DNA of 64,000 nt from Argopecten irradians (taxonomy: Eukaryota; Mollusca; Bivalvia; Pectinida; Pectinidae): positions 54,633,944-54,697,943 of the forward strand of contig NC_091134.1 of NCBI RefSeq assembly GCF_041381155.1, read 5' to 3'. Below the pieces are notes generated by a model. It was not told the DNA's origin and made no database searches. It worked only from the letters and a program-made list of their open reading frames with translations. This document shows positions 1 through 64,000 of this stretch, one piece after another (position 1 is the first letter of the stretch; every line of letters begins with the position of its first letter). The translations under genes and the position numbers were made by a program.

Positions 1-3000
1 TGCTGGAAGACCATCCGATAAAGACATTGGCAGGCTATTTCAAATCAGATTGACTCCGTAAAACTGTCAATATTTATATTGGTGTGGTATTGTACTATAA
101 GCTGATATTCTTGAAATAAAACTACAGGGAACAAGTTCTGTTTGCTAGTTCCTTATAGTCCCTTTTTAATAAATACAAATTGTCATAGATAATTCACTAG
201 TAAGTGATCCCTGCGTCAAGTTAATGCATGTATTTATGATTGTGGAAAGTCGTTGAATAAGCTGAAACAATAAAATTCATATTTAACTTTATTTGACCAG
301 AATTCCTTTTTCCTGAAATCGAAACAGATTCTTGAATTAAAATTCAATAATGTGGTTGGTGTTTGACAGTATAGCGAGTTGAATATAACGTGAAAATTGA
401 AAATTATCTGTGGTTATCAAAACTTTTACATATACATTTAAGATCAAGTTACTTCGTTGCTATTAGAATTTTGATATTTTTTCTAAAGTTATATAACACT
501 TTGACTTTACAAACTTTCAAAATATTCCAAAGTTAAAAGAAGTAATCGACATTCAAAATTACAGGTAATGATGTCTACACAAAATAAAAAAATACCATCT
601 TAGTTTTATAGAAGACAATTCATTACAAGTGTGTAGTGCATTTCTTTTCTAAAACAAGTTTTAACAAAACTGTAGAGTGTATATTGTTCATAAGTTATCT
701 CGTACACAAATACGACATTTTACTGAAGTGCAATCAAAGAATAGGACACTATGATTTTAATGAAAAAATCACAGATTTATCCAATGTTTTCGTTCTCGAT
801 TGACCTATCCTATCTTTTTTAATATATTTTAAAAAATTCTTTAAAGTATATTATGATAATCTTTATGATCCAACAGTATTTTAACTTTACCCTCAGTGCT
901 CAAGGATAATCCGTACATTGTTTGCACGGTGCATGTTATTGTTTTGAAAACAGTTTGTAAGTTATGTAACGTTAATACTCTGTACTATTTACACACTATA
1001 ATATCGTAATACATCCTTTGAACATTCAACTTTTGATGTTGAACTTTTCTTGTCAAAGGAATATTGTTGAAAGAAACAATATAGTTGTAAGGTATACTTG
1101 ATTAAAACTTAGTGATGTTCTGGAATATTTTCTCCATGGATCAAAGCATTCTGTTGGACCCTGCTTAATCTTAATGTCTACATTTTTGTGTAAATATAGT
1201 AGCGTTACACCGAACAAATACCCCAGTACTTACTTATATTATTCCTCTGAGGAAAGGCCTTTGCTGAAAGACGACAAGGAGCGGCAAAACTTAAATCTCC
1301 AACCAAATCTCTTTGTTTATAAATTCTAGTGGCTACATTTTCGTTTTATGATGAAAGTTGTTTTTTCAAGTTTTTTTTTCATAATCTTTATAAAATGGCC
1401 GAGTTTCTTGCCTAGGATCAACGAGATGATCTTTACATCGACGGTGGAGAGGTATCTGAACATATCAGTTAATTTGTGATGGCCGGTGATAGGGAGCCCT
1501 CCCCAAAAGACATCCGAACCTTGTTACGCGTGGCACTTGTTTGTATGGGATGGTGATACGGATGGGACAGGTGCGCGAGTCACTCATTCGATTGACGGGC
1601 TGCTCTGACTTATGATAGTACAACAAACAGCCAAATTGTTCGTCTCGCATGCTTATCCATCCACTATTTCTGACTTATTTGTAAAACAGTGAAAACTTTT
1701 CTTGTTTGAACCTCGTATCACCTTTATGTAGAGATTCGCTGTCTTGATAGACTCCGTTCGCCTTATCGGCTAACCTTTGTTGAGACTTCCCTACAAATTA
1801 TTGCAGAGAAATGATTCGTCTGGTTCCAACTTCTAACAGATCGAGATATTGTAACCTTCAAGTTCAAACAGGAATGCTTTGGGTATCTGTAATATCAAGG
1901 GAAATCAACATTTCAATCCGATGTGTACATCAAGTCATCACATAAGATATTCAATATAGATATGCTATATACAGTTGCAAATTTATAGACGATTATTACG
2001 AATGTAATGGTAAGAAATAAATAATTCGGTTTTTAGAGGTATTCATGCTGTCGTTTGTGTCAATATTTTGTTTGCTAAACCAATGATGTTCCTAGAAAAT
2101 CATAATTAAAATGTGCATGGTACATATTGCTTAAATTCTCGACAAGTGTTTTGAGCCTGAGGTAGACTTGTGGTTGAATACCTGACACTGTCCAAGTTCA
2201 TGACAATTATGTTTGTATAAAAAATTAATGTAACCAGGTTTCGAATCCATGTGACTACATAAAAAGACGAAAAGGGATGTTACGAAATTTAAATCTTAAA
2301 ATCCCATACATCGCTAGTATAACATTAATATAGTTACCGAATGGCATCAAGTTCAGAAGAAAGCGAAATAAAATTTCAATCAATGATCATGAGATACGAT
2401 AAAGAGACGACGGCATACTTAATGTAGGAGTAAGATGACAATATGACCACACGTTCCAGAAGACCATGCGGCATTGTTTCACAATGAGTATACGCCAAAT
2501 TAATCCTCGTCAGGTGTTATTAATAAAGGGATAAGAAATTCATCTATATTGACAGGTTCAATGCGACTGTTGAACCCATCATCACTGAACAATTTTCTAT
2601 TTATTGTAAAACATAGTGATATTTGACACAGAATCATAGATAATAAGTTAATTTTGTGAAAGAATCTGCGATAGTACAATATTAATGTTTTAAATATAAT
2701 GATTTAATTCTACCTGTTTACACTTATTGCAATTATCAAAATAAAAAAAGGAAAAATAGAAATTATTCATAAATGAAAAAGAGTATTCGAATAATGTAGA
2801 AAAATGTTAAATTAAATTTCTTATTATGTTGATGCCTATGTTCCTTAGTGACAAGAAAAAGATTTTTTACAAAGATAGTTGGATTCGATTTAATTTTATC
2901 AAATATGAAATAGCATACAATTCGTAATAGTATTGTGATAAAAAGATAAAAAAAATATGAATGGTTTCCAAGTTGGTTCATCAAATGTCAAAAAGTTTGC

Positions 3001-5139
3001 TTGTCATAAACTGCCACATCATCGGTAATAAATAAAATCAAAATAATAATTATCTGGACAATAAAATTTTGTTGTATGCTAGAAATCAAAGGAATACCAT
3101 TGAAGTATCAACTAAAATGGTTTTATCAATCGCTACAGGACATACTGTTACCTTTTTATACGGAGAAAACATTTCTTCTAAGGAATTCGATGTAAGATTC
3201 CTGTAAGAATGCATGTCATTCGAAAAGTTTCTCCACACGAAGATAACATTTACCCTACATTGATGCCCTGATCTCAACGCATATCTCCATAGATGTTTTT
3301 GCTTTGTTTGTTTTAAAACAAAACAGCGACATGTATTGTCTTTAACTACTCAAAATGGCATTTTGTTATAAACTATAGTAATATCGAATTCATTTTGCTA
3401 AGTGTTTTCGTATTGTATGAGTCCCGCCCTGCCATTAAGAGAAGCCACCCGCGCCCACGGTCCCCCATCACATACACGCTACATAATAGCGGACCATATC
3501 CAACCATCTTATCTCTGTAAGCTCTTTCCTGTAACTAAAGTCTTATCTTACCATCGGAAATCTTTATTTGCATATATACACAGGCAAAAAAGAGCTGTTT
3601 TAGCTAAAATCTGGAGATTTATCTAGAGAACGGCTCTGAATGTTACTTTTTCTTTTCTTGAAGTGACTTTCCAGCAGAGTTGTATGGTAGGAAAGCTTTG
3701 TCTGTAGATGTCTCTAAATCACAATATCTGTAAACATTCGTAAAATTCGGGGTTTAATTTGTTAAAAGACGCTGTGCAAGAATTTTTAATCAGTATTCAG
3801 ATCACAGCTGAAGCTTTTATCTTACTCTAAACAAATTGATATCTAATTTCTTACGTACATCTGGTGTTTCCTCAAGTATGCCAATTTCTGTAAATACTTT
3901 GATATTTGTTATAAATATGTATGAATCGAATTTTTTTGTTTGTTAAACTTTGTGTACTTAATAGCATTAGTGTTATTGTGGAGCAAACAAGTGAAAAATA
4001 ATCTGGTTTCATTTGTAATGGGTTGCCACGGTGGTCACCTTTATAGTACCCCGTTTCATAATTTTTATCATAATATTATTAGATTGTGACATAAAAAGAT
4101 AATATAACAGGAGGATATGGGATATATTTGACCTATTATCTAGTTGTTATCTCCTTGGTGAAAAACAGTGAAATGAAATGAATGACTGAATAACTTATTT
4201 ATTGTTCTATTTAACGAGGTATTTGTATATTAAAAATGGTTAAATAACTACCTTCAATTATGTCTTCGATAACTTGTAATTATCTTGTAAAAATCCTCGA
4301 ATCATTTGAAAACTTTAAAAATATACATTATATTCATAACGTATAAATTATTTTGTTTCTTATTACCAACAGGAAATATCAGTCGAAATCTTTTTTTATC
4401 CTCTTCCTTTTGTAAAAGTGTTTTATGAACACAATTCGTATCTAAAGCAGTGGTTTAATTAAGACAGAGTATTTTGTTACTTATCACTTATGTAGACCAA
4501 ACTGAACTATGTTAGTGGATAGTATAATCTGTGTTATGTATCTTGTGTTTCTTAGATTAGATAAGTCACATGCCACTTAACTAGTCACCCACTTCACATT
4601 TGAGATTAACCCTAATATGATTTTTGACTTGAATAAATACATGTTGTAAAGTGTTGTTCCTGATAAAGCCGATTTATTCTTCTGGAGCACATGGTTCTGG
4701 TCATTTTGACGGTTTCTGTAAAAGTTTCCGTACTTAGCCCTTGATTTTGAGATTTTATATTGGTTGGGAAATTAATGGAATAAATGATTGAAATAATTCA
4801 CTTGACAATGTACTCAACCCTTTTTTAATTTATTTTTTAAATAATATGTAGAACAGAGCTTAAGTGAAAGATTATACAAGCTTTTAATGTAGTTTATCCG
4901 ACACAGCCTAACGAAGTTAATCCCCTTTATACATTATTCATTTCTAAACTCATGATTATCGTTCCTGGCATGGCTTCATGGGAAATGAAGTTAAGTCAAT
5001 TAAACTGAAGTATATCGCTGCTTAACATAGTGTGTCAAAAGAAATACCTATCATCTTAATTATGAATAATATAATTCAAGTCGCCTCAGTATTTAACGTC
5101 TCTTTCAATTAATTATAATTTAAAGTCATTTTATGAACG
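1..5139. other. AT-rich non-coding DNA
   Basis: No open frame here resembles a known protein or has believable splice sites plus coding bias. The sequence is strongly AT-rich with short homopolymer runs. Slightly GC-richer patches at about 1440-1640 and 3420-3560 were read in six frames and gave nothing recognisable. Confidence 0.6.
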
Positions 5140-5820
5140 CCATATCTCCCCGGCCATCGTGGACATCACGGCCATTTTCTCTGCTCGGGTCACTTCATCC
5201 CTTATGACCTTCAGATAGAGAAGAGTTCTAAACTAATGGTGCCACCAAACCGAATGAGGAAGAGACGCTTTGATGTGCTAGTGAGAATTTTTTATTTCGG
5301 AAGAGTCGCCAGAATTGAGAATAACTTATCGGACAGGGTGATATATTGGGTAGTTAAACAGAGACTCTGTCTGATAGGAGACTCCAGTGTTGGGTTTTTC
5401 TTCGTTTTAATTAATTCCCGTGAATTCGAAGACGTAAACAAGATTGTAAATGATTGGCGAACATTTTTATGCCGTTTGTACAGAGAATGAAGTCGCATAA
5501 TCATCTTTTTTCTGCTGTTTGGGTTTTTCATTGACAAACATTTCAAGGTTCTTCTGGTAACTTATGTTCTTCATTAAAGCTGGAAAGTACATATAGATTG
5601 CCTCTAACGCGACCTATCAAAGCCGTCATGGCGTCGAGCTGCCACATCTGATAGGTCGAATGCCTTGGCGGGTGACGGTGCATGGGGAAATTGTAGAAAT
5701 GACGTCTCATTTTGATTTTCTTTAAGTCATTTTTATCTGATTGTGATCTACTAATACAATCTAAAACCTGTGCTAATCTGGTCTGCACTTGTCCGGAACT
5801 ACCTGTCCCAGATCATTTTA
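5140..5820. other. GC-richer island of unknown role
   Basis: This stretch is visibly richer in G+C and CpG than the AT-rich DNA around it. It contains short overlapping open frames (for example 84 codons at 5236-5490 on the plus strand) that match no family I know and begin without a good context. A 9-bp inverted pair, GACCTATCA at 5611-5619 and TGATAGGTC at 5649-5657, brackets a GC-rich core. It could be a conserved regulatory element, an exon of an unrecognised transcript, or chance. Only the composition and the inverted pair are seen directly. Confidence 0.3.
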
Positions 5821-8800
5821 ACGATAACACCAACAAGATTGACCTCTGTTAAAATTTGGTAAATAATATCAGTGCATGTCAATAAAACTTTACTTTGAAA
5901 AAAATACAAAATTGATAAGGAGAGATGTTTAGAAAGTTTGGCTAAAATTGCCAATGCCTAGCTTGATTATTATATCGTCATATTAATAGTAAATTTGCAA
6001 GCGTAATTCAATGACGTTTGAAAGTTTATACCTTTATGATAAGCCAGATATACAACGAACCAAATTATAATTAAAGAAGTGGGAACTAGTGCAACGTCTA
6101 AATGGATTATAAATTTAAGATTATGAGCTATGTTTGTAGAATGTTGTTAATTGGGATCTTTTAGATAAATCAAGCTGTACATACATTTTACACTAAAAAG
6201 GTAAATGTCATTCGCACCTTCCCGCATTTAGTCGCCTCCACGAAGGCGATAAACAGACGAAACAGCTGTATGGCGCATTTATTTTTACGTGCCTCATATA
6301 GTTTTAAGTGTCTTTTTGACAATTCTTAAGACAAAAAAGGTCAATAAATTTCAAAGAAAAGCATCTCGAGCTGTCTCATACTCTCATACACAATTGTATG
6401 GAATAGCTTTTTGTCAGATGCAATATCTTTATTACAGGAAATGAAATTGTAGCTGACATTGTCCTGGTTTTGAACTGCTATATGGATATCGATTCTATTT
6501 TTTTGTTTTTATTTTTCTTTAAATACATCTTAGAAACAGTTATCTCATTTTAAAGGAAAACAAAAGTTCCGAAAACACAAAATATTTTTCTTTTGAATTG
6601 TTCAGAATTATATGGACAATTTTTTTATATAGTCGTGCTTTTTTTTGTTAAGGGTGTGTTTAAATAGGAAGAAGAAAATGATCCAAACGCTTTATCTTTA
6701 TTGTTTTATCTTCACTTTTCTAAGTGATTAAAGATTATAAACAAGTTCCCTATGATAAAGGTTAAGCATCATTATTATTTCTGTGCCAATCTTTCCTGTT
6801 TGCTCACTACAGTAATAACTATTTATTATTATCATTTGTAATTTAATTACCACACAAAAATATATTATTCTTTGTTTTGAAACGTGTATTATCATATCTT
6901 TCGTCAATATCTCGTTCGCCTTTTTGCTTTTTTACAAATCCCTTTTTGTAGAGATACTCAAAGACACACGCCCACACATAATAATAGGAAATGAAATGAG
7001 ACTAATGAGTCATGATATCTGATTGTGGTGAGTTAAAGTCAGGACGTGAGTATTGTTAGCGTATAAACGTCAGGCTAGCAAGGATGGAAGGCAACAGTTG
7101 CGCAAACACCGTCACAATATACGTATACTGTTTAACATATGTATGGAGAAAATAGGTTTAACTACTAGCAAATGAGCAAACCATTCACCTCAAAATCAAC
7201 CATCGACGATAATATATTGTTTTAACACTTGGACTGCAATACATCTCCGGAAAGGTCAATTTACTTAATAATTTCTTTTTCTTAATAGCTTTTCAAAATG
7301 TTTCACTTTTTCCCGTGCTGATTTACGGGGATAGTTTACGTTCCTGGGGGTGTTGAAAGTAACAATTCAGGTTGATAAATTAATTCATTTATCATCCATT
7401 CGACAGATGCATTAGCAGATACATATTTCATTGGTTAAAGTTGTACTAATGCATGAAATTAGAAGTTTTAGGTCTAAGGAAATCCATTGGTTGGCTTTAC
7501 GAACGCTTTTGGACATCACATTTAAAGGAGGAAAATACATTATATCCACAACGATGATGCCTAAGCTGTCCAAAATTGTTTTAGGGTATTCGAGCGGAAA
7601 GTATTTATTTCCCTCCTCAATGTGCCATTTTGTATCCATCTTTATTCATTTAAAATAAAAGAATATGAAATCTATCTATGCCATGGGTCAATCAATTTTG
7701 CCAAAATCAAGCAGTTAGTGTCTACATGATGGCATTGCTCTTCTTTTTGAAAAACTAATTTTTCGCATTTTTTAAATTTTTTTTCTCAAATACAGGAAAA
7801 TAATTTAAGTCTATTTTTAAAAGTAAACATATGATGATTTTTAAGTCACTGAATAATTATGATATACGAGAATATTTTAAATATCAGAAATAATTTCGAG
7901 TATTGCTTTCAATAATACACATCAAATGAACCCTTCCACAATACATGTATATTAATTAACTAATCTATTTGCCGTTGAAGATTTTTGGTGTCGTAATTAG
8001 AGAAAATCCAAAAAAGATTTATTTTAAAGGCAAAAAGAAGAATAGCTTTAGCAAAGTATGTACACATAAATCAGGCAATACAACTCTATTACAGAAATAA
8101 ATCAAAATGAAGTTTATATACAGTTTATACGTATTATTTCGTACCTTGATATGTTTGACATTCGCGATATTCACTCAGTCAACTAGCTTCTGAGAAATGA
8201 TAAATTTGTTATCATGAAGCTGACACAAATAAAGTCAAATTTTCGTTCAATAAAACGAAGTGCATGTTAACTTATGAGGTGATATTTCCGTTATTTCAAA
8301 CCTGAGAATGGTTAATACTCACACAGATCAAACACTCGTAGTCGTTTTATAACCGTGATATGAAATTATAAAACATACAACAAAATTACACCGCTTTTTA
8401 AATAAAAAAAAACCTTCAGATAATATAAATGATCGCAGGTGATATTTAAATTAGTAGGAAATGACTTGACATCTTCATAAGTTTGGAAGGGGAGTCTTAA
8501 TTGATATAGATAATGCTTGATATGCTAATGATTTCTTATTCAGTGTCCACTATACTGGAAAACCTCAATATCAGATTATAAATTCATATACTATTTTTTT
8601 ATTATATTTGATAACATTAGCCACCTACACCTACGTCTAACCAGCTGTTATAAGGAGTGAGGGTATCATTTACAACATAACCTAATGGAGTGCTAGTTCG
8701 TGAGTATTCGTTTATTATAGTTTATATTGTATAGTTGAATTCTTTCATTATTTTTTGTGTATTGTTTTTATAAGATGATATGTAACAAGGTTTACTTCTC

Positions 8801-11648
8801 TCCTTTTGACACAAAACATTTAAAAACCATGTAGTCTATATCATTAAAACAAAAAACTGCCAACTGCGCTTGGTAAGGTTACAAAGTATGACTGCAGGGA
8901 AAATGTAAATATAATATGGTACACAACAACATAATGAAATATTCTAGAAGAAATTGTAACAAAAAGAAGGACAAATGGTAATTAATGTAAAATTCCCCTG
9001 CCCCGCTCTGAATTTAGCACAGGTTGCATAATTATTAATGTGGCATGCATATTATTATTCAGTCTTATATATATAGGTAGAGTGATTTTCGAAGAATGGA
9101 CAACTAAAGCGGACATACCCACATGCTCAGAAAAGTTAGCAGTATCCGCCATACCCATCTAGGTAAAATATGGGTCTAAAATTACAATCAAGTGATAATA
9201 TTGGAATCTCACGACATACATACAGTATAGTTAGTTAACTCTTGTGACTACATGAAATATATGCCAAGCGGAGTATCATGGGAGAATGCTTGGTTAATTG
9301 AAATTGAATTGTCATTATAGAAAACGGCATTGGTAGGAAGCATGTATTCAGTAATCAGCGAAGAGCAGATGCTTTAAAAATAATATAATAAGATAAGATC
9401 ACTAATAACAAAGCATTCAGATTTTTTTTTTAATTTGAAAAAATCGATGACATAAAGTTCAATATTCAAAAATGTCAAATTACCACCCGAAGGAAAGTTA
9501 TGGTTGATGATGCAATTAATAGAAATAGGACGTCCTACGTTTAGACTCGCCATAAACGTATCATTTGGAACGGGATGTTTCCTTAGATCAACACCTCAGT
9601 ATGCTAAAAAACAGGTGTTGCAATGGAGTAAACGTCTTGGTAGACGACAAGGGTATTACAAATTTCGCATGATAGAATGAATTCAGCAGATTGGTTTTGG
9701 CATGCATATTGCGTTTGATAATTGTTATTGCTAAAACAAATGTAACTCTTTATTGACAATAATTTAATCAAACCAAACCGAATCGACAAACGGACTCAAC
9801 TGATAAACAACATTACTAATCCTACTGCGTGCTATCCAGAGTTATCTAATCATAACATCAAAGAGGAGAAAAGAAACGGAACGTATCAGTGTTATATAAG
9901 TGTCCAACCCTAGGATGTGGAAAAAGAAACGGAACGCAAATGTCTTATGTAAAGTGTCATATTCCGGAACGGGACAACATCAGTGGCCGTGGCGGCTATT
10001 ATTATAATCACATCCAGCAATATCGTGGTTATAATGGTGTAATTTCACATGGCGATAACTACTTTATTCTGGCTAATACACTTAATTTCTTCGTTTTATG
10101 ATCCAGTATAGGTAGCAATGGTCACACGAAAGCAAAAACCGCCTCGTTTGTGCTAGTTTCTATGATTCTATCTCGCTATCAGTTGAAAGACCAATGCATC
10201 TTTTATCTCAACAACGTTATACGAAGTTGTCTAGTAAACCAGATGGTTACACTTGGGGCAAGCTACAGCATTTCGATATACCAATTAAAGGAATATGCCT
10301 AGCCCTACAACTATGAACGCATGTACTGTAATCCTAATGTAGTTTTAAGTACTTTGTCTTTACAGCACTGCTTTCAAGTGCACAGGAGAAACACATAGTT
10401 TTAAGTCAAATTTCTCTTTGGGTACAAAAACACATCATAACTCTTCTCTTTGAGTTAGTCTAAAAGACTATCGCGTTATGCAATAACGTAGAAGGATGTA
10501 TTGGTTTGGCCACTTCTGTAAATGACTGTATAACGGTCGTACCTTGATCGGTGAGAAAGGAGTGATACCTACATGATGATCAGGCTGATGAGGATTCGAG
10601 TAGTGACAAACATCAAAACACACGTAATGTACGTGCGAGGGGAATAATGATGCTTGATTTATAGGATGTAAGACCCAATATTAGACGTTAGGTATTAAAC
10701 TATTCTTTTCTTATACCTCTCCAAATGAACTGCTGTTTTTGAACTCGTTAATATGCAGTTTCAGAAGGTGGGCTAACTGATTTTTAAGAAGTTTTAGCAA
10801 AAATTCACACGGTGAGCTTTAACGGAGCTGAAGTGTTTCATGTTGTACGAATATGGTTTCACTTCAAAATGAATCATGCTTGTTCGAAGCTCTAGTTTTT
10901 ATTTGTGTAACGTGTAACATAAACCTAATCAAAACGGCTATAACTGAGACACGAAATGAAGACTTTGCGCGGAAATATATTCACCTCAATACGTAAGACA
11001 ATGCACAAAGTCATACAGCACTTAACACGAATTATGAATAAGATTACAAATTTTAGATAATTTACACTAACACTTTGACACACACATATATAGTTACATA
11101 TGTAAGCCTTATGTTATATCATGTAAACGTCTTCTTGTTAATTTTCTCGTTTATCGCAGTAATAATTACGTTTAATTTATCAATCTTCATACATTGGGTA
11201 TCTTCATGACGCTTGACGATTTTTGCTTTGATGTGCGATTATGAAATACACGACATATAATTGTTTACGGAACATTGATGATAAGATACAATAGCCCATG
11301 TAAACACTTGTTGTACAGGCATTTGTAGAGAACAATAATTCAGAATGTATTATGCAATGCAAAAATATTTTGTTTAAAACGACCAGATAGAAAGCTTTAT
11401 GACGATGTCTCAATGTCCAACATAATAGTTCAAACTCAATCATTGAGATTCCGCTCCTGTGATTGCAGATCAATATTATTTATATTAATATGTATAATTA
11501 CAAGCATTACAACAAAAGTTTTTCAATAACTAATTTGATACTCGGTAAAATGATTAAACTAAAAATAATTTCGTTTTATTTATCTTTGTGTGAATATAAA
11601 CCAAAATATCAGAGAAAACGTAAATGATTATTTTTCACTGACTCAAAA
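5821..11648. other. Non-coding DNA, nothing recognised
   Basis: AT-rich sequence without a supportable gene. At 9871 and 9923 a 13-bp string (AAGAAACGGAACG) occurs twice about 50 bp apart inside a 70-codon open frame that resembles no known domain; I treat it as chance or a degenerate local duplication. Confidence 0.55.
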
Positions 11649-11805
11649 TACAGTAAATCCTGCCTTAGCGACTACTTATGTATAAAGACCACCTGCTTAA
11701 AAAGACTTGGTTTCTAGAGTCCTAAATGATCAACTTTAACACAATTCAATCTGTGTATAAAGACCACTTGACCTTGGGTTGTCCTAATAGACAGGTTTGA
11801 ATTAA
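11649..11805. mobile_element. Small inverted-repeat element (MITE-like)
   Basis: The left end (TACAGTAAATCCTGCC) resembles the reverse complement of the right end (GACAGGTTTGAATTA), giving imperfect terminal inverted repeats over about 160 bp. Between them 'TATAAAGACCAC' appears twice, at about 11690 and 11756. I recall such strings as a frequent non-coding repeat in molluscan genomes, which is a memory-based comparison and not a search. There is no coding capacity, and the copy looks old because the ends no longer match well. Confidence 0.5.
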
Positions 11806-14664
11806 TGATGAAGTGCATAATAAACATTTGGCTTTTCTCTATTTTTTTCAATTTGTTTCCAAATGTATAGTTTTAATTTATTCATCGCCGTGTTACCTTT
11901 TTGCACTCAAACCTACTGTCTGACCACAGTATTGTAATTGATAAACACTGAGTGCAATCTTTCGATTATTCGATTAAGACGATACGGGGATCTTGTACTC
12001 TAGATGTAAGAAGAGAGGACATGTTCTGAGTAAAGTTATGGAACCGATTCTCATGTTAGTCGTCAGTCGTCCTGGAAAAGGGGGGAAGTCTCCGGAGCTA
12101 ATAACCTTAAACCGTTCTCAAGAGTTTTAACTAAGAACTTAAGCTCTACATGATATGAGTCGGTTCGTCTACCACAACATATCCTCTAATGCATTATCGT
12201 GACATAATGCGATTATCCCTTAAGGAGAAAAGTGAAAAAATCATTACAAAATTTAGCTATACTCACTACAAATTACCTAAAAACTTAAAGAAACATTAGT
12301 TTAAATGAACGTCTTTGTATTTGTCAAGTGTTTATATATTTTAAACATAACAATGGTTTGGGGGTAATCAGTTGATTGATGACTGGGTTTTAGAAACATG
12401 AATTAGTGCATTCGTCTGCAGTGTGACCACTAAGGCTAACATCATAGTTTGTATTAGGTCTATCTAAGTAGAAATGATAATCGTGCATCCCCATCGTGAC
12501 ACACACTTCTGTTTTCGATTACACCATCATGTTGTTGCCAGACAGCATTATTCTGTGACAAAGTAGTGGTGATGATTAAACATAGCAATACAGACCATGG
12601 ACCTGTACGGTAATTGTATTTTACGGAATAATCAGTATAGTGTGAATACCATGATACGTAATTCACCAGAAAACATACATTTTTATTACGTTTTTGAAAA
12701 GCAATTCCATGAAAATGAGTCCATATCATGTTTTCATTCCAAAATCAGTGCACATCTGCCCGTCGTTAATATAACGTAAGTGTGTAACTAAATCTATATA
12801 TGTATACAGTCTGTTAAATGATACATATGGGGATGAAGTATACATTGTTTATGTTACCCTAGTAATTGATATGCTGCTATATATTCATTAATGTCGCGGT
12901 CAGAAAGTCATGACGTTCATCAGAACTTCTTAAAAAAAACAACAACAAAAAACAACCCAATTTCAGGATGATTATATAATTATGATAATTGAACACAGGT
13001 GTATTTTCATTAGAAGAATAAATATATAACGAGGCAAATGATTATCGCTTAAACATACAATTTAATGAAAAATAAAGATACAATAATAGATAAATAAATG
13101 TACTTGTTACAGCAGATTGTTTGTTTCCGTTTTTAAAACGCATATTGAGAATGTGCAAATTCTAGCATCAGTATGAAAAATCAAATTAATATTAAAAAAA
13201 TAATCAAATGATGTTACGAGAACCTATAAATAAGCTATTTGATCTCATCCTTATTCATAATGAAATCATATGTCATTTTCTTGAATAGCCAGCTGTTTTT
13301 ATCAAACCAATAAAAATCATACTTACTGATATGAAAATACGAAATTCTGCATGTTATTCATTTTTCCTGTTAAAAAATGGTGTACTACTTGAGATAAATA
13401 TATTGTATTGGTCAGAAGTATCAATGAGAACATATAATTATTTTTTTCATTAAATAATTACATTTTCCTTAATGAACTTTTCTTCCGCTCAGTTGGTATT
13501 TACCAATCAACCACTTCTGATTAAACCCAGTTCAATGATGAAATAGTATTATTTTTAAAAGGAGACGATTCCCTTTTCTGTAAAGTTACGGTTTATCTAT
13601 CTATGTTTTTCTTTGATTATCCTTCATTTATGAAGAATGTCAATAAAAAGTTTACACTCATTGAAATAACATGACCAACTGTTATTCAGTAGGCTTTCTA
13701 AAGATTACAGTTTTTAACTGGTATATTGATAATAGGCAGTATTAATTCACAAAGACATACCAATCCTAGGATAAATAAATAACAAGCTTGTTAAATATCC
13801 CTATGTTTGCTATGATAAAAATGTTTATCTGTATATTTCTATAGTATTTAATGTATTCTCTATTAAGTTTTTGCTGTTGTCAAACGTTTGTAACGTATCT
13901 ATAACGAACTGTGGGCAGGGTTTACACCGCCTGGAATTTAGACGTGGCACTTGAACATTTGGAGTAGATGTCTGCCTTAGTTCCAGCCACTCGTGCTTCC
14001 AAGGCCGCAATGAACAAGTGATTGTCTTAAACAGTTGTGTGAAAGTTTTATTGAATTTCTTTTCTATATGTCAGATGTAACAATTTAGATTAGATCTACA
14101 ACAAAATATACTTTCAATAGATACATGTGAGCAGACGGTGTCTTTATAAGTGTTAACTCATTAACGATAAGATTTATTCAATTTCGCCAAAAGTTGTTGG
14201 CGTTTATTCGATGTCGATAATTTCAAAAGCTGTTTATTTTTTGAAACGATTTAGTTTTTGCTTTCGTAAATTATTTGCATATACATTTTTGAAATAATTG
14301 GTTATCTAATGAAGATATGGATTTCGTCCCAAGGGAGATAATAATGACATTACTGTCAGATGATTGTTGTTGGTTCTCTCAAACCTATGACTGTAATACC
14401 GATTTATCCGATACTCTCGTGTCGTCTGAGGTTATTGTTGCGTCAACAACAAAAAAACAAAACAATTTTCTTGGTAAAATGTTAACAGGTTTTCATACAT
14501 TAGGCTGGTATTTATATAAGAAATGCAAACAACGATATTTGTATTTCAAAATCTCGCATTTTCCATGTAACAGTTCGGAAAAGTGATTTGCAGTTGCAAA
14601 CTTCCTTGAGATGTTTTTTATAAATGGCTGGATATCATGATTGTAAAATTGCATTAAAATTTCG
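11806..14664. other. Non-coding DNA, nothing recognised
   Basis: AT-rich sequence with no supportable gene. A GC-richer patch at about 13876-14035 was examined for a thrombospondin-like exon and not accepted. Confidence 0.5.
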
Positions 14665-14839
14665 CTGGATTATCAGACTCTATTAAGTGTGAATATGAAG
14701 GATAGGGGTATTCTTTCCTCAGGATCACAAAATCTTATATAACTTCAGGCTTGCCGAGGGTTTTACAACATTTTGTGATCCCAACAATAGAATATCCCTA
14801 TCCTTATTATCCAGATATAAAAAAAGTATGATAATCCAG
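14665..14839. repeat. Foldback hairpin element
   Basis: An 11-bp perfect inverted repeat (CTGGATTATCA at 14665-14675, TGATAATCCAG at 14829-14839) encloses a second, longer inverted repeat. Its arms begin AAGGATAGGGGTATTCT and end ATCCCTATCCTT, with GGATCACAAAAT matched by ATTTTGTGATCC further in. The central loop holds GGCTTGCC followed by GAGGGTT, so it can pair within itself. This loop design resembles the loops of the hairpin-tailed elements near 39.7 and 54.2 kb, so it may be a solo hairpin of that group. No coding capacity. Confidence 0.6.
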
Positions 14840-15095
14840 TATATTTAAATGGGATATGCAAATTGAATGATTTTTTTTCAAAAATGAAATTAATTTTCTT
14901 ATGAAACTTTAAAAAATTCCACCATATATGTTACGCAATTAAAAATATAATACGTTTGATATGATAGTGCATAGCAAAAAAACAACAAAAAAAAAACTTG
15001 GCATGCTTTCTTTCAAATAATGTAATAACGTTATAATTTAGATATTAGTAAACAAAAAACTTGATGGAAATATATCAAGTAAGGGGGGCGCTTAA

Positions 15096-16094
15096 GGATG
15101 TATTCTTCTGAGGTTTCAGTCCCGTTGAAGTCTCGTTTCGACATAGATCAAAGAAGATATGAGATTTTTAAATAAAATCTATCAATGTCTGTAGCAAGTT
15201 GCCAGTTGCAAATTTTGTCAAAAAATTACATTTCTATTTTTAGTAGATTTTTTATATGAGGATTTTAAGAAATGGCCCATTCGACGGCCATTTTGAAATT
15301 GTGTCTTTTTCGCTTTGAGTAGAGCCACAGTTTTACCATATTTTACTGAAATTGTTTTTACTTAAATCATCACTGCTCCAGTATTTTTAGCTGTATCGAG
15401 CTAAGTTTTGCTGTACATCTTTACTGGGTTCGTGGTAATTAAAATATTGGGCATTAGTGTGTGAAATGATACACTTTTCTCACTTTATTTTCACATTTAA
15501 TGGTATTTTGAGCACTTTTATTTTTTACTCTAAAATACTAAAAAATAACAAATATTAAAATGGGGCAAAAAAGTAAGCAGACAGACACCCATTTTTCTGA
15601 CTGATTTAGAAAGAACAACCCTTTCACTGTTGATATGCAAAATATTAACAAAAGTTTAATACCAGAATTTTTTCTATATAGGGTTAAATTTGGCAAAAAT
15701 GGCTGAAAATGGTCATTTTGTAATTAAGAGGTAGGGGTAGCATATGTTGTTATTCTGAGAAAAAATATTAGTCTTATTAATCAAAACTGATATAAATTTA
15801 AAGAAGCCTACTGGAAAATAAATTCTACAAACATCCATATATATCAAAAACCTCATTAGGAAGTTATGGCTTTATTCTCTTGTGTATATGGTCAAAACGG
15901 AAAAATTCCAATAAAATCCAATATTTTGTCAACTAGGTATCTTTGAGTGACAATAGCTCAAAAACAAGCCCACGGACATAGTTTTTCCTTCTATTTCCTT
16001 TTATGGCATGAACTCCTATTTCTAAAAATCTAGGCTATATGAGAAAAAAAAAGTTTAATACAAGAAAATTTTGACTTCTCAGAGGAGTAAATCC
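15096..16094. mobile_element. Non-autonomous DNA transposon, TTAA-type
   Basis: A 999-bp element is bounded by imperfect terminal inverted repeats. The left end reads GGATGTATTCTTCTGAG and the right end, reverse-complemented, reads GGATTTACTCCTCTGAG. TTAA precedes the left end (15092-15095) and TTCA follows the right end (16095-16098), consistent with a decayed TTAA target-site duplication as used by piggyBac and Kolobok elements. The interior is AT-rich with no transposase-like frame, so it must have moved using a partner's enzyme. The superfamily is inferred only from the TTAA. Confidence 0.6.
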
Positions 16095-17988
16095 TTCAGG
16101 TGAAGTAGCTATTTAACTCATGCTGTATCAAATCATTAAAATGTAACAACAACATCTTTGTCGATGGGGTTACACCATAAAAGTGCTATATTACTTCAAT
16201 ATTGTGAGATTTGTTATCACCATACTTTTTACTTTTTAATAATGGAAGCACAAGAGTTCAGTAGTTATAATTAAGTATGCTACAAATGTAATTTCGTAGC
16301 GATTAGCTTGGTTTGATAGTGTTTATACATCATCAATACTAGAAAAGAAAAAAAATGCATCACTATGGAGCCTCTGTTAGAATAACAAATGGATACTTAT
16401 TAACATTTGTTTCTTAACTTTGATTATTTTATTATTTTTAGTAGAAAAAAATATTGCTTCATATTTCATCATAATGAAAATTATAAAAAAACGTATCGGT
16501 TATTCCTTGCGTTCATCTTATGGAAAACGCGTACATACAATTTGTTTCCTTTTTTCGTATTTTTATCTGTTTGTGGGATTTGTTTACGGATAATATATCA
16601 CGGAAAAATATTACAAGTATTCAGTAAAGACAATAGGAAATTTGCCATATCTTAAAATGTTTTTCATAGTTGGAGTATTCCTTTATACTATAAATGGGCA
16701 AACTAAAACAAAGAAAACGCATAAAGGGAGGTAACTCAAAGTCACTATCAACAAGTTATAGTGCTAGAAACACTTACAACAATAATGCAAGGTTTGTATT
16801 TTTCATTCATGTTCAATTTGTTTTCCTGATACATGCTTGATACGAAAATAGTTATTTCTCTACCTTATCCTGATTTCTTTTTATGTAGTTTTAGCTAGCA
16901 AACGCAAAATAAATATGGAAAATAAACAATTTTAACTCTCATGAACGTCATCTTGTTGTTCCTCAGTGTGGGCAGTGAGTGTGTTGCTATGTAACCGCTA
17001 ATCAACGAAACAAACTGAAATTTTAAAATGTAAAGCTAGATGCAATAATATTACAAAGAATGTTATCATTGCAACAAAACCAACAACAAAAAAACCCATT
17101 GGAACTGAAAGACAAATAGAAGCAAAATATTGATATATCCGAAGGTACATGCAACGGCACATGAAGAATAGCATTATCATTATTTTTAATCTGGTCTTTC
17201 ATCAATATGAATATTTGTTTATAGATAGTTAAAAAACAGATGAGTGCATATGAATTTGACTGGACCCCGATTTCTCGATAGGAACATAAGTCACAATATT
17301 TGAGAAGGTAAGGAGATACTTGAATAATTGAAAGTTTTGACTTAAAACGTCACTTTGTGGTTTGAGAACCTGGCCAAGCCTTATTCCATGAAAATACCCC
17401 GTTAAAATGATAAAATCATTTTGAAAAACAATATATAATAAAAAAAATGAAATAGAGTCACTCAAAATTGATTTCCGGCTATCAAAACATATCGATAAAA
17501 GTGTGTTTGATGTAAAAAACAACACCCAGAAAACCCAATAGGTCTAGTATGGACAGCTGCAGTATATTGTAAAATACATCGGGATTAACAAGAGCAATGA
17601 ACTAACAATAGATATGACTTAACGTGGTAATTTACAGATCATGTAACTTACCTAACAATTCAAGTGAATAAGAATTTCATGATTTTTCCTCGGGGTCATA
17701 AACAAAAACTGCATCTTATGGTAAAGAAGGGCTGTTTGAGAGCGACTTTACTGTCGGTACTATTAAGTCACTAATCAAGTACGTTAGGTCCTATATGTCT
17801 CTTAACATTATCAGCATTTGGTGTTTTCATCTTTTAAACCATATATAATACAACACAAATGAGTCCTACATAACAACGCATAAGTCAATGATTCCATTTT
17901 GCCAATTCGGGCTCTTGAAATTCACAAAAAGCTTTTTTTTTTTACTCTAAAAGTGTTTGTCATTCCAAAGCAACATTAATAATTTTAT
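16095..17988. other. Non-coding DNA, nothing recognised
   Basis: AT-rich sequence. Open frames of 60-98 codons on both strands have low complexity and match no family. Confidence 0.55.
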
Positions 17989-18220
17989 ATATTGTAAACC
18001 ACCATTCTTTCGCAGCTACTAAATTCTGCGATTTCCGGTTCAAAGCATTTTCGTGAAGATTTTGTTTCACGGATTTAAAGTTGAATGGAAATACATTTGA
18101 ATTTAAATCTGCACAAATTGTGGGAGATAATATTTCGAAAAGATTAACTTTCGTTAATTTGCCTTGATCGCGAACTTCGTGAAAATAAATCGCACGCGAA
18201 AGAAAGTTGGTTTACAGTAT
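17989..18220. mobile_element. MITE with TA-type ends
   Basis: About 232 bp with terminal inverted repeats of roughly 25 bp. The left end reads ATATTGTAAACCACCATTC and the right end, reverse-complemented, reads ATACTGTAAACCAACTTTC; both continue with TTTCGC. A TA dinucleotide sits at each outer edge, consistent with a Tc1/mariner-type target duplication. The interior has CpG-bearing strings such as CGCACGCGAA. No coding capacity. Confidence 0.6.
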
Positions 18221-21200
18221 CTCGTTCCAGACATCAAACTCAATTCTTACCGATATCAGCAGTCCACCGAAATATTATCCGAGTACAGTTGGCATATTGG
18301 CACCTTGAAATTATATGATTGCCCATACCTAGTACAACTCTTCAATCGTATATCAATGGAGAAATCAATGTCCGTTGCTAAGGCTAACGGCATTTTAAAA
18401 CTGTTACCAAATCCTTAACATTGACATTACATTTGGCTTTTTGCACCTTTTAATAATCTCTTAATCATGCCTTTCTCCCCATAATCGCCAATATTCTACA
18501 AACTCTTATACAGGCGATACTTATAAATGTAGCTTTCCATCTCGGACTGCTTGTGTTTAAAATTCATGCAACGAAAGTTCAGTGCAAATGATTAATGATT
18601 AGAAAGTACAGGAGTTACATCCCTTGGTCCATACCAGAGTGTCCACTTCAACTTTGCCTCATTCAACATTTGTTTTGCATGATAGCATTAGAACATTAAA
18701 CTGATTTATATTAAATTGATACAATTAGTTAAACTCATCGTTAAAAGCCACAGTCATCGAATATGTCTTGTTTTGACCGTTTTGAACCATAAAAATCACC
18801 ATCCATCATATCTACATATAGAAGAGTATTGTTCGACGTTTTTATTACAATTGTACCCGCGGCTGCCAGTCAATTCTCCATACATGAAAATTGCATGATA
18901 TTTTACCGCAAATCCCGTCCTTGCGTTTTATAGTAAATCTAGTCTAGTTTCTGAAAGTAATGTTGCAATTTTACATGGATAATAGTTTTAAATGGACAAG
19001 AATATTACTGAAAGGTCTCGATCGATACTTCCTCTGTTTGACTTCGTATCTTTATATCTCAACCTTACAACCACCCGGTGGAATACATAATCCTTATAAT
19101 GAATTGATATCGTTACTGATCATAGGTCTAAATTGCTTTCAAAGAAGTAAAGTCATTATACTTTTTTCTTTTGCTTTTTTTTTGCTTTATTCTTACGACA
19201 TAAATAGAACAGTTTCATCACAGGCTCATCTTCAATATGATGTTTTATTTTAAATATATAATTCTTCAAGCCGACAGGTTAATAATACGACATCCATAGT
19301 ATTTGATTGAATAATAAACAATGAACCAATAACTGGACTCAAAAGAATAAATACAAATATTAGCCCACACACGCACACTAAAATCCTCCAAATTTATGGA
19401 TGCACCAAAAGTGATATAATAAATGTCTGTTTCTTGTTGTACATATTGTACACATATGCGATAATATAACGACTAGATAATAAAGCCCTGCATATAAGTG
19501 TCCTTTTTGTGTACGCAACATTTAATGATTGTTACTTATTATATGGATCATTTCCGCCCATATTGATGTGCATATGATGCTTTGGGATTAAATATCATGT
19601 CATGATTACTTATGACTTTATCTATGTAGTTATACTAATTTCTAATTGCTAAGCTGATGTACCACATACTATAAAAACGTTGTGAAAATTTACAATCAAA
19701 GAACGAACTCGCTTTTCGTTCACCTTGGTTAATAGTCTGTTCATACCTGTGGGTGGTTATTTCCCAATCAATGGGTATATTTATTATGTACCAATGCTTC
19801 AAAACTACTCGATTAACGCTGTTTCCATAGTTAAGAAGGCATTGATGGTAGCTTTATGAGCATCTACAGCCAGCGAGTTCCTGTACCGCTCATTTTAACC
19901 TAGACTATTGTAGAAAGGCAGACGGCCGTGATGTTATGGTTTCCTTAGTTCTAAGTACCAAGAGAACGTAAAGAAATGTTATGATTTTTGTTTGATTTAC
20001 GACTGGACAGGAGCGTTCTTCAGGTATGTTTTAAGTATCTGTCGGCGCCCTTCCCCCGTTGTGGGTCGAATCGTTACCTTAGATCCCAGTAATGAGTGTA
20101 CATAAGGCATTTGCAGATTTACAAGCACTTTATCAACATCGACTTTTGTTACAGAGTGGAAGGTTTATTGCTCCATTAGATACAAACGTCCAAATGAGCT
20201 TTGTGATGGTCAAAACAAAAAAGTGACTCTAAGAAAACATTCAACATCCATGGTAATGTAAAATAAAGCACATATATATTTACAATGGTTTTCTGTGGGA
20301 ATCTATTAGTGGAACGTCTTTGAGTTTATAAGCACAAATTATATTACCAAAATCCACTTCATCAGCTTAATGCTTGTTAACATAAATACTTACAAGTCAT
20401 AAATCATCTTATGCTAAATATAACATGAATAATTCATTTACCCAAGAATAACGCGATGATAAAATGCAAAGGAATATATGTATACTTTGCTATTTTTCAG
20501 CACTTGAGAGTTTCTCCGCTGGAGATAAATTGAACATGTACGTAAAAGTTATATCAGTCATTTTTAGACTCAGATCATACTGATGGCATTGATTGGGTTC
20601 AAAAGTTACGGTATTATATCTTTTCAGTCGTGTTATAATCTTGTTTCTATCTATAATAGGTTGTCATAGCGTAAGTATGGCCATATATATATTAGCGCAC
20701 TCGGTCTTATTTGCTGCTAATCAAATCCTTTTCGAATACATATAAGTTACTGCTTACCTTTTGTATGGCATAGTAAAATCAATTTACTGGTTTTCCATGC
20801 AATATATTGGATCAATTGCAGAATTTTAAAATTCCTTCATCAGCATACATTAGCACATACGATCAGCACATAGCGCCTAATCACGTACGAACCAGTCAAC
20901 GTATATTCTATTGAAATGTAAAAAAGAAAAAAAAATTCTTTGGAGGGAAATATAAAGTCTGATTACGACAATTGAGCTTGTAAGTACCATGTGAGATACG
21001 TATCTCAACCAAAATGACATACTACAAACGCATCAATCTCAGTGCAATCACTTTTGTTTTGAATGGTAAGGGTAGCATAATGATGAACATTCACATTCAC
21101 ATTAATTCAAATGGTGCACAGAAATATTCCTACATGTATATGAACCAGGGTATATGAACACTAACTTCCGAGCACTAACAGTGAACAACTATGTGCCGTT

Positions 21201-21905
21201 AATATACGTATGCTTACAGAGAATTACGAACCCAGCCTGAGGTAATAAATGCTCCATATTGTAGTATGCATAATCATTACAGGAGCAATACCTCATAAAC
21301 TTTTTTTTTCATAAAAAGATACAATTCGGAAATAAATAACTATAATCTCAAAATTCTTCAACTACAACAGCTTGATAGTGTAGGATGTGCGTTCCATAAG
21401 AAAACCAATAACCTCTCCTCCGAAGTAGCTAAATAGTTTCACGATTGCTTCGTGAAAAAAGAACATATCACATTATTCACACTATTAAGGATCAGTTACT
21501 CCTTTTTCATAGGAGGATTGATGTGAACATGTGATATGAACATGTGGTTTGGAACATTTAGCCATGTTCGTTATTTTTCTATTCTAAAACTTGTTACGGA
21601 TGGAATTAGAATACGGGACTAATTCCGTTTAACGTGAATCGTAGATTTGTCAGATATGAGTGCATACTAATTTCGCGATTTTTATATCTGATCTAGTAAT
21701 CCAGCATTAGGGCAGTCGCATTTACTGGCCTTAAAAACGTAATTAATTCAATAAATCAATGTAGACTACTATTTATAAGCTGGTATGAAACATTTCGGAC
21801 GGAGTGTACAAACGATATCAGGATATACGTAAAATTTCATCACAATCGAGAACAAAATGATGTGATTAAAATAAACATATCACAAGAACTATGATCGTAA
21901 TACAA
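18221..21905. other. Non-coding DNA, nothing recognised
   Basis: AT-rich sequence without supportable genes or RNAs. Confidence 0.5.
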
Positions 21906-22849
21906 GTAGTAATGATATAATGGTGCGACCAAGGGAATAAAAATATAAGGTAGTAATGATATAGTGGTGCGACCAAGGGAATAAAAGGTAGTAATGATAA
22001 GTGGTGTGACCAAGGGAATAAAAGGTAGTAATGATAAGTGGTGCGACCAAGGGAATAAAAGGTAGTAATGATATAGTGATGCGACCAAGGGAATACAAAT
22101 ATACGGTAGTAATGATATAGTGGTGCGACCAAGGGAATAAAAATATAAGGTAGTAATGATATAGTGATGCGACCAAGGGAATACAAATATAAGGTAGTAA
22201 TGATATAATGGTGCGACCAAGGGAATACAAATATAAGGTAGTAATGATATAGTGATGCGACCAAGGGAATACAAATATAAGGTAGTAATGATATAATGGT
22301 GCGACCAAGGGAATACAAATATAAGGTAGTAATGATATAGTGGTGCGACCAAGGGTATAAAAGGTAGTAATGATAAGTGGTGCAACCAAGGGAATAAAAG
22401 GTAGTAATGATAAGTGGTGCGACCAAGAGAATAAACGGTAGTAATGATAAGTGGTGCGACCAAGGGAATAAAAGGTAGCAATGAAATAGTGGTACGACCA
22501 AGGGGATAAAAGGTACAATGTAGAAATGATAAGTGGTGCGACCAAGGGCATAAAAGGTAGTAATGATAAGTGGTGCGACCAAGGGAATAAAAATATAAGG
22601 TGGTTATGATATAGTGATACGACCAAGGGAATAAAAATATAAGGTAGTAATGATATAGTGGTACGACCAAGGGAATAAAAATATAAGGTAGTAATGATAT
22701 AGTGGTGCGACCAAGGGAATAAACATAAAAGGTACTATTGATATAATGGTGCGACCAAGGGAATAAAAGGTAGTATGATATAGTGGTGCGACCAAGGGAA
22801 TAAAAGGTAGTAATGATATAATGGTGCGACCAAGGGAATAAAAATATAA
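21906..22849. repeat. Minisatellite of 23 units (37- and 44-bp types)
   Basis: I count 23 head-to-tail units. Each has the near-invariant core GCGACCAAGGGAATA and a variable remainder starting GTAGTAATGAT. Two unit types occur: a 37-bp form ending ATAAAAG and a 44-bp form ending CAAATATAAG. They sit in blocks, with long units at about 22080-22340 flanked by short ones. Within the long block, units carrying ATAGTGATGCG alternate with units carrying ATAATGGTGCG, giving an 88-bp higher-order period. The unit lacks stop codons in any minus-strand frame, so three overlapping frames stay open there by composition alone. Confidence 0.95.
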
Positions 22850-25800
22850 TTAACTTACATAATGTATAATAATAATAATAATAAAAATACTGTTAGAGGT
22901 ATCTTCATAATTCCAGCTGTTCCGAAATCAGAATGATTTTTTTAGTGTTCCAACAAAATTAATGTATTTTATTTTTCTTACTGTTTGAGAAAATCAACTT
23001 TTTATGTCTCTGTTCCCCCGATGACAAAATTCACTTGGAAGGTCTTTATCACTACGTTGTTGATTCCGGTTGAAAACAAGCGTTCTGACGCCCTTCGAAT
23101 TTGCGAATTCAAACTTAACAAAAGTAGCGGAACAATATCAATAAACCAGATATTTTCAGCACTACTATCGAGATTAATCAGGCATATAACTCGATACCAG
23201 GTAATAAGAATTTCCTGTAACAGTTGCGATAGGAAAGTATTGCGATGTGAGTAAATAAATGTTTACTTTTTTGGATTCTGATTACCATTTCTAAATTTGA
23301 CGATTTGATCCCGAACATTCCAATGACGTCACTTTTTAGTCCTGCATGAGCCCGGGTGATTCGACCTTGCAAGCTGGCGTTTTGAAGGAATAAGCATTCA
23401 TTTGTGGTATTATGGTGGCCACTTGCACTCATATATACAGCATAACATAGTTTAAAATAATAGTGTTTATCTTGAAACATTTCATTATTTAAACGTCACT
23501 TTGACAAAAAGAAAAAGAAACCGTAGGCCAAGGCTACAATATTTTAATGTACAATGTAAATCTTACAGCGTTTGTGGATACAATGCTTCGTTTAGTAGAT
23601 GAAATTCATGAAATATTGCACAAAAAAACATCATTAATATGCTTCTGAAACATATAATTAATGATTTGAATTGGATATGTTTGACATTGTGTTTAAAAAA
23701 TCTATTTTGGGCTTTCGCCGTCGAAAACCGATGAAACCGCGGCACTGTGTTGCGAGCTATCGTGATTTTTTCGTGTTTTGTTTCTTATTCATTAAAAAAG
23801 AAGCGATCCTTGACATTCACATTCACATGAACAATCTTTAGTCCAAAATATTTCGGCAATAGCATTCATTTTGTTTATATTTGAGTTGAATGCATCAAAT
23901 CGGATCTGTTCCCGACATCGACCGTATTTTCATGCAACTTATTAAAATTTTACGATGCATACGCAGTATGCTCGATCGAAAGATACAATCTAAAAAAGAT
24001 AGTATTGTACAATTTCTCACTGCATATAACTTTGATATTCCATGGTAACGTTATAAAATAAACACTGTCGTTTTCTCCGAATCAACGTACATGTAACACG
24101 AGCCTGTGCTTCGTCTCGGCGAAACTAACTAATTTCTCTCAGGGGTGTCTTCCCCGACGTTCGAGCATTTCGGCCAAAAAAAAAATCAATTAAATATCAA
24201 ACAAAGATTATTTCACTTTTCTTCATGTTGAAACAACAGCTACATGCACATTACATTTACAAAAGTGTTTCTCCTATTAGGAAATACTAAATCATACATC
24301 ATCAAATATTTGATATTAAAGATAGGTGATTAAAATAACAAAGTTATCTGCTTCTTATAAAAAATCACTTTATATATAAAAAAACCCAGAAACGTGCAGA
24401 TCTTCTGATCTTTCGATTCTCACCACCGACGGCAATTTTTTTTCCGTTTATTTTTTTTTTTTAATATATCATGCAAACATGCATATTCAAACTATTCACA
24501 AAATCTTGTGAGGGCTACATGGACATGTAGCTATTACTACAAAATAAATAATTATATATCTGAGGATTTACATCGGACACACGGTCAGTATCTTACAGTA
24601 GGCCAAGGACGTACATGTATCGTTGAATAGGCCGACACGAAAAGACGAGATGATTCCTGTCTCCTCAACATTAAAACAAATAATTTATTTCATCCAGGCA
24701 AATAATAATTTGAAAAATCCATATACCGCCTGCAAGGAGACGTCCTAGGCCTATCGCTACCCACAATGCACTCGATCGTGGTCTTATACATATGTATTAT
24801 GTAACTTTTCAGCGATAATTTGATCCAGATATATCTATCTTCGACAGTTATGTTTAAAAATATGAATATGTGGAAGGAACGTGTGTACAAGATAAAAACA
24901 ATTCATCTCAACTGCTATTCCGGGACCGTGAAATGTAATATTGGTTACCTCAGTCTAAGCACAGGGGCGCGCAAATTATTCATCATGTAAAATAATTGCT
25001 ATGTACGTCATGTCACCATGACTGAAAATTGCTAAAAATTAATTATATATTATGTAAATACCGGTTAGCTTGGAAAAAATATGATAATAATAAAATAATA
25101 ATTAAATTTTTAACATATATAGCTCCACTTTATACAATATGATAAAACGGATGCAAAGTAAATTGATCCATAGAACGGCATTTATTACCAATGCATCAAA
25201 TAGGTTTACTGTTTATTTCAATATTATTCACGCTGGTTGTGCAGGATTTATGCAGTAAATGGCTAGCTAATAATTAGAAAAAGAGTTCTTTGTGTCCATC
25301 ATTGCTGCTACAATAGAAGGTTTAAGTACCTGTTTCTGTGCTGGATTGCGGATATATTGCACTGTCTAGATTTTGCCGTCGGTTTTGGCATCCCCGTGAC
25401 GGGGTGTTATTAGTGCAAACGTGTCTATATCCTATGTGTGTCAAACATGGCAGGGATTTATTTTGGGCCATTGGGGGTGTATTTTTAGCCGTTATTACAA
25501 TAAGATATTAGTGTCAACTATGAGATGTATCATATCGTTCTGCAGCTTGGCAGATTCCTCTTAGTTATGGCAACAAGTACAACGATGAAGAAAACCCCAC
25601 TGACAGGTGTTTCGCTACTGGTAAATAAAGCTTTTGTAAGCTTTACGAACCGTGGTTTTGAACGATTTAGACAGCCGTTAAAGTTCATTCCGAAGCAAAA
25701 AATCCTTTTTAAAGGCTTTTTCTAGTTGCTGATAGTGTTCTCTGTGCAAATGACTGAAAAGACACTTTAACGCATTGTTTGTATCAATTAGCCTCGGTCA

Positions 25801-26077
25801 GTCTTAGAAACGAGCGAAATCGTGGTAGCCGAAGTTTTTGAAGAAGTTATTAGTGTTTGTAAACAAGAGAAAAGTGGAATGCTACACCCCAGTATAGACT
25901 TAGTTTGTCCAGATGTGCCAGTGCACTCGCTAGTGCTGAACCCTACACGTGAATTGTGAGAGTAGATGGTTTTCACATTCCTTCCATGACCTCCTGCCCG
26001 GCTTTGGAGAGTTAATTGATCGCGGTGTATTAGAATTGTTTAAACTATAATGTCAAAGATGATAGGCATTCCGCGGG
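22850..26077. other. Intergenic DNA upstream of rapsyn
   Basis: Non-coding, AT-rich, with a short AAT microsatellite at about 22870. A GC-richer patch at about 24590-24800 includes a factor-binding motif listed separately. No exon with good splice sites was found. Confidence 0.5.
24756..24774 (+). promoter_or_regulatory. ZNF143/Staf-like motif
   Basis: GCTACCCACAATGCACTCG closely follows the known Staf/ZNF143 (SPH) consensus YTACCCATAATGCA. That factor serves snRNA and housekeeping promoters. I saw no snRNA or first exon next to it, so function is unproven. Confidence 0.3.
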
Positions 26078-26150
26078 CAGCTGCCATCAGGAAACTTCTC
26101 ACTGTAGCTCAGTATTATATATAGTTAACGGGCTAAGCAGCCTTTTCAGT
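26078..26150 (+). promoter_or_regulatory. RAPSN: Probable rapsyn core promoter (E-box + TATA)
   Basis: A CAGCTG E-box at 26078-26083 lies about 35 bp upstream of a TATA-like string (TATATATA, 26116-26123), placing a transcription start near 26145-26150. From there an unspliced leader of about 290 nt would reach the rapsyn start codon. CAGCTG-type E-boxes bind myogenic bHLH factors, which fits a neuromuscular gene. The motifs are seen; the start site is inferred. Confidence 0.4.
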
Positions 26151-26187
26151 ATTGAACGTGCATAGTGTGTTACACGTGTGTGCATGC

Positions 26188-26373
26188 ATGGTACGCCAGA
26201 TTGGCAAGGATTTGACTAAAGAATTTGACGAAGTTAAAGCCAAAACGATAAAGCGATCAGTTTCAGTGACACAGAATGGCAGCAATCTATTATCTCTGCA
26301 GAGAGCGAGAAAGGAAATTTTATTATTTTATGGAATTACTCAGATAGCTGCTGATGAAAAGGAAAACACTTAA
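26188..26373 (+). other. Upstream open reading frame in rapsyn leader
   Basis: If the leader is unspliced, an ATG at 26188 opens a 61-codon frame that closes 65 nt before the rapsyn ATG. A shorter 11-codon frame starts at 26184 in another frame. Neither resembles a known protein. An alternative is that the leader is spliced, since a fair acceptor (CACTTCCAG) lies at about 26386-26394, which would remove both frames. Confidence 0.3.
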
Positions 26374-26438
26374 TTTTGCTGAATTCACTTCCAGGTTCAT
26401 TTAAGTGCGCTTCCGATAAGGGCGTTTATTACCGAAGA

Positions 26439-27137
26439 ATGGGACAAAAAGTTGGTAAAAAAGGTGTGGAGAAAGGATTAGTGCATTACAAGGAACAGCG
26501 GTTCGAGGAGGCTGCTATAGAATTCCTTAACGTTCTGAAAAGGACGCACAAAGCAGAAGAAAAATCACCAGACAAATTTGTTATATACGGATATCTTTGT
26601 ACAATTTATTACGATACCGGGAAGTATCGAGATATTTTACGATATGCTGATCATCAAATAGATATAGCCAATAGCTTAAAAGATTCTGGCATGAAAGCCG
26701 AAGCATTCTTTAATCTCGCCCGTGGTAACGAACGACTTTCACTTTTTGATAAAGCTGTTTTGTTTTGTAAAGAGAGTATAACAATTAATACTAAGCGTTC
26801 TAAGATCCTTGGTTACTCGCATTTATGTCTTGGAAACGCTTATTTTGGACTGAGTGATTTTTGTAATTGCTGTAAGAACATTGACCTAAGTCTGGCGATT
26901 GCGCGACAGACTAAAGACAAAAGACTTGATATACTGGCAAATGTTAGCTTCGGAATAGTATTTACAACCTTGAGGGACTATGACACTGCATTATATTACT
27001 TTGAGCGTGCACTGGACACTTTACACGGACAAAGTGATACAGACAATTTGGACCAATACCAGCGCCTTTTGGAGGTGTGTTTGGCTGTCCCCTACTTCCG
27101 CAAGGGGAGACAAAACGATGCCATGGAGTCCTGTGAG
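26439..27137 (+). CDS. RAPSN: Rapsyn coding exon 1
   Basis: Encodes residues 1-233: the myristoylation start and the first TPR repeats, including the FFNLARGNERLSLFDKA helix pair. It ends in phase 0 at AMESCE before GTAATC. An in-frame stretch 5' of the ATG stays open without another ATG, so 26439 is the start. Confidence 0.93.
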
Positions 27138-30100
27138 GTAATCGTTGTTTAATTTTTTTATATTGATTCTATGTTGCGTGATTTTTTGTTTAAAATCACC
27201 AATAATATGAAAAAGTAACTGTCGTTTTCTTCCCCTGTAGTCTCAAATATCATTAAAATTTGACATCAAAAGATGGAAACTGTCTACTCTTTATATTCCA
27301 TTTAAGTAATACTTTCATCGAAAAACAAATGTATTTCAGTCTTACTAGTTTTATAACGTAACTTATTCAATATGAAATCTTCACATATCGCTTTCAAAAC
27401 AAATATCAACCCAAAATCATTATAGTGATTGAGTCAAATGTATTTATATTATTTATGTATTAACGTTGCAAACTCTATTACATAAACGTACAGTGAATAC
27501 AAACGTTTAATAATCAAAGCCATCAATGAATGAATTATCAAGAGACGGTGGCTATAGACTTACATTTGATCAGAATATATTTCAAAATTGGATATAGAAT
27601 TGGGATTTCCTCCTACCATATTAAAATAAAAACAAACAGAAATGAGTGTTAAACCATTCCAGATTTTAAATACGTAATACAGATGTATAAGCCCTCATTT
27701 TAGAAGGTTTTACGTTTACGTATCACTAGATTTATGGCTTTATATATCTATATCTAAATGCTATCCCTTGTCTATAGTATCATATCACTATGCTGAATAC
27801 TAAACAGACATGCCAAACGTTTAACAATCCCTGCGATAGACTATCACACAAGCCCGTGTTTATCTGTCCGGTTCACGACAGTTATCGCTACTACAGGATA
27901 CAGATACCTCTCCGCACTAGAACAAGGAGCTCGAGCAGTATTGCTTTTGTCATTTCTTAACAATAAATCTCCATGAATAAACAGATCGTCCAAGAAAGTT
28001 ATGAAAACCGTGAAATGCTTTGAAAATTACTCATACAGTGCAAATCCCACACTTATAACTCTCACAGTAAGATTTCGGTCAATTTTAGTTCATATATTTA
28101 ATACGACTGAGTGACACTTGAGTTAAAACAACATAAAATGTAATAATGATTAGAAATAGGACCACATTTGAAGATTTTACTAATAATTATTCATAATCCA
28201 ATATGCACGTACAATGCTTATTAGTTGACAAATGCAAGTAAAGAATATGAAAAAGTGTAGGTAGACATCGTGATTTGATTGGAAATTATTCCCATTCCAA
28301 TCGGGAAAATATTCCTATACCAATCGGGGATCCATCATGACACGTCTGATGGTAATACGGTCATCGTCCGACGACGTTACACGCTTTTTGTAGGTTTGTA
28401 TTGCAGATAAATCTTCCGAAACACATGGATATCAGTAACGAATCTTTATAAATACTCGTCTTTAAATTAACATTAAGAAATGATCTAGATTTCATTGTTT
28501 CTGTTAAAAATTATGCTCAACCGAAAAATGACCAGAACTTGTCATTTGTTTGTATATATCGTGATGTCATCCGATCATGTAATACTGTTTCAGAAATAAT
28601 AACTTATTGTTGTCATTTTCAGAACCTTGACTTTTATTTTCATTCTGACGTCATCCTGATTTTACCTATATATGTCAATATTTGACCGAATCACCGCTAT
28701 CATCGATACAAAGCTGTAAATGGACTTACGAGAACCATTTTCACGAATATTCTATTCTCATTTTTTTTGTTTAATTCTGCTTTTTTCGCACTCATTTCAA
28801 GTTGGGAATGCTTGTGGTATCTAGTTTTATTTTGTGTATGGGTACCGTCTTCTCTCCAGAAAACTTTCGATTTGCGGGGTTTAAATACCGTCTACTATTG
28901 CTTGGGTTGAAATGTTTGGCATAACAGACACTCTTATTCCAAAAAATGTTTGATCCATATATCTAACATTATATGATATCATGCTAGTATTAGAATCATG
29001 AATAGAAAAAGGATATATATATAAAGTTTACATATTCTCGTTTTACACATTTTTTTGTAAAGTTAAAGTGTTACATAATTGCACATGACTTGAATGACAA
29101 CATAAACAAAATACAGAAATTCTCATGACTGAAAACTGCACATGTGTGGAGGGGGAGTATGATATATAAACGTTTCGGAGCCTCCTGCTGTTACTTGTAA
29201 TCAATGCCCTCTTCCTTATCAGGAATATCTCACGTTTACTTAGAGAATTCCACCAATGTTTATTTGACCTACATTCAAAATTTGAAATACATGTGGAGCA
29301 GATGTGTATTTTATGTTTTATTTTAAGTCATTCATACATTTAGGAGGGCTGAATTAGGAGAAACAGCCAAGGACCCTAGCTAGATGCGAAGTAGAAGTGT
29401 CTTCGGGAAGAAAGTACAAGTAGAATATGTATAAACATTTAGAAAATATAATTCCGTTTAAAGGGTTGGTCTCGATGTTGTTCCTAAACCTACAGGTAGA
29501 GTTTGATTAATATTGTAACTGACGTAAAAATAACAAAAAGAAAACAATGCAGAGGTAGTTCAACAACATCCTAATCAAATCCTAAAATGTACAAACAAAA
29601 CACCTGCATACAAAAAGAAAAAAAGAAATAATCCCACCAAAATAAACCTAATAATGACAATTTATCATAACATATATAAATATATAGTCATACACATTTT
29701 TACAAGACTTCGTAAAACAATCATGAGAATAAGACGTAGTGCAGGATTCTGATATTCTGCTAGTTTTCAGACCCTAGACGAGTTAGAGGTCTACCTGAGA
29801 TCCTGATATTTACCGATGAATGGCGGCGGATTTCTCCGATAGCTAGCGAAGGTAGTATGTGTATAGTACAATAATAGTGCCTATTGCGAATTGTATTCCA
29901 TGATAATTTGCAAATTAACCATTTCGCTTGAATTTCAAACATATTTCCTCATTCTAAAGGATTCTTCTAGTCGTTGAAAACCTGCTGAAACTTTCTTTGT
30001 GGAGTGTCTACTTCTACGTATTATATATGACTTTTACTAAACCTCTCTTTTAGATAAGGCTAAGGAAGTACGAGCTCCTCAGTTCGTTTTTATACTAGAG

Positions 30101-33100
30101 AAATTGAAGTTTTTCTCGAAAAATAGATTCAAGATCTCAAGAAGATCATTCTTACTATTTTAGTAATTCCTATTTAATGCACCAGTATATTTATCATCGA
30201 CAGCCATATATCGAACTTCACGAAAATGCAGATTAAATTGAATTCCCACAATATAAAGGTCGCTATTATGAAGTTTAGGACCACTTCTCGAGGGTCTACT
30301 AGCTGAAATCCTCAAATTTCTGGCTGTTCACACTACCGATTTCTTACAACCATTGAAGAGAAGCCGTGTCAAGATATCACTTCATTATACTGTATAGAAG
30401 CCTATGTTCGTGGGTCAATATTTTTGGAGTTTGAATTAAAAACAATAAAATCAAATTTAAGCATTTCAAGTTTTAATGAATTCGGCTTTATTGGTATGCT
30501 GTATACGAGTTTTCACAGATCATTTTCACGAGCATAGAAATGTCCCGCGAAATCGCGAAATTATCGTCCCGTCAAAAATGACGGACTCTACTATATAATA
30601 TAATCATTTTAGTACCGATATTACAGCTACTAGTAAGCATTACACGATTAGTTGTTACATCTTGTGCGTTTCTGCGGTTAGTTAGCTACAGTTTAGATTG
30701 GAATAAAATTCAAAGGGAGTAACTAACTTCCTAAATAAAAAAAACATCGTTGTGAGTGCATCATTAAAATACTAGTGATGCCAGAATTTGAGCAGCAATA
30801 ACGCAAGAATACATTTCTGAACACTCTTTATTAAACCGTTCTGGGTATGGTATGTAGAGTGTGACGTAACCATACATTCTCAGGTGTCGGATCCCGAACG
30901 AGCATATGAGCGTGAGTGATGAAGGCCATTACCAGGCTAAAGGCCACGCCCTGTCTAAAGCCATAGGTCTTTACGCGTGAAATTGCACGTAACGTATTCT
31001 TCTTATGTTGGTTCTTGTTAAAAAAGGGTGCTCGAGATAATGATCTTGGTGAAAGCTGGAGTCGAGAGCACAGAGGATACTGTAAAAGTAGAATCACATA
31101 TGTCAGTTTAAGATCGTTCATCACTATTATGTGTGGACTAAGAAACATTCCTGGAATTTATTTTCATTTTATCAAAATGATAAGAATAATGGATACCCAC
31201 TACATAAATTTACTTATGTAAGCCCTTTTACCCTCGACGTTCCAAGTGAATGGTTCGAAGCAAATACTATAACACATTACAACGATTAATTGGGATTTTC
31301 TCTATTTTATAGTTTAAATGTCAGACTATCTAAATTTTAAGCTTATAAATGTACGAAATCTTTTGAAATCCCGAATATTAACGATGTGATGCAGATACGT
31401 ACCCAAACATATGCTAACATATATTCTAGAAGTGCACCTTTCGCCTTTGACATCAATAAGCATACTTTATGGTTATGTCAATGCCTATCTATATGAAATC
31501 TATTTTGTACGTTACGAGATCTGACAGTAGAACGAATGTACTGTATCGTTGATTTATATATATAAGAACGCTTCTTTTGTGATGCGGGATGACGCGCCCT
31601 AACACGAAATGCCAGCGTGGTAATAGGGCAGTGTGGTATGACTCGGCGCTAAGAATAGTTTGCTATAATCAGAAACACCTCTTAAATAACGGAGATAAGT
31701 ACACTTCACACGAGTGGAAATCTTTAATTTACAAAAGTTACCAATTTTCTTATTATTTCTATTATCTAGGTTTCTTACACAATAATTTGGAAAGGCTTAT
31801 GATACAAAGCTTATAATTCTGAACAAATAACACTGCATATGTAACGACATTGATGTAGCAGTGCTAAAAACATTCTAATTAGCCGCCATAACAATTTGAT
31901 TCCATTTTCATAGAATTTATGATATTGTAATATTTACCTTACACTCATGTTCTTTTTGCAATGTGCCAAGGTCATTAGATGCCATCAGAGAATGATAATG
32001 CATTTTAATTCAGAGTATGAAATAAAACATTTAATATTTCAATAGGATTTATAAGATAGTAGCAATGTAATCAAATATAATACTTTTTTTAATTATATGG
32101 CAATACTTTACCTCATTATAATCGACATACAACTACCTTAAACTACACTGACGCTCTTAGACATACATATTAGTTAATATTGGACCATGTTGGGGTAATA
32201 GATAACGGAGATGGTGGGGGAGGATGAGACTGGACGAATGTCAATTGTTGAGTTGATTACTATTTTCAGAGGATATCTAGGGTACACGAAATCGCAATAA
32301 AATATGAACCCTAAGAAAACATATTACTCATTCGGTATGTTAGATTTTATGGAATATTGTCCTGTATATAATAGATCATGGTCATACAATTTGTTACAAA
32401 TCATAATTTTAAAATATTTTTCTTTTGTTTCTGTTTTGTTATCTTACTGCTTTTTTAATTCATAAACATCTAGGTATTCCGTGCGATAGTTACCACCCTC
32501 ATTTGTCATTTCTAGAGCCGTAAAGTATTGTTCATTTTTGATCTAAGTTATTATTAACAGTAATGATATTATACTTGACTATCAATGTCTAAGAAGACTT
32601 CTGATAGAAATTAAAATGGTTTATTTGAAATTATGCGGTTTTTTGTTTTCAATGTAATTGTTGTCCAATCCTATCAAACTCTGTAAAGTTTCAATGATTC
32701 ATTTTCGCAGTAACTCAATAAATCCATTGTGGATACTTTAAATTATGATTTGCTGAAAAAGTCGATGTACAAGAATAAATGACAAAGATACCAAATAGAA
32801 GGCAAATTATAATTATCGTAACCTCCGTGATAAACGGTTTATAAAATAATCTAAAGGCCCCGTGTTGATCACGAGAATTGCCGTCGATGATAAAACCTAG
32901 AAACGTTTGATTGTGTCGTAGAGTGCCAGAATTGATATATTCACACCCTCGCGCCAGGCATTCCCGAGGTATCACATCAAATAAACTGATATTTGGATCA
33001 TGACAACCCTGATGTTATGTAATGTTATATGTATAGCACACCCTTTGTATAAACCAGTAACATCAGGGAAAGTCCATACTATATCTTGCCAGAAATACAG

Positions 33101-36100
33101 CTAGTGAACAACTGCAAATTGAATGATACAAACACTCGTTATATAATATGCTTTCAATATGCCAGATTGGTATAAGAAATCCATAGTCAGACTATATTTT
33201 CCTAATGCTTGATTAACAAACCAACGTCTTATCACAAAATTGATACGGACATTTTGATACACTGGAGTCTGAGACGTGCTTAAGGACGACAAATTCACTG
33301 TATAAAGTTTATTTTGAGTAGCCTTGTGTAAGTCTCAATATGCTTTCGGAAAGGTACTTTTGTAATACCATTCGAGATTGCATAAGATACACAATTCTGG
33401 TACATTTTAGTTCTTTTATTTTCTTCCAAAAACTGATGAATTATTTTTGATGCAGCACGATAATGTGGTACCTCTTTTTATATCTGCTAATGAAGAGATA
33501 TGCAAACCGAAAACAAAATTTGATAACATCAGTTTTCCATAAATCAATGAAGTAAATGTAAAGACGTGTAATAATGACCTACGTCTGTTTCTGTTAATAT
33601 TTTATCACGTTTCAGCGTATTACACATAAATACACATTGTATTTGCTATCAGTGATTTCTCTCAAACAATTACATGTCATTTATAATTATACTCCCAAAT
33701 TATACATTGTAATTCATATGCTTTCAAAGTCATCATTAATGACGTTTACGTATTTACAAGCATGCATTCATTTCTTCGTCTATATGTATTTGATTGATTA
33801 AGAATATAAATTACTCCAAAGAAAATAAACGTGAAGGGAAATCCGTTTAACAGTTTTGAACAAAATATGTCTCGTCACGTTACGTAACGTAACTGACATT
33901 AATGTGGCCATACTTCCTGACTGTTGTAGTGCACTCTTTAGCCTGGCTGTTTTATCTTACAGGACGCCTTAAAGATGGCCATGCAGTATAAGGATCGGCC
34001 AGTTCAAGCCAAGTGTCTATTAACATTCGCCGAGATACACAGAACGCGGAAGGATACGGAGGTAAAAAAATCCCAACTGGTAAACATCACAAGCGGAGTA
34101 ATCTAAACAATTTATATCTAAAGTAGTCACAACCATCGGGAGGAGTTCAACTAGGGTAATCCTAAATCTATTTAAACATGTAGTATGTTTATAAACGTAC
34201 ATATTCTTCAAAATCAAACAAGTCTATTTTTAACTTTCCATCCATAGAACCACTTTACGTAAAATAAATAGACCTTAATAGATTTAGCCAAGAGAAATAA
34301 CTTACATATCGCGTCCCTTGCCAGCGCATACATCATCGATGTATCTATAAGCTTCTCACAGAGTATTGGGCGGGGGACGACTTATCTAAGTCTTAATGAA
34401 AGAACGGTTTTATCATCCATGCTATCATTAATTGCGCCAAGGAGCGGTTCAGATATTAAAAGGCTATGTAACGTGTGAAACAAACTGGTGGGAAAATTGC
34501 TCTATCTAGACAGGGAGGTCGTTGCTTTTGATGTCTTTTAGTGTAGAAAAATGTAAATCTATCGTATGCTCTCTCCTTCTTTCGCCAATTTTCTTGGAAT
34601 GTTTTGTAATTACTTCTGGAATTCCATACCCAGTCTTGAGGTCGGTCAGCTAGTCTTTACTTTTCCTTATCGTTAAGTGAAAAAGGATACAATTTATTTT
34701 GAAAAGGAGGAAATCCTCTGAATATAATTAAATCAAAATCGGCCAAAAGAATTCTTTACAAAAAAGAGAGGTATATGCTAATAAAGAAAATGTTTGGATC
34801 TTGTAGTGTAGCAAAAACTGTTTTGTATAAGGTTTTGAAAAATATCTAGTCGGTCGTTTTAAAGCGGTTAATTTAATTTTCAAACAGTATTGTGAAATTT
34901 CTGCAATTAGAGAGAGAAATGCTATTATAACGAAAAACGAGTCTTAGAACAAGGTTCATAGATAATAATTAAAAAAGAAAATCTGCGAATGTCCCGATAC
35001 CGATCAATAACGCATCATAATACCATCCTAACTTTGGGTATTTTTTCCAGCGAGCCAACCCTCGTTATGAGTCGGCGTATTCGATTTACACGGAGATTGG
35101 TGATAGATATGGTCAAATGGAGTCCTTATGTGGAATGGCCAAGTCCACCATGCTATCTGGTGACACGCAACAGGTCAGTCAAATGTCATAGTTCAACAGG
35201 TCAAGGTTACTCAATATCAAACATTGGTTATCTTAATTATTGCCATCTAGTTAATCACTTGCAAGTACTCGACTTTGACCCTGAAACGGTGCGCTTAATC
35301 TCTTTTCTGAACACACCGTACAGATTATTTCCCCATTGACCTTGTTAGATCCAAATTCGGTTTGGATTGAGGTTTTTGTTGATGGTTTGCATTCTATAAT
35401 ATATGAAGAATGTAGCATAGCAAACAAAAAAGACAATGTAGAGACACATGTTGAGTCTTCATATAATCGTTTCATCCAAAACACCTTCTTGTACATCATT
35501 TGCAATATTATTTCAAAGTAAGAATGGTTAATATTCCAAAATGAATGAAGAAATAAAATCAAAAGCGATTCAAGTCATGAACAACAAATATAGATGGAAA
35601 TAAACTGTTTTGTTAGTTGCTTTGGAATTAGCGAACTTAGTATAAATATACTATGGAAGCAGATATTTGGCCAAAAAACTAATTATTTTAATCTTTGCAT
35701 TTATATAGCCTACATGTAACTCCTTATCTGACCCTAATGACGCACGACATCGTAACATTAGTACAAGGTTATTACATCATCATTGATCTGAACCAGGAAT
35801 ACGTCATTTTATATTTGGCATACCTTTTCATTCAGGTTAAACATAGATTTGATTGACGCCAAACACAGCCTCGTTCGTACGATTTGAGTATACTCTCCAA
35901 ATACAGTCACCGCTGTTTATCAGTACCACCATATATTGGATACTAAGGATTGCTATATTGGTGCATATCCCGTTATTATGTTGTGATTGGTTATAACTGA
36001 TCAAAACGTTCAATAGGTGTTTATTCGTATAGCATTATATACATGTACTTCTGTTGAGATTACGGTGGCCAAGTGGTTGAGATAGTTGATTCTACCATTT

Positions 36101-38174
36101 GCTCTCTACTCCTGGGCCGGGATGAACAAATGAAGTCATCAGCCATTTGTCCGCCACATGTTTAGACATCGGTGGCCACGAGTTACCACTAGTCCTACCA
36201 TCTTGGTCAAGGGTTCAAGGCTCGGATGTGGCTGCCAATTGTTAGTGACCGTAGTTCGGAAGTTTCTTTCATAAAACGCCTAGACCTTCCCTCCACTCAA
36301 TAGCCTGGCACGTCCAAAAAGTCATACCAGAATATAATGTATAAATGTTTTTCATATCGTTTGTTTATATGTATCCTTACTTATTGACATACTGAAGAAT
36401 TGTTGTATGATATTACAAAAAAGTACATAATGTATAGATGCAAACGACCTATATTGACCAATACATCAGCAAATGAATTCTTAAAGTAAGTTAATGCTGC
36501 ATAGTGTTAGCTCCAACGATGTTCTTGAATAGCATGAACTTGGCGTCCAATATCGTGCCATGGTCAGTAGGTGCGTCATATCATTTACTTGAATTGATTG
36601 ATAGGTCTTACGTCGATGGTATTTAAAAGTTAATAGAATGAATTGGTTTTATCTGACCAGGCCTTGGAACTGTACCAGCGAGCTTTGGACCTATCAGAGT
36701 CTATTGGGAATAAGGTAAGGACACAAATCGCCAGAGATTAGTACTAATTGAAAATCAATTCAACAGGTGACCCGGGGTATAGAATTATTATTCACACTCT
36801 CTTCGTCCACTAAGATAACATGACTGTGAATGTCGCTATTTACTTTAGTCTAAGATTAACTAATATTTCAACCGCCTTTCACATATATGTGACATTATCA
36901 AAAGATTAAATAATGTTTCATCTCATTTATCAAGCAAATGTTCAAATGAATGACGTGATTGCAACTCATTGATAAGTATACATCGTATCGTAGAGTATTT
37001 AGTTTGAAAATTTTATCAAATATTTGGGTTTTAAGTTTCTACTCTGTACCCATTTTGTGTGATTTAAATGCATTGCGTACACTAATTACAGTTTCTATAA
37101 TTATGGGAGTCATATGTGTTGCCTAAGTAACAAAGATAATACTTTTTAAATAGAGAGTATCTTGCATATTTCATACCCCCATGCCTTCCGATTGTCTGGT
37201 TATAAAGAACAAAAAGGTTTGGATATTAATAAGCCTAATCTAAAAGAATTTCACGAATCTTTGGTTGTCATTTTACAAAACCGTCTGAACTTAATTTTCT
37301 GACGGAAATACTTTTCATATATTCTGAACAACAAATGTCCATCATGGAGCATGCTTAGATTAATCTCTGGTGCATGTATTTATGACCTGAATCTGCGAAA
37401 TCTATATATAAAGTTCCTTGAACTATTTGTTATCTTTGTCGAGTTGGGTTGAAGTTAAACGGATTTTTTTTACAGTTTTGGAAACAGATTAAACATTAAA
37501 CTACACATTGATTTTCATTAATGTTTCAAAACGATACCATGTCGTCAGCGTTGTTTAGGCTTAAAAATACTTTATTCCGCTTCATATCTCTTTTGCCAAT
37601 TCTACGATCACTCCATCCATGACAGATATAATTGTAACAGTTTTGTGTTCAATTCTGCTTATATTGGAATTGAACAAGTTCGTTTTAGACACGGTGTACA
37701 TTGTAGATAATTACATACTTAGTTTAAAACATTCTGTGTATATGTTGCAGTTTGGGACCATGCAATGTAGCGTAGCACTAGCCAATATCTACAGTGAAGA
37801 GGGTAATGCCGCTCTAGCTGACACGTACCACAGCGCCACAAGGACACTAGCGGAGAATATGGAACTATTCTGTGGTGTTTGTGGCGAGATGATGGGCCAA
37901 ATACCCGAAGAGTTATATCCCTTGCCGTGTGGTCATTTAATCCATAACAGGTAAGCATGTGATATACAGTAATGATGAATAGATAGTTGTACAAATGAAA
38001 TGCACAATCAGATCTACGTTACTGTCAATTATGAAACTTTGTCTTTATGAATTTTAATTTTGCTTCAGGTGTGGGCCCCACCTGGCGCGCTATACCTGGG
38101 GAAGGAAAGGCACTCGGCGACCTTGTCCGTCATGTCGTGTCAAATCATCGGGGAATCCTATACTGGAGCTGTAG
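26439..38174 (+). CDS. RAPSN: Rapsyn, acetylcholine-receptor clustering protein
   Basis: Five coding exons (26439-27137, 33963-34061, 36661-36714, 37751-37950, 38069-38174) have GT/AG borders and compatible phases and encode 385 residues. Rapsyn is a peripheral membrane scaffold that clusters nicotinic acetylcholine receptors under the synaptic membrane. The product starts MGQKVGKK, a typical N-myristoylation signal, which decides the start. TPR repeats fill about residues 5-310. A RING-H2 domain closes the protein, with ligands C325, C328, C344, H346, H349, C352, C370 and C373. Strings such as FFNLARGNERL and DRPVQAKCLLTFAEIHR align directly with vertebrate rapsyn. Human rapsyn has 412 residues; the gap is mainly one TPR of about 40 residues absent between exons 3 and 4. 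The C-terminal tail after the RING is short, as in vertebrates. Confidence 0.93.
27138..33962 (+). other. Rapsyn intron 1
   Basis: A 6.8-kb intron, AT-rich, ending TTTTATCTTACAG. I found no exon or recognisable element inside. Open frames of 60-105 codons near 29.8, 31.0 and 31.6 kb on either strand match nothing. Confidence 0.8.
33963..34061 (+). CDS. RAPSN: Rapsyn coding exon 2
   Basis: Exactly 33 codons, phase 0 on both sides, between TTATCTTACAG and GTAAAA. It encodes a TPR helix pair (DALKMAMQYKDRPVQA onward) that matches human ESMKIALQHGDRPLQA. Confidence 0.93.
36061..36328 (+). mobile_element. tRNA-derived SINE in rapsyn intron 2
   Basis: A pol III A-box-like string TGGCCAAGTGG (36066-36076) and a B-box-like string GGGTTCAAGGC (36211-36221) mark a tRNA-related head. 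A second A-box-like string, GGTGGCCACGAG at about 36171, lies at normal tRNA spacing before that B box, so the head may be compound. Downstream CCTTCCCTCCACTCAATAG and CCTGGCACGTCC recall the tail of SINEs frequent in bivalves (memory-based). The copy lies about 330 bp upstream of exon 3. Confidence 0.6.
36661..36714 (+). CDS. RAPSN: Rapsyn coding exon 3
   Basis: A small exon of 18 codons in phase 0, between TCTGACCAG and GTAAGG. It encodes ALELYQRALDLSESIGNK, aligned with human TAFPRYDSAMSIMTEIGNR. Confidence 0.9.
36715..37750 (+). other. Rapsyn intron 3
   Basis: This intron was searched for an exon that would supply the TPR missing relative to vertebrate rapsyn. No stretch of about 120 nt with open frame, borders and similarity was found. 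Confidence 0.7.
37751..37950 (+). CDS. RAPSN: Rapsyn coding exon 4
   Basis: Encodes the last TPR helices and most of the RING-H2 domain (ELFCGVCGE, then LPCGHLIHNR). It ends in phase 2 with AACAG before GTAAGC. Confidence 0.92.
38069..38174 (+). CDS. RAPSN: Rapsyn coding exon 5 and stop
   Basis: Follows the 118-bp intron 4 (acceptor TTTTGCTTCAG). It supplies the last zinc ligands of the RING (CGPH, then RPCPSC) and ends VKSSGNPILEL with a TAG at 38172-38174. The domain is split between two exons. Confidence 0.92.
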
Positions 38175-38832
38175 GGGATCAAAGGGAAGGCTTGTAATAA
38201 CATGGAAGTAAATTTTATTACATTATCTTGTGTTATCGAACACAAGGTGCAATAAGTGTTATATATTTAATGTGTTGAATTTACGTAGACAAAAAAGGCA
38301 TCTTTAAAGAAAACATTTTAAGATATAGATATACTAACACTACCTGTGTCTAAGATTGAAATTAATTCGTTTAAGTACTGTTTTGTATTAATAGTCAATG
38401 TGTCTTGTAACATTGCAGACATATATAAAAATACAATGGAAGAATATAATTAAGGAAGTTGGCTAAAATGTTAGTACCCTGTCAATTCTTTAAGTTGTTT
38501 TCTTTTTCAATAGCAGATATATACTGACAAAATGATCAAGCTTGTTGTATATAGCAGTTTAAGTGTATATTAACTATGTCGCTACAGCAAAATTCTTCAC
38601 AAATTCTTCACATAGAACATGGTGTGCACAAAATGCAAAACGGGACCAAAAGGAGCATACACAAATATATATCCTTTAGCCAATTAAAGTTAATGCATGT
38701 ATTTATCATTCATTTAGGTTTTTAACAGTAAGTTTTGTATATTGGCAAACTGTGTTCTGTAGTTTGATTTCATATTTGTATAAAGTGTTTTTTTTTTCTT
38801 AAAAAAAAGACAATTGAAGTCTAAGATATTTG

Positions 38833-39226
38833 TTTTTCCCATACTTCACACGGATATCTCGCATTTGCTAGGGAAAAGATAACTCTATCTTACACAGGGG
38901 GGTGTAAGACAGCTCACACGCGCTAGACAATAACGTGACGTCATCAATACATGCGGCGTAATTGCGCCGCGCATTGTAGATGACGTCATCAATTTTGACG
39001 CATAACGACGTTCTCTGCGATAATGGCGCGATGAAAAAAATGGAAACCAAGTGGAATCTCATCATTTTTTCTACTAAGTATGGGAGAAAAAGAATCAAAC
39101 ATGGGTCTGTGAAGTAGACAGGTATATCTCAACCTTCTTAAAAGATTTTTCGGGTTGACCTGCCAAAATCTTTCACTCGGGTTGAGATATCCCTGTCCAC
39201 TTCTCAGACCCATGTAAGATTCTATT
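38833..39226. mobile_element. Hairpin-tailed element A
   Basis: Left end TTTTTCCCATACTT (38833-38846) pairs with AAGTATGGGAGAAAAA (39076-39091). Between them lie a small hairpin (CTTACAC/GTGTAAG) and a ~53-bp near-palindrome, 38936-38988, with TGACGTCA at each end. After the right end repeat comes a long hairpin with arms at about 39100-39150 and 39164-39215; GGGTCTGTGAAGTAGACAGG on the left mirrors CCTGTCCACTTCTCAGACCC on the right. The element ends AAGATTCTATTA. No protein is encoded. About 400 bp and closely similar to element B. Confidence 0.8.
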
Positions 39227-39763
39227 ATTCTCGCACCTCGGACATTGAAATCTCACATGATACCCGGTGCTAGATTTTTCTATCTCGTCCGATCTGTCTG
39301 GTACCTTTACGTGATGTTCGGCGGAATTTTACGCCATTCATGTAAGAGTTTGCGCATGTGACGTCATACTCTCGAATCGGTGACGTCACAGCCGTCGGAT
39401 AATCAATATTATTTTTTAATTATGAAAACAGTATGTACCGATTGATCATCCTTTTTCTTTAAGAATGACTGAAATCGAAACGCAGAAGAAATGGTTAATT
39501 GGCTTTAAACCAGGAGGCTCAAGACGGGATACTTTTACACTCTGAACGCGCATATAGATGGGTTTCATTATATCTTAGAGGCGCAAGAAAAAAAAATCTA
39601 TTACCTTTAGGTGATCGAGATCGGGTTATCTCAGTCTCGGGCTAAGATTTTGTAACATCTAAACCTCGGCTAACGCCTCGGTTGGGATTATGTTACAAAA
39701 TCTTAGCCCTCGACTGAGATAACCCGATCTCGATCACATGCAGGTAACGGATTTTATTATTGT
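39227..39763. mobile_element. Hairpin-tailed element D (middle of array)
   Basis: Same design as A and B but different sequence. Left end TTCTCGCACCTCGGACAT is mirrored imperfectly by ATATCTTAGAGGCGCAAGAA at about 39570-39589. It has two TGACGTCA sites (39359, 39381). It ends in a hairpin whose arms, 39611-39658 and 39690-39737, pair at about 46 of 48 positions. The loop AACCTCGGC...GCCTCGGTT pairs again within itself. It abuts A on the left and B on the right head to tail. About 540 bp, non-coding. Confidence 0.7.
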
Positions 39764-40173
39764 CCCATACTTCACAGGAATATCCTGTGGTTGCTAGGGA
39801 AAGGATATCTCTATCTTACACAGGGATGTGTAAGACAGCTCACACGCGCTAGACAACAACGTGACGTCATCAATACATGCGACGTAACTGCGGCGCGCAT
39901 TGTAGATGACGTCATCAATTTTGACGCATAATGACGTTCCTGCGATAATGGCTCGATGAAAAAGCTGGAAACCAAGTAAAAATTTCATCATTTTTTCTAC
40001 TAAGTATGGGAGAAAAAGAATTAAACACGGGTCTGTGAAGTGGACAGGGAAATATCTCAACCCTCGTGAAAGATTTTGGCCGTCAACCCTAAACCGCAGG
40101 TTGACGGCAAAATTCTTTCACGAGGGTTGAGATATACCTGTACACTTCACATACAAATGTAAGATTCTATTTA
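39764..40173. mobile_element. Hairpin-tailed element B
   Basis: A second copy of subfamily A. CCCATACTT (39764-39772) pairs with AAGTATGGG (40002-40010). TGACGTCA occurs at 39862 and 39907 at the ends of an inner palindrome. The terminal hairpin has arms 40035-40087 and 40098-40150 around the short loop CTAAACCGCA. It ends AAGATTCTATTTA. Most of its length aligns with A at high identity, so A and B are recent relatives separated by the more divergent D. Confidence 0.8.
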
Positions 40174-40709
40174 TCAACATTTCGCTGAAGGTACATTAAA
40201 TAATTGAAAACTGTGATAAGATCATGCAATAGAATTACAAAAAACCGACTTTCACCCCAATCCGGGAATTTTTATAATTATACGAAGGACCAACGCATGA
40301 TATTGCATTACCTCACTCATTTGTACACAAAGTACTAACTATAGGTAGTAAATATAAAAATCACATCCAGTTTTATCTCATCAAACAAACATTGGGTTGT
40401 CAAATGAGTTTTGTATACGAATTTATATATACATGAATGTTGTAAATCATCGATATAAAAAAATGTTAATAAGAAAGACAATAGCTACATGTATATATAG
40501 ATAACAAATTATTATGTAAAACATTCCACCCAGATGATTCTAGCTTTTCCTACATTTGTCGTTGGTTGTCTTTTATTCCCAGATTTATTGTCAAAACTAA
40601 TGGTTGTAAATTGTATATTATCCATGCACTCTTACATTGATCAAAAGAGTGCATATTGTAGCTATATTTAACTAATATGAACATATATATTTCATTTATA
40701 ACATAATGA

Positions 40710-40749
40710 AATAAAGATATTTTATGTTCGAAGTTTTTTTGTATTTATT
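40710..40749. terminator. Convergent poly(A) signals
   Basis: AATAAA on the plus strand (40710-40715) and TTTATT, which is AATAAA on the minus strand (40744-40749), lie 28 bp apart. They are the nearest canonical signals I found downstream of rapsyn (+) and of the 327-codon gene (-). The two transcripts would therefore overlap at their 3' ends. Inferred from motifs only. Confidence 0.4.
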
Positions 40750-41264
40750 TTGTTTAATTTCTTATCAATTTGACTGGGTTATTTTAAATATGAAAATATG
40801 TTTGATTAGAAAACATTCACCTTAATCATAAATCCTGAAGGTAAGATACATGAAGTAGATAAGGATTACATGTGGAAGAGTAATTTAGTTCTAGTAATTA
40901 GAATATTTTCTGATAAAAATATAAACGGTCAATTATACCATTTTATCAATGCTAACGCATTGTAAAGTAAAGATCCTTGCTTTACTATTTACTAATATTC
41001 TAACTAGATTGGTTAGTTTTTGTTCAAGAACATTTCCACAAATGAAGCATTCAAAGACAGCATTTGTCATTATATAAATAATTTAATGATTCCGCATTGA
41101 TCAGCCAACATGACACATCATATTTGCAATGTTCATTCCATTCACAAAATACTTCGTGCCAGAAGAAATGGTGTGCAGATTTGCATAGGATGAACAATGA
41201 AGCATGCTATATATATTGCGTTTGAGCACTGTTTCATGGCAATTGTGGCAAACGTCTAGCACCA

Positions 41265-42248
41265 TTATAACTCGCCCATAAAAGATTTCACTTTGTTATT
41301 TATCCTATCTTTTCTGTCCTCATTTATACCCAGTTTAATGTCCATCACATGTTTCCTCTGGTCTGCAATCGTCATCGGACTCCTAGAGTGAGAAAGATGA
41401 GATTTCCATTCATTCGCCGAAAGCGTTGGGCGCCGTTGATTCAGAATATCCATTATTCCTGCATTTTTGTTAATCGCCGTACTTGGAAAGTTAGGTGCCG
41501 TTTTGTCGTTTGGGTCTCTTGAAGGCTGTTTACGAACTGAGTACATTTTTCGAGCCATAGCTTTCTTATCGAACACGTGTTGTGCATTAAATTGACCCAT
41601 TTCACGTTGGCGAATGCTTTCCCTCCTTGCCATTGGATGTTTTTCCGCATTAATATTAGCACGGAGAAGTTTTTTAGTAATAGCTGAAGTGTCTGTCATC
41701 CAAGTTTGGTTTGACCTTGGGGTGGATGGCCGACTGCACGAGGTTAAAGAGTCATCGTCGGCATAAATGCTGGGTACGTCATCAAAATCGCCGTCACCCT
41801 TTAATGACGTAATAAATGTTCGTGATTTGGCGGGACTACTTTGCGGTCGTGTTGATGACGACACTTCACTAGACCTTTCACTTAGGTCAGATAAATCTAA
41901 AGGTTTGACACGTGACCGCTCTGCGGCTGACTGCGGGCGTTGGAATCGTCGTCGTTTACGACTAACAATTCGTTCACCATATAAAAAGCAAGGTGAGCCT
42001 TCTGGTTTCTCATACTCTTCTTCCGAGTCCGGACCGAGCCCTTCTGGGCTCTGACCACTGCAGGCATTAATGTAATCCAAAGTAACAGATATCAGTCGGA
42101 TGTCCTGATTTGTGACCTGAATTTGGCGCTTCCTTTCTTTATCCAGAATATTAAGACGTCCATGCAGTTTTGCAGTCTCTATATTATTGATTCTGTATGC
42201 CCTCTGTACCCTCGAGGAGTTATAACTTGGATGTTCCAGAGCAGACAT
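41265..42248 (-). CDS. Unrecognised 327-residue protein, single coding exon
   Basis: An uninterrupted 327-codon frame on the minus strand. I do not recognise the family. The N-terminal part (about residues 12-60) is charged and helix-prone, with a heptad-like NNIETAKLHGRLNILDKERK segment that may form a short coiled coil. Residues 97-102 (RKRRRF) are a strongly basic patch that could be a nuclear signal. Residues 105-180 are Ser/Pro/acidic and look disordered. The C-terminal third is basic and ends with a charged segment and KSFMGEL. There is no signal peptide or membrane segment. Codon use is varied and amino-acid composition protein-like, and the leader carries a good splice acceptor, so I take it as a real gene with unknown function. 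Confidence 0.75.
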   Translation of the reverse strand: MSALEHPSYNSSRVQRAYRINNIETAKLHGRLNILDKERKRQIQVTNQDIRLISVTLDYINACSGQSPEGLGPDSEEEYEKPEGSPCFLYGERIVSRKRRRFQRPQSAAERSRVKPLDLSDLSERSSEVSSSTRPQSSPAKSRTFITSLKGDGDFDDVPSIYADDDSLTSCSRPSTPRSNQTWMTDTSAITKKLLRANINAEKHPMARRESIRQREMGQFNAQHVFDKKAMARKMYSVRKQPSRDPNDKTAPNFPSTAINKNAGIMDILNQRRPTLSANEWKSHLSHSRSPMTIADQRKHVMDIKLGINEDRKDRINNKVKSFMGEL

Positions 42249-42314
42249 TTTCGATTATTGATACGTCAATGGAAATCACTACCAGGATGATAAATACCGG
42301 ACACGATGAGCCAT
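42249..42314 (-). other. 5' UTR part of exon 2 with short uORF
   Basis: On the minus strand TTGTTATTACAG ends just before 42314, giving a strong splice acceptor. The exon begins with ATGGCT, which opens an 11-codon frame stopping at TAG before the main ATG at 42248. The uORF thus sits exactly at the splice junction. Confidence 0.55.
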
Positions 42315-45300
42315 CTGTAATAACAAAACAAACAAATTATAAGAAAGTGATAAATACATGTATATAAGCAAAAGGTTCCAGACCATACATGATCCTTTGT
42401 TTTATTTCATCGTCAATGTAATTGACATGTACATAATTATGCAAGCGTAATGCATAACACGAAATGCTGCATAATTGGTAGGGACATTTTCTTCCTCCAT
42501 CACAAACCTGTTTGATTTCATTATAGTCTTTGATATTTTTTCTGTTTTATGCAAGCCAGAAATGTTAACACAAAAGACATTAGCTGTGACAAATATGGAA
42601 TATTAGTAGCTGTAAATTCCCTATTAACGACATGAAGGTAATATGACTTTCTGATACTAAACTGTCCTCCACTTTAGTTATTACTGTGTATATCAAATAT
42701 CAATTAAATGTTATATATTTTTGTTTAGCTTAATAACAATAATCTAGATAGAAACGGATCAAAGCATTTGATCATAACTCAACCACTGACAAACTAATTT
42801 GAGCTTGTATTACATTATCTCAAAAACCCTAAAAGAGATCAATGACTTATCAATAAAATGTATAAAGAAAAACACGAATAAAATGGATATGACCTCGGAT
42901 TTTAGAATACATTGTCAATTATAATTGTAAACGTATGATGGCGTCCTTGGGAATGAATGTCAGCAAAACAAAAAGCATCAATATTGATCAATAGTCCATT
43001 TTCCCCGTCAGCTTAACGTCTTCTATAATTTGGCATATTATTAAAGAATAACATCCATGTTAACCAATGAAGGTGCTTTAATATAATACATTTTCCTATG
43101 ATATATTTGTTTAGTTCATTTATTGTAAACAAATACAACAACTGTATGTTCCTATAACAAACTGACTATAGTAAGCTATCAATGTGTTGCTATATACCAT
43201 AGGTGATGTTTAATAGGATTGAGCTGCTAACTGTTCTGTAAAAACGCACAAACACAGTACATTAGTTACGTAAGGAAAAAATATCGATTCACAATCAGAA
43301 TTAACAAGTCTTCAGAGAATTTCAATCGGTCTTAATTCTTCCCGCACAGTAACCATCTATTGACTATCATTAGCCTATCCAGCCGGCAAAACTAACATGT
43401 AGTCGGATACAGCTGATTAGAGCTGTTTTTGTATTGAATATAGAAATTGGGGTTCTAATGGTTTCCATATCGATTCGGGTAATGAAGTATTATCGTTAGT
43501 TTCAGAAACTCGTTAAAAGCTTATCACACTGTAACTAAGTACCGTAACTTGTGTGTAAAACAACATTCGTTACTGAGGATAGATACATTATGTATACTAG
43601 ATAATTAAAAATGTCTTTTAACGGTTTAACAACTTACGTATATACCATTATATTAGGGAACGTTAAAGGTGCGAAAATAAGGCAGCCACGAAAATCATTG
43701 ATAAAAATCTCATTAAATTAGATTTCAATTTAAATACTAGTACTTCTAAAATAAGAATACCTCTAAAATGAGATCAACACAATTGCCTGGTAGTAAACTA
43801 ACTGTATGGCACGTTACACAACATGTTTACATTTAAAATACTGAAGAGGGAGACTTTTGACAGATAAGGTGAGAGTGACCGAGATATACATGAACATGCC
43901 TTATTCATATTTAGGATTTTATTACATCTTTCCAGACATGCACACAGGGTTTTATGATAAATGGATCATTTTAGACCTCATAAAAGCCGATAAGAATATA
44001 AGGATATATATAATTCCACCGCTTCACTGTCCATCTCTGGGGAGATTTAAATGGATCTAGCCCCAGTGTTAACCAGTGAATGTCGGCTTTAAAAATCCTA
44101 TTAACGATAATAAGAGAATATTGATACCTGTGAAGGATAGGCTTGATGTCGGTAGTGCTGATTACATGCTACATCGGTCCTTACCGAAAGCCGTGGGTAA
44201 AATGTGCGTTATTATTCTCCCTTTCACCGTAAAAGCATGTCTTAATATCAATCCTAGACAAACTATCATTTAGCTTAAAGTTCTGATGATAAGTTATGAT
44301 GAATATATATCTAAATAGTCAAACCCATTTGTACCCTTGTACAGTTCCATTATGAGTATTTCTTCGTGCTTTTAAACTACAAATAAATCGTTATTTTAAC
44401 AAGAGATATTTATTGAACATTATAAATGTTACTTTGTATTATGATACATGTACATGTATACTTCTTTCTGTTACAAATCGCACGTGCATGATCAAAAGTA
44501 ACATTCAAATAGCGCCTCATTCAAACGGTGCATTTAGGTCAGATTGAAACTGAAGAATTTTGTAGAAGATTCTCCAGTGTCATCCCTATGGAGTCATATA
44601 TTCTTTTGAATTAATCCTTATGATAAATAAATTTAAGGGTCTCGAAATATGAATTCATGAAAGTTGTGTCCCAAAGCAATGTGATATCAAGGAATATTAC
44701 AAACGACATTTCCCCTTATAAATATGATACAAATCAATAGATAAAGCATGGAATAAATCCAGAAGTTCTATACTATACAATGAATTTCTAATTTACGTTA
44801 CTCTCCTATTTGTGTAACTATCCTTATAAGAACTTTGATTGAAAAACGGTTGCATGCAAAATATATATTGGAATACCTGGATACATGTGGATTTGCAATA
44901 AAGGCATTATAAGCTTAAGGCAGGCTTTCTATATTATTTCATCGGTACAAGGAAAAGGCGTGAATAATATAATTGTCAGATTTTAAGCAGGTGGCAGCTA
45001 TGTGATAAACTTTAACTTGACTGATCACATAGGTAAAGGAAAGCTATACCAATAATAAATATTGACAGAGAAATATACCTATGAAATAAATATTGGAATG
45101 TACGTTATCAAACTTGAAGCTAGTCAGAAAATAACCCGGGCAACATGGTAACCATTTATAAACAATAATCAACAAATCTTTGTGCAAGATATACATATAA
45201 GGTACAAGCAAAAATGAGTTTTTAATTACCTAATAAGCATCATTCCATTCCATCGACATCAATCAATTTTATACTGAAAATGGCAATGGTCATGGAATAC

Positions 45301-46633
45301 CGGTATATCTATCATGGTGTTTGATGTAAATGTATGTTAAAGATATTCATCAAAAAGTCGATTTATTTCGAATACAAGGCCATGCTGTATTTCAAACGAA
45401 ACTAGACATCCATCAGTCGTATTTAAAAAAAAAGATGAAGAAAGAATCAAAAAAAAAAAAAAAAAAAAAAATCGACACTTGAACAAAAGAAAATCAATAT
45501 TGCCTTGGAATACTAATTGACTTTACTCGCAGTTTGTGTTTAATACACACACACCACTTAATCTCTTACCTGCGTCTACTACATACGATTGTTGACATCT
45601 ACATAGAGTATAGCCACGTTACTTGCGGACATTGTTAAATCAATGGCACTCACAACTCCTAAAGGTACATTTCTAATGTATAGGTTTTTTTTTTAAATTT
45701 CTTATTGATATATTTTAACTGGCTGCTGATAACGTTACACCCAGCATTGATTCATTAGAATCTAAGTCTAATTAACTAATATCAGCTCTACACTGCCTAA
45801 CATTACAATTTAAAAACATTTCAATTTCATCAAAGTAGTATAAAATAAGTTAATTAAATATCAGCAGCCTTGCGGCAAAAATACCTTTCGATCTACAACC
45901 AATCGATGCGTTGTGTGCTTTTTCATTCTATATCCAATCGAATGTTCAATATATCGTATGCAATTAAAATTCCACGTTAATAGTTATAAATGGACATGCT
46001 ATTATCGTTACCTCTACATTTAACGATTAATGAAAAATATAGACCGGTGTATTATGAATAACGAAAAATAATTTAATTTAACTTCAGTAATTTCATTTAG
46101 ATTAATTTTGTTAAGAACAAGACAGTAAACGAGGTTTTGGGGCGTGGTGGAAATATTCATAAGTGGAAATATTCAATCAATTGCCATATACATTGAAATC
46201 GGGAATAAAAAATAATTATATTGTTGTTAGACGTGACCTAAATATAGTAAATATAATAAAAGCCATGCAATATTGCAAACGATGAAAACAAATATGGAAT
46301 GTCTTCTATGTATAAAATTACTATATCATCATAACAACAAGATTTCCTGCATCATTTGGTCAAACAATGTCAATGTGTATGGATTAAAATTTACATGTGA
46401 TTATAAAAGATGGATTTGAGATGGATTAATTCACATATTTGATTTCCCACGGAGGACGTCGTCCTACATACATGATATGCTTGCTATTAAGAAATGTAAA
46501 ATAATACAAATATTATAAGTTTTAAGATACAATATGAACAAACTAGTAAATATTTTAAACTCGATACAACGAACCTTCGCATAAAAAAATGTGTAAATCA
46601 ATTACAACGACCTACACTTTAAATTAAACTTAC
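42315..46633 (-). other. 5' UTR intron of the 327-codon gene
   Basis: An AT-rich interval between the acceptor at 42315 and a consensus donor (CCAG|GTAAGT on the minus strand) at 46634/46633. It holds an A23 run at 45449-45471. A second good donor (CGCAG|GTAAG) at 45570/45569 may mark an alternative first exon. No coding exon was recognised. Confidence 0.45.
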
Positions 46634-46788
46634 CTGGTAACAATGCATCAATCCCCACCTAGAGCAGATGCCGACAGAAACACAATGGGTAACTACAAGG
46701 CTGTCACAGTAGTCTTTGACATGTGTGATTGAATACTTTCACTCTACTGCGGCATGACTACCTGTAACCCTAGTGTATACCTGTACCT
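46634..46788 (-). other. Probable non-coding first exon
   Basis: Bounded downstream by the donor CCAG|GTAAGT and upstream by the start site expected about 30 bp after the TATA-like string. Coordinates at the 5' side are approximate and inferred. Confidence 0.35.
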
Positions 46789-46817
46789 ATATCTCCCCAC
46801 ACAGACCTACTCGAGGT

Positions 46818-46828
46818 TATATATATAT
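46818..46828 (-). promoter_or_regulatory. TATA-like element of the minus-strand gene
   Basis: ATATATATATAA on the minus strand within GC-balanced sequence, about 185 bp upstream of a consensus splice donor. Position and surroundings fit a core promoter for the 327-codon gene. Confidence 0.35.
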
Positions 46829-49565
46829 CACCTGTATCCTGTCTCCACACGAGCCGGCTAGGGCCAAGTGTGGTAGGCCAGATAAGGCAGGCAGGCCGTA
46901 ATGTCCAGGGGTAGGACCACTTCACATGTGTTAGGTTACTGTAAACTATTAAATATGAATAACCTATCATCCACTCATCTCAAGGTGACCGCATTTACCT
47001 TTGGTACACTGGCCGATGTTTGCTAGTGAGAGAATAAACTAAAAGTGGAGTTTTATCGGACACGAACTTGCTCTTGCCTCGTAATAAATTTCAACTTGAT
47101 GTCACACAAAATGGTACTCAAATCCTAATCTCTTCCGAATATACATATTCTAGTCCATATATTTTTTCTCATGAAACCTTTCTGCACCAATAAATTTTTT
47201 CGATACGTTTCGTGGTGTGATGTATCAGCCTGTTCGTTTATTTTCCGCCTATAAACATTGACAGCACTTCAGTGTAACTAAGATACTCAGGGCATGTATG
47301 AGAGTTCTGAGACAATGGTTCACAGGACTACAACATGGATACCACTTAACACGAATACATTAGTCAGTGGTTTATAATGGTTGTGCAGAGATCGCACAAT
47401 TTGATATCACCTTTATTTATACCGGTAATATCTATAACATCAAAATGTGATCATTACATCCTCAGTTAACCTGTCCGTGGTAGTATGAGCTTAAAATATA
47501 GTAATCTAAAGAATAGATGAATTGAAAAAAATCAAATAGAAGTAAGTTACGACTAGTGTTCTTTTTCCTTTTTACAAATTTGTTCATAGAAAACTCACGT
47601 TCAGTAATTGAAGCATTTTTCACCATGATTTTGTCCGCGAAAAGAACTTAATCTCTCCTAGTATACCGGTATGTATGTCATCTACCGCAAACAAGAGTAA
47701 AGATTTTTGTTATAATACTTACAATAATATTATTGTATGTTTTAAGAATTCCTTATGAAGAGCAAGGAAAGTATCAACTTATGCCCAGATGATAACGACA
47801 TACGGCCTATATAGATACTGCAGGTAGTACGAGGGCAATGGAACCAGGTGATTTGAGAGGCTAAGCGTTCTCACTTTCATTAACGACACACTGAAAGCAA
47901 ATCTAGATCAAAATTGAGTGGTGATAGGTATCTAATAAAAGTAACTGACAGGTAAGCCAAATCCGTCATAGATATAAGATATCCCTACTGTGTAATTTGA
48001 TTTTGTAAATATTTTGGTGTCATGTGTACAAACGACGGCAATTGTTATCATTGTAAAGACATATAATATATCATACCATATATGAAAATAAATCTAACAC
48101 GTTTAAAAAATTGTTTTCTTAACGTGACGAAAAGATTAAACGGATTATAAGTCTGTATTCTGCATATTAAGATTATATTGAATTTACGGTTTTTATCTCT
48201 AAAGATGATTTGAGATGTAAATAACATTCAAAGAGAAAACTATTTCCTCACATGTCCATACACCTCTTGACATATCATGTTCTGTCCACACAACATATGA
48301 TAAATGTATTGATTATAAAGCGAGAGTTATGGCAAAAGATATTTAATCTATTTAGACCGTTATCTTCTATATATCTATAACGTTTAGTATACACAATAGG
48401 ATGTTCCCAATAACCACAATAAAGCCGTGAGGGCCCACTTACCAGAGCCGTCATAACTTGTCAACACCATAAGGTAACAACGGAACTTACTGATAATACC
48501 TTTCACAATCAATAAAACTGAAAATCATAATAACAATGTGTAGAAAAGGACTTTTTCATCCTACAATAAATATCACAAACACGTTTTTTTTTATATTTTC
48601 CACAAAGTGTTTTTGATATAAATGATAGTAATGTTTACTGATAATCATAGTCGTCATTTTAACGCACGAATCATATACATTGTCATAAGTGATGGTTTTC
48701 ACATACTTATTAATCAAAGTGATATCTTTCACACATTCACATTCCATTGTTTATTCAAGTCATGCATGAGTCTATAACGAGAACAATAGGTTTTACCAAT
48801 AGTTTACTTAACATCATATACAGGACAACCAGTGTTAGTTCAAATCTAGAATTATCGATAAAATTATTTTTACAAAGTTATGGGAAAGTCAATGGATCCG
48901 TTATGTATCGAACTAGACAATAGTATGGTAAGCAGGCTACCTGGAATGACGAATATTGCAAGTGTGTTAGATTTCCCTTTTAACGCCTCAGTGATGTCAA
49001 AAACAAACAAAGACGGAGGCCAATACACAATGGCTAACAATCTGTACAAAGATTTCTGGTCAAATAAGATCAACATATTGACACAGTATTCATTCAAACG
49101 TTTACTATGTTTGTCAATCTGAACGCTATTGATCCAATCAATATTTGATTTCAATGTATCTGATTAATCAATAGAATTCGTTGTGATGTCTGTGGTAAAA
49201 GAGTTATATAGTTTGGAATTGGAGTGTTATTTTTCATTCATTTATTTATAATATAGACGTTTATTCTCAATAATTGATTATTTTTCCCAACACCTATCAG
49301 AGTCCTATTTACATATCCAGGTGAATACCAACATGCATTTCATATGGGGGTCATGTGATGCCATTTCATGCTTTCAAAACTATTTATTTACAGTTCAACA
49401 ATAACAGGCAATTGTGTTTATAAATCGCATGCTTTGTCTGAATGTTCGACTTTCTGTGTGATAATGGATAAAACCGTGCTTTATGACTTCAAACGTTACC
49501 GATCTGATAGTAGTCATATTGATCACATAGCGTTTGGTTTGTATAGAGAATGCGTTACATTCTAC

Positions 49566-49660
49566 TATACTGTGAAATCATTTTCCAGGAGGGAGGGTTT
49601 AATTTTCGTTGATTTCGTTTTTTGACCAAAATCAACGAATTGACGTCGCCACGAAAATTG
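49566..49660. repeat. Degenerate hairpin repeat
   Basis: AATTTTCGTTGATTTCGTT is followed after a short spacer by AAAATCAACGAATTG and then CCACGAAAATT, forming nested inverted arms. The leading TATACTGTGAAATCATTTT recalls a short repeat common in molluscs (memory-based). No coding capacity. Confidence 0.4.
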
Positions 49661-52168
49661 ATCTTTTTAATTAATGTATATAAATATCAATTAATCATTT
49701 AATATGGCAACACATAGTGCCAAACTATGCAAGGATTAGAATTGGTAAATGAAGTTTTAGTACCTGCATATCTGATAGATTTCCAGTCCCGGTTTTATTC
49801 GCTTCTAATAACGATAACATTTCACTTTTTACGTTATTGACATTTTCTAATACGTTGTTAATAGCTGAGACTGATGCAATTAGATTTTAAAGAGATTTCA
49901 AATCTAATTTTGTTTTTTTTTTGACTTTTCTGATTGAAAACATTTCATTTTCACTTATTTAGTTTCATACATATATAATTGTGTCTTTTTTTTTGCTGGA
50001 ACGAGTTTTTATAAAGCTGTGCTAAATCTACGAATGTTAAATATATTTTTTGAGAGTTACACTATTTGAAAAGTGGTAAAGTGTCGAAGTCACAGCTAAG
50101 CGTTACACTGTAAGACCAACGCAACTTGTATTAAACAAAGTAGTTATTTGTTTTTGAGCAATTCATCCTGTAATATATTATCTGGTGTGATTTGTAAGGA
50201 GTGCAGAGTACCGCAATAAAACTGAAGTATAGCCTAGATATTAAACCATGCTGAGTACTCGATTGGTCTATATCAGGTAAACTCTTGTCTTTGTTCCAGT
50301 TTATAACACCAAGAGCATTGATGGGGACATCTACTAAAAATGACGATTATATATAAAAAAGAAAAAAAATTTTTTTTACTAAAAAGACTAATTTTGTATT
50401 TATATTCAATCCATCAATATTTTCTCTATGTTCATTATCCTCTTTGTTTGTTTTTGTGGTATGTTAGGACGTCTTATAATCTGCAATAAGTTTTGCCCAA
50501 TCCTATATATATTCATTGTCTGTATTTCTTTCTCATTGTATGGTATGGGAGAAAGTCAATCCTATTGTCTTTTGTTTGACAACAAAATATGTCTAAAATA
50601 ACAGATTTTCTATTCTTTAACATCAATCTCTGGGCACAATAAAAATGGGATGAACACATGATTCCTTAATTCAGTGTGGTCGTTATGCAGTATATTTGTT
50701 TAAGAACGTCGTATATGATATTATATAGGCTTTGATATTAAGTACAATTTGAGTGTGTAAATCATCAGTATGCGCTGGGTAATCTGTCGTATGTTTACAC
50801 ACGTCAATGGATTAAGCTTTCTTAAACTTCCTAATCTTATTGGAATATAATAAATCGTATTGTTAGGTACTAACTTAACGTCTATCTAAAGATCAGGCAC
50901 TGAGTCATGATCCACATTATGAACACATTATGAACAATTTAAAAACTTCAGCATGTTTTAAATATAATTATTAACACGAATCGTAAGGCGCGAAATCCCA
51001 ATGATACTCGTTCATTTTTGACCTAAATGGTATTCTTTCAAAAGTACAAGAACAAGTATATCATCTTGTTGTATCATGTGTGCATAACTTTACTCGTTAC
51101 TTATAATTATATAATCACGTGTATGACAAGTCAGGTCGATATCCATGGACACATACCATGCTTTAGGATAGGTGAATTTTATATGGGAACTCCGAATCAC
51201 TTTCACTACTAAAACCTGGTCAAATAAAAAACTTAGACGTTATCTTTCTGATACCGTTAATTTTGAGTAAGGACGCTTGATGTGGAAATATGCCATATTT
51301 CTGATTTAAGGTCATTCTTAGTCATGAATAATCGGACATGCCCTACATCTGAATGTGTTTTCCAAGTTGATACAAAAGCAAATATTCATTTATTTATTTT
51401 ATGACAAAATATTCTGTTTTTTTTAGTAATAGGCTTTGATGAGATTTCTTTTATACATCCAAGTTCACTGCCAATGTATAATTCCAAAATTTGGCTTTGC
51501 TTCTAATCAAAACGTAAAAATCCGTTTTCCTTCCAAATGTATCGGGGGAAAACAAGTAGATTTATGATTAATATATTTTTTAATTTCATAAAAAGTGATA
51601 TCATTATTACTAAAATATAGAAACATCTGAACTTGATACTGTGACATTCTTAATTTCCTTAATCAACTATTTTGTTGTATCTAACGCATTTAGGTAAAAT
51701 TGCATGATTCGAACTTCCAGAAAAAACATCACAATACAGTTTTTACAAAATAGAGATTATATTCTCTTCTTTGTTTTGCTATTGTTCCAGTGAATTCCTG
51801 CATGATTTATCTCTATCTATTTGTTTAACACATATCACTAAGTTGTTCTTATCTAACCTAAGGTAATACACAATTGTTCCCAATTTATCCTTTCTCTACA
51901 AATTCTTTTATTTCAAGCACACATGTTCGTTTCTTATGTACAGACATCCACGAATTAAATGTGTGATATGATACTGACACAATATTACACATTAAAGTGT
52001 CGGTCAACGAAAATCTGTGGTTTTACTATCACTGACTTATTCTGATTTTACTGTCACCAAATTATCGGCAAATGAAGTTGTGGTAATGGAAATGTTACAT
52101 ATTTATGTCTTATATGATAAATCTTAACAAAGAAATAGTTACAATAGCGACGACATTTATTCGATCTT

Positions 52169-52226
52169 TAGGGATGAATTCAATAGCATAATTCAATTAG
52201 GGATGAATTCAATAGCATAATTCAAT
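52169..52226. repeat. 29-bp direct tandem duplication
   Basis: Two adjacent copies of a 29-bp unit (starting TAGGGATGAATTC), as far as I can see identical, indicating a recent slippage or duplication event. Confidence 0.85.
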
Positions 52227-53803
52227 CCAGATGAAATCGAAATTCAGCAACGAATGCTTGAACGTTCCTTTGGGAAGATCATATGAAAGAACAACCTTGC
52301 TTGCATGATTGCTTCATTCGTGCATATTTAATGTTGAGAAAATTATATTTGATTAAGCTAAACATACTTATGATACCATTTTGTTGTATATTGGAATGAA
52401 ATACCGTAAGAGAAACTCAAGCAAAAGGGAAGTTGAATGTTGATGTAATAAATATCATTTTCTTGATTTGACACGAGGAATATTTATCCATTTCATTTCC
52501 TATCTTTCGATACGGTACTACTAGTGCAGCCGAGAGTGTACGAGTATACGATGAATACCGGATGTAAATGACATAAAACATTCTATAAGGGGTCAGTGTT
52601 CTTATACAAATGACTCGGATAATATTATTGTGAATCATTTACAATATTAATCTTATTACTACTTTTTTAATATCATGAAACAATATACATTTACAAAATA
52701 AAAAAAAATATTAATATTCTTTCGTGTTATGCGTGAACAATAATAATTCATATATTAATCCAAATTGTATATCTGTAAGAAATATATGGATCTGTTAAGG
52801 AAAGAAAACAACCTACCTGATTACATTCGATACATAAACTCCTCCTTGTACAGCATACACCTTCACACTTCCTTCTGTCGCTCCTCTCAAGCTTTGGTCT
52901 GGTTGTCAGAAGATCGTACTTCAACTTGTAAATCAGGTGCCAAAGTCCCATGTCTGAGCCGGCATTGCCCTCTGCATGTTTAATCAATTCAAATCCTGAG
53001 ATTGGAATCCGATTTGTGGACGAATAAGACTAAGTTGACGGGTTCGGCATAATTCGTTTATGTTTCTTATATACACTTGCCATAACGTTTACTTTAACAC
53101 ACATAACGCATATCAAACAAGCCATTTCCCGCTGTTTTCATACCTACCTGGTATATATTAATGGATGTCGGACCCTAAATGTCTAATTCGTTAAATATTT
53201 TTATTAAAATACTTGCGACACGCAGATATTTGAATACCGCAGACATAAAACAAAGCGAAACGTCGGGAACAGTTCAAACATTAACTCGACTCATTGTTAC
53301 TTAGCAAAGCAAATAGAGTCGGGCATTCTTTTCATATCATACCAGCAAACATTCGGTATATTTATATCGTCTGTGAGATGTCATTATGAAATAAATTTTG
53401 AACAAATTATAGTGTGTTTTTAGTTGTGATTATAACAGCAGGGGTATTTTATCAAATGGCAGAAATTTAAAGCGCAAAATGTCATATAATCCACATTGTC
53501 GCTAGAGTACATCTGAATGATTACGTGATGGGCAAACATTCAGTTCGCCCTCTATAGTGGCTTGTGTGAAGTATTTCTTATGTAAATTTATATCAATATA
53601 CCATCAATCATTTTAAATATCCTTTTATATATATGTGTGTGTGCATTCGTATGTCCTCTTTGATTTCTGTTGAATTTACTAGTATAATATATACATTAAT
53701 TGTACTGCAATTTGTAGAGCGTTCCCCGTGTTACAAATACATATATGTACTAAATAATTTAATATATAACTAAGGTATGATTTTGTTATTGATATCAGAT
53801 TGC

Positions 53804-54258
53804 TTTTTCTCTTACCCCAGACAAGGATATCCACAGTTTTACCGGTGTGAGATTTGTCTATCTAACCCTAGGGTAAAGACAAGCTACACGACATCTTTGC
53901 AAGTGCCCAACAATGGTATGAAGTCACGACAACAGTATCATGGCGTTGCGATAATAGTATTATAACGTCACGACAATGAAATGACGTCACAAAGAACGCG
54001 AAGACGGCGACTCATTGAGGTCACGTCATCCTCGCTTGCATAAGTGACACGTTTATTAGAGACACAAAGTGGTGCACGGGGTAAGAGAAAAAGAATCATT
54101 CACCCTCTTTGGGGTGAGACAGGAGATCTCAACCCTCGGGATAAGATTCTTAAGCTGTGGAACACTCGGCAAACCCTCGTGTTTGACAACTTAAGAATCT
54201 AACCCCTCGGGTTGAGATTCTCCTGTCTCACCCCAATGGGGGTGAAAGATTCTATTAA
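53804..54258. mobile_element. Hairpin-tailed element C
   Basis: TTTTTCTCTTACCCC (53804-53818) and GGGGTAAGAGAAAAA (54078-54092) are a perfect 15-bp inverted pair. Between them lie a small hairpin (TAACCC/GGGTAA type) and one TGACGTCA (53982-53989). After the right repeat comes a long hairpin. Its arms run from about 54099 (TTCACCCTCTTTGGGGTGAG) to about 54245, with CTCAACCCTCGGG matched by CCTCGGGTTGAG. The loop pairs again as AACACTCGGC...CCTCGTGTT. It ends AAGATTCTATTA as in A. Same design as A, B and D, with sequence of its own. Confidence 0.8.
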
Positions 54259-54763
54259 TCCATAAGGTGCTTTTTCTTCATTTTGCGTGCGTCATTAATT
54301 TATTAAGATAACTTCGGGAAATGCATGACCATGAGATTCATTGCACCTTTCAATGTGTACATGTACATGTTTACAAGTGACCAATAACCCCAAGACGTCA
54401 TCGGCCACTCAAATTTCTATTTTGGCCACTGAAAAATCACATGACCTTCCAATCCAAGGATTGATGATCAGCCCAGCGTATTCGAAGATATCTTATTAAG
54501 CTAGACCGAGTTATCTCCCATTCTATGGGTATACGACAGATTAAACAGTGCGGCAAATTAACTTGTGGGTTTCTAAAAGTACAAAAAACTGAGGGAAAAG
54601 GTGTAAATACACGAAAGCAACCTTTCAGCCTATTGTAATAAGGAATTAATTAAAGCCTTAAAGCTCTCACCGCCAATGCGTGTTTTATTCCTTTTTTGTG
54701 TGTTATGTGTATGAGGGTGTGAGGGTGTGTGTGTATATATTTGTTTTGCTTTTTTTTTTTTTT

Positions 54764-54794
<31 letters not shown>

Positions 54795-55102
54795 GGGGGG
54801 CGGGGGGATTCATAACTAATATTGCCACTGTGCGTTTTAAAATACACACTTTTTATGATGTCCAAAGTCATTATGAAATAAAAATCATGATATTTTGACA
54901 TATATCCTCTAACTGGCCTAGGCATTCAATTTCAAAATATGTTATTGTCAACATAACGAAAAAACATGTTTATCAATCATGATCAGACGACAGGACAGTC
55001 CTTTACGTAATATTCGGTTAATTTGATTATTATAGTTACATGTGTGATCATACATGATGTAAATACAATGTATCTACTTTCTGTTATCATACGGTATATA
55101 TA
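54259..55102. other. Non-coding spacer with T/G homopolymer junction
   Basis: No gene seen. It contains T24 (54750-54773) followed directly by G27 (54774-54800), then CGGGGGG, preceded by a short GT-rich microsatellite. The exact lengths may be unreliable because such runs are hard to sequence. Confidence 0.7.
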
Positions 55103-55288
55103 CAGTGGCGTAGGAAGATGAAACGTAATGGGGGGGGGCAACGGTCCTCAATATTTTGTAACAACCCCCCCCCCCCCTCGCGTGCCCGCACCCACAGGAG
55201 ATACTTGATATACTTATTATACATAATCCTCGAACACATCTATATACAGTGGCGTCGCTAACAGGAAATTAATGAATACGCAAATTAG

Positions 55289-55800
55289 CATGCGAGTATG
55301 GGGGGTCCGAGGTATCCCCTGGAAAAATATTAGAATTTAGAATGACTGAGGTTAGCTTTACAATGTATTTTGATGACTTTTCGAGCGCCGAAGGCGCGAG
55401 ATTTTGGTGTTTGGGGGATCCGGGGGTCTCCCTGGGGAAAAATTATACGATTTAGAGTGGCAGAGATGAGTTTTACGATACATTTTGTTGAATTTGCGAG
55501 AGCTGAAGGAGAATTTTGGTGTTTGGGGGGTCCGGGGGTCTCCCCCGGAAAAGATTTTACGATTTAGAATGGCTGAGATGAGTTTTACGATGTACTTTGA
55601 TGAATTTGCGAGCACCGAAGGCGTGAGATTTTGTTGTTTGGGAGGTCCTGGGTACTACCCCGGGAAAAATTTTACGATTCAGAATGACTGAGATGAGATT
55701 TACGATGCATTTTTTTTAATTAGTGAGCGCCGTAGGCGCGAGATTTTGTTTGCTTTTTGGGGCGGGGGGTCTCCCCCCGTGAAAAATATTACGATTTTGT
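55289..55800. repeat. ~115-bp tandem repeats, first array
   Basis: Four full units plus a partial one, with unit starts (GAGCGCC-like) at 55383, 55498, 55610 and 55725. Each unit carries two small hairpins: GCGCC-GAA-GGCGC, and CCGGGGG-TCT-CCCCCGG or a variant. A moderately conserved AT-rich stretch (TTACGATTTAGAATGGCTGA) links them. Confidence 0.85.
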
Positions 55801-56182
55801 ATTTTGATGAATTTTAAGAGTTCTTAACATGGTATTTTTTTTTATTGAAAGTTACCTGCTATGAAATGATAATTGTGAGTGTCGGCATATACTATTATGC
55901 AACCCAGCTCGATCTGAACATACCGGATTCACACCATCGGCACTCAAAATAATACCAGTGGTGTAGGAAGATGAAACGTAATGGGGGGGGGGGGGCAAAG
56001 GTCCTCAATATTTTGTACCCCCCCCCTCCCCGCCGCACCTACAGGAGGAGATTAATTCAACACACAACCATATATACTTTATATACTTTTTTTCATATAT
56101 CATTAAATATAATCCTTGTACACATTTATAGACAGTGGGGTCGCAAAAAGGAAATTAACGAAGACTGGCCAAATTAGCGTGT

Positions 56183-56500
56183 GAGCGCCGAAGGTGCGAG
56201 ATCTTGGGGTCTGGGGGTCGACCCGGGAAAAATATTACGATTTAGAATGGCTGAGATGAATTTTACAGTGTATTTTGATGATATTGCGAGCGCCCGAAAG
56301 CGCGAGATTTTGGTGTTATGGGGGTTCGGGGGTCTTTCCCGGGAAAAAATATTACGATTTAGAATGGCTAAGATGAGATTTACAATGCATTTTGATGAAT
56401 TTGCGAGCGTCCGAAGGCGCGAGATTTTGGAGTTTGGGGGGTCCGGGGGTCTCCCCCGGGAAAAAAATTACGATTTTAGAATGTTTAACGATGTATTTTA
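56183..56500. repeat. ~115-bp tandem repeats, second array
   Basis: Three units of the same family (starts at about 56183, 56288 and 56405), with flanks that repeat those of the first array. These include AGGAAGATGAAACGTAATGG upstream and TTCACACCATCGGCAC downstream. The whole segment is therefore duplicated, not only the units. Confidence 0.85.
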
Positions 56501-57139
56501 ATGATATTAAAGCGTTCTTACCATGGTAATTTTTCGATTTAAAGTAACCTGCATTTAAAAATGATAATTGTGATAATTGTGTCGTCACCATACCGGCTTC
56601 ACACCATCGGCACATTGTTTTGTAACTCAAAATAATAATGAATTAATTGGCTTGCTAAGACATATAAACAAAGTAATCTTTTAAGAGACATTTTTGAAAT
56701 ACAAATGCAGTACGTAGAATCCCTTAATGGACATTTTTAGTGTAGTTCATGTGTATTGAATTACTACTATTAAAGGTTTGAACATTATGTGCTTGAACGT
56801 TTTAGGAAATGCGCCGCGCAGCGGAAATTTTTTTAGAATGAAGTACGAAAATTGTGCAGGAGGACTCTTTTTTCTTTCAAATATGCATTTTTAGAACATT
56901 TCACTCGGCGAAAAGGGGGGGGGAGGTTCAAAAAGACATGCTTGCCCCCCGTACTGGGGAACGGGGCGGGGGCAATTGCGATTGCCCCCCTGCCCCTGCT
57001 TCCTACGCCCCTGATATATATTGTATATCTGTGTTTCTGAAAGGACTACACAGGAGGAGTAGTAATCTTGAACAGAAACCTAAAACTACCATTTATGAGA
57101 GAAAAATTAAATGTTTAATTCAGTTAAACAAAATTATTA

Positions 57140-57320
57140 AATGAAGCATATTACAGGGTCGGGTCGAAGTTCACAAAAAAGATTTTGTGTTTTTTCCGGA
57201 TTTTAGTTACGGATGTTAGTTTTTACCTCGTTCTACTTGCGCGCCATCCTCAACTTCCGGTAAACGTTTTCCAACGTGCGTGCCCTACCACCGCACAACA
57301 ATATCTATATTTGCACACCA
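57140..57320 (+). promoter_or_regulatory. Probable SNRPA promoter and non-coding first exon
   Basis: A CpG-bearing stretch with TTCCGG strings lies upstream of the U1A/U2B'' gene. ACTTCCGG (57253-57260) is an ETS-type site and also contains a possible donor, CCG|GTAAAC (exon end 57259). The coding part begins 2 nt after a splice acceptor (57687/57688), so a non-coding first exon must exist upstream; this is the best candidate. Confidence 0.4.
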
Positions 57321-57689
57321 AGAAAAACTGCGTTAAGACTCGGAACTCCATAACAAAAACAGGTTTGTCAAACGGATGTTATGTGTGAATTTTAAATCAA
57401 TGATATATTTCCCTTATGACTTTGTAATTGCACGTTTTACACCAACGATAACAAAGACACCCCCCCCCCCCGGCGACAGCCAGATATTTACACTTTTGAT
57501 TTATGATGAACTTGTATTGTCATAATTCCTCAGTAATTTGTTTATCCGTATCGTAATATTGTTTTAACTTTATATTTTTAAGCAATGTGATTCAATTTAT
57601 TTACAATTAATAAATATGTATTTGCAATAAGTGTACATTACTCTTCATTAGTCTTTGCACGCCATTCTGTTTTCTCTTTTTATTCAGGA

Positions 57690-57753
57690 ATGGACATCAG
57701 ACCAAATCAAACAATATACATCAACAATCTTAATGAAAAGATTAAAAAAGATG
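57690..57753 (+). CDS. SNRPA: SNRPA coding exon 1
   Basis: ATG two nucleotides after the acceptor TTTATTCAG. It encodes [20 protein letters not shown] and the first base of a split Asp codon, and holds RNP2. Confidence 0.93.
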
Positions 57754-60227
57754 GTATGTATAGTATCATTATTGAGGTTTCTTGTTGACTACAAGTTTCC
57801 TTGTCTAGCTCAAACTATTGCTATGGCCTAATGATTTTCTGTTCTTTTGGTACATGATCAATTTAAGCAGGAGTAGAAATTGCAACAAATCCATAACAAG
57901 CCAAGCAGTGGGTGGGATTGTTCTGCTTCACATGTAATTGATTTTAAGATCATAATTATTTGCATGTGCATTGATACTATGTTGTGTGTAATGTGTAATG
58001 TATTACAAACATATTTTTATGGTTTTCACTTTAATCATCTCACTTTAATTACAAGGGTTTAAACCATCATTTTTCAGATCTCAAGAAATCCCTTTATGCC
58101 ATATTTTCCCAGTTTGGACAAATTCTGGACATTGTCGCCATGAAAACCCTGAAGATGCGAGGACAAGCGTTTGTTATATTTAAGGATATTAGCAGTGCCA
58201 CCAATGCTATAAGATCAATGCAGGGATTCCCTTTCTATGACAAACCAATGGTAAAATTATTAATGATATGGTTGAACTGCCCGGTGCTCTGAGAACTTGG
58301 TGGTGTCGTTAAGACTCAACGCATTTAGCTAGGTGGTATGACTAAACAGGAATTCATTTAACTGCAGTAATGTGTCAAGTCATATAGAGAACCTGTTAAA
58401 AATCAATAATTTTTCAAAAGAGCTTCAAAGTGTTAAATCTGAAACTCTTCTATTTAAACTTGGTGAACAGAATGTATTAGAACAAATTAAGAGAAAATCT
58501 TAAATGCAAAATAGTTTATATATTAAACAACATTTACAGTATTTACACTTTATCTACTTCATAAAGAATTACTTCATTAAGAATTGAAGCTTAGTTGCAG
58601 AAAAGGAAAGTTTCTATGGAAATTGAAGGAATCACTTATTTAATATATTTCCTTGCAGAGGATCCAGTATTCTAAAAAGGACTCTGACATCATTGCTAAA
58701 ATCAAAGGAACTTTTGTTGAACGTCCAAAAAGAAAGAAGGAAGAGGAAGGAGATGTCGCAAAGAAATCCAAGAAAAAGAGTGCTGCACAAAAGTGAGCTT
58801 TCATGATTATAATGATAACATTATTATGATAACGAGGGAGGTTTCTCTGAAATTTTGATTCTAAAATAAGTGACTTCTAAATATGTCTTTCATAATTGGT
58901 TTGCATTAATCCTACAATGCATCTTGGCATGTCTGACAAGAGTCCTTTAACTGACAATTATTGAGAATGTTTAATTGTTGATAAACTGGATCTTAACTTT
59001 CTTTTTCTGACAGACAAGCTGCTGCCCCAGTTATGCCCCAGATACAACCTGTAGCACAGATGGCTCCACAAGTACAACCAGGTAAGCATCCATGGATACA
59101 AGACCACTTTTATACTTTGAAAAACTTAATCCTGGTTCATTTGGACGAAGCAGCAAATATAATTACAAATAGTGATATTAAAAGTATAAAGAATAATGTA
59201 ATTAAAATTGAGTGAAGTATTTTCCAGTTGGAAACAATTAGAGTTAAATTACCAAGATTAGATTAAGGTACTGGTTAGTGATGACATACAGGACTTTTGT
59301 ATGACAAGTAAATTAATAGTTGTCAAGTTTTTCCAACATTCTACAACTAGACTTGTATTATTGAGATAGAAGTTCTAAACCTGCATGTGTTAGTTGCCAT
59401 ATACTGATCATAGGTCCTTGTCTTCAGTTTTGCTTTAAATGCTTAGCTTTCTTTCTCCTATACCGGAAACATCCTGTTATTAAAGTGATTTTATAGCAGT
59501 TAATAGAATGTTTGAAAATGTAAAACAAACCAATGTGTTTGTGTAATACCTACAAAGCAAATCTGAATCTGTCGTGTGAGACATTCTCTTGATACTGTTT
59601 ATATGATTACCACTATCTGTTTCCAGCTGCTGCAGCCCCTCCCTCAGCTGCTGCCCCAGCCCCCACAGCCATCCCAGAACAGCCCCCAAACCAGATCCTC
59701 TTCTTGACAAACTTACCCGAGGAAACAAACGAAATGATGTTGTCTATGTTGTTCAACCAGTAAGTTATAAACCATTGTTGTCTGGTATCGAGTATTAGAA
59801 AAGATAAGAGATTTAAAAAGTCTTTCCTTTGTTTTCAAAATATAAAACTTTTAAAATCTTATTAGAAAGGCATTCTATATATAAAACATTCCCATAGTTG
59901 GACTCACCTCAAAAATCACATAAATCATTGAGAGTGTTGATTTAAGATTTTCAAGTAAATAAAAAGTAAATGCTGAGTTTTGTTTCACTTTTTAGACAAA
60001 TTGATATGTAAGTTATAAGAATTAATAAACAAACAGATAATTACAACTTAATTATTCTTCTTTACAGATTTCCTGGATTCAAAGAAGTGCGTTTGGTGCC
60101 CGGTCGACATGACATTGCTTTTGTTGAGTGTGAAAACGAGGTTCAATCAGCTGCTGCTAAGGATGCATTACAGGGCTTTAAGATCACACCCAGTAATGCC
60201 ATGAAAATCTCCTTCGCAAAGAAATAG
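57690..60227 (+). CDS. SNRPA: U1A/U2B''-type spliceosomal RNA-binding protein
   Basis: Six coding exons (57690-57753, 58078-58250, 58659-58792, 59014-59081, 59627-59759, 60068-60227) have GT/AG borders and matching phases, encoding 243 residues. This family binds the stem-loops of U1 and U2 snRNA. RRM1 (about 6-90) has RNP2 IYINNL (9-14) and RNP1 RGQAFVIF (49-56). Tyr10 and Phe53 correspond to the stacking residues Tyr13 and Phe56 of human U1A. A lysine-rich then Ala/Pro/Gln-rich linker follows, and RRM2 (about 168-243) ends the protein at ISFAKK. The string [12 protein letters not shown] is closer to U2B'' and Drosophila SNF than to human U1A, so this may be the single dual-role ortholog (snf). 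Human U1A has 282 residues, U2B'' 225, fly SNF 216. Confidence 0.95.
58078..58250 (+). CDS. SNRPA: SNRPA coding exon 2
   Basis: Encodes the core of RRM1 from [15 protein letters not shown] through RNP1 to FPFYDKPM. Borders CATTTTTCAG and GTAAAA; ends in phase 0. Confidence 0.95.
58659..58792 (+). CDS. SNRPA: SNRPA coding exon 3
   Basis: Completes RRM1 ([21 protein letters not shown]) and begins the Lys-rich linker. Donor GTGAGC, phase 2. Confidence 0.93.
59014..59081 (+). CDS. SNRPA: SNRPA coding exon 4
   Basis: Short exon for the Ala/Pro/Gln/Met-rich linker ([20 protein letters not shown]). Acceptor TTTTTCTGACAG, donor GTAAGC. Confidence 0.9.
59627..59759 (+). CDS. SNRPA: SNRPA coding exon 5
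   Basis: Ala/Pro-rich linker then the start of RRM2 ([15 protein letters not shown]). Acceptor CTGTTTCCAG, donor GTAAGT, ends in phase 2. Confidence 0.93.
60068..60227 (+). CDS. SNRPA: SNRPA coding exon 6 and stop
   Basis: Rest of RRM2 ([20 protein letters not shown] onward) to AMKISFAKK and TAG at 60225-60227. The RRM2 tail matches human U1A closely. Confidence 0.95.
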
Positions 60228-61020
60228 ACAATTTATTAAATGGTGCAATTGTTTGAATGTTTGTTGTGTGTGCATGAATGTGTTAGATTGTGAGTTTTGA
60301 AAAAGTATTGAAATCTGGAGATCATGAAACTTTCCAATGTGAAAAGAAATATTGAATTCCCAATGATGATGCAAACCAGTTGATTTGCTTTACTTTCGAC
60401 TTTAATAGTATTTGCTGATGAAATTACTGTATTTTCACTTTTGATATTTATGTATTTTTAAGAAACATCTCCATTGAAATTAAGTTTGTTTGAATTGAAA
60501 GTTAAAAGAACTTTAAAGCTGACAGCAATTGATCATCTTTTTGATACATCATTGTAAATTTAATCATCAGCATCACTTGACAATCCAGCATTGCACTTAG
60601 CTGGTTGTTTCCAATTAATTTGGATCCAATTTGTTTTCTGCAGTGAAACCTGTTTTATTTGAAATGTATATCAAAACATAGTTTTAGAAGGCTACCAGAA
60701 ACAAGAAGAAGAGGTTCATGTTTGCGTATTAAAATTTACATACATATATGAGTTTTAACGCTTCCTACGAAAGGAAAGCTTGTTTTATGTACATTTTAAT
60801 TAGGCAGGTCCCACTGTTTGTATGCAGCATTGCACACGGCTGTATTTTTGTTAAATTCCGGCATTGCACCGAGCTGGTACTATTGTTGTATTTTGTGGTT
60901 ATGGTGTTTTGAACATTACCAGATATTCCTGGCCTTGCACACCTGTCAGGGCTATCTGGTAATGAACAAACATCGAAGGATCACTACTGTAATAATAAAT
61001 ATAAAAAACATTTATCTATG
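60228..61020 (+). other. Probable SNRPA 3' UTR
   Basis: The first AATAAA after the stop is at 60994-60999, followed by a GT-rich stretch (TTGTGTTTATTTTT), giving a 3' UTR of about 790 nt. An ATTAAA at about 60235 is too near the stop to be likely. Confidence 0.45.
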
Positions 61021-61087
61021 TTGTGTTTATTTTTACTTTCCTCCATGATATAAATTGGCTTTACCAATCAAACAGCCAAAGGTCCAT

Positions 61088-61372
61088 CCTCGATACTTCA
61101 GGGTCACTTACGATCTCTACACCCCTGGACTATTTCATAGTAAATCTGGAGGCAACAGAACAGGAAAGGTAATTTAGTCCTTTGACGCACATTAAAAGAG
61201 CCGTATAAACGTTACATTGTGATTGACTGGGTGGCTTTGAAGTTGGGCGTCGCTCTCTCTGTAGTATTCAAAGAAAATTTTTGCTTTTCTGTGATTGGTT
61301 CAGATTTTTTCCTTTGAGCTGCCTTCAGTTTTCCTATGAGATAGTCCAGGAGTCCCTGGAGTATCAGTGATG
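61088..61372. mobile_element. MITE-like inverted-repeat element
   Basis: The left end contains ATACTTCAGGG and, further in, CCCCTGGACTATTTCATAG. The right end has CTATGAGATAGTCCAGG then CCCTGGAGTATCAG. These pair as imperfect inverted repeats over about 50 bp at the ends of a ~285-bp element. I recall this end sequence as frequent in bivalve genomes (memory-based). Non-coding. Confidence 0.6.
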
Positions 61373-61814
61373 ACAAAGGTCATACTTGCTTGTCAAATGA
61401 TTGATGTCAAATCTGTGGCATGTGCTGAATTTCAGTAATGAACACAATTTAATGCAAAATCAACATGGAATAAAATGTTAAACGTTTGAGTCGGAAGACT
61501 CATTCAAGGAAATAAAACACGACTTATTCAAAGATGAAGTGAAATTCTAGCATGAACATAAAAATTAATGATATTTTTCCACTTTGGAATTGCTGAGCAT
61601 ATTTTAATCATTTTTTTTCTTGTTTATATACGAGTCGAGGTTATTAATATAAGAACTAATTGTCTAACTACCAAATAATACTTTTTTTACATGGATATTC
61701 ACATTGTTATCAGTTTTTTTCATATAAAAAGACAAATATAATGTTTCTAGTTACTATTTGCAGCATTATTGTACTTTACGGAATGTAAATCGTAATCTAA
61801 AAATGACAAAAATG

Positions 61815-61886
61815 AGGGGACACCCGGGTTCGAACCAGGGACCTCTCGATCTGCAGTCGAATGCTCTACCACTGAGCTATATCCCC
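61815..61886 (-). tRNA. tRNA-Cys (GCA anticodon)
   Basis: The minus strand gives a 72-nt cloverleaf: acceptor GGGGATA paired with TGTCCCC (one G-T pair), D arm GCTC/GAGC, anticodon loop CTGCAGA with GCA, T arm CCTGG-TTCGAAC-CCGGG, and discriminator T, as expected for Cys. The A box (TAGCTCAGTGG) and B box (GGTTCGAAC) are intact. Runs of T follow within about 20 nt and can terminate pol III. No intron. CCA is not encoded, as is usual in animals. Confidence 0.96.
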
Positions 61887-64000
61887 CGTTATCATTGCAG
61901 GGAGACATTTTATGTTTTATACATTGTGAATGGTTGGTAAATGCTTTTATGACAGTCCCCCATCGATGAAAGAAAATTCCAGGTGTTATAAACATGCTGA
62001 AATTTAATGATATTTTCATGTTGTGTAGAAACATCATAACAAAGCAGGTGATAGGTGCTGACGTGGCAGTTTGTCTAAAATGGGCGTGACGCCAAGAAAG
62101 AACAAGAGTTATTTCCCTTAGACTACTTAAATCTATAGCATCTGGTAAAAAAATGTTCACTGCAGTACATATTAAGAATACAGAAATGTATTTGAAAATA
62201 GTACACAATAATAAATAATGACAAGTCTAAACTGTTACGTTAAAATGAGGTTTTTTTAGATCATGAAAGTAATCCATTTAAAACAGACGTGATATAGAAT
62301 ACTGATTAAACGTCACTTCCCCGAAACGCATGTGTAATTGTGTATGTGCTATCACCAGCAAGTACGTATACGAAGCTACAAATTGTATATCATATGCATA
62401 TCGAACGTGCTCCAAACTGTTAGCACAAATTCTACTGACTCTTGAAAGGCGCCAGTTGGTTGGGCGTGTATTTTTTCCCCAGAACAGGCTTAATTAAAAC
62501 AAAAGTTTCATCATGTTTGAAATATAACTATGTACACCATTTCAAAAAGTTCATCAGGATTTCCGAGGAAGGACCTTATTTGAAAGACTGACCCCACTGA
62601 AATCAGTCGTAAATTTGTGATTTTAAAGCAAAACTTAAAAGATGAAACTATCAAACGCATACAGTTTTGCTGTAGACGACTTAAAGATATCGCCCAAATG
62701 ACATTGATATTAAGTTAAATCCGAAAAATATCGGTGGATTATCAGAATAATATAAGTGGAGGCAGACCGTTTTATTTGATATGAATATCAGAATATTGAT
62801 TGAAAATTATGTCCAGGAGTGTGGGAGTCATTACATACAAGCATATGAGTGTAGATGTGTGTGTCTTAAATGTCATTGTGTTAAAGTTGAGTTTTCTGTA
62901 TAAGTATTCAGTGCTGCAATAATAACAATGTCTCTGTCGTAAGCTTAGAATTTTTATTTGCCAGAATTACATATTGACTGTGAGAGAGAAGGCTTAATAA
63001 TTCTGTTCTCAATCACCTTCCATTGTCATTAGAACAATACATTCACAACTGTTACTGAGTATAATTATTTCCCCCTAATGTTTTGTATTCGAACTTGTTA
63101 TATTTGTCTAATCTACATAGATTTACACTGTCGTTTGTTTGATAACATACCAAGTAATATCATTATAAAAATGCCGAGTAATCAATAAACACAATTAATT
63201 CTATAAAAATGCCGAGTAATCAATAAACACAATTAATTCTAGCCACACCGTTCGATCATGATGTGGGCGTGGGTGTGTCGGAGAACGCGGGGAATCTTAA
63301 TGTGGCACACTACTCTATATGTCGGCAATGCTATGTGAATGATACATCACTAGATATAATTAACCCGGATAGAACTAATTACCTACATGATACAGTATTT
63401 TACTGATGTCCGGAAAGCGTTCAGATTCGGTAATGAACATATCATTGAACAAATAATTTCATTATTTTTAAAAACAGAAGACAGGCCCGAAGTGACTCGA
63501 TCTTTTATAGCTTAGTAATTTTATAACGTCCGGAAATGTTAATTATGTTCAAAAAAACTACCTGTAACAGTACAGATAGGAATAGCTGAGTCAATCACAA
63601 CCCATAGTGCAATGCATAGGTCGAATAACACACGGAAAGGGATTTGACAAAATCGAAACTGTCCAATGAATGAAATGTAAAGTCATACAAGCAATTACAG
63701 TTAATCAAATCACCTGAGAAGTTATTAAATGTTCAGTAAAATTGACAGCTTATAACAATCTCTACTACCACATTTTTCTCGCCGTTTCCTTTCCTAAAAT
63801 ACCAATGATACACATATTGCACTCAACGTTCAAATTAAAAAAAGAATCAATTACATATAATTATCTATATAAATTGTACCTAACCCAATCAAAGAGGACG
63901 AAAAAGACAAATCCATGTTACCGGTAAGCGATTTTCTGCAAGGCTCATAATTTAAGATACCTCATTGTGATCAATGTCACGTTTCCGGAATGTTAATTCA
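61887..64000. other. Non-coding flank, nothing recognised
   Basis: AT-rich sequence with no supportable gene, holding one 38-bp duplication at 63164. Confidence 0.5.
63164..63239. repeat. 38-bp direct tandem duplication
   Basis: Two adjacent copies of a 38-bp unit beginning TATAAAAATGCCGAG, apparently identical, so recent. Confidence 0.9.

Follow-up and report, generated by a model that had tools for sequence, protein, structure and literature searches.

The three elements that stand head to tail in a 64,000-nucleotide stretch of the Argopecten irradians genome (hereafter the window, referring to its full length) are best read as non-autonomous rolling-circle (HUH/Rep-type) transposons of the Helitron2 kind, inserted serially into one RGAT-N6^ATC site and ended by a hairpin terminator, a reading to which we assign a probability of about three in four. 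Elements A, D and B of the array, together with a separate copy, C, elsewhere in the window (Table 1), are members of non-coding families that are scattered through the genome and have termini of the Helitron2 type. The arms of their terminal hairpins have changed together between families, around unpaired motifs that stayed the same.

Results

Three elements in one target site

Sequence reading, repeat search and BLAST all place A, D and B in direct contact, with no spacer between them, and so bear out the initial annotation, which had described a head-to-tail array of three in which D lies between the relatives A and B. The exact ends were read manually in the window sequence against the family consensuses. 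By BLAST, A and B are 84% identical over their full length and 91% in ungapped blocks, and as BLAST queries on the window, A, B and D matched only each other and their own inverted arms; the D of the window falls short of its relatives by about 70 bp. A tail common to the elements exists in the form GATTYTATTA, but with variants, reading GATTCTATTA in A and C, GATTCTATTT in B and GATTTTATTA in D. With AGATATTTGT before A and ATCAAC after B, the entire array sits in one target, and C is flanked as AGATTGCTTT^ATCC. Elsewhere in the window (21840-22670, minus strand), three overlapping long open frames run across repeated units (SLLPYICIPLVAPLYHYYL-like) and are probably a minisatellite rather than a gene.

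Table 1. Positions in the window of the four elements, their repeats, hairpins and target motifs
Feature	Position	Strand	Basis or remark
Element A, family AB	38834..39227	+	sequence vs family consensus; ends TT..GATTCTATTA
Element D, family D	39228..39759	+	sequence vs family consensus
Element B, family AB	39760..40172	+	sequence vs family consensus; last base changed (GATTCTATTT)
Element C, family C, separate copy	53807..54257	+	sequence vs family consensus
5′ asymmetric terminal inverted repeat of A, core CCCATACTT	38838..38846	+	sequence, consensus repeat
3′ (inner) asymmetric inverted repeat of A, AAGTATGGGAGAAAAA	39076..39091	+	sequence, repeat search
5′ asymmetric terminal inverted repeat of B, core	39764..39772	+	repeat search
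3′ (inner) asymmetric inverted repeat of B	40002..40017	+	repeat search
5′ asymmetric terminal inverted repeat of C, with two flanking T	53805..53818	+	sequence
3′ (inner) asymmetric inverted repeat of C	54078..54091	+	sequence
Target-motif copy/small inner hairpin of A, AGAT-N6-ATCT	38877..38890	+	sequence; family consensus
Target-motif copy/small inner hairpin of D, AGAT-N6-ATCT	39272..39285	+	sequence; family consensus
Target-motif copy/small inner hairpin of B, GGAT-N6-ATCT	39803..39816	+	sequence; family consensus
Target-motif copy/small inner hairpin of C, AGAT-N6-ATCT	53850..53863	+	sequence; family consensus
3′ terminal hairpin of A, apex with inner CTCG pair deleted	39091..39223	+	sequence, repeat search, family fold
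3′ terminal hairpin of D, two CTCG/CTCG internal loops	39593..39755	+	sequence, repeat search, family fold
3′ terminal hairpin of B	40017..40168	+	sequence, repeat search, family fold
3′ terminal hairpin of C	54092..54253	+	sequence, family fold
Left half of host target of the A-D-B array, AGAT-N6	38824..38833	+	sequence vs motif
Right half (ATC) of host target of the A-D-B array	40173..40175	+	sequence vs motif
Left half of host target of C, AGAT-TGCTTT	53797..53806	+	right half ATCC at 54258-54261

Dispersed families

Genome searches found further copies of A/B, C and D, as the reading in the initial annotation required. We scored 40 of 2,406 first-look candidates for A, 40 of 1,115 for C and 40 of 512 for D, the unscored candidates not counting as confirmed copies; the exact 28-base start of the D relatives occurs at 130 places in the genome (reversed control, 0). 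Copies at least 80% identical and extending as far as the 3′ end (A, 8; B, 3; C, 33; D, 30) supplied the set for the C and D consensuses, and the family alignments hold 33 C, 30 D and 64 A/B copies, the last comprising 60 fetched copies, two earlier loci and the two window copies, with near-duplicates kept. Mean body divergence from consensus is 4.1% (AB), 5.3% (C) and 2.4% (D), figures that describe the copies nearest to the queries and are not genome-wide ages. Two further families, E (locus L026) and F (L011 and L020), are present in the collected loci; both rest on single copies, and the search pattern that brought them up included their inner CTCG pair. Near position 2872 of locus L067, on the plus strand, lies one more long hairpin, whose apex (CTCGACTTCGCCTTG) differs and whose stem is unrelated, possibly marking a further family.

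Asymmetric termini

The AB, C and D consensuses each begin with TTCTC and end with GATTYTATTA. The paired end repeats noted earlier exist, but they are asymmetric: inverted repeats of 14–16 bp, matching at 15 of 15 (AB), 14 of 14 (C) and 15 of 16 (D) consensus positions with the T run included, have their first copy at the 5′ end and their second immediately inside the 3′ hairpin. Two candidate classes were set aside, namely canonical Helitrons (Helitron1), which need 5′-TC, CTRR-3′ and an A^T target where we find TTCTC..GATTYTATTA and ATC on the right, and cut-and-paste MITEs, which need symmetric inverted repeats and a target duplication that is absent here. Helitron2 also has a 5′ hairpin that takes in its 5′ repeat; here the folds predicted at the 5′ end are weak (−8 to −10 kcal/mol in AB, C and D) and leave that repeat unpaired in D, with 3 bases paired in C and partial pairing in AB.

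A long hairpin with fixed loops

Folded with DNA parameters and with default parameters, the AB, C and D consensus hairpins share one predicted, very stable fold of about 155–163 nt immediately inside the 3′ end: a basal stem of about 44 nt leads to a symmetric loop in which CTCG opposes CTCG, then to a stem of 24–30 nt per arm, beyond which a further CTCG/CTCG loop precedes a short GC-capped apex. Each of these loops amounts to two T.C mismatches. The long pairing arms of the initial annotation are present, the repeat search giving 62 nt in A (82% complementary), 69 nt in D (88%) and, for the inner part of B, 37 nt (95%).

Across five families the CTCG motifs are intact at 19 of 20 places, the lone loss falling in the single decayed copy of E, and at 15 of 16 once the four motifs used to find E and F are left out. 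The apex with the right outer CTCG occurs at 2,236 genome places (reversed pattern, 1), and among the 59 right arms listed from this search about 33 are E-like and 5 belong to a G-like group. The two-loop hairpin is present in L026 (E) and L011 (F); in L020 (F) part of one arm has been lost. By eye, the hairpins of L020, L052 and L103 each lack one arm segment, with breakpoints near CTCG or other short repeats, which indicates that replication slips in these hairpins. The apex and right arm of family E also recur head to tail at 36-bp spacing in six of the listed places (G000:C1:5461681-5461900), a tandem array that may show how a hairpin turns into a satellite.

The stability of the predicted folds would also suit a hairpin kept as RNA, as a hairpin transcript or small-RNA precursor with the CRE-like sites as its promoter elements. 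The excess of such sites seen in the initial annotation is real: TGACGTCA occurs 9 times in the window against 0.75 expected, twice in each of A, B and D (6 in the array) and once in C, between the inverted repeats. Against this reading, an Rfam search of 38500-40500 gave no match, one-sided G-T changes are absent from the consensus stems, and in all three families whose ends are known the hairpin occupies precisely the 3′ terminus of the transposon, as a DNA terminator should; we consider the RNA reading very unlikely.

Arms that change together between families

Left arms of different families are 57.5–59% identical (shuffled arms, 42–44%), and a left arm pairs at 92–93% with its own right arm but at only 57–58% with that of another family, in a comparison whose basal segment excludes E with its decayed basal stem. 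In the window itself, D arms do pair with each other while differing from those of A, as first described (A right against D left arm, 70% over 30 nt). Over 435 pair comparisons among the consensus stems, 71 changes on both sides keep pairing, none on one side keeps it and 31 pairs are broken; these comparisons are not independent and the gapped landmark alignment inflates unchanged pairs, so that only their direction is usable, and five families are few for a claim of covariation. A MAFFT alignment of A, B, C, D and F, which misaligned the apex, was left out of the counts.

Within families the picture differs. AB has 6 changes that affect both sides of a pair where independent change predicts 6.5; the corresponding figures are 7 and 7.8 for C, and 1 and 0.3 for D. 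Of the 14 observed, 11 are Watson–Crick. In AB the 6 Watson–Crick doubles exceed a shuffled mean of 2.6 and were reached in 20 of 500 shuffles, whereas the observed numbers were reached in 184 of 500 shuffles for C and in all 500 for D; the number of paired cells was reached in 80 of 500 (AB), 314 of 500 (C) and 500 of 500 (D). The initial annotation's claim of a fold kept while both arms change therefore holds between families, and within families gives way to double changes at the independent expectation, with a weak excess in AB. That excess aside, single insertions decay freely, and pairing is kept in the lineages that keep moving.

Selection on the fold and a copying mechanism that rewrites one arm from the other had been offered as the two explanations. 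Arm-to-arm copying, by template switching or quasipalindrome correction, would maintain complementarity without selection, and the 71-to-0 ratio of two-sided to one-sided changes, the AB excess and the slippage seen in L020, L052 and L103 are what one might expect of it. Copying would, however, erase the T.C loops and perfect the arms, and we observe neither: the opposed CTCG loops persist in five families (19 of 20 motifs), and family arms are 84–96% complementary, short of perfect. Nor do within-family doubles depart from the independent expectation or paired cells in C and D rise above shuffles. We therefore reject arm rewriting as quite unlikely, with the weak AB excess left standing, and favour selection on the fold. 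Predicted perfect left arms, allowing at most three mismatches, match at 43 (E), 11 (F) and 11 (G) places, with no matches for reversed controls; the F pattern is ungapped and cannot match the known F copy, which has an extra base, and none of the 5 G right arms listed has a listed left arm among these matches. Near-complement left arms thus exist for E, F and G, but family arms are imperfect, and the scarcity of matches counts partly against the prediction.

A loose target motif

Of 127 copies, the 121 in which both ends could be identified (C, 30/33; D, 30/30; AB, 61/64) supplied the flanks, which reduced to 109 distinct sites after removal of near-duplicates and short flanks and to 94 after removal of 15 junctions. 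At these 94 sites GAT lies at −11 in 29 (0–6 at other left positions), ATC at +1 in 46 (0–6 elsewhere) and TT at the 5′ border in 86. As empty sites place the border TT within the element, the target consensus is RGAT-N6^ATCY, a loose motif given that GAT occurs in fewer than a third of sites and ATC in about half. The two halves are complementary as a consensus, but no site-by-site covariation was found; we therefore claim a motif rather than a selected hairpin, and rejected insertion into hairpins as such.

The consensuses of other elements supplied the empty sites. Among 116 of the 121 sites (near-duplicates kept), joined flanks align across the junction to an element consensus in 17; with L001 (an A-D-B junction) and L011 (a 22-bp match) set aside, 15 nested insertions are left, of which L042 and L053 may be one duplicated insertion. 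Thirteen of the 15 show no gap within 10 bp of the join, five align at 96–100% identity and L067 is identical at 69 of 69 positions, indicating that insertion is precise and does not duplicate the target. Within RGAT-N6^ATCY, most empty sites read T^A or N^A, not the TT insertion of Helentrons. By manual reading, 7 of the 15 lie in or beside the small inner hairpin, 3 in GGGAT^ATCCC near the start of AB, 4 in terminal hairpins and 1 elsewhere. RGAT-N6-ATCY itself occurs once per AB, C and D consensus, 44–48 nt from the start and within the small inner hairpin (scanned over the first 82 nt of D and up to the hairpin of C).

An element's 3′ end followed by its new right flank reads AGAT-N7^ATC, close to the same motif. 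Direct element–element junctions account for 15 of the 109 distinct sites, and the exact junction AAGATTCTATTATTCTC occurs 64 times genome-wide (reversed control, 0). A 3′ end that nearly rebuilds the target would explain arrays, and the end of one element probably supplies the landing site for the next, giving the array seen here.

Candidate partner proteins

The Helitron-like N-terminal domain PF14214 has 104 matches in the genome, some of them pieces of one locus, and at L069 PIF1 helicase and Exo_endo_phos domains follow downstream, which is the Helentron layout. No autonomous copy with the ends described here was found: the 3′ flanks of 3 of the 104 Rep matches (L069–L071) hold no CTCG hairpin, and when the listed element places, up to 40 or 100 per search, were compared by eye with the Rep matches, no pair lay closer than about 15 kb. 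At 3690-3733, L071 carries a 44-bp palindrome (95%) that immediately follows a Helentron-like open frame and is a candidate for the short terminator of an autonomous Helentron.

A different enzyme, such as a Y1 HUH transposase (IS200/605-like or Replitron-like), might instead move these elements, their likeness to Helitron2 being convergent. The self-regenerating target here (an AGAT..^ATC flank like the element's own 3′ end) is reminiscent of IS200/605 site logic, and the three Rep flanks read tie no Helentron-type partner to these ends. Yet Helentron-type proteins are abundant in the genome, and asymmetric repeats with the inner 3′ copy beside the hairpin are features of Helitron2 in the portion of its description consulted (PMC3627910), so that we regard another enzyme as unlikely.

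Discussion

That no named family has this design, as first stated, was too strong, since asymmetric repeats with a 3′ hairpin are the published Helitron2 design; here and below, likenesses and differences refer to the consulted parts of the papers cited. Bao and Jurka (2013, PMC3627910) describe Helitron2 as having asymmetric inverted repeats of 8–15 bp, the 3′ one placed directly before the 3′ hairpin, and a T at the 5′ end, and they already record compensatory changes in two related elements. The elements described here share the terminal 5′ copy, the 3′ copy next to the hairpin and the 5′ T; they differ in their hairpin of about 155–163 nt with two CTCG/CTCG loops, in the RGAT-N6^ATCY target, in a doubtful 5′ hairpin, in the lack of an autonomous copy among the flanks read and, owing to the long hairpin, in a 3′ repeat that does not lie 20–30 bp from the end.

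With HINE/DINE-1 elements, the non-autonomous Helentrons, they share subterminal inverted repeats, a 3′ palindrome, a T-rich left border and no target duplication (PMC4067079), and HINE is known from molluscs as Cg_HINE of oyster (PMC7492417). Published Helentrons, however, insert at TT, and the 3′ palindromes of mite HINE measure 5–10 bp (PMC4067079), whereas here the hairpin is far longer, insertion is at T^A in a longer motif and the family consensuses have no central satellite array. Because the TT target was not seen and no partner was found, we do not file these families as Helentrons; that they work like a Helitron2-type element stands. FoHeli, the Helitron2-like element of Fusarium, likewise has asymmetric repeats and inserts between TNAT and A, with one insertion 2 bp from another copy and evidence for circles, but FoHeli1/2 end in ATTTT, and the hairpins are short and transposase-encoding copies known (PMC5148889). 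In Helraiser/Helibat (Helitron1) the 3′ hairpin is likewise a terminator: swapping the stem kept about 90% of activity, and changing the loop resembled deleting the hairpin; its 5′-TC, CTRR-3′, A^T target, 19-bp palindrome and lack of terminal inverted repeats set it apart (PMC4778049). No long, loop-punctuated Helitron hairpin was found in the literature searched, which lay outside subscription papers and Repbase, and as far as that literature extends, such a terminator and the three-fold use of a target motif are new.

We propose that a Rep-type protein, probably with its helicase, mobilises the elements by rolling-circle transposition, and that the 3′ hairpin most likely serves as the signal for replication termination and cleavage. 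The stem would need only to pair, letting stem sequences drift together between source lineages, while the four unpaired CTCG motifs at two fixed places may be what the protein reads; by the parallel with Helraiser, free stems with fixed unpaired motifs would be the expected trace of a shape-reading protein. Cleavage at the 3′ end may require both the element's AGATTCTATTA and an ATC supplied by the target, and each insertion, nearly rebuilding the target at its own 3′ end, would let the next element land head to tail. A further step, which we hold tentatively and at somewhat less than even odds, is a loop code used by a superfamily of rolling-circle elements, in which two opposed CTCG/CTCG loops at fixed distances in a free stem mean terminator and the same protein reads AGAT-N6-ATC in the target, in the 5′ copy and at the element's own 3′ end. 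If so, every insertion would manufacture the next landing site.

What is understood of the way rolling-circle transposons recognise their stopping point comes, to our knowledge, mainly from a single reconstructed Helitron. The five natural families of this genome, their stems differing by about 42% while pairing and unpaired motifs stay, parallel the experiment in which its stem was swapped and its loop changed, and the recognition target of the terminator's reader thereby becomes directly testable. The target grammar, in turn, offers an explanation of the head-to-tail and nested arrays that is simple and can be checked.
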